From a virus: 26,920 nt of DNA. This document shows, piece by piece, positions 1 through 26,920 of this stretch. Below the pieces are notes generated by a model. It ran no database searches. It saw only the letters and a program-made list of their open reading frames with translations, and was not told where the DNA came from. The translations under genes and the position numbers were made by a program. The stretch is taken from positions 1 to 26,920 of IMG/VR virus record IMGVR_UViG_3300032271_000426; one strand, 5' to 3'. Position 1 is the stretch's first letter, and each line of letters opens with the position of its first letter.

Positions 1-159
1 GAGGCTTCGGAGCGATTCAACCGCGAACCGTTGGGCGAGTGGAGAAGTAACGGCCTGAACCGTTTCAGACTCCGCTAGAGCCGATGATCGCAGCGCATAG
101 AATTCGGGCTCGATTGCGATTGTGACGCCCGTGACTCCTTGCGTGCTGATTGCGCTCAC
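1..159 (-). CDS. Partial ORF downstream of bet, cut by the left window edge
   Basis: The first 53 codons of an ORF that runs off the window. The GTG start at 159 overlaps the stop of the preceding small gene (GTGA at 156-159), the same coupling seen at many junctions here. The visible part begins MSAISTQGVTGVTIAIEP and continues as an Ala/Glu/Ser-rich segment likely to be helical. From position and composition it could be the N-terminus of one of the coiled-coil proteins often found beside phage annealases, but too little is visible to assign a family. A partner exonuclease for Bet, if there is one, would lie further left. Confidence 0.55.
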   Translation of the reverse strand, partial: MSAISTQGVTGVTIAIEPEFYALRSSALAESETVQAVTSPLAQRFAVESLRSL

Positions 160-308
160 TTGGAGCCTCCGTTCGTTATGTAAGCCAAACCTCGCGTCTC
201 TCTCTCAATCATTGCATGCTGGGCGAAGACCAATAATTTTCTAATGTCTCGACGAACACCGCGGATTCGATGGATTTTAATCGGAAGCGGTCCAGTTTTG
301 TTTTTCAC
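156..308 (-). CDS. Small basic protein of unknown function (50 aa), coupled to bet
   Basis: The GTG start at 308 sits inside the bet stop (GTGA, 305-308), and the stop overlaps the next start (GTGA, 156-159), so the ORF tiles exactly between two genes. The product is very basic (for example KIHRIRGVRRDIRKLLVF) with a short hydrophobic stretch, which would suit a nucleic-acid-binding accessory protein, but no family is recognised. A longer upstream start is possible but would overlap bet by about 90 nt. Support comes from the tiling rather than from homology. Confidence 0.6.
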   Translation of the reverse strand: MKNKTGPLPIKIHRIRGVRRDIRKLLVFAQHAMIERETRGLAYITNGGSK

Positions 309-1225
309 TTTGCACCCCCATCCTTGAGCGCAAGAACAACGTCGGACGCGGACTTGACCATTCGGCTGGCAAGTGACACTGGCACCGAGTCGAAGCAATC
401 AACCTCATGCTTGGCAAGGCCGGCTCCGATGGCCCAGGTCTGCCATTGGTCAAATGTGAAGCCCGCTCCGGTGACGATGTTGGCAAGCTGATCCTGCGGA
501 GACATCGGGCCAACGCCTGCGGTGTCAACTGGTGGCGCCTTTGGGGCCTCGGCGACGGCCGTAGCCACATCGATAATCGGCGCAGATTCTGGCGCCGCCT
601 TTGCATCCTGCACGGCCTTGACGGTCTCCTTTGTGGTCTTGGTGAAGATGGGCCGCGCTACCGTTTCCACGCTGGTCACATTAGCGACCGTCATCGCCTC
701 GTCCTCGTCGTGAATTCCGGAGAACCCGAACGCGACACGGGCGGCTTGGATCAACGCCTTGTGACGCAGCATCCGGCGAGGGCTCTTATTCCATGGGTCG
801 GTGTTGCGGTAGCATTCTGCGTAATACTCCGTTACTCGCACAGGCCGGGTGCGGCCCTTGATATAAATTGAGGCGGTGACGCAGTGCGGTTTCCCGTCAA
901 TGTCCTCAGACGCAAACTCAATGCCGTCGAATTCAGGGCGGCGATTCATCAGGGAGCACCAGCCATCGACGCCCACAACCGGCGTTATACCGCCGCTCTT
1001 GTTCGGAAATGCGTGGATTTCCTTGAGGAACGGATTCAACTGGTAGGCGTTTGCCACAATGCAGAACGCCTGCATCTCCTCGTCGGTTGCCTTGGGCAAG
1101 ATCGTTGCCTTAAGCGTTGCGAGAAACTTCGTGGGGTCGATCTGGTATTGCGCGGCCATGGTCTGGATAAGGCCAGGGCGAGGCGCGGGAACGGTGACTG
1201 CGGTGGTTGGTGCGTTTTGGCTCAT
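305..1225 (-). CDS. bet: Phage recombination protein Bet (Red-beta/RecT-type single-strand annealing protein)
   Basis: A 306-aa protein that should bind single-stranded DNA and anneal complementary strands during phage recombination, normally with a 5'-3' exonuclease. The N-terminal two thirds follow lambda Bet closely. Residues 57-88 contain IVANAYQLNPFLKEIHAFP and the family signature PVVGVDGW; residues 144-168 contain PWNKSPRRMLRHKALIQAAR and the AFGF motif. Lambda Bet is about 261 aa; the extra length is an Ala/Pro-rich linker after residue 180 and a C-terminal segment. The ATG at 1225 has no Shine-Dalgarno sequence; the bases just upstream are A-rich. The stop overlaps the start of the next small gene (GTGA). 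The exonuclease partner is not in the window. Confidence 0.95.
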   Translation of the reverse strand: MSQNAPTTAVTVPAPRPGLIQTMAAQYQIDPTKFLATLKATILPKATDEEMQAFCIVANAYQLNPFLKEIHAFPNKSGGITPVVGVDGWCSLMNRRPEFDGIEFASEDIDGKPHCVTASIYIKGRTRPVRVTEYYAECYRNTDPWNKSPRRMLRHKALIQAARVAFGFSGIHDEDEAMTVANVTSVETVARPIFTKTTKETVKAVQDAKAAPESAPIIDVATAVAEAPKAPPVDTAGVGPMSPQDQLANIVTGAGFTFDQWQTWAIGAGLAKHEVDCFDSVPVSLASRMVKSASDVVLALKDGGAK

Positions 1226-1246
1226 GGTTTTTTGTGGTGTTTGAAA

Positions 1247-2017
1247 TTAGCGGGAAAGAACTAGATCTTTTATTTCGTTTCCCTTCTTGGTATCTGGAAG
1301 GTGAATAACTTCGTTCACTGGAGGTTTTACTTTCAGCATGCAACCATTCCATGCGTGGGTTACGAATCCACGCATGTGCTTACGCACAGTTGTTGATCCA
1401 CTTCGCTTGTGCGAAAGAACGGAGTGAATAACTCGGTCTCGCTTATGTTTTCCAGCAGGGAGGTCACGGCTTCGCATTAATTCCTCAAGTAAATCATCGC
1501 CTGCCGTTAAGTAAATCGGACTAGATCCATTTGTGAAAAAGAATTCCACAGTCCAACAATATTCCGTGAAACATTGCATTCCAATAACCGCACCAGGGAA
1601 GTTGATTATCGACCCTCCACCATCAGCCACCTCGTCTGATATATCGTGGCCCAACGGGTTAAATGCCCTCCATGATTTTCCGTTATTGCTGATTAATCGA
1701 ATCGGAATAACAAGCTGACCTGAAAAAAGCGTTTCCCACTTGATTTGAAACCTTCCGAATGGGATGGATCGAAAATCCTTACGGTTTCCAGAAGTCCATG
1801 ATTGCACGGAAAACTTCCCATTCTCTTCCGGATGCCGATTAACAAACGCAAATCTTAATGGGAGAGTGAGAGATTCGGGTGTCGCGTCGTCGTAAACCTC
1901 TTCCACGCCAGTTCCTGAAATCGAGTGGTCAATACAAACAGGGGGATGCTTCTTGGAATGCTTTGTTGATTCGGATTCAAGGATGTAATCCTCAATGATC
2001 TCGATATTAGTTTTCAT
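1247..2017 (-). CDS. Unrecognised 256-aa protein
   Basis: A full-length ORF with clear coding character, starting ATG at 2017 just after the 64-aa membrane gene and ending 21 nt before bet. No family is recognised. It has an acidic N-terminus, a central region likely rich in beta strands (residues about 50-170, including SGNRKDFR and IPFGRF), and a basic segment at about 190-220 (GKHKRDR, HKRSGST, RKHMRG) that could contact nucleic acid. It looks AT-richer than the structural genes, a sign of accessory or recently acquired DNA. A short stretch at residues 76-89 resembles an out-of-gene reading frame at 3369-3410. The position between small regulatory or membrane genes and bet suggests an early or accessory role. 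Confidence 0.8.
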   Translation of the reverse strand: MKTNIEIIEDYILESESTKHSKKHPPVCIDHSISGTGVEEVYDDATPESLTLPLRFAFVNRHPEENGKFSVQSWTSGNRKDFRSIPFGRFQIKWETLFSGQLVIPIRLISNNGKSWRAFNPLGHDISDEVADGGGSIINFPGAVIGMQCFTEYCWTVEFFFTNGSSPIYLTAGDDLLEELMRSRDLPAGKHKRDRVIHSVLSHKRSGSTTVRKHMRGFVTHAWNGCMLKVKPPVNEVIHLPDTKKGNEIKDLVLSR

Positions 2018-2038
2018 GTTTAGAAATTCACCCGCGGC

Positions 2039-2233
2039 CTACCGGTTGGCGTGAGATGCCGCCGGCTCCTGAATGGACTCGGTCGCGGGGTTGGGGGAGT
2101 GCGGGGGGAAAGTGTCGTGCAAGTCGCGCTCCATCTTTGCGTCAATCTCAGTCGCAATCGCGGCGGCGCGGAAGACGATTGCAATTACGATTGCGGAGGC
2201 GGTAATGCACGCTGATAGGAGTATCCAGCTCAT
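2039..2233 (-). CDS. Small single-pass membrane protein (64 aa)
   Basis: The ATG at 2233 overlaps the preceding stop (ATGA, 2230-2233). The N-terminus MSWILLSACITASAIVIAIV is one hydrophobic segment of about 20 residues. It is followed by a charged helix (ATEIDAKMERDLHD) and a Pro/Ser/Glu-rich tail. It is the third gene in a tightly coupled trio with a ribbon-helix-helix protein and another tiny membrane protein. No family is recognised. A longer start at 2293 would overlap two genes and is less likely. Confidence 0.6.
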   Translation of the reverse strand: MSWILLSACITASAIVIAIVFRAAAIATEIDAKMERDLHDTFPPHSPNPATESIQEPAASHANR

Positions 2234-2343
2234 ACGAAAAGAAAGCAGGCGATCAAGCAAACCATCGCGACGCAGGCCAACAGGGTGCCACAAGGCGACG
2301 AGTCAAGCCAATCTGCGGCTATGGTGAGAAGTTCGGAGATCAC
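2230..2343 (-). CDS. Tiny membrane protein (37 aa)
   Basis: GTG start at 2343 overlapping the previous stop (GTGA, 2340-2343), and stop overlapping the next start (ATGA, 2230-2233). The protein begins MISELLTIAADWLDSS and ends in one strongly hydrophobic helix of about 20 residues rich in Cys, Ala, Val and Leu. The exact fit between neighbours on both sides is the main evidence. It may act with the 64-aa membrane protein encoded next. Function unknown. Confidence 0.5.
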   Translation of the reverse strand: MISELLTIAADWLDSSPCGTLLACVAMVCLIACFLFV

Positions 2344-2519
2344 GCGATGCCTTTCGTGTTCGCCACGCACTGCTTGAGCATCGCGACGCACTGCGATGAC
2401 AAATCCCGGTCGCATTCCTTGGCAAGCGTCTCAAGCGCCCCCCGAAGCTCCATAGTCGGGTAAATCGTGATCGACGGCTTGGCGGGCGCCTTGGGATTCT
2501 TGGTTTGATTGGATTTCAT
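2340..2519 (-). CDS. Ribbon-helix-helix-like small DNA-binding protein (59 aa)
   Basis: ATG at 2519, TGA at 2340. After a Lys/Pro-rich N-terminal arm, residues 17-21 (SITIY) fit the beta strand of an Arc/MetJ-type fold. They are followed by two predicted helices (MELRGALETLAKECDRDLSS, then QCVAMLKQCV) with the usual spacing. Such proteins dimerise and bind operators through the strand. There is no Shine-Dalgarno sequence before the start (CACCCCATG). The stop is coupled to the 37-aa membrane protein. It is a candidate regulator of this small-gene region; the assignment rests on pattern only. Confidence 0.6.
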   Translation of the reverse strand: MKSNQTKNPKAPAKPSITIYPTMELRGALETLAKECDRDLSSQCVAMLKQCVANTKGIA

Positions 2520-2555
2520 GGGGTGCTCAGGGATTAGGAGAGCTGTTCGGGGTGG

Positions 2556-2780
2556 TCATGGTAGGATGGGTAAAATCTTGGTGGTAATAAATGCCTTTGA
2601 CTGGCTAGTGTGAGCCCCGTCATAAAATCCCCCAGCTACCTTTCGTACCTCCTGGTACCAAAAGTACCAGTCGTTCCTAGCTGAGCTAGCTCGTCGAGTG
2701 TTGGTGAGTGATGCTGCGGCCCGGAGAATACCGGACTTGGGGGTGGAGGTGGTCATGGGGGTAGTGGAGGTGGAGTTCAT
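2556..2780 (-). CDS. Doubtful small ORF (74 aa) with a Thr/Ser-rich N-terminus
   Basis: ATG at 2780 with an alternative in-frame ATG at 2756; both are followed by Thr/Ser codons. The middle carries Arg-rich and aromatic residues (ARNDWYFWYQEVRKVAGGFY) that look like a small folded domain. The ORF starts 30 nt after the upstream gene ends and is on the same strand as everything else. No family is recognised. Its low-complexity start resembles that of the gene at 2811-3122. Confidence 0.4.
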   Translation of the reverse strand: MNSTSTTPMTTSTPKSGILRAAASLTNTRRASSARNDWYFWYQEVRKVAGGFYDGAHTSQSKAFITTKILPILP

Positions 2781-2810
2781 GGACTGGATTTGTTAGGTGT
2801 TAAGGCGCGA

Positions 2811-3122
2811 TCAGGCGGGAATGATGTCGTGAAGCATCTTGGATGGGACCGGCTTGCCAGTATCAGCCCAGTTGGCGTGCGATTTGTACTTGTGGCCGTT
2901 GCCCTGGAGGCTACGCCCCCAGCTCGTGTAGCTAAGTTGCACCCCGCGCTCACCAACGCGAGCTGGAACAACGTCAAACGAAAATCGCTTGGCATTGCGA
3001 ACCGGAGCGTGGACATAAGTTTGTCCAAATTTCCGGGTGTTAACGATGTATCCGATCATGTGCCCGATGAGCTGAGAAGGGGTAAGTGAATCAGTGGTAG
3101 TGGTGGTGGTGGAGAGGGTCAT
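2811..3122 (-). CDS. Hypothetical protein (103 aa) with a poly-Thr N-terminus
   Basis: The start chosen is ATG at 3122 (MTLSTTTTTTDSLTPSQLIG). The frame is open further upstream, but the extension looks unlike coding sequence with this start. After the Thr run the protein has a short helix (SQLIGHMIGYIVNT), then a basic and aromatic region (YVHAPVRNAKRFSFDVVPAR, YTSWGRSLQGNGHKYKSHA). It resembles small basic phage accessory proteins but matches no family I can name. The candidate promoter at 3172-3199 is placed to serve it. Confidence 0.55.
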   Translation of the reverse strand: MTLSTTTTTTDSLTPSQLIGHMIGYIVNTRKFGQTYVHAPVRNAKRFSFDVVPARVGERGVQLSYTSWGRSLQGNGHKYKSHANWADTGKPVPSKMLHDIIPA

Positions 3123-3171
3123 GGGAGTGGCGGGGTTGGTGGAGAGGGTTAGTCGTTTGTGTCTGCCGTCA

Positions 3172-3199
3172 TTTCTACCACCTCGTCGCAACCGTTCAA
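3172..3199 (-). promoter_or_regulatory. Weak candidate sigma70-type promoter
   Basis: Read on the minus strand: TTGAAC (3194-3199), a 16-nt spacer, then TAGAAA (3172-3177), about 50 nt upstream of the ATG at 3122. Both boxes deviate from consensus and the spacer is one short, so this is a position-supported guess only. Confidence 0.25.
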
Positions 3200-3210
3200 T
3201 AACTTTCTTT

Positions 3211-3235
3211 ACCTTTTTTAACTGTTGGAAAAGGT
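3211..3235. repeat. Perfect 7-bp inverted repeat, possible operator
   Basis: ACCTTTT at 3211-3217 and AAAAGGT at 3229-3235, separated by 11 nt, directly upstream of the candidate promoter. Spacing and symmetry suit a dimeric repressor. A ribbon-helix-helix candidate is encoded 0.7 kb downstream. The AT-rich arms would make a weak RNA stem, so a terminator is unlikely. Confidence 0.3.
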
Positions 3236-3506
3236 TAAATGGGGGTTGACAGGGGGATTCGGGGAGCGTAGATGCGCGGTGTTTTGGAAACTCGGCCTGG
3301 AGAACCCGCGTTGCGTTAAGCAGAATCGGAACGGCTTTCCAAAAGAAACAGGCCGACCCATTGCTGAGACGGCCTAGATACGGGATTCGGAAGTCACTCC
3401 GATTGCCACTCACCCTCCCGCGGAGCTGGCGGTCGACTAGCCACCGACCATACGATGTGTCGCCGCCGTGGCCACACAATCAAGAAAGCAAAGCGTGCCG
3501 CCGCTG

Positions 3507-3677
3507 TCAAGCCTCCTCAAACATCCTCAAAAACTCCGCCTTGCGCCGGACGGTGAGCCGACCGCCAGGCTTTTTGAACGCCACGGCAGGCTCTCGAATC
3601 TCGCCCGTGCGGATCTCCGCGGAGTCGTCCACCACTTCGACGATCAGGCGCGGGTTGTGTCGGTTGCGGTATTTCAA
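3507..3677 (-). CDS. Small basic protein (56 aa) coupled to the metallophosphoesterase
   Basis: TTG start at 3677 overlapping the upstream stop (TTGA, 3674-3677), with a G-run (AAGGGGG) about 10 nt upstream. The protein has a basic N-terminus (KYRNRHNPRLIVEVVDDSAE), a likely beta hairpin (RLIVEVVDD, EIRTGEI), and ends with a charged helix (VRRKAEFLRMFEEA). No family is recognised. It is the last member of a chain of five genes joined by 4-nt overlaps. Use of TTG is unusual here, but no better start exists. Confidence 0.6.
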   Translation of the reverse strand: MKYRNRHNPRLIVEVVDDSAEIRTGEIREPAVAFKKPGGRLTVRRKAEFLRMFEEA

Positions 3678-4663
3678 AGCACGGCCCCCTTTAGGATTCG
3701 CTTGTTGTGGACTTGGAACGCTCCGGAGCGGTCAACGTCGATGACAGCAAATCCGTGGTTCCATCGGTTGATCCGAGCGTAGGCAGGTTTCAAATCGCAG
3801 AGGCATCCGGTTGACCAAGTGGAAATGAGCTTGTCCTCAAGCGTGGTTTCGGAGTGCTCCGATGAACGATGCAGGTGCCCCTGCATTACACACGCGATCG
3901 CCTTGAGGAAAGCGCCGCGCGCCGGGTTGACCGGGGTTGAAATTCCACCGCGCCATTCGTGCCCGTGGAGAATCGGCAGCTTTCCGGCCATGATAATCCT
4001 TCCGTCTTGAACCACTTCGACGCCGTGCTTTTCCGATTCCACCAGGGCATCAAATGTGGCGAAAGAGCATCCGAGGAGTTCCGGCGCCTTGCCCCACAGA
4101 TATGCCCACCAACGCTCCTCGTGGTTGCCGAGCTTGTAAATGATCCGTGCCTTTTGAAACCGTGCGCGGAGGTGAGCCAACAGCTCGCGTATGGCTTTAA
4201 TTTCGCCGGCTAAATCACGCTCCTCGGGATTGCACAGAAAGCGCGAGATGGAATGGAAGTCCACCGCGTCGCCGTTTAGCAGGACCACGCTGGGGTTCAC
4301 TTTGTCTCCGTGCTTGAGCGCCGCGTTGAGTGCCGCGGGGTCGTGGAAAGGGACGTGAATGTCAGACAGGACGAGGATCTTTTCAGCGCCCAGCTTGAAC
4401 GGAACCCAAGGCTTCGCATGAGATTCTGGAATTGGTGGCAAGGCAACAACCGAAGAGGGGCGGCGTGCCACCTCAGATTTTAGAAATCCTTTTTGCATAA
4501 TGTTTCCCGGCGTGACAGATCGAACGCACCACCGCGCCGCCTCGTAATCTCGCCAGCGTTTCGGGTACTTCTCGTAAACGGCCCGCGCCACAGCATTGAT
4601 CGGGTGCTCCGGAAACCGATCCAAAAACTCGCGGCATATCTGCGTGTTGGTGATTCGTTTCAT
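3674..4663 (-). CDS. Calcineurin-like metallophosphoesterase (329 aa)
   Basis: All motifs of the metallophosphoesterase fold are present in order: DxH at 101-103 (LSDIHVPFHD), GD at 131-132 (LLNGDAVDFH), GNHE at 179-182, HGHE at 233-236, and GHLH at 262-265. These bind two metal ions and hydrolyse phosphoesters; the substrate cannot be read from sequence. The N-terminal 90 residues are an additional basic domain (KRITNTQICREFLDRFPEHP), probably a helical DNA- or protein-binding part. The ATG overlaps the upstream stop (ATGA, 4660-4663) and the stop overlaps the next start (TTGA). Phage homologues are usually placed in nucleotide or DNA processing, so coupling to tail genes is notable. Confidence 0.9.
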   Translation of the reverse strand: MKRITNTQICREFLDRFPEHPINAVARAVYEKYPKRWRDYEAARWCVRSVTPGNIMQKGFLKSEVARRPSSVVALPPIPESHAKPWVPFKLGAEKILVLSDIHVPFHDPAALNAALKHGDKVNPSVVLLNGDAVDFHSISRFLCNPEERDLAGEIKAIRELLAHLRARFQKARIIYKLGNHEERWWAYLWGKAPELLGCSFATFDALVESEKHGVEVVQDGRIIMAGKLPILHGHEWRGGISTPVNPARGAFLKAIACVMQGHLHRSSEHSETTLEDKLISTWSTGCLCDLKPAYARINRWNHGFAVIDVDRSGAFQVHNKRILKGAVL

Positions 4664-4896
4664 TTGTGAATTCTCCTAAAGCCGAGCTTCCAAAGTTTCG
4701 ACGAAATCAGGCGCGACACGCGGACCACTTTTGACTCGGAGAGTTCCGGTTGAGCGACGTGGAGCAGTTCATGGATTGCGGTGTCGAGGTACTCTTTCGA
4801 GCATTGCCGTGGGTCGATTTCAACGAGGTCATCCCACGCCTGCCCAAGCGCACGTTCTCGCCCGAGTTTGCGTTCGATGATCTCAACCTTTTTCAC
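4660..4896 (-). CDS. Small HExxH-motif protein (78 aa), possible zinc metalloprotease-like
   Basis: The start chosen is GTG at 4896 because it overlaps the upstream stop (GTGA, 4893-4896); ATGs at 4938 and 4989 would overlap the previous gene. Near the middle lies IHELLHVAQPELSESKV, containing HExxH, the zinc-binding active-site helix of zincin peptidases. It is followed by a helix ending SSKLWKLGFRR. Small phage proteins with a HEALH-like motif, an SE pair about nine residues later and a terminal LWxLG are common; their function is unproven. The protein is too short for a standard protease domain, so activity is uncertain. Confidence 0.7.
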   Translation of the reverse strand: MKKVEIIERKLGRERALGQAWDDLVEIDPRQCSKEYLDTAIHELLHVAQPELSESKVVRVSRLISSKLWKLGFRRIHK

Positions 4897-5126
4897 CGTG
4901 TCCACTTTCCAGCGCCGCAGCGCCGCAGGTTCTGCCATGGGTTGATTCTCGACGAGTTCAGAGGGCAACCGCACGACGGGTTGAAGCATTTGGGACCGGT
5001 CGCGTCACGCTCTCCTAACCACTCGCACGATCGACACAACTCCTCGCGTTGAGATGTCGTCATTTCGGGCGCAACAGGAGTGCCGAGTTGAACATCCCGA
5101 AGGTAGCTGTCTGACTTGAATTTCAT
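4893..5126 (-). CDS. Small zinc-ribbon-like protein (77 aa)
   Basis: ATG at 5126 overlaps the stop of the 1,247-aa gene (ATGA, 5123-5126). From about residue 31 there is a four-cysteine arrangement: CRSC, then KCFNPSCGC, with a final RRCGAGKW. This pattern, ending in Cys-x(3)-W, is typical of short phage zinc-ribbon proteins. The N-terminal 20 residues are unstructured and an internal ATG (MTTSQREELCR) is an alternative start. Its role is unknown; such ribbons bind nucleic acid or act as structural clips. It leads a coupled chain with the HExxH and phosphoesterase genes. Confidence 0.7.
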   Translation of the reverse strand: MKFKSDSYLRDVQLGTPVAPEMTTSQREELCRSCEWLGERDATGPKCFNPSCGCPLNSSRINPWQNLRRCGAGKWTR

Positions 5127-8100
5127 TGCGAGACAACCGGCACGTCCAGGATGAGAGCATCAGGTAGCACGGGTGTCACACTCAACACGTTTCCCGCACC
5201 GCCATTGCAGCTCGTTGGGTAGGTAGTGCCGCCGTAAAAATTGAACGTCTGCTGCCCGACTGCCGGGGGCGGATTCGATCCGCTGACTCCGTAGGTGCAT
5301 CCGGGGGTAGTGTTATACGCAACGGTGAACACCATGTATCCCATCGACGACGGGTAAGCGTTCGTTACCGCGCCGCAACCATCGCCCGAGCCCCCCTGAT
5401 ACTTCGCGGTCATGTTCTCGATCTGCTGCGTGGTCGTGAGCAGCGCCGCGGAGCGCGTGTAGAGTTGATCGCGCCAAGTCAACGGGATGGCCTCCACAGC
5501 GTCCGGGTCTGTGACCTCATACTGCCATTTCTGAGTTACTCGCGTGGTGCGGATGTTGTCCCCGGTGCCGCCCGACGCTGGGAAGTCAACCGCCGCGGAG
5601 ACCGAACACGCGGCCGATGATGCGTCCGTCCACGCTCCGTAACTGGAAGGGCTCGGAGCATCCAGCGGTGAACCATGCCAGAAACCAACGGCTCCGAACC
5701 CGAGGCTTATATTTGCAGAGTCGTCGGTGTTTCGGAATTGCGCCGGTAGCCAAACGGACGAAGTGCCCTCCGATTGTTGGAACTTAAACGGCAGCATGAC
5801 CCGCACTTGGGTCAGCAAGTTAATAGCCGATACGTACTGATTAAACGCCTCGGCGGCGGCGTAAACGGTCGGCAGTGGCCCGAATCCTTCCGGATTGTCG
5901 TCGCGCACGTCCGCGGCCTTGATCGCCTTGGTTGCGGTGCCTGCGAGCATGGAGAACCACCGGCCCTTGAAGGCGGCGTAGCAGAGGTTGGGGAACGTGT
6001 AATCGAACACGGCGTTGACGCCCGAATCACAGCCGTATTGAAGCGACGTGACACCGTCCACGTAGCCCTCGCACATGACGCGCAGGTAGAGTTCCATCTG
6101 GCTGAATTGGTCCACCCGGAACGGAGTGTCGGTGCTCTGCTGCGTGTCGTTCCCGTCCTCGTACGGTTTCGGGACTAGCTGAGTGAACCGGAACGACGGG
6201 TAGCAAGTGCCGTAGGGCGCATCCAGAAGCGTCTCAACCGTGCTGTGGATCTCCGCGTTCCCGGGTTGGATGCCATTATTGACGCACTGGTTTCCGAGCA
6301 CTTGGTTGACAAGATACTCTCGGATCGCGTTCTCGTTCGACCGGAATGGTTCCGCTTGGAGGTCGGCCACGTTCCACCCCGCAGGGCCTGCGCTGATGCT
6401 GGACGCGGCGCCAAGAGCGAAGCCGTAGGTGGAATGCAACCGCCCCTTGAGCGTGACTTTTATCCTGCGCTCTCCGTACTGGTCAGCCTCCTCCACAGAT
6501 TCAACCTCAACGTCCGGCTCAAACACCCGGCACGATCGGTAAAAAGATTTCCGCCGCGCCTCGCACGCGGGGTCTCCGCCGCAGTTGATCCGGTTGAGCC
6601 CGAGAGAGGTCTCGGCGTACCGGTAGCCGGTGGGCAGCTCTGGCGCGATCCATGTCGGCCCGCTGCCACTGTTGTATTGCCCGCCGCCTGACGCATTGAT
6701 GTTTGCGTGTCGGGTGATGTCGGATGCCACCGTAGGCACGTTCGGCGTGTAGAAATTGCAGCGTTCAACCGTCGTGGTCGCGAAGTAATCCGAGTAGGCC
6801 GACGGCTTCCAAATACTGGTGTCGCTCGGGTTGTAGCCGGTGAACGAGCACCCGAAAAGCCACTCGTTCGACCAACCTTTCTGCGGAGCTGTGGTAACAA
6901 TCCCGTTGCTCTCGTAAACCTTGCAGTCGCCACTTTGCTCGTAGGTCGCGCCGCCGGCCGTGGTCGTGGTGAATTTCTGCGATGGCCCGTAAATCAGCCT
7001 TCCGTAGACGACGCTTCCGGTGGTCCCGGTGACGAGGTATTCGCGCCCGATTTGCAGGTATCCCGAGACAACCTCCGACATTGATGGACCGATTCCATCG
7101 AACGCGTCCGCGGGGGTTTCGTGCGACAGTCCGGAAGCATAGCGCCTGAACCAAAGCACGCTCTTTCCTCCGGTGACGGCGTAGTCAACGAGATGAAACC
7201 GGGGAAGAATCCGAAGATGTTTGGACAGCCTCCTCGCGGCGTCGAACACGGCGTTGGTGTTGATCGGCCCGAGGCTCCCAGGCAGCGCGAGTTCCCCGCG
7301 CCGATTCTGGACCATGCAGTTGCCGAAGTAGTCGTCACTCAATCCGCGCGACTGGCTTTCGCATAGACCGCTCCCGTCCGTCCCGTTGCTCTCTGAACTC
7401 AGCGCACCCGCGAGCCGCAGGACAAGGTAGAGGTCCATGCCGCCTGGTTTGTAGGGGTAAAGCTCAGCAATCTCCGCCACTAGGCCGGCCGTGGACGAGA
7501 CTTCCGTGAAGGATGCCCCAGAATCCACACGAAGCGACAAAGACTCGCCAGCGACCGGCGGGGACGCAAGGCGCACCGTTGCCGAGCCTGCATTCGTCGT
7601 CGGGTCGGGGGTGAGTGTGGCAGTTCCGACAACCGTGGTTCCCGAGAGCAGGGAAACCGTCACAGGGCCGGCGAGCTTCTGCCCGAGGACGGCGAACGCC
7701 GCGGCTACCGTCCCGGAGGTGACAACGTGCGCGGAGCCCTCGGCGGCGAACGTCATTCGCGTGCCGGCAGCAATCGTCAGCGCCCCGGAGAGAGTCGCTT
7801 GGGGATATATCGGCTGGACGAACGAGTGCCCGAGGCCGTCTTTCTCCTCGATGCCACGGGCCGGCGCGAGGAGGTATTGAGCCGTTAGGAAAGCCTGCGC
7901 GTCGAACGCGTTTCCCATCCATGGCGCTTTCCCGGTCTCCTCGTCCTGCTGTTGGTTGATGTCCCCGCGGAACTGCGCGGCCCATGAGTTGACCGCCCGC
8001 TGGATTCCGTCGCCGCTCGTTTTCTGAAGCGTGTTTCCACCGGTGTAGGGCCCTTCGATGTAGTCCGATTTCGACAGGATGGAGTAGGCGCCCGCGTGGT

Positions 8101-8866
8101 TCTGGAGGATGTAATCGAACGGCGTGTAGTAAATCCCGATGAGATCGCCGGCTCGCTCTGGGCAGAATCCCAAGTAGGTTAGCGTCGGAAGTCCGTCCTT
8201 CAGCGGCGTAAATGTCAGCGTGTACTCATGCCGAATGATACCGTCCGCAGTCGCCGCGCAGTCCGTGCCGGTGGTCGGAGGCGTCGGAACAAACCCGCCA
8301 AACGCGTTGCCATGTGGTGAGGTTATGGACTGGCGGAGGTAGTAGTGCTCGCGCGCCGCGGTGAAGCTCGGAGACGCCAACGCCCCGGAGGTTGGATCGA
8401 AAGCCCCACGCTGGTACTTGCCGAGCGTCCACTTCTCCCAGGCTGTCTGCGGCGTGTAGGTCGCGCCGAGGGTCAAAGGCACGCCACCGGATCCCGGATC
8501 AGTCACCCGCTGATCCTCGCCGTAGATCCCCGCGGCGGCCGCGCCGAACACGAACGACGGCCACACCGACGCCACGTTGCACCCTTCGCCGTCGCCCGGG
8601 CCCGCGTCCGGCCACTGGGCATCGCTTGGCTTCAGGTGCTGATAGACGTGATGGAACTCCGCCTGCGGAGGCCACAGGAGCCCGCTGTCGTCCGGGTTTC
8701 GGATCTGACGAAACTGGTTCAGCCAAAAGTACGCGAGCCGATACGGTCCATCTCCAAGCCCAGAGATGAGCCGATCATTGACCGCGTTCGCCAGGGCAAT
8801 CAGGTCCGAAGACTTGACCCGATCCCCCACCGCGACAGTCCGCGCCTGCCGGAAGGTGATGGCCAC
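5123..8866 (-). CDS. Cysteine-rich 1,247-aa tail-tip/host-specificity protein (putative)
   Basis: The largest gene. GTG start at 8866, 6 nt after the upstream stop. Position downstream of the tape measure and small tail genes is where lambda-type phages encode the central tail fibre or tip, so that role is inferred, not read from a recognised domain. The N-terminal 60 residues are helical (RVKSSDLIALANAVNDRLIS), like the attachment region of tail proteins. A beta-rich insert near residues 370-470 (GTVAAAFAVLGQKLAGPVTV, TVVGTATLTPDPTTNAGSAT) resembles an Ig-like domain. I count 20 cysteines spread along the chain, including INCGGDPACEARRKSFYRSC, high for a tail protein. No peptidase motif was seen. 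Confidence 0.75.
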   Translation of the reverse strand: MAITFRQARTVAVGDRVKSSDLIALANAVNDRLISGLGDGPYRLAYFWLNQFRQIRNPDDSGLLWPPQAEFHHVYQHLKPSDAQWPDAGPGDGEGCNVASVWPSFVFGAAAAGIYGEDQRVTDPGSGGVPLTLGATYTPQTAWEKWTLGKYQRGAFDPTSGALASPSFTAAREHYYLRQSITSPHGNAFGGFVPTPPTTGTDCAATADGIIRHEYTLTFTPLKDGLPTLTYLGFCPERAGDLIGIYYTPFDYILQNHAGAYSILSKSDYIEGPYTGGNTLQKTSGDGIQRAVNSWAAQFRGDINQQQDEETGKAPWMGNAFDAQAFLTAQYLLAPARGIEEKDGLGHSFVQPIYPQATLSGALTIAAGTRMTFAAEGSAHVVTSGTVAAAFAVLGQKLAGPVTVSLLSGTTVVGTATLTPDPTTNAGSATVRLASPPVAGESLSLRVDSGASFTEVSSTAGLVAEIAELYPYKPGGMDLYLVLRLAGALSSESNGTDGSGLCESQSRGLSDDYFGNCMVQNRRGELALPGSLGPINTNAVFDAARRLSKHLRILPRFHLVDYAVTGGKSVLWFRRYASGLSHETPADAFDGIGPSMSEVVSGYLQIGREYLVTGTTGSVVYGRLIYGPSQKFTTTTAGGATYEQSGDCKVYESNGIVTTAPQKGWSNEWLFGCSFTGYNPSDTSIWKPSAYSDYFATTTVERCNFYTPNVPTVASDITRHANINASGGGQYNSGSGPTWIAPELPTGYRYAETSLGLNRINCGGDPACEARRKSFYRSCRVFEPDVEVESVEEADQYGERRIKVTLKGRLHSTYGFALGAASSISAGPAGWNVADLQAEPFRSNENAIREYLVNQVLGNQCVNNGIQPGNAEIHSTVETLLDAPYGTCYPSFRFTQLVPKPYEDGNDTQQSTDTPFRVDQFSQMELYLRVMCEGYVDGVTSLQYGCDSGVNAVFDYTFPNLCYAAFKGRWFSMLAGTATKAIKAADVRDDNPEGFGPLPTVYAAAEAFNQYVSAINLLTQVRVMLPFKFQQSEGTSSVWLPAQFRNTDDSANISLGFGAVGFWHGSPLDAPSPSSYGAWTDASSAACSVSAAVDFPASGGTGDNIRTTRVTQKWQYEVTDPDAVEAIPLTWRDQLYTRSAALLTTTQQIENMTAKYQGGSGDGCGAVTNAYPSSMGYMVFTVAYNTTPGCTYGVSGSNPPPAVGQQTFNFYGGTTYPTSCNGGAGNVLSVTPVLPDALILDVPVVSQ

Positions 8867-8872
8867 AATGGT

Positions 8873-9250
8873 TCAGGCTTCGCAGGCAACAAAGAAGACG
8901 TCATGCGCCACGCCAGCCGAAAACTTCACCTGAATCTGAGTTGCGCTGTTTCGGTAAATCGGACCAAACGGAAGCCCCGCCTTGCAAATCCCAGCCGTGG
9001 TTGTACCTGCGTCCGTGCTGACCGAGCATACATCAGTCGCGGATGCGGAAAGTGATCGAATCCAAAACCACCCAATGGTTGTGATAGCCCCCTTGTCAAG
9101 ATTCGCGAACGCATTTGTGAGCGTGTAGGTCCCGGAGATAACATCGGAACCAGTCATCGTATCAGTAAACGACGTTCCGGTTGTTTGGGAAGTCACGTAG
9201 GCGCCAGACTTCGATCCGATCAGCGTGCTTGTGAATGTTACATCAGCCAT
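8873..9250 (-). CDS. Small beta-rich tail-module protein (125 aa)
   Basis: ATG at 9250 (MADVTFTSTLIGSKSGAYV), without a Shine-Dalgarno sequence. It is rich in Thr, Ser and Gly with alternating hydrophobic residues, so probably an all-beta domain, ending in QVKFSAGVAHDVFFVACEA. It lies between the 68-aa gene and the large tail-tip gene, suggesting a tail-tip or appendage part. No family is recognised. Its composition resembles the decoration-like protein at 19935-20315, but no clear sequence match was found. Confidence 0.7.
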   Translation of the reverse strand: MADVTFTSTLIGSKSGAYVTSQTTGTSFTDTMTGSDVISGTYTLTNAFANLDKGAITTIGWFWIRSLSASATDVCSVSTDAGTTTAGICKAGLPFGPIYRNSATQIQVKFSAGVAHDVFFVACEA

Positions 9251-9275
9251 AGATTTTGTGGGTCAGTTGTTGAAA

Positions 9276-9482
9276 TCAGCCCCAGCGCGGGGCGGTGGTG
9301 TCGGAGGTGGTGGTGGTGCCGGCCTTGGCGTGAATAATCGAGCCGTGCGTGGTCTGCTCAATAGAGACGGTTGGATTCTCAATCATCCGAGTCTTTCGCA
9401 GGTATCGGATCACCTTGTTCAACGCGGCCTTCTCGCGAGTCGCGAAACCGTTTTCTGAAACCTCATTTGGTAGGTCGATCAT
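9276..9482 (-). CDS. Small conserved-looking tail-module protein (68 aa)
   Basis: ATG at 9482 is chosen because it overlaps the upstream stop (ATGA, 9479-9482); a longer frame up to 9590 would overlap that gene by over 100 nt. The sequence starts MIDLPNEVSENGFATREKAA, continues as a helix (ALNKVIRYLRKTRMI) and ends in a Thr-rich, probably flexible tail. Position between tail-tip genes suggests a structural or assembly role. No named family. Confidence 0.65.
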   Translation of the reverse strand: MIDLPNEVSENGFATREKAALNKVIRYLRKTRMIENPTVSIEQTTHGSIIHAKAGTTTTSDTTAPRWG

Positions 9483-10306
9483 ACGACGAGATATAGATCC
9501 TTGTCCCATGCTGAGAACGCCCAGGTAAGCGACTCCTCCCAGCGAGCGGTTGCCCGGTTGTAGCTCAACCTGACTCCGCGAAGTTTCCACGACCAGACGC
9601 CCGCAATGGTTCCGTCGGTGTTGACCGGTGTTTCGGTGTCTGGCGGATCAATTGGGAGCGTGTTTTGAATTGCGACAGGGACAGCAAAAGTGGAAACGAG
9701 CGATTCCGTTTTGTAAACCGTCTCGCGTTGAACAACCTGCGTTCGGCTTGTGTAGGCGTCCGTGTAAGTGCGGATCTTTGAAAGCACAGGGCGCTTTGTC
9801 TCGTAGTATTCGACGTTGTTTACGAGCTTGCTGTAAACTCGATAGACTGCCGGGTATCCAGCGCGATCAATTAGCGGATAGTCCTCGCCATTTTGAACCG
9901 CATCGGTGATCTGCTTCTTGAGCTTTGACGGAGTTAGACCTGATCCAAAAAGAGACACGTAGGAGTTAAGCTCTCGAATCACTTCAGGGATTGCCCAGAT
10001 CGAAATCTGGACAAGTTCCTCATCGAGGTCCCATCGCTCAATCGGAACCTCAGCAGCCGGGTTTGAAGCGGTGCTCGGGTCCTTGGCGAATGTGGCAACC
10101 ATCCGGCACTTTCCTCCGGTTGATGTGGTTTCAGTCTTGGCTCCGTACGCCAGCACCGTTGCCGCCATTAATTGCACCCCCCATTCCGAGCCCTCGTAGG
10201 TAAGCACCCACGACGAACCGTTGACAGGGTCAGTCAACAGACGCTGCTCAACAAGATCGCACTGAGCCGCCAGAGTAGCGGGTGAAAACAGGTGAGTATT
10301 GCTCAT
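9479..10306 (-). CDS. Tail protein downstream of the tape measure (275 aa)
   Basis: ATG at 10306 overlaps the tape-measure stop (ATGA, 10303-10306). It is a mixed alpha/beta protein with a long central region (SSWVLTYEGSEWGVQLMAAT, RPVLSKIRTYTDAYTSRTQV) and a C-terminal segment rich in aromatic residues (TIAGVWSWKLRGVRLSYNRA). The position matches that of distal tail or tail-tip baseplate proteins in lambda-like genomes. No domain is recognised, so the role is inferred from order only. Confidence 0.75.
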   Translation of the reverse strand: MSNTHLFSPATLAAQCDLVEQRLLTDPVNGSSWVLTYEGSEWGVQLMAATVLAYGAKTETTSTGGKCRMVATFAKDPSTASNPAAEVPIERWDLDEELVQISIWAIPEVIRELNSYVSLFGSGLTPSKLKKQITDAVQNGEDYPLIDRAGYPAVYRVYSKLVNNVEYYETKRPVLSKIRTYTDAYTSRTQVVQRETVYKTESLVSTFAVPVAIQNTLPIDPPDTETPVNTDGTIAGVWSWKLRGVRLSYNRATARWEESLTWAFSAWDKDLYLVV

Positions 10307-11466
10307 GGCGCGTCGAGATTAAACTTGTCATCCAATTTTTTAATCTCTTCTTTGATCTCCTGAAGTACGTATGTCGTTTTCTTAGACTCGCTCAACAGGG
10401 ATTGATTGGCCTGGTCACCAAAAAAGTACCCTCCGACGTTAGCAAGACTTCCAGATCCTCCTTTTGATGAGATTCCATGAATCGCGGTTGACTTCTCAAC
10501 CTCCTTAAACGAGTTCCGCCCCATTTCCTGTCCAGACCTCATATTATCAAGAGCCTTCTGTCGGTCGGACTTATTTTTAGCGCTTTGCTTTATAGCATCA
10601 TCCCATGCGGAACCACCTTCCAACGATGTTGGGCCTCTTACTGCCCCTTCGTAAGCTCCGGATAGTGCTCCAACGATTTGACCAAAAGAACTCATCAGCA
10701 TGCTGTTGATGTTCCATGGCCCTGAATTGTTTCGTTCTCCATACGACGCGTTCTTCGCCATTTGGTTAAGAGCGCCAATCTTCATTTCGTTCCAGACTTC
10801 ATTTGCCCCAGAGAATGATCGCCCCCATTTACTTGATACCTCCTTCAATCGCCTTTCAGCATCTTCTGCTTCATGAATGTTGTCCTCACTAAACAGTTTG
10901 ATTGGACCCAAAGTGGCCAACTTTTGGGCTATGTTTTTGATGACGGTAGCGTGTTTTCCAAGAAGCTCAAACTGAGCGTTCTGAACATCAAGCGAGCTAC
11001 CGTTTTTAGAAGCTGAAGATCCGATCTCTTTTAGGATATCAACCGCGCTTTTTGTGGACACGATTTCCTTATCACTGACTCCAAGTTTATTAAACATGTC
11101 CGCAAGGTGTCCTCCAGTTTCCCCTCCTTGAGCAGCCTTCGCTCTAGCCTTTTGGATACGCTCAAGGATTGGCGCAATGTCACCAAACTCCAGCCCGAGG
11201 CGACCAGACGCCTTCTGAAGTTTTTGTACTTCGTCGGTAGTTATTCCGTATTGCCTCGATAGTTTACCGATCTCAACTTGAGCTGATTGGATTTTCTCGA
11301 TCATCCGCTCAACGGTGTAGATCGAGAACGCGGCAGCCAATGCGCCGCCGATCTTGGCGTGCATCTTTTCAGCAAACTCAGATGCGGCGCTTCCAGCTTT
11401 TTTCAGCCCAGACTCGAACCCGTCGGTATTGAGCGACAGACGGCCAATGAGAGAAAGAAGACTCAT
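10303..11466 (-). CDS. Tail tape measure protein (387 aa)
   Basis: The N-terminus (MSLLSLIGRLSLNTDGFESG) is typical of tape measure proteins, followed by long helices and a hydrophobic patch near residues 40-55 (GGALAAAFSIYTVERMIEK). The C-terminus has the frequent pattern of a glycine-rich turn before a terminal helix (LANVGGYFFGDQ, VLQEIKEEIKKL). It should run along the tail tube and set its length. At about 1.5 angstrom per residue the tail would be at most about 60 nm, short for a siphovirus. No lytic domain was seen. The gene looks AT-richer than its neighbours. Its ATG shares one base with the previous stop (TGATG). Confidence 0.88.
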   Translation of the reverse strand: MSLLSLIGRLSLNTDGFESGLKKAGSAASEFAEKMHAKIGGALAAAFSIYTVERMIEKIQSAQVEIGKLSRQYGITTDEVQKLQKASGRLGLEFGDIAPILERIQKARAKAAQGGETGGHLADMFNKLGVSDKEIVSTKSAVDILKEIGSSASKNGSSLDVQNAQFELLGKHATVIKNIAQKLATLGPIKLFSEDNIHEAEDAERRLKEVSSKWGRSFSGANEVWNEMKIGALNQMAKNASYGERNNSGPWNINSMLMSSFGQIVGALSGAYEGAVRGPTSLEGGSAWDDAIKQSAKNKSDRQKALDNMRSGQEMGRNSFKEVEKSTAIHGISSKGGSGSLANVGGYFFGDQANQSLLSESKKTTYVLQEIKEEIKKLDDKFNLDAP

Positions 11467-12080
11467 CAGTTCCGCGCCTCCTGACGCAAGTGTTCGGTGT
11501 ACTGTTCCAAAGTCATTCCCTTTGCCTTTCGGTCAGCACTCCAAAAGTCTATTGCGTCCATGTAATCGACCGACTCCTCCGTGACCACGTTGCACTGACC
11601 GCGGGCCTCTCCGAGAGCGCAGATGAGTTGCCGAGCCTCGCGCACGGTCATCCTCTTGGCAGCGTCCACGTCAACTCCAACCTCCCCAACGAGCGTGGCA
11701 AAGATGTTCATGTGCCATGGTGTACCCATCTTTTTTCCGTCACCTTTACCGTCGGTTTCCGGGCCTGCCACTTGCTCTTGGAACCAGTCGGTAAACTTCT
11801 CAGCCTCCGACTCGTAATTGCAGTTCCTGCAGTACCAAGCCCACACCCGGAAGAATCGTTCCGCCCACCATGCTGCCATGCCGCGCCGAGCCGACTCGGG
11901 CGACTGTGAGCAAACAAACACGGCCAACGCCAAGGCGCCAATCGGGTCATCAGTGCTCTTTCCGGTGACAAACACGGAGTCCGCCTCCACCAGCAAAAAG
12001 ACGTGCCCGAGCGTCAACGGTTTGAGGTCAAACCGAAGCACCCGAGCCGAGCGCGTCACACGTTGCCAGCAAGCGAGCAT
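11466..12080 (-). CDS. Tail assembly chaperone-position protein (204 aa)
   Basis: It lies between the tail tube and tape measure genes, the slot of lambda gpG/gpGT, and shares one base with the previous stop (TGATG at 12080). The start RVLRFDLKPLTLGHVFLLVE fits the small beta/alpha domain seen at the N-terminus of several such proteins. The middle is rich in Trp and aromatic residues (AWWAERFFRVWAWYCRN), and a helical C-terminus follows (TLEQYTEHLRQEARN). I did not find a clear slippery frameshift site for a longer product. Assigned by context. Confidence 0.65.
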   Translation of the reverse strand: MLACWQRVTRSARVLRFDLKPLTLGHVFLLVEADSVFVTGKSTDDPIGALALAVFVCSQSPESARRGMAAWWAERFFRVWAWYCRNCNYESEAEKFTDWFQEQVAGPETDGKGDGKKMGTPWHMNIFATLVGEVGVDVDAAKRMTVREARQLICALGEARGQCNVVTEESVDYMDAIDFWSADRKAKGMTLEQYTEHLRQEARN

Positions 12081-12613
12081 CAGGCGGTGATGATTGTGTT
12101 CGCCAGTCCGGTGATGTCAGGGAACCGCTGAAGAGTGACGGTAAAGATCGTCTTTCCAGTGCTGGTCTGCTTAGAGCTTCCACCGTCGGTGTAAATCCAA
12201 CGGTTTGCCAGGATCCCGGCTCCACTTGTGTTGAACGCATCAGAAAACGGCCCAATGATGAACGCTGGCATTCCGGTGATCGTAAACGTAGTACCAGCCG
12301 CGTAGATGTGTCCGGAAGAAATCGCCTTTCCCAACGTGGTAGCCGAGTCGGTAGTGAAAACAGACTCAGCAATAAGCGTGAAGGTGCATTCGAGGTATTC
12401 CGCGGAAACAGTGATGCAGGTAATCCCTCCGGTCTTTGCGTGCGTCATTTCCTTTGATGCAACGTGCTTAATATCTGCGTCGGTAATATTCGGCATCACA
12501 TAGCCAACAGTTGCAATAGCGGCAGAGGTTGCGTCGTAGGCTGCAAACGTCGCCGGAATTCCGAAAACGTGCGCTGGCCCGATATGGGTAACGATTGAAC
12601 TGGGACTGGGCAT
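12080..12613 (-). CDS. Putative major tail (tube) protein (177 aa)
   Basis: ATG at 12613. A Thr-, Ala- and Ile-rich beta protein (VGYVMPNITDADIKHVASK, CITVSAEYLECTFTLIAES) ending in beta strands (GKTIFTVTLQRFPDITGLAN). Its size and its place just after a tail-terminator-like gene and before the chaperone and tape measure match a tail tube subunit. No unambiguous family motif was seen; the call is mainly positional. Confidence 0.7.
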   Translation of the reverse strand: MPSPSSIVTHIGPAHVFGIPATFAAYDATSAAIATVGYVMPNITDADIKHVASKEMTHAKTGGITCITVSAEYLECTFTLIAESVFTTDSATTLGKAISSGHIYAAGTTFTITGMPAFIIGPFSDAFNTSGAGILANRWIYTDGGSSKQTSTGKTIFTVTLQRFPDITGLANTIITA

Positions 12614-12625
12614 AGAGTGGTTTGG

Positions 12626-13093
12626 TTAAACTGATGCGATTGGGACGGCTGAAAACTCACCCGTGACAGTCAGGCGAGACATGAAAGATCGGTTGTCGAA
12701 TGAGTGGTCTTGGGATTCCACCATCAGTAGGTAGCAGTAAATCCCATCGAGCAAGGAAAGCGCATTCGCAGCGGCGTTGCGGTCCATGAACACCTCGGCC
12801 AGCGCGGCAAAGTGCGTGTCGTGGTCGTCCGGGATCGTGTCGTCCGCGTTGCTCACGAGGTCGATTTCAACAGTGCCACGCCACCCGCCCGAGAACGGAG
12901 CCGTCAACTCTGCCCGAGCGCAGGACACGACGATCTTTGGAAGCGGTGTCGATTCGCTTTCCGCGTCGTTGTCGTTCCCCTGCGTTCCACGCGAGAAGAT
13001 CGGCACAATGGACGCGCCTGTGATCCAGTCGAAATCCTGCGCGGCGATTAGCCGGCAGATGTTCTTCGATATGAATTGACCGGTGAGTGCCAT
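12626..13093 (-). CDS. Putative tail terminator / gpU-like protein (155 aa)
   Basis: ATG at 13093, one base after the previous stop (TAACATG). Length and order (neck, completion, terminator, tube) fit lambda gpU (131 aa), which caps the tail tube. The sequence has an N-terminal helix (FISKNICRLIAAQDFDW), a beta strand pair around PLPKIVVSCARAELTAPFSG and WRGTVEIDLVSNADD, a helix (HFAALAEVFMDRNAAANAL), and a final strand (SRLTVTGEFSAVPIAS). This alternating arrangement suits the family, but homology was not confirmed. Confidence 0.7.
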   Translation of the reverse strand: MALTGQFISKNICRLIAAQDFDWITGASIVPIFSRGTQGNDNDAESESTPLPKIVVSCARAELTAPFSGGWRGTVEIDLVSNADDTIPDDHDTHFAALAEVFMDRNAAANALSLLDGIYCYLLMVESQDHSFDNRSFMSRLTVTGEFSAVPIASV

Positions 13094-13094
13094 G

Positions 13095-13763
13095 TTATTT
13101 TGCGTTCACCGTGTCAGCCTTGGCCTGCATTTTGAGAGCGATGTAGGACATCATCGACGCAGCCTCAGCATCAAAAGCCATCTGTAAAGCCGTCTCGCAT
13201 CGCGGGTCGATAACGAGCTGACCATTTTTCCGCTCAGTCAGGTTGTAGGAAAACTCGCAGGTCGGGTTCCATCCGTTGACAGCGGGACGAGCTGTTCCAT
13301 TTCCTTTGTGAGGCTTCCATTGCACGTTTCCAACGCCCTCGCTAACTGCGGCAGCGAGCTTGCGAATTGAGTCAACCCAACCTGATGCCAGGGTCCCTAT
13401 TGCGGTCAACCGGTTAGCGGCGTACTTGAGAGCGCCAGCCTTGTATTCCTTGTAAGTGTTCAACGGGTTTCCCGCCCGCTTCGCACGAACGTACATCAAT
13501 CCGGCAATGATTCGCCGGTCGTTCAGGTCGTACTTGTTGCGAATCTTTCCGGTTTTCCTGTTGGTCACCTGGGCTGAAACAAATAACCCCATCTCGCTCA
13601 TGATCGCGGCACGGTCCGCCTTTGGGGTCAGGTGGTAGGCGTGGCCAGCGATTAGTTTTGCCTTCTTGTTCAGGATCTCAGGCAGCGCCCGCGTGCTCCA
13701 TTTGACGTATTCCTGGAGCGCGCTTTGGAACTGCGACGTGTCAATGGTGAGCGTGGCCTTCAT
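13095..13763 (-). CDS. Putative tail-completion / neck protein (gpZ or HK97 gp10-like, 222 aa)
   Basis: The ATG overlaps the upstream stop (ATGA, 13760-13763). The start MKATLTIDTSQFQSALQEYV followed by a helix reaching KKAKLIAGHAYHLTP is characteristic of minor tail or neck proteins of the gp10/gpZ type, which join head to tail. The middle is basic (NRKTGKIRNKYDLNDRR), and a C-terminal Ala-rich helix follows (ALQMAFDAEAASMMSYIAL). Size is close to lambda gpZ (192 aa). Context between neck and tail terminator agrees. Confidence 0.75.
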   Translation of the reverse strand: MKATLTIDTSQFQSALQEYVKWSTRALPEILNKKAKLIAGHAYHLTPKADRAAIMSEMGLFVSAQVTNRKTGKIRNKYDLNDRRIIAGLMYVRAKRAGNPLNTYKEYKAGALKYAANRLTAIGTLASGWVDSIRKLAAAVSEGVGNVQWKPHKGNGTARPAVNGWNPTCEFSYNLTERKNGQLVIDPRCETALQMAFDAEAASMMSYIALKMQAKADTVNAK

Positions 13764-14236
13764 CGGTTCACGTCCCCCAGTTCGATGACAACGTGTGTTC
13801 CGAAAAGCGACAGCTTCGCGGTGTCGATTCTGTAATCGCGCCCGCGGAAGGTGATGCGCTTCCCTGCCACCGGACGACGGAGCCCATCCGAAGTGTCTAG
13901 GTAGCCAATCTTCGCCCCACCTTCGGTTTGAACAGCCCCGCCAGCCTCGTCGGTGATAGCTGCGGTGCCTTCGTTCTCACCTCCAAACGACGTGTCCGCC
14001 GTCACCGTGTCCGAGTCCATTGTGACGAGCGTTGAGTCCGCAGCCTGCCACGTTGCCCAGCGGACCATGAGCCTGCACCCGGGATTGCCGGTGAACCCGC
14101 CGCGGCCGATGGCGTAAGTGTCAACCTGCTCCTGCGGTATGCAGGCAACGTCCGCCCCGCGCCATGTGAACACGCGGTTGCCCGTGCGGTCCTCGAAGGT
14201 TCGCAGTCCGCGGTCGATGGCGGCGGAAACGCTCAT
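13760..14236 (-). CDS. Putative neck / head-closure protein (158 aa)
   Basis: ATG at 14236 overlaps the stop of a 19-aa ORF (ATGA, 14233-14236). The protein starts MSVSAAIDRGLRTFEDRTG and ends in beta strands typical of small head-closure proteins (GKRITFRGRDYRIDTAKLSL, then FGTHVVIELGD). The middle is Asp/Thr/Gly-rich. It opens the tail module, so it corresponds by position to lambda gpFII. Motif similarity is weak. Confidence 0.68.
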   Translation of the reverse strand: MSVSAAIDRGLRTFEDRTGNRVFTWRGADVACIPQEQVDTYAIGRGGFTGNPGCRLMVRWATWQAADSTLVTMDSDTVTADTSFGGENEGTAAITDEAGGAVQTEGGAKIGYLDTSDGLRRPVAGKRITFRGRDYRIDTAKLSLFGTHVVIELGDVNR

Positions 14237-14292
14237 CGGCGCATCACTGGCGGGCGCTCATCCCACCCGGATGATTGATTTTTGCAGCCCAT
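14233..14292 (-). CDS. 19-aa ORF bridging the lysis and tail modules
   Basis: ATG at 14292 follows the previous stop by one base (TAGTATG) and its TGA overlaps the next ATG (ATGA, 14233-14236), so it fills the gap exactly. The peptide is MGCKNQSSGWDERPPVMRR. It could be a real micro-protein or a coupling leader that delivers ribosomes to the neck gene. Without homologues it could also be chance. Confidence 0.4.
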   Translation of the reverse strand: MGCKNQSSGWDERPPVMRR

Positions 14293-14293
14293 A

Positions 14294-14716
14294 CTAGAGG
14301 AAGCGAACGCGGCCATAGCCAAGAACGCGATAAGCGTTGATTGGAACGATGGACGGCTCTTGAGGATCGAGAACATAAAGGTTTCCGTCGGTCGCCAGGA
14401 ACAGCCCGACGGCGTGCATATCCCCTCCGCGCGATACGTGTAGGCTGGCGCAGGCGTGAGAATGGGGCAGGTCCACCCAATAACCTGCCAAGGTCAACTC
14501 ATGGATCATCCAGTGAACAAAATGAATGCATCGGAACCCGTCGCCCTGAGAGTTTGGAGCATTGCGCCGGATGAAAGGTATGAACTCGTCCCGGACCCAA
14601 TCCAGATTCAGACGGACGTATTCCGCCGACTGGCACGTCTCCGAATCGATAGGCAGGCCCGACGCGGTGAGCGCGTGCAGCACCGTTGCGCGGTCGATGA
14701 CATCCCATCCGGTCAT
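14294..14716 (-). CDS. Papain-like cysteine peptidase candidate (140 aa), possible lysis enzyme
   Basis: ATG at 14716 overlaps the o-spanin stop (ATGA, 14713-14716). Two segments suggest a papain-like active site: a Cys at the start of a helix (GFRCIHFVHWMIHEL) and a His at the start of a strand (GDMHAVGLFLATDGNLYVLD) followed by PQ. This arrangement is seen in agglutinin-C-type and related phage domains, where Cys and His are catalytic. The length suits one domain. Location beside spanins and a holin candidate makes an endolysin or peptidoglycan-linked role attractive, but a virion role is equally possible. Confidence 0.5.
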   Translation of the reverse strand: MTGWDVIDRATVLHALTASGLPIDSETCQSAEYVRLNLDWVRDEFIPFIRRNAPNSQGDGFRCIHFVHWMIHELTLAGYWVDLPHSHACASLHVSRGGDMHAVGLFLATDGNLYVLDPQEPSIVPINAYRVLGYGRVRFL

Positions 14717-14940
14717 TTACGTTCCACTTCCAGTTCCAGAGCGTTGATTGTCTTGAGGCTGTCCCGAACCCACTCCGGGGACGATTGAGCCGCCTGCGGG
14801 AAGTCCGGTCGCGCCATCAGGCGTTGGCTGTTTTGCAGCCGAACGTGCGACTGACACCCACTTGTCAATACCAGCGTCAACAGCAGCGTCCTTGTCAGAT
14901 TTCCGTCGTTGAACTTCAGCTTCATTGTCTGCTTTCTCAT
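14713..14940 (-). CDS. Outer-membrane spanin lipoprotein (Rz1-like, 75 aa) nested in the i-spanin gene
   Basis: ATG at 14940 (alternative at 14925), with a weak GGAA about 7 nt upstream. The signal sequence ends in a lipobox, LVLTSGC, predicting lipidation at Cys29 and attachment to the outer membrane. The mature part is short and contains scattered prolines (RPDFPQAAQSSPEWV) and a final helix (SLKTINALELEVERK). The gene lies in another frame almost wholly inside 14717-15037 and ends 4 nt beyond it, the classic Rz/Rz1 arrangement. Its product would pair with the i-spanin to fuse the two membranes at lysis. Its stop overlaps the next start (ATGA). Confidence 0.78.
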   Translation of the reverse strand: MRKQTMKLKFNDGNLTRTLLLTLVLTSGCQSHVRLQNSQRLMARPDFPQAAQSSPEWVRDSLKTINALELEVERK

Positions 14941-15037
14941 GCTCGTTCCACGCCTCGGCCGCGGATCGCACAAGGCCGGCCAGGAGAGGAATGGCGCGGG
15001 CAATGGCGATCAACGCGGCGATGACGGAGTCGAACAC
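14717..15037 (-). CDS. Inner-membrane spanin candidate (Rz-like, 106 aa)
   Basis: GTG at 15037, 4 nt after the upstream stop (TAATACCGTG). An N-terminal hydrophobic segment (VIAALIAIARAIPLLAGLV) is followed by a charged helix likely to form a coiled coil (WNEHEKADNEAEVQRRKSDK) and a Gly/Pro/Gln-rich tail. This is the i-spanin plan: membrane anchor plus periplasmic coiled coil. The membrane segment contains one Arg, so it is not ideal. The nested lipoprotein gene makes the assignment much stronger. A frame extension upstream of the GTG runs through the previous gene and looks non-coding. Confidence 0.65.
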   Translation of the reverse strand: MFDSVIAALIAIARAIPLLAGLVRSAAEAWNEHEKADNEAEVQRRKSDKDAAVDAGIDKWVSVARSAAKQPTPDGATGLPAGGSIVPGVGSGQPQDNQRSGTGSGT

Positions 15038-15041
15038 GGTA

Positions 15042-15440
15042 TTAGGTGGTCGGCGATTTGACCAACAGGTGCGACTTGATCGAGAAGAAGAAGTCGAGCA
15101 ACCAAGACAGGCTCTTATAAATCGGGCCGGACTCTGCGGCGGCGAGCTTCTTCGCGAACGCGTTGTCAGGCCCAAGGGCCGATTCAATCGCGCTAAACAA
15201 AGGCTTGGCGAACGCCCGGGCGGTGCCCATCACGGCAAGCACCGTGAGAATCCACGGGTATTTGACCGCAAGACCCGAAATGAAAGGGGCGACAATGGCG
15301 CCCGTGGTGTCAGCGCCGGCGTATGGCGTAACGTCGGCGACTGCCGCGATGGCGTTGGTGTCGGCGTGCGCCACGCCACAGCCGAAAAGAACGGCGGAGA
15401 GCGCAGCGAACGCGAGTAGGTGATAGAATCGAATCTTCAT
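15042..15440 (-). CDS. Exported membrane protein of the lysis block (132 aa)
   Basis: ATG at 15440 with one of the few real ribosome binding sites here (AAGGACTGAAAATG). It has a signal peptide (MKIRFYHLLAFAALSAVLFG) ending near AHA-DTN. A Cys at residue 21 could serve as an imperfect lipobox. A hydrophobic helix follows (YPWILTVLAVMGTARAF), and the C-terminus carries another (SLSWLLDFFFSIKSHLL). Similar membrane proteins near lysis genes are frequent in phages, often with an SIK motif near the end, but the function is not established. It may be a holin partner or a structural membrane protein. Confidence 0.65.
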   Translation of the reverse strand: MKIRFYHLLAFAALSAVLFGCGVAHADTNAIAAVADVTPYAGADTTGAIVAPFISGLAVKYPWILTVLAVMGTARAFAKPLFSAIESALGPDNAFAKKLAAAESGPIYKSLSWLLDFFFSIKSHLLVKSPTT

Positions 15441-15442
15441 TT

Positions 15443-15655
15443 TCAGTCCTTGTTTTTTAGTCGTTGAATCCACCAAACCAAACCACAGACAGCAGCGCAA
15501 AAACCAACGGCATGCGTACCGACGGTCAACAGTTCATCCGCAAGGTGCAGGTATTGAATCGCAATTCCTCCCCCGATCGGCATAGCAGCTTTCGTTGCGT
15601 CCACCGCGATATCTTTCAGGTGATTCATTCGTCTAGGAAAGCGTGCGTTGCTCAC
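15443..15655 (-). CDS. Holin candidate, small two-helix membrane protein (70 aa)
   Basis: GTG start at 15655, 10 nt after the spike stop; an ATG at 15628 would give 61 aa. Two hydrophobic segments are visible (AAMPIGGGIAIQYLHLA and VGTHAVGFCAAVCGLVWWIQ), followed by a short basic tail (RLKNKD). This plan, a Lys/Ala/Pro turn before two helices and a charged tail, resembles class II holins such as that of T7. It heads the lysis block, and its stop lies 2 nt upstream of the next ATG. Holins diverge fast, so the identity is provisional. Confidence 0.55.
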   Translation of the reverse strand: MSNARFPRRMNHLKDIAVDATKAAMPIGGGIAIQYLHLADELLTVGTHAVGFCAAVCGLVWWIQRLKNKD

Positions 15656-15665
15656 AAGTTACCAA

Positions 15666-17711
15666 TCAGTATGAAGTGACGGTTATCGGGTAGGTCGCGG
15701 TAATTGTCCCGGACAGGACTCCAGAAAGGTTGCAGGCGGCTCCAGTTGTCGGGCTGACAACCTCCATTGCGTACCCGCCGTTTGGAGCGGAAACGTCGAT
15801 GTAAACCTTGCGGACAATGACGTTTGTTGCACCGCCGGAATAGGTGAGGGTCAACCTCTGGCCTGCGGTATGAGTGTTGTACCAGATGAGTGAATTTGCG
15901 GCACCTCGGTTCAGCAGCCCGGTGCTGGATGCGTACACTTGATAGGTGTCACTCGCCGGCACCGAAGTGCCTCCCGTGGTAACGAACGCCTTGTAGGCGC
16001 CATTCTGGCTGATTAGCAGGTCACCAGTCACGAACTCGGGCCCAGTCGGTACTGTATTTGTCGGGATGTAGTGCGTCCTGTTGACCGCTGAGAACCGGTT
16101 GTAGGTCGAATTGACTCCGAAATTATTGGCGGTCGCCTGGATCAGTTGGTTTCCTGGGACTATTGACCCGTCATCAAGTGCCGCCGTGATGTTGAACGAG
16201 CTTACACCATACTCATCCCGAGCGTTGTTTCCCTCCATCAAAAGGTTCCACCGATAGCGGGAGTCGAACCACGGCCCGAAGTAGAAAGCGGGGTCAATGG
16301 CGAGCGCCTTCGTTGAAAACGCACCATTGGTCCCCAGCTTTGAAATACTCGCCCATACGTCATTCCCGCGCAGCGTCTGCATGCCGCGGCCTCTGATGTA
16401 CATGGCTCCGTTGCTGACCCGGTTTCCGATAAGCGCTGTGTCTTGGACCTTGTCCATCTCGTACGCGGTGATGGAGTTGGTGGTTACCGTCTGCGGTTGG
16501 CTTTCGACGTAGATCGAAGCGTTCCGAAGCACGTTGTTCATGATCGACACGTTGCGCGTGTTGCTTGAATAAATTGACGAGGCATAACCGCCCGAAACAA
16601 GGATTCCCCACCCCTCCACAAGGTCGTTGTCCACCTCGGCGATGAAGTTGCCATTCACCATGAGGTCCCAAACTCCTCCAATGTCGATTCCGGCGGTGTT
16701 GATTCCAGCCGACGGCGAGTAAGATTTCGAGATCATCGAAACGGAGTTGTTCGAGATCCGAACACGCTGCGAATACTCGGCATGGATTCCAGCGCGAACT
16801 CGTCGCACCGTGTTATTGCTAATTACAGCGCCGACGGCCGGGTTCACCATGGTCACAGGGACCGGATAATCGCCCGCGTACCCGATGCCAAAACCAGTCC
16901 CCCCGGAGCCCGTATAGGTCACTCCGTCGATGATATTGGAATCAATGAGCGTCTGAACGTCTGATCCGGGCGCATCGTTCCACTCGATGGCGTCCGCCTC
17001 CGTGGTGTCGATCATCACGTTGCGGGTTATCGCAGCGTGTTTGACAGTGCTGCCCGCAATCGCGCCACCCTCGCGCAGCACGAAGTAGCCGCAGTTGACC
17101 GCTGTGCAACCGTCCACAAGAAAGGAGGTGATCGTCTTTGACGTGCCATCATTGATCGTAACGAGGCACCACGGATGCGAAGTGCTAGAGCCAACGAAGC
17201 GGAGGTCTTTTACGCTAATATCCCCCTGATAGAATTTCAACTTTCGAGGCTCGGCGGACTGCGTGAAGTTGACCGTTCCTCCGCCATCAACAACGGCCGA
17301 TCCGGAGAAAATGAAACCGCCAGGTCCTACCATTGTCCCCGAGATCCTAAGATGCGTGTTTTCCGGAACGGTGACGTGCGATCCGAGGTAAAACGAGTAG
17401 CCCGACGGAACGAGGATGTCATATCCGGAAGCGAAGGCGGTCGTAAAGGCTGTTGCGTCGTCCGTGGCGCCGTCGCCAGTAGCTCCCGCGGCCAAGACGT
17501 TAACTTGACCCGACATCGACTTAAACAGGCTTCCTGGCGCTATTTTCTTGGTTGTACCAGTGCGAGCCTGGGTCTTATCGGCAACGTCCACATATGGAAC
17601 GTAGTCAGTCTTGAGCTTGACCGATGTGCCGGTCGTCAACGACGTGATCGGAGCATCGCCAAAAGCGGCGAGGCTAAACGCGGCCCAAAGTGTTGAGAAA
17701 AAAGCCTTCAT
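15666..17711 (-). CDS. Pectate-lyase-like beta-helix tail spike with signal peptide (681 aa)
   Basis: ATG at 17711 overlaps the previous stop (TGATG); a TTG one codon upstream is possible. The N-terminus MKAFFSTLWAAFSLAAFGDA looks like a Sec signal peptide. Next is a segment common in phage tail proteins (DYVPYVDVADKTQARTGTTK), then the start of a pectate-lyase-3 domain (VNVLAAGATGDGATDDATAF, about residues 70-90). Residues 100-480 show parallel beta-helix repeats (for example ISNNTVRRVRAGIHAEYSQR, VRISNNSVSMISKSY, VSIMNNVLRNASIYV). The C-terminal 150 residues are a beta domain. Likely role: recognising or cutting a surface polysaccharide. Whether it is on the virion or secreted is open. Confidence 0.85.
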   Translation of the reverse strand: MKAFFSTLWAAFSLAAFGDAPITSLTTGTSVKLKTDYVPYVDVADKTQARTGTTKKIAPGSLFKSMSGQVNVLAAGATGDGATDDATAFTTAFASGYDILVPSGYSFYLGSHVTVPENTHLRISGTMVGPGGFIFSGSAVVDGGGTVNFTQSAEPRKLKFYQGDISVKDLRFVGSSTSHPWCLVTINDGTSKTITSFLVDGCTAVNCGYFVLREGGAIAGSTVKHAAITRNVMIDTTEADAIEWNDAPGSDVQTLIDSNIIDGVTYTGSGGTGFGIGYAGDYPVPVTMVNPAVGAVISNNTVRRVRAGIHAEYSQRVRISNNSVSMISKSYSPSAGINTAGIDIGGVWDLMVNGNFIAEVDNDLVEGWGILVSGGYASSIYSSNTRNVSIMNNVLRNASIYVESQPQTVTTNSITAYEMDKVQDTALIGNRVSNGAMYIRGRGMQTLRGNDVWASISKLGTNGAFSTKALAIDPAFYFGPWFDSRYRWNLLMEGNNARDEYGVSSFNITAALDDGSIVPGNQLIQATANNFGVNSTYNRFSAVNRTHYIPTNTVPTGPEFVTGDLLISQNGAYKAFVTTGGTSVPASDTYQVYASSTGLLNRGAANSLIWYNTHTAGQRLTLTYSGGATNVIVRKVYIDVSAPNGGYAMEVVSPTTGAACNLSGVLSGTITATYPITVTSY

Positions 17712-18073
17712 CAAGGGACGTAAGTGCCGAGGTTGTTGACCCGGTCATCTGCAATGGCTGGGTCGAAGTCGGGCGGCTTGGTTCCGGATCCATCCGGCAG
17801 CCAGCTATCGAGCTGGAGCAGGTACAGAATCGCCTTTCGAGTGCGCGGGTGAACGGTGGCCAGCGTGCGCGAACGAGCGTTGCCTTCGTCATAAAGCGCC
17901 TGCTGCATTCCGTTGCGCCCTTGGGCCTCAAGGTCGGCTTGCAGCTTCACCAAGTACGCGGCCGAGTTTGTCGCACCGTTGGACTTTGCGATGTAGTCGA
18001 GCCCCGGGGTTTGACCGAAGATGATCGCGCCTAGAATCGACGCTCCAGCGATGCAGCAGAGGAGTTTTTTCAT
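17711..18073 (-). CDS. Small exported protein between fibre and spike (120 aa)
   Basis: ATG at 18073, one base after the fibre stop (TAAAATG). N-terminus MKKLLCCIAGASILGAIIFG is a signal peptide or membrane anchor. The rest is soluble, with a helix (AAYLVKLQADLEAQGRNGMQ) and a region containing HPRTRKAILYLLQLDSWLPD, and ends in GTYVP. No family is recognised. Its stop overlaps the spike start (TGATG), so the three genes are made together. A role as chaperone or linker for the fibre or spike is possible but unproven. Confidence 0.7.
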   Translation of the reverse strand: MKKLLCCIAGASILGAIIFGQTPGLDYIAKSNGATNSAAYLVKLQADLEAQGRNGMQQALYDEGNARSRTLATVHPRTRKAILYLLQLDSWLPDGSGTKPPDFDPAIADDRVNNLGTYVP

Positions 18074-18074
18074 T

Positions 18075-19823
18075 TTAGTTCGTAATAATGAAATTAACGC
18101 GGGTTTCGGCGGTCGGGGCAACCTTCATGTTGATAGTGAAGGAACCGGAGGCAGGAATCACGGCTCCCAATGCCGCTGTTGCATCCACAGTTCCCAGAGA
18201 CGGGAAGATAAGAGATGAGGTCGTGACTAGAGAATCGGTCACGACGAGCGACGTGGCAGCGGCAGCGAAGTTCACAGATCCAGTTGCCTTGTTGATCGTC
18301 TGCGCTCCGGTTGTTCCCGCAGCGGTGATTGTTTTTGGAAGCTGAACGTCACCAGCGGTTCCGAGCGTCAAAGCCGTTACTCCGCCGACTATGAAATTGA
18401 CGGCACGGCTGGATCCAGTTCCAGCCTTTGCGCTTCCAATCGTCAAAGTGTTGGCGGTTGTAGCCCAATCCAGCACTCCGCGCTCGTAGTTACTGGCGTC
18501 CGTGTATGTGTTGTATAGCCGGTACGATTGCGCGTTAGATCCGTTTCTCTGTGCAAGAGTGTTTGCCGCGTCGCGCAGAAGAATAATATCCTTCGCCCCG
18601 CTGGACGCAGTTGTCGATGACCACTGATAACCGCCGCCAGACGCGACAGAAAAAAGTCCTGCATTATCAACTCGGGCAACTTCAGTTCCTCCGACAGCCC
18701 ATGTAAGACTGTTTCCTCCGTTGTTGAGAATTCCAGTGCCGTAGCCGAGTTGTGAGCCTGCGGCGTTGTCGAGGTAGAGGTAAGGGTTCGCGCCGTTTCC
18801 GACGATTTTTCCTGTTTTTTGGAACGATAGTTTACTCGACCCGCTGATTTGTAGGTCGAGGAACAACGTCCCCGCGGCACTCAACGTGTCGGTCGCGTTG
18901 AAGACAATTCCCGGAAACACGATTCCGGAACCGTTCCATGTCTGGGTGATCGTGAGCGGAGATAGCGCCGTGGCCGCTGTCCCATAGGTAATCGTCATCC
19001 CCCCCGTGTGGGACGGGTTTGCGATCGTCGCGTACGTGGAGGCAGCCGTTGCGCTCTTTAGATAGCCCTGATTAACAACGTAGGCCGTCGTTGCAAGCTG
19101 GGTCGTGCTGGTGTCAACGGCGGCAGTCGGGGCCGTCGGAACAGAGGTTAGGGCCGGAGACGCCAACGGTGCGAACCCGCTGATTGAAGCGCCGCCCGGG
19201 ATAGTGACTGTCCCAGTGAACGTGGGCGAAGCCAGCGGCGCTCGGCTGGTGTCCGTCGGGTGGACGTGGTCCCCGCGCGCGTAGCGGGTGGACGTTCCGG
19301 CCGCAGCCGTGCCATCAATCAGCGGGGTAGCCGATGCCGCCTGCCCCACCACAAACGCCGTGGAGGCAATTTGAGTCGTGGAGGTGTCAACGCTAGCCGT
19401 AGGCGTCAAAGGCGTCCCAGTGAGGCCTGGGGAGGCTAGCGGGGCGTACGTAGAGGCCGCCGCGGCCGTCGTCAGGTAGCCCGAAATTGAAGCCCCGCCA
19501 GGGATCGTGACCGTCCCGGTGAATGTCGGGCTCGAAATCGGAGCGTAATTCGCCGCGGCGTAGATGTACGAGACGCCGTTGGTAATCCCGTAGCCGGCGA
19601 GCGTGACCGGCGTGTTTGTGATCGACGACCACGGAAACGTCGAGTTTGTGAAAACTCCGGTCGAATAAAGGTCGGTGAAATTGGCGTTGACCTTGGCAAA
19701 CGCGGTGCGCAACGAATCCCCCGCGCCGTCGTTTGGATTCGTGCCGGTGTTGATAGTCTGCTGCGCCGCGGAAAGGCGCGCCGCGAACGCCAGCAGGAGG
19801 AAAAATCGAATGAAAGAATTCAT
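18075..19823 (-). CDS. Repeat-rich tail-fibre-like protein with signal peptide (582 aa)
   Basis: ATG at 19823 without a Shine-Dalgarno sequence. Residues 1-20 (MNSFIRFFLLLAFAARLSAA) form a signal peptide. The mature start is a motif usually found at the extreme N-terminus of phage fibres (QTINTGTNPNDGAGDSLRTA, then AFAKVNANFTDLY). Residues 95-270 hold repeats: ASPTFTGTVTIPGGASISG occurs twice (98-116 and 199-217), with shorter copies of APLASP and TAPTA. RYARGDHVHPTDTSRAPL at 180-197 is a classic fibre motif. The C-terminal 90 residues (KATGSVNFAAAATSLVVTDS, ASGSFTINMKVAPTAETRV) form a beta domain known from phage receptor-binding ends. Likely role: host adhesion. Confidence 0.85.
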   Translation of the reverse strand: MNSFIRFFLLLAFAARLSAAQQTINTGTNPNDGAGDSLRTAFAKVNANFTDLYSTGVFTNSTFPWSSITNTPVTLAGYGITNGVSYIYAAANYAPISSPTFTGTVTIPGGASISGYLTTAAAASTYAPLASPGLTGTPLTPTASVDTSTTQIASTAFVVGQAASATPLIDGTAAAGTSTRYARGDHVHPTDTSRAPLASPTFTGTVTIPGGASISGFAPLASPALTSVPTAPTAAVDTSTTQLATTAYVVNQGYLKSATAASTYATIANPSHTGGMTITYGTAATALSPLTITQTWNGSGIVFPGIVFNATDTLSAAGTLFLDLQISGSSKLSFQKTGKIVGNGANPYLYLDNAAGSQLGYGTGILNNGGNSLTWAVGGTEVARVDNAGLFSVASGGGYQWSSTTASSGAKDIILLRDAANTLAQRNGSNAQSYRLYNTYTDASNYERGVLDWATTANTLTIGSAKAGTGSSRAVNFIVGGVTALTLGTAGDVQLPKTITAAGTTGAQTINKATGSVNFAAAATSLVVTDSLVTTSSLIFPSLGTVDATAALGAVIPASGSFTINMKVAPTAETRVNFIITN

Positions 19824-19852
19824 CGGGTTGAACGCACGTCTTTTTTTTGCCT

Positions 19853-19906
19853 CGCGCTTGGATGCGCCCCGGGGGAAAACGTAAAAACCCCGAGGCGCAT
19901 CGCGCG
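19853..19906. other. Strong hairpin between head genes and the fibre gene
   Basis: Arms GATGCGCCCCGGGG (19861-19874) and CCCCGAGGCGCATC (19888-19901) pair over 14 bp with one mismatch around a 13-nt A-rich loop. A further CGCGC/GCGCG pair (19853-19857 with 19902-19906) extends the stem past a 3-nt bulge. On the coding strand no U-run follows the stem; an A8 run follows instead. So this is not a normal rho-independent terminator for these genes. It could be an mRNA-stability, processing or transcription-pausing element. Confidence 0.7.
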
Positions 19907-19934
19907 TTCATACCGGCGCGGACCGGCAGAGGTG

Positions 19935-20315
19935 TTACACGATCTGCTTGGATGCCAAGAGCATCACAGAACAGGTGAAGGATGGGGACGTGCCGCCAAT
20001 GGTCAGCACGGCGCGGATGTATTGTCGTACCTTTCGGGTGTCAATCGTGAGGCCGACGGGATTCGCCAGAGCGGCGGTGACCTGAGTGAACGTGTATCCA
20101 GTCACGTCGGCGAACGAGGAATTGTCCGCCGAGTCTTGGATCTTCACGTCGAGCGTCGGCAAGGTGCCGGTCGTGGTGCCGTTGTTGATGTACACGGCAG
20201 CAAGGCCCTGATATCCGGTCATATCAACGCCGGTTCCGTTTGCGGTGGCAGTCTTAGCCGCCGGAGCGGAAAGTGTGATTGGCGTACTGGACGCCTGAAT
20301 ATCGAGAGAGATCAT
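19935..20315 (-). CDS. Head decoration-like protein (126 aa)
   Basis: ATG at 20315, 39 nt downstream of the capsid stop. A Thr/Ala/Val-rich beta protein with segments often seen in proteins encoded directly after phage capsid genes (LPTLDVKIQDSADNSSFADV, TGYTFTQVTA, TRKVRQYIRAVLTIGGTSPS). The position suggests a capsid-binding or head-stabilising protein. It closes the head module, and the hairpin at 19853-19906 follows. Homology to a defined decoration family is not certain. Confidence 0.7.
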   Translation of the reverse strand: MISLDIQASSTPITLSAPAAKTATANGTGVDMTGYQGLAAVYINNGTTTGTLPTLDVKIQDSADNSSFADVTGYTFTQVTAALANPVGLTIDTRKVRQYIRAVLTIGGTSPSFTCSVMLLASKQIV

Positions 20316-20354
20316 GTCAGTAGTTCGTTCGAGTTTCGATTGGTTACTTTCAGC

Positions 20355-22235
20355 TTACTGGGCGCCAGAATCGGAGCTGATGCAGAACGAGCCAGCATGA
20401 CGAACGGCCACATCCATCCACTGGGTAATGGTGATCTGAATCTGAGCCGCCTTGCTGAGGCTGTACGGGTCAACCACAACGTCCAACCCGGCGAAGCTGG
20501 CCATGATGAGGTCATTCCAGTTTCCGTAGATGACCTGATTTTGAACCGTGGAGGCGGTTCCGACTTGATTGGTCACGATGCCGTAGTAGCCGTTGATGTA
20601 GCCGTCACCGGATCCGTCGTTGTTCTGATCGAACAAGAAGTTCGGGAACGTAGTGCCAACCTTCGGCTGGTTCTTGAATTTAGCCCGGGTCGCTGGCGAG
20701 ATAACGAACGCCATGTTTCCCTGGAGCGCGTTTGCCGCGGCAACCTGAGTCTCGAAGTCGAGCAGCTTGGCCCAAGTGGCGGCAGCGCCGAAGGTAACAG
20801 AGCCAACACCAGACAGCTTGCTCACCCCAAGAGGCTCGCCAGCGGTGCCCTTGCCGAGAAGGACCACGCGATCTTTTTCAATGCCGAGCACTCGCCCAAG
20901 GTCGTTGCGGACGAGGCCCTCAACGTCGAGGCTGGCCTGTGCCATCAGCTGCTTGCTGTACGCGGTGTTCGCGATCAGCGTGTGAGGGGTAATACCAACC
21001 TGACCAAACGTCTGGTTGCTGGTCGTGACGTTGGTGCCGTCATCCGAGAGCCAGTAGGTGGTTCCACCGCCGACAGCGCGGGGAAGAGCAACATTGGCAG
21101 TCAGGCCGGCGAGCATCCGGATACCCAGCTTATCGACGACGGTGCGGTTACGCAGAAGCTCAATGTACTCCGACCCGAGAACCGAAGTATCAACCAGCGC
21201 GGCGCCGGTAGAAAACGCAGTGGTGGTCAACGCACGCGACATGGCGCGGGTGATCTCACTAGGATCCGGCATTGCAAAACCGGCGAACACGCGGCCCGGG
21301 TTCTTGCGCTTCACCTCGGACTGATACTCGCCCTCAATGCCGTCCAGAGCCTGCCCTGTGGCAGACTTGTAGATAGCTCTGACGATGGAATACCGGCCTA
21401 GCTCACGGGCCATGTTGTTTTCAACACTGGCGACGCTGGTGTTGATCGGCTGGGCCTCCATTCGGGCCATGGCTAGGTCTTTGAATTCCTGGAGAGCCTT
21501 GCCCTCCTGGATGAACTTACGAGCCTCGGTGCCGAGGTTCAGGTGCTTCAGTCGGTCACTGATCGCAAGGATCTCGTTGACCTCGTTCGCACGCTTTGCA
21601 GCAATGGCGGCGTGGTCAACGGTGGTGATAGGTGCAGGAGCGGGAGCGCCACCACCGCCAGCGGCGGAAAGCGGGTCCAGCAGAATGCGGGATCGGTTCA
21701 TATTGTCTGGAATTTCTAAGGGGATTTCCGTCTCTGCGGTTGAAGCACCGCGCCCGACGCCGACGGAGTCATCAGCGGGAACGGAGACAATGGAGACCTC
21801 GTAAGGCTGCCAATCAGTGATTAGGTAGGTGGAATCATCACCCTCCGTCTCGACCAAAAGGGCCCCGTTGACATTGTATCCAACGGAGACTTTCGTGCGG
21901 ATTCCATCCTGCACGTCCTTGAAAATTTCCTGCCCTTGCGGCGAGGACGAGAAGCGCACGGTCGCGTAACCGCGTTCCCCATTGATCTCAGCGGACTCTA
22001 CGACTCCAATCTGGCAGTCGGAATCATGGTTCAGCAGCAGCGCGGCGCCGTTATTGAGCCTAGAGAGGTCGCATTCACCGGATGCAAAACCCAAAACCTC
22101 CATGCCGAAGTACCGTTTGACCGGCTCGGGAGAGGCAAAAGACAGGCGAACCGTGCGCTTATCGGCGTCGATCGAGGTAAGATCGAATGAAGCGGCCCGA
22201 TTCTGCGGGCGAACCTTCAATGTAGCGCGTGCCAT
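20355..22235 (-). CDS. Fused prohead protease, scaffold and HK97-type major capsid protein (626 aa)
   Basis: One frame carries three parts. Residues 1-165 are an S78-type prohead protease: His70 in LLLNHD and Ser117 in RTKVSVGY are the probable catalytic residues, with the family ending YEVSIVSVPADDSVGV. Residues 180-280 form a Pro/Gly linker and coiled coil (AAKRANEVNEILAISDRLKH), matching a scaffold (delta) domain. Residues 290-626 look like an HK97-fold capsid protein (ELLRNRTVVDKLGIRM, RAVGGGTTYWLSDDG, VISPATRAKFKNQPKVGTTF, GYYGIVTNQV, AVRHAGSFCI). The protease should cut itself and the scaffold away during maturation. An internal ATG at 21701 (MNRSRILLDP) could yield scaffold-capsid alone, but no strong ribosome site precedes it. 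Confidence 0.92.
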   Translation of the reverse strand: MARATLKVRPQNRAASFDLTSIDADKRTVRLSFASPEPVKRYFGMEVLGFASGECDLSRLNNGAALLLNHDSDCQIGVVESAEINGERGYATVRFSSSPQGQEIFKDVQDGIRTKVSVGYNVNGALLVETEGDDSTYLITDWQPYEVSIVSVPADDSVGVGRGASTAETEIPLEIPDNMNRSRILLDPLSAAGGGGAPAPAPITTVDHAAIAAKRANEVNEILAISDRLKHLNLGTEARKFIQEGKALQEFKDLAMARMEAQPINTSVASVENNMARELGRYSIVRAIYKSATGQALDGIEGEYQSEVKRKNPGRVFAGFAMPDPSEITRAMSRALTTTAFSTGAALVDTSVLGSEYIELLRNRTVVDKLGIRMLAGLTANVALPRAVGGGTTYWLSDDGTNVTTSNQTFGQVGITPHTLIANTAYSKQLMAQASLDVEGLVRNDLGRVLGIEKDRVVLLGKGTAGEPLGVSKLSGVGSVTFGAAATWAKLLDFETQVAAANALQGNMAFVISPATRAKFKNQPKVGTTFPNFLFDQNNDGSGDGYINGYYGIVTNQVGTASTVQNQVIYGNWNDLIMASFAGLDVVVDPYSLSKAAQIQITITQWMDVAVRHAGSFCISSDSGAQ

Positions 22236-22262
22236 CGGGTATCAAATCACCCGGGACGCAAA

Positions 22263-22296
22263 GAATTACAACCGCACGTTGCCTTTAGTTGCCCAC
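22263..22296 (-). repeat. Copy A of a 34-bp imperfect direct repeat (end of portal gene)
   Basis: It matches 24647-24680 at 28 of 34 positions in the same orientation. On the coding strand it spans the portal C-terminus (VGN) and stop, plus following non-coding bases. The matching codon after VGN is TAA here and TCA (Ser) in the terminase copy. Confidence 0.65.
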
Positions 22297-23826
22297 CTGC
22301 GGCTTTTGGGATGGCGCTGGCTCGTCGCCGTCGGGTTCTTGAGAGGCCATCGGAGACAAGTCATCGGGATAAACCCCGGCATCTTCCATCATCGCCTTTT
22401 CAACCTTCAACTCGGCAACGATGTCCTCGAAAGATTCCTCGCCGTTCATCTGCTCAATGACGGCGGTACGGCTTGTGAAGCCTTCTTTCACGGCCGCGGC
22501 GTACGCTGCCACTTCCTTCTGCGGGTCAACCCACGACCACCGACGGCCGCGCCATGTTGGCTTGTTGAATTTGTCGAACTTGGCCATAGGCAAAGCGACC
22601 TGTCCGGTCGTGATCGCCATGGTCAAAAAGTCCTCAAACACGTCGTCCGCGCAGTGGTCTTTGAACCACGATTGGAGCATCAGGTAACTGTCCCGCTCGT
22701 CTAGGAGTCCGATGCGGGCGGACGAGTAGTTGACCTGTGATAGATCGCCCGTGATGGAGTGATGAGCCACGCCGCCGGCCATTGCCACGCCGCGCATCAT
22801 CGCCCGGTGGAACTCGGCAAATGCCGCGTTCGGGTGGTTCGGATCCCACGATTGAACCTTCTGACCTTTAGCCAGTTGCTTAAACTGCCCCGGCTCCGAG
22901 TTGTCAAACTGCGACCCGTCAGCCGCGTACCCGTCGCCGTCGTACTCGGTTGCCTCGTCGTTGGTAATAAATCCCAGCTTGCAGGATGCAACACGTGCCG
23001 CGACAAGCTCGGCCTCTTCATACGCGCCGAGCATATTAAGCTTCGCCATAGCGGCGTAAAGCCAAGGCACGCCGCGGGTCTGCTGCGGGGCCTCCTGAAC
23101 AAAAAGATGGATGATTTCGGACGCGTCGATGCGCTCCGTCGGGACCATGTATTCGGTGCCGTTACCGGCGACGAAGTCCACCGGGTTCTGGCGGCGCAAA
23201 TGGTACGCAACTGGCTGATCCCATTGGTTTTTCTCAACACCAAGGCGGATGTAATTACCACCCGGCAACGTGGTGTTGAGTCGCTCGTCTAGGCAGTCCG
23301 CAGGGATCAACTGGAGAGCGTATCGGAATGCATTGCCCGGGAAACCCTTGGCGCGACGAATAAAAGCCTCGCCGTCGATTGCAACGGTGCCGACAACCAA
23401 CCGCTCAAACTCCGCGCGCGTAATCGTCTTTGCCGTCGTGAAGTTTTTCTTCTTACTGAACTCCTCGAAGCCCATTTCCATCGCCCTGTTTGCGGGCTCG
23501 TCGTAAATAACCGTTCCGTCGGGCTTGAAGCCGTTCACCGATCGGACGTTCAGCCGGAAACCCTGAGCACCAACGACGTTCTTTCGGACCAATCGAATGA
23601 ACTGTCCGAAGTATGGATCGTTCTTCGCAAGCTGCCGGCTGCGCGCCCGCATGATGCGGAGGTCGCGGAAAAGATCCGTGTCCGGCGAGACGTTCTGGAT
23701 GTTCCAGTCTGCGGTGAGCCGGTTGACAGCGGCGGCGCCGTAGGAGCGCACGCGCCCCAAGGCCACGCGTCGGTTGTTCTTTGGAGCGTACCCGAGAGCG
23801 CGGGCGATTGGATCGAGTAGGCCCAT
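22285..23826 (-). CDS. Portal protein, lambda GpB family (513 aa)
   Basis: It forms the dodecameric channel through which DNA enters and leaves the head. Family marks are the region ARSRQLAKNDPYFGQFIRLV followed by RKNVVGAQGF (residues 61-90), the central QVNYSSARIGLLDERDSYL, the basic/Trp segment KPTWRGRRWSWVDPQKE, and a helical C-terminal part ending in a Pro/Gln-rich tail. Length is near lambda gpB (533 aa). It begins one base after the gpW-like stop (TGATATG) and has no Shine-Dalgarno sequence. Its last codons form part of a direct repeat shared with the terminase gene. No C-terminal protease domain is needed here because protease is fused to the capsid protein. Confidence 0.93.
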   Translation of the reverse strand: MGLLDPIARALGYAPKNNRRVALGRVRSYGAAAVNRLTADWNIQNVSPDTDLFRDLRIMRARSRQLAKNDPYFGQFIRLVRKNVVGAQGFRLNVRSVNGFKPDGTVIYDEPANRAMEMGFEEFSKKKNFTTAKTITRAEFERLVVGTVAIDGEAFIRRAKGFPGNAFRYALQLIPADCLDERLNTTLPGGNYIRLGVEKNQWDQPVAYHLRRQNPVDFVAGNGTEYMVPTERIDASEIIHLFVQEAPQQTRGVPWLYAAMAKLNMLGAYEEAELVAARVASCKLGFITNDEATEYDGDGYAADGSQFDNSEPGQFKQLAKGQKVQSWDPNHPNAAFAEFHRAMMRGVAMAGGVAHHSITGDLSQVNYSSARIGLLDERDSYLMLQSWFKDHCADDVFEDFLTMAITTGQVALPMAKFDKFNKPTWRGRRWSWVDPQKEVAAYAAAVKEGFTSRTAVIEQMNGEESFEDIVAELKVEKAMMEDAGVYPDDLSPMASQEPDGDEPAPSQKPQVGN

Positions 23827-23827
23827 A

Positions 23828-24394
23828 TCAAGAGGGACGAGTGAACCGGGTGTTGATTACGCTGCCGTCTCTCAGCCCTCGGGCCTGCCGTTCTGCGCCA
23901 AGCTCGCGGTTGTATCGCGCCTGATACCGGACCTCCAAACGGGAAAGCTCGTCCAGCGATCGGTACGAAAGTGCAAGCCCGTCAACCGACATGCTCAACT
24001 CATCCTTTGAAGCGGCGCCGAGGATTGCCGACTGGATCGCGTCCAGCGTGCGCTTGGTGAGCGAGCGTGGATCGGCCGTGCTGGTCGCAGGGTTGACCGT
24101 GACGGTCGTGCGCCCGGTCGCAATGGTGTAGGTGTTGGTGCCGTTCGTTACTCTGGCAGTCCAAAACCAAAGTGACGCCGAGAATGCCGAGGAAGCGGCA
24201 GGGGAGATTGTGGCGAGATAATCAGGCGAACTCGCGGTGCAGGTGACCGTTATCGTCGATTGTCCATTCGCCGTGAAATAGTAGTAGAGCGTCCACCCAT
24301 CCGTGGATGGAAAGTCGGCCGATGATCGGGTCCAGGAGACCGAATCGCCAGCGATGAACGTGTCCGGCTCGGTGCTTGGTACGGTATATGCCAT
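23828..24394 (-). CDS. Ig-like plus gpW-like head-tail joining protein (188 aa)
   Basis: ATG at 24394. The N-terminal 100 residues look like an Ig-like beta domain (TFIAGDSVSWTRSSADFPST, LWFWTARVTNGTNTYTIATG). The C-terminal part (about 107-170) is helical with a beta hairpin (KRTLDAIQSAILGAASKDEL, SMSVDGLALSYRSLDELSRL) and follows the plan of lambda gpW, a 68-aa protein that sits under the portal and admits the tail. Position between terminase and portal is exactly that of gpW. The fused beta domain may decorate the neck or be a fold variant. The assignment rests on pattern and position. Confidence 0.65.
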   Translation of the reverse strand: MAYTVPSTEPDTFIAGDSVSWTRSSADFPSTDGWTLYYYFTANGQSTITVTCTASSPDYLATISPAASSAFSASLWFWTARVTNGTNTYTIATGRTTVTVNPATSTADPRSLTKRTLDAIQSAILGAASKDELSMSVDGLALSYRSLDELSRLEVRYQARYNRELGAERQARGLRDGSVINTRFTRPS

Positions 24395-24397
24395 CGG

Positions 24398-24610
24398 TCA
24401 ACGCGAGAGACCGCCAGCCACGCCGACGGATTGCACGCGCCGCCCGGGGATGATCGCCCGGTTCCGCTCACCGCCATCCGCGCCCGACCCATCCGCCACC
24501 GCCACCTGGCCGTTGTCTTCGTACCGGTCGCGCCACCGGGGCAGCTTGTTTGGGTTCCGGCTGTTCCGGCTTTGGCTCGGGCTCTGGGTCTCCGGCTCGT
24601 CGTAACTCAT
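24398..24610 (-). CDS. Overlapping small ORF (70 aa) at the terminase 3' end
   Basis: ATG at 24610 with a good ribosome site (GAGGACATATG), rare in this window, and a stop 3 nt before the next ATG (TGACCGATG). It overlaps the last 143 nt of the terminase gene in another frame; there the terminase tail is low-complexity Pro/Glu/Gln/Arg. The product is hydrophilic (KLPRWRDRYEDNGQVAVADG) and ends ERNRAIIPGRRVQSVGVAGG. No family is recognised. It may be a small head protein or a chance frame. Confidence 0.4.
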   Translation of the reverse strand: MSYDEPETQSPSQSRNSRNPNKLPRWRDRYEDNGQVAVADGSGADGGERNRAIIPGRRVQSVGVAGGLSR

Positions 24611-26495
24611 ATGTCCTCGCAACCGGAACCGTCCCCGGTTCTTGCGGAGTTACAACGTCCGGTTGCCTTGAGTTGCCCACGTATTGTTTTTCTTGATCTG
24701 TTTTGGCGGTCTTAGATTTCATATTCTCGGCGAGTGCGGACCAGTTTGGTCGGAGGTGATAAAGACCGGCCAGAGCATATACCGCGCAGTCAAGCGGCTC
24801 ATTCCGGCGACCGTCACGCAGGCTCCATTCCTGCTTGGTAAACCCGTTCCTCATCTTGACCGGGTGCGACTCCTCGGCGGTGAGCCCGAGGAAGAACTCC
24901 TCGCCCTGGTTGCCGTCCTGGTGTCGGGTGAAGTGGTAGAATCCCGGGCCGGGTTCTTCCATGGCCAGCCGGCCCATGATGATGCCCTTGGCAGTATCGG
25001 TGCCCAGCCGGAAGTGCGGCGCTTGGATGTCGCCGACTCGGGTTTCCTTGCCGATAACCGGAAGCCCCGGCGTGGATCCGCCCTTGATCGCGTAAACGCC
25101 GCGCGCGGTGCGTTTCTTTGTCTGCCGGATGACGTGGTCTGTCCATTTCGACGAGTCAACCATGGTCCTGATGATACGAAGCTCGGTCCCGTCCTCGCGG
25201 TGCCACTTCTCGGCCAGTAGGGCGTCCAGCCCCTTCCATGGCTCAGGCGTGTTGTACCGTCCGCCGATGATCCTATGCGTCACCGTCCACGATTCCTCGC
25301 CCACTCCCCACGCGTAAACGGTCGCCTCGAAGCGCATGGCCTGGATGTCCACGCCGCAGGTCAATACCAAGCAATCATTCGGGAGGAGTTTGTATTCCTC
25401 GCGCCGCGCCATCAGGCCCTTTTCGTCAACGCTCGCAGCCTCCTCGGCCCACGTCTCCGCCAAAAAAGTGTTGGTCCATGTCTTGAGAGCCTCCTTGCCA
25501 ATCCGTTTTGCGTGTATGTAATCACCGACCATCTGATGCAGCCGGTTCTTGAACCCCTTTTTGTGTCTGAATAGGCTATAAATTCCGCTGAGTGTTGCGC
25601 CGCGCTTTCCGCTAAATGGCGCCGTCGGTCTCCATTCTGAGGCGCGAACCATTTCCACTCGGTCAACGTCGGTCAAAGCCGCCTTGCATGCTTCGCACTC
25701 GTACACCGCTTCTTCGGGCTTTCCTTCCGGCCACTTCACTTGCGGCCACTTGAGCCACTGACTCTTGCCGCACTTTGGACACTTACAAAACCTGCGCTGC
25801 TGGTCTGATTGCAGGAATTCGGCCTCGATGCGAGAACGTCCACGGATCGTTGGCGTCGAAGTCATCACCACGACGGCGTTGTGATACGTTTCAGTGCGCC
25901 GGATCGCCAACGAAACCGGGTCGCCTTCTTCCCCTGCACTTTCCGGGAATCGGTCCACCTCATCCAGCAGCACAACTCGGCGCGGACGGCCAGCCAATCC
26001 GCTTGGTGCGTTGGCTCCGACGATCGCAATGTTGCCTCCGGGGTAAGTCTTTCTGAGGATCGTGTTGCCTGAATCGCGTGACCTCGCCGGTTTAACAAGT
26101 TGAGTCAGCCTCGGTGTGTCTCGGATCATCGGATCGAGACGTTCCTTGCTCCAAGCCTCGGCCATGTCCACTGTCGGCTGAACCATCATCACAGTGGATG
26201 GGTCCGCGTCGATAAAGTACCCGACAAGATTGTTGATCGCCTCCGTCTTCCCAAGCTGCGAAGCGATCATCATGCAAACAGACTGCACTTCCGGGTCAAT
26301 CGCCCAGTCCTGCAACTCCTTTTGATACGGAGCGAACGCGGACGAGTACTTCCCGCGCTGGGAGGATCCTTCCGGCGAAAGATACCGGTGCGCGTCAGCC
26401 CACTGCGTCGGTGTCAGGTTCGGCGGCGGCGTCAACGCCCTCCGCATCCTCTTCCTGATTTTTTGAAAATTCGGATCGTTGAAGGGAAGCGTCAT
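24468..26495 (-). CDS. Terminase large subunit, GpA family (675 aa)
   Basis: The ATPase/nuclease motor that cuts and packages DNA into the prohead. Start chosen at ATG 26495; ATG 26447 has a better ribosome site (AGGAAGAGGATG) but would remove conserved-looking helical residues, and a longer frame reaches 26582. Motifs: WADAHRYLSP near the N-terminus, Walker A-like ASQLGKTE (about 78-85), Walker B LLDEVDRF (about 176-183), a zinc pair CPKCG and CEAC (about 239-270), and nuclease motifs GVDIQAMRFE (about 381-390) and NEPLDCAVYAL near the C-terminus. The final 80 residues are a low-complexity tail overlapping another ORF. It overlaps the small subunit by 101 nt. Confidence 0.94.
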   Translation of the reverse strand: MTLPFNDPNFQKIRKRMRRALTPPPNLTPTQWADAHRYLSPEGSSQRGKYSSAFAPYQKELQDWAIDPEVQSVCMMIASQLGKTEAINNLVGYFIDADPSTVMMVQPTVDMAEAWSKERLDPMIRDTPRLTQLVKPARSRDSGNTILRKTYPGGNIAIVGANAPSGLAGRPRRVVLLDEVDRFPESAGEEGDPVSLAIRRTETYHNAVVVMTSTPTIRGRSRIEAEFLQSDQQRRFCKCPKCGKSQWLKWPQVKWPEGKPEEAVYECEACKAALTDVDRVEMVRASEWRPTAPFSGKRGATLSGIYSLFRHKKGFKNRLHQMVGDYIHAKRIGKEALKTWTNTFLAETWAEEAASVDEKGLMARREEYKLLPNDCLVLTCGVDIQAMRFEATVYAWGVGEESWTVTHRIIGGRYNTPEPWKGLDALLAEKWHREDGTELRIIRTMVDSSKWTDHVIRQTKKRTARGVYAIKGGSTPGLPVIGKETRVGDIQAPHFRLGTDTAKGIIMGRLAMEEPGPGFYHFTRHQDGNQGEEFFLGLTAEESHPVKMRNGFTKQEWSLRDGRRNEPLDCAVYALAGLYHLRPNWSALAENMKSKTAKTDQEKQYVGNSRQPDVVTPQEPGTVPVARTYELRRAGDPEPEPKPEQPEPKQAAPVARPVRRQRPGGGGGWVGRGWR
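24647..24680 (-). repeat. Copy B of the 34-bp imperfect direct repeat (inside the terminase gene)
   Basis: Codes for VGNSRQPDVV in the terminase tail. It matches the portal gene end at 22263-22296. Both copies have the same orientation and lie about 2.4 kb apart. The 19-nt part GTTGCCTT(T/G)AGTTGCCCAC differs by one base. Confidence 0.65.
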
Positions 26496-26877
26496 CGAGT
26501 TTCTGGAGGTCGCCCAACAGGGCATCTTTGGTGGTGTGGGGTATGTCCAGAGCAAGGACACGCTCGCGCATCGCGGCCGCAACCTGCTCGGTGAACCGGA
26601 TCACGGCGTCAACGTCGATGAGCCGTCCGGCGGCCACGCGGTTTTTTCGCTCGATCGCCTCGGCTTGAGCCAAGGTTAACCGGAGGTCTGCGGCGTCTTG
26701 GTCGCCGAAGAGCGCGGCCACCACTTCACGCGTTGACCACTTGCCGTCATCCCCAGGCTTAACCCCTTCGCGTGCAAACGCTTTAGCTAGCGTCCGCCAA
26801 TCAACGCCAAACTCCTTTGCAGCCTTGTCGGTTGACCACCTAACCGCTTGATTGCGTGGTGTTTTTGTTTTGGACAT
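26395..26877 (-). CDS. Terminase small subunit, Nu1-like (160 aa)
   Basis: It recognises the packaging site and recruits the large subunit. The N-terminal region is a helix-turn-helix-like domain (VRWSTDKAAKEFGVDWRTLA, KAFAREGVKPGDDGKWST), followed by a long helical region (LRLTLAQAEAIERKNRVAAG, VIRFTEQVAAAMRERVLALD) that would mediate oligomer contacts. The acidic C-terminus (EEDAEGVDAAAEPDTDAVG) would bind the large subunit. ATG at 26877 with no Shine-Dalgarno sequence. Its end overlaps the large-subunit gene by 101 nt. A packaging (cos) site is expected just upstream, to the right of the window or in the 43 nt left; none can be recognised. Confidence 0.85.
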   Translation of the reverse strand: MSKTKTPRNQAVRWSTDKAAKEFGVDWRTLAKAFAREGVKPGDDGKWSTREVVAALFGDQDAADLRLTLAQAEAIERKNRVAAGRLIDVDAVIRFTEQVAAAMRERVLALDIPHTTKDALLGDLQKLDDASLQRSEFSKNQEEDAEGVDAAAEPDTDAVG

Positions 26878-26920
26878 TATGGAAATTTTCTGGAGCTAGG
26901 AAATCGGCGCACTCGTCCCC

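Follow-up and report, generated by a model that had tools for sequence, protein, structure and literature searches.

Our analysis has shown that a small HExxH protein of the kind encoded in this viral DNA has, in many uncultured phages, a metallophosphoesterase (MPE) as its steady partner, and that MPEs of several distinct families can occupy the place beside it. Based on the families, the folds and the gene neighbourhoods, we suggest that the two proteins form a DNA- or nucleoprotein-processing protease-phosphoesterase pair, a reading to which we assign a probability of roughly 0.38.

The window, which is the whole stretch analysed, is a linear virus record of 26,920 bases (IMGVR_UViG_3300032271_000426). 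Its minus strand carries, in order, genes for a terminase, a portal protein, a capsid protein, a tail fibre and a short tape-measure-like protein. These are followed by a 1,247-aa gene, a chain of four small to mid-sized genes and, at the end, a RecT/Bet gene; all genes of the chain lie on this strand. The features that concern us are as follows.

10303..11466, minus strand: short tape-measure-like protein of the upstream tail module (phrog_9483, 1.8e-9)
5123..8866, minus strand: 1,247-aa protein, presumed tail tip or adhesin, head of the chain; GTG start, 20 cysteines
4893..5126, minus strand: 77-aa zinc-ribbon-like protein (CxxC...C...CxC...CxxGxW)
4660..4896, minus strand: 78-aa HExxH protein, putative protease; GTG start, motif HELLH, minimal gluzincin fold in the structure model
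3674..4663, minus strand: 329-aa MPE (phrog_221) with complete metal-binding motifs
3507..3677, minus strand: 56-aa conserved protein with homologues in other records
305..1225, minus strand: RecT/Bet-type annealing protein of the downstream recombination module (PF03837, 4.1e-27; phrog_252, 2.8e-61)

The preliminary description had each of the four chain genes starting within the stop of its predecessor, and the bases bear this out. The 1,247-aa gene and the zinc-ribbon gene are joined by ATGA at 5126-5123, the zinc-ribbon and HExxH genes by GTGA at 4896-4893, the HExxH and MPE genes by ATGA at 4663-4660, and the MPE and 56-aa genes by TTGA at 3677-3674. Three of the chain genes do carry the metal-binding motifs attributed to them, namely CxxC..C..CxC..C in the ribbon, HExxH, and the MPE ligand set. 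The 1,247-aa gene comes downstream, after the tape-measure-like gene (11466..10303); its product has no Pfam family at E<=1 and a single, weak match to an unnamed PHROG (0.0075), and its "tail-tip" identity is presumed from its neighbours. Rfam and tRNA scans of the window gave no useful result, an NCBIfam search gave no match up to the cut-off, and a scan of the window found one promoter-like site (2.8 expected) and six terminator-like sites (9.4 expected). Elsewhere in the window, a 682-aa protein at 15666-17714 matches the colanic acid degradation family phrog_6117 (1.2e-26) and is likely a capsule depolymerase. The interval 2040-3480, which separates the chain from the RecT module, holds no frame that matches any family well.

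The bias of nucleotide changes towards third codon positions indicates that the HExxH gene encodes a real protein under purifying selection: the homologue in locus L083 is 95% identical, and 41 of the 50 nucleotide differences between the two genes fall at third positions. A longer frame beginning with ATG at 4989 was considered and is disfavoured, since the L083 homologue begins with ATG exactly at the GTG site. Residues H42, E43, H46 and E54 are invariant in all 23 aligned sequences, and Glu54 is likely the third metal ligand. The structure model (pLDDT 92) forms a five-element minimal gluzincin-like domain. Its nearest solved folds are PprI/IrrE (Z 6.1), Wss1 (6.0), selecase (5.5) and Spartan (4.3), with selecase/abylysin at Z 5.3-5.5; every structure match has Z<8 and perhaps reflects the common core only. 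A profile of the family run against PDB sequences placed IrrE (0.011) and Spartan (0.063) at the top, weakly. The window protein itself matches neither the SprT-like (PF10263) nor the IrrE/Peptidase_M78 (PF06114) family at E<=1. Among its relatives in the full alignment (A1, too diverse to scan with), PF10263 is matched at E<=1 in 7/23 and PF06114 in 10/23 (best 7.7e-7). Wss1 and Spartan are termed minigluzincins in the available text of PMC4559962. The HExxH protein resembles SprT/Spartan, Wss1 and IrrE/PprI in its invariant motif and modelled five-element minimal fold, and SprT/Spartan also in position, as SprT-like genes over the Pfam cut-off stand in for it beside the MPE in L038 and L026. 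It differs from these proteins in being just 78 aa long, in having no DNA-binding tail and in its likely third ligand, Glu54. From the model and the motif we infer a putative minimal zinc protease. The family is nearly missing from 50,697 catalogued phage records.

How regularly the HExxH gene is accompanied by an MPE was assessed in three sets of loci (A4, A3 and A6) gathered through the HExxH protein alone, the loci, alignments and profiles being picked by the analyst from the matches. An MPE within 1.5 kb of HExxH counted as paired, and loci with too-short flanks were counted apart as untestable. In the A4 set, the best 80 of 272 matches, an MPE lies directly downstream in 73 of 73 testable loci (family A in 26, B in 30, C in 5 and D in 12). 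An MPE is also near HExxH in 29 of the 36 testable A3 loci (39 in all) and in 7 of the 28 testable loci (37 in all) of A6, the window's own HExxH subfamily. For the other 21 of these 28, no member of families A-F lies within 1.5 kb, and 8 of the 21 records, which may be fragments, are without any PF00149 match. Families B to F were drawn up only once loci apparently without an MPE had been inspected; with family A alone, before that step, the tallies stood at 26/56 testable A4 loci (again among the best 80 of 272) and 26/36 in A3. These tallies are by locus; identical HExxH cores were merged in the tree and gap statistics.

By PHROG, family A corresponds to phrog_221, B to phrog_284 (exonuclease, 2e-33), C to phrog_7339 (DNA repair exonuclease, 2e-11) and D to phrog_704 (DNA repair exonuclease, 9e-67). 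Families A, B and C did not overlap in the frames they claimed, and D was assigned by best E-value. Families C and D have Metallophos-type Pfam matches below the cut-off. Family B, with no Pfam match at E<=1 except unrelated weak ones, is called an MPE from its PHROG, its motifs (by eye) and the cross-match of D to phrog_284. Seen from the MPE side, the best 80 of 91 family-A loci fall into 33 clusters, and 22 of the 31 testable ones have HExxH, or a SprT-like protein in its stead, no more than 1.5 kb upstream or downstream. For family B, HExxH is upstream in 38 of 52 testable loci (56 in all), or 15/17 clusters, and 14 of the 52 are without it. No HExxH neighbour was seen in the cultured MPE relatives P8625, Mvi-JY20 and MA9V-2, and the catalogued cultured records yielded no phage that carries the pair.

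The two genes are not only close but closely joined, the gap being <=19 bp, and mostly an overlap, in 32/32 cores with a family-A MPE downstream; the pair is found in reverse order too. A tree of 94 HExxH rows shows every row of the A4 clade, 51/51, with an MPE (B 27, A 13, D 6, C 5), and 22 changes of MPE family are needed across all paired rows, a count that is not firm because the tree rests on 82 columns and has many weak forks. Judged by its starred branches, with each family taken singly, the minimum number of changes is 4 for A, 5 for B, 3 for C and 4 for D. Moreover, identical HExxH rows stand beside different MPE families in two pairs of loci, L143/L144 and L197/L189. The literature searched, which lacked most subscription journals, yielded no description of the HExxH-MPE pairing. 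The pairing counts bear on the view that the genes have no joint function: small genes would tend to settle at the 3' end of a late operon, and the overlaps would be a sign of tight packing. Genes in the slot do vary (zinc ribbon, other Cys proteins, glycosyltransferase-like and, by eye, HNH-like genes), and the subfamily to which the window's HExxH belongs is for the most part unpaired. However, that four MPE families fill one slot in every testable A4 locus among the best 80 of 272, and that the order can be reversed, argues otherwise, and we consider this view quite unlikely.

Other genes near the pair were also noted; glycosyltransferase, HNH and integrase labels in the relatives are partly by eye. 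At L018:8947-9534 an HNH endonuclease-like gene (by eye) separates MPE from HExxH, which are some 555 bp apart, and a like insert is found in L010, L012, L022 and L026. Directly after the MPE are an Nmad1-like gene at L131:7578-8060 (PF07659, 3e-5, just under the cut-off) and a dATP/dGTP diphosphohydrolase-like gene at L016:8972-9493. A mannosyltransferase-like gene (L019:6774-7697; PF11051, 1.4e-32) lies between tail and HExxH. In some phages (L214-L219, L227-L230 and L234), a W-type HExxH gene is beside an opposite-strand gene like that of the terminase large subunit, a neighbour read by eye in L214, L215, L227, L228, L229 and L234.

The MPE of the window belongs to PF00149 (31.1 bits; curated cut-off 21.5) and to phrog_221 (6.8e-41), its Pfam matches being to the general Metallophos and Metallophos_2 families only. 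Residues D101, H103, D132, N180, H181, H233, H263 and H265 are invariant in 20/20 aligned sequences, and DxH, GD, GNH, H and GHxH, which we take to be the ligand motifs of metallophosphoesterases, are all present. Its model (pLDDT 79) consists of an N-terminal three-helix domain (residues 6-50), a low-confidence linker and the MPE domain. The nearest fold is LpxH (Z 14.1), then PolD DP1, SbcD (12.8) and Mre11 (12.6). By sequence it is no member of SbcD/Mre11, with no PDB sequence matched at E<=0.01. It resembles SbcD/Mre11 in its common MPE fold (Z 12.6-12.8) and in that the alternative MPEs of the window-type slot carry exonuclease names, and differs in that no SbcC/Rad50-like partner was noticed adjoining it and the lipid enzyme LpxH is nearer in fold. 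A search of 13 records found homologues of the 56-aa frame, the next beyond the MPE, in 3: the closely similar L003 and L004, where the homologue comes immediately after the MPE, and L083, where it comes about 0.2 kb later.

Several MPEs of cluster A mycobacteriophages are about 25-30% identical to the window MPE (E about 1e-8 to 1e-16). The MPEs Bxb1 gp47, A10ZJ24 Gp48 and D29 gp66 share its PHROG, in the case of Gp48 presumably, and its complete motifs. According to the available text of PMC12287305, Gp48 degrades DNA in vitro, degrades host DNA, is required against M. tuberculosis and is expressed early; works cited there describe Bxb1 gp47 as being without phosphoesterase activity and D29 gp66 as a cyclic-nucleotide phosphodiesterase. 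In contrast to these proteins, and to the early expression reported in that text for Gp48, the window MPE is translationally coupled to HExxH after a tail gene and has an N-terminal three-helix domain. One cluster A homologue is annotated 'recombination directionality factor', and the MPE could accordingly be viewed as a replication or recombination-directionality protein like Bxb1 gp47, with the small genes as passengers. This distant homology is in its favour, as are the DNA modules after the MPE in both the window and P8625. However, the window showed no serine integrase, the integrase-like neighbours in relatives resemble tyrosine recombinases (by eye), and the presumed passengers are conserved. 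A pattern scan of one genome from each of 84,980 species gave 2 loci, so prophages carrying a window-type MPE are rare. A role of this kind seems to us improbable.

The surroundings of family-A MPEs (best 80 of 91 loci) suggest that the pair often ends a tail operon, since tail-like genes lie upstream and DNA genes downstream. Upstream, 17 clusters have a 305-aa protein, tail-like by position, at about 3.8 kb, and 13 gene sets (12 clusters and P8625) have a tape-measure-like protein at about 5.1 kb. Downstream are a 173-aa protein in 10 clusters, whose representative matches dATP/dGTP diphosphohydrolase (PF18909, 4.9e-20), integrase-like genes on the opposite strand (10) and RecT-like genes (7 clusters and P8625). 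In many phages the HExxH-MPE pair comes after the tail genes and shares their strand. The MPE of the cultured Verrucomicrobia phage P8625 lies between tail/holin-like genes and those for a dNMP kinase, RecT and a helicase; there, as in the window, RecT and other DNA genes come after the MPE on the same strand. Such a position would also suit counter-defence, with the proteins produced along with the tail and some of them packaged or acting late. The MPE would then damage host DNA or signalling molecules, and the protease would remove a host defence or repressor protein. The degradation of host DNA by Gp48 and its requirement against M. tuberculosis (in the text of PMC12287305 available) agree with this, as do weak matches of a few HExxH relatives to virion RNA polymerase models (phrog_2206 in 3/23, best 3.1e-4; PDB 11fw, 0.87). 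Nevertheless, the same text has Gp48 expressed early, and HExxH is found in replication modules too; we regard counter-defence as unlikely.

A fixed chain with the tail gene had been proposed to suggest a common late role, perhaps in tail-tip maturation, DNA entry or defence evasion, and conserved co-occurrence of its genes in other phages had been named as a check. The chain does recur in unrelated phages, but in parts. The order tail homologue, zinc ribbon, HExxH, with overlapping starts, is found again in three records (L213, L223 and L224), MPE followed by the 56-aa gene in L003/L004, and HExxH with MPE widely. The 1,247-aa homologues in these three, of 13 records searched, are 38-41% identical (E about 1e-117). 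They came to light only via HExxH loci; as a lone query the protein found no relative in IMG/VR nor in phage records. In L213 a zinc-ribbon-like gene overlaps the end of the homologue (ATGA), and next comes HExxH, whose GTG start is within the ribbon gene. No MPE comes directly after HExxH there; a gene that resembles an MPE by eye and one that is YqaJ-like are about 3.3 kb or more downstream.

The zinc ribbon as a lone query gave 6 pattern matches and 0 confirmed relatives. A profile built on the cysteine pattern of 8 loci, the window among them, gave 21 matches, of which 17 are directly upstream of HExxH (the window counted; L236 weak); L001, among the other 4, is a repeat retrieval of the window gene itself. 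Loci with ribbon and HExxH include MPEs of families A, B and C. The ribbon of L051 resembles DUF6171 below threshold (22.7 bits; cut-off 27), whereas that of the window has no Pfam match at E<=1, DUF6171 included. Upstream of the HExxH gene, a Cys-rich open frame was seen in 48/53 distinct cases (A4 set and window). Tail blocks often close with a gene whose product is very rich in cysteine and frequently has a CC or CCC cluster early on, as in L051:6063-7007 (25 Cys; no family match), L033:6250-7047 (33) and L138:3043-5424 (46). In 7 clusters an Erv1/Alr thiol-oxidase-like gene immediately precedes the MPE (L024:7631-8089, PF04777 4.3e-10, with matching genes in L010, L012, L018, L022, L038 and L042), in some after Cys-rich tail-end genes; it is possibly a phage disulfide-folding aid. 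Together, these genes hint at tail protein folding nearby.

If the chain served tail-tip maturation, HExxH would process the tail protein, the zinc ribbon would aid folding and the MPE would assist DNA entry. The order conserved in L213/L223/L224, the Cys-rich upstream frames and the Erv1/Alr-like gene in 7 clusters fit this. However, HExxH relatives also lie far from tail genes, and their commonest constant partner is the MPE. The scattering into early modules that would weigh against a tail role was encountered in part. In L083, HExxH is in a replication module (DnaB-like helicase by eye), 4.2 kb from the MPE; in L205, L206 and L208 it is beside a helicase-like gene; and in L209, L210, L212, L216 and L225 it is near a clamp-loader-like gene. 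Given the bond between HExxH and MPE, the mostly unpaired A6 subfamily and its several members in replication modules, a role in tail maturation is not supported, and we find it improbable. A tail maturation protease was dropped as the main reading because HExxH keeps its MPE partner outside tail modules.

Taken together, the company HExxH keeps with an MPE that is often of a nuclease kind suggests DNA handling rather than tail building. In cells, SprT/Wss1-type proteases remove DNA-bound protein and Mre11-type nucleases cut exposed DNA. SbcCD, in the available text of PMC6265447, cuts DNA close to a protein block. Along with the folds, Gp48 and the minigluzincins, this leads us to infer a protease and a phosphoesterase acting on DNA-bound protein. 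The core of the chain would be a two-enzyme cassette, a minimal zinc protease and an MPE of the broad Mre11/SbcD fold class, which the small zinc ribbon may help in some phages. The two would act in succession on protein-bound or blocked DNA, with the HExxH protease stripping protein off and the MPE cutting or trimming the DNA thus exposed. In many phages the pair would be made from the final genes of the tail operon, just ahead of integrase or recombination genes.

A more far-reaching version, which we consider unlikely, is that this is an unrecognised two-component system of many uncultured phages, a viral counterpart of Spartan/Wss1 and Mre11, in which a gluzincin protease of 78 to 100 aa and an interchangeable MPE nuclease clear proteins from DNA. 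The protease half would stay constant while the nuclease half is swapped among distinct families; the proteins cleared would be those on blocked ends, crosslinks, or host defence or repair complexes on DNA, and production at the end of the tail operon would allow action at packaging or in the next cell.

In conclusion, the parts of this cassette belong to or resemble known superfamilies, and what the literature searched does not describe is the constant association of HExxH with an MPE drawn from any of four families. We predict that the protease and the nuclease work on one substrate. Should DNA-bound protein prove to be what the pair acts on, these genes would offer a very small model for the handling of DNA-protein crosslinks.
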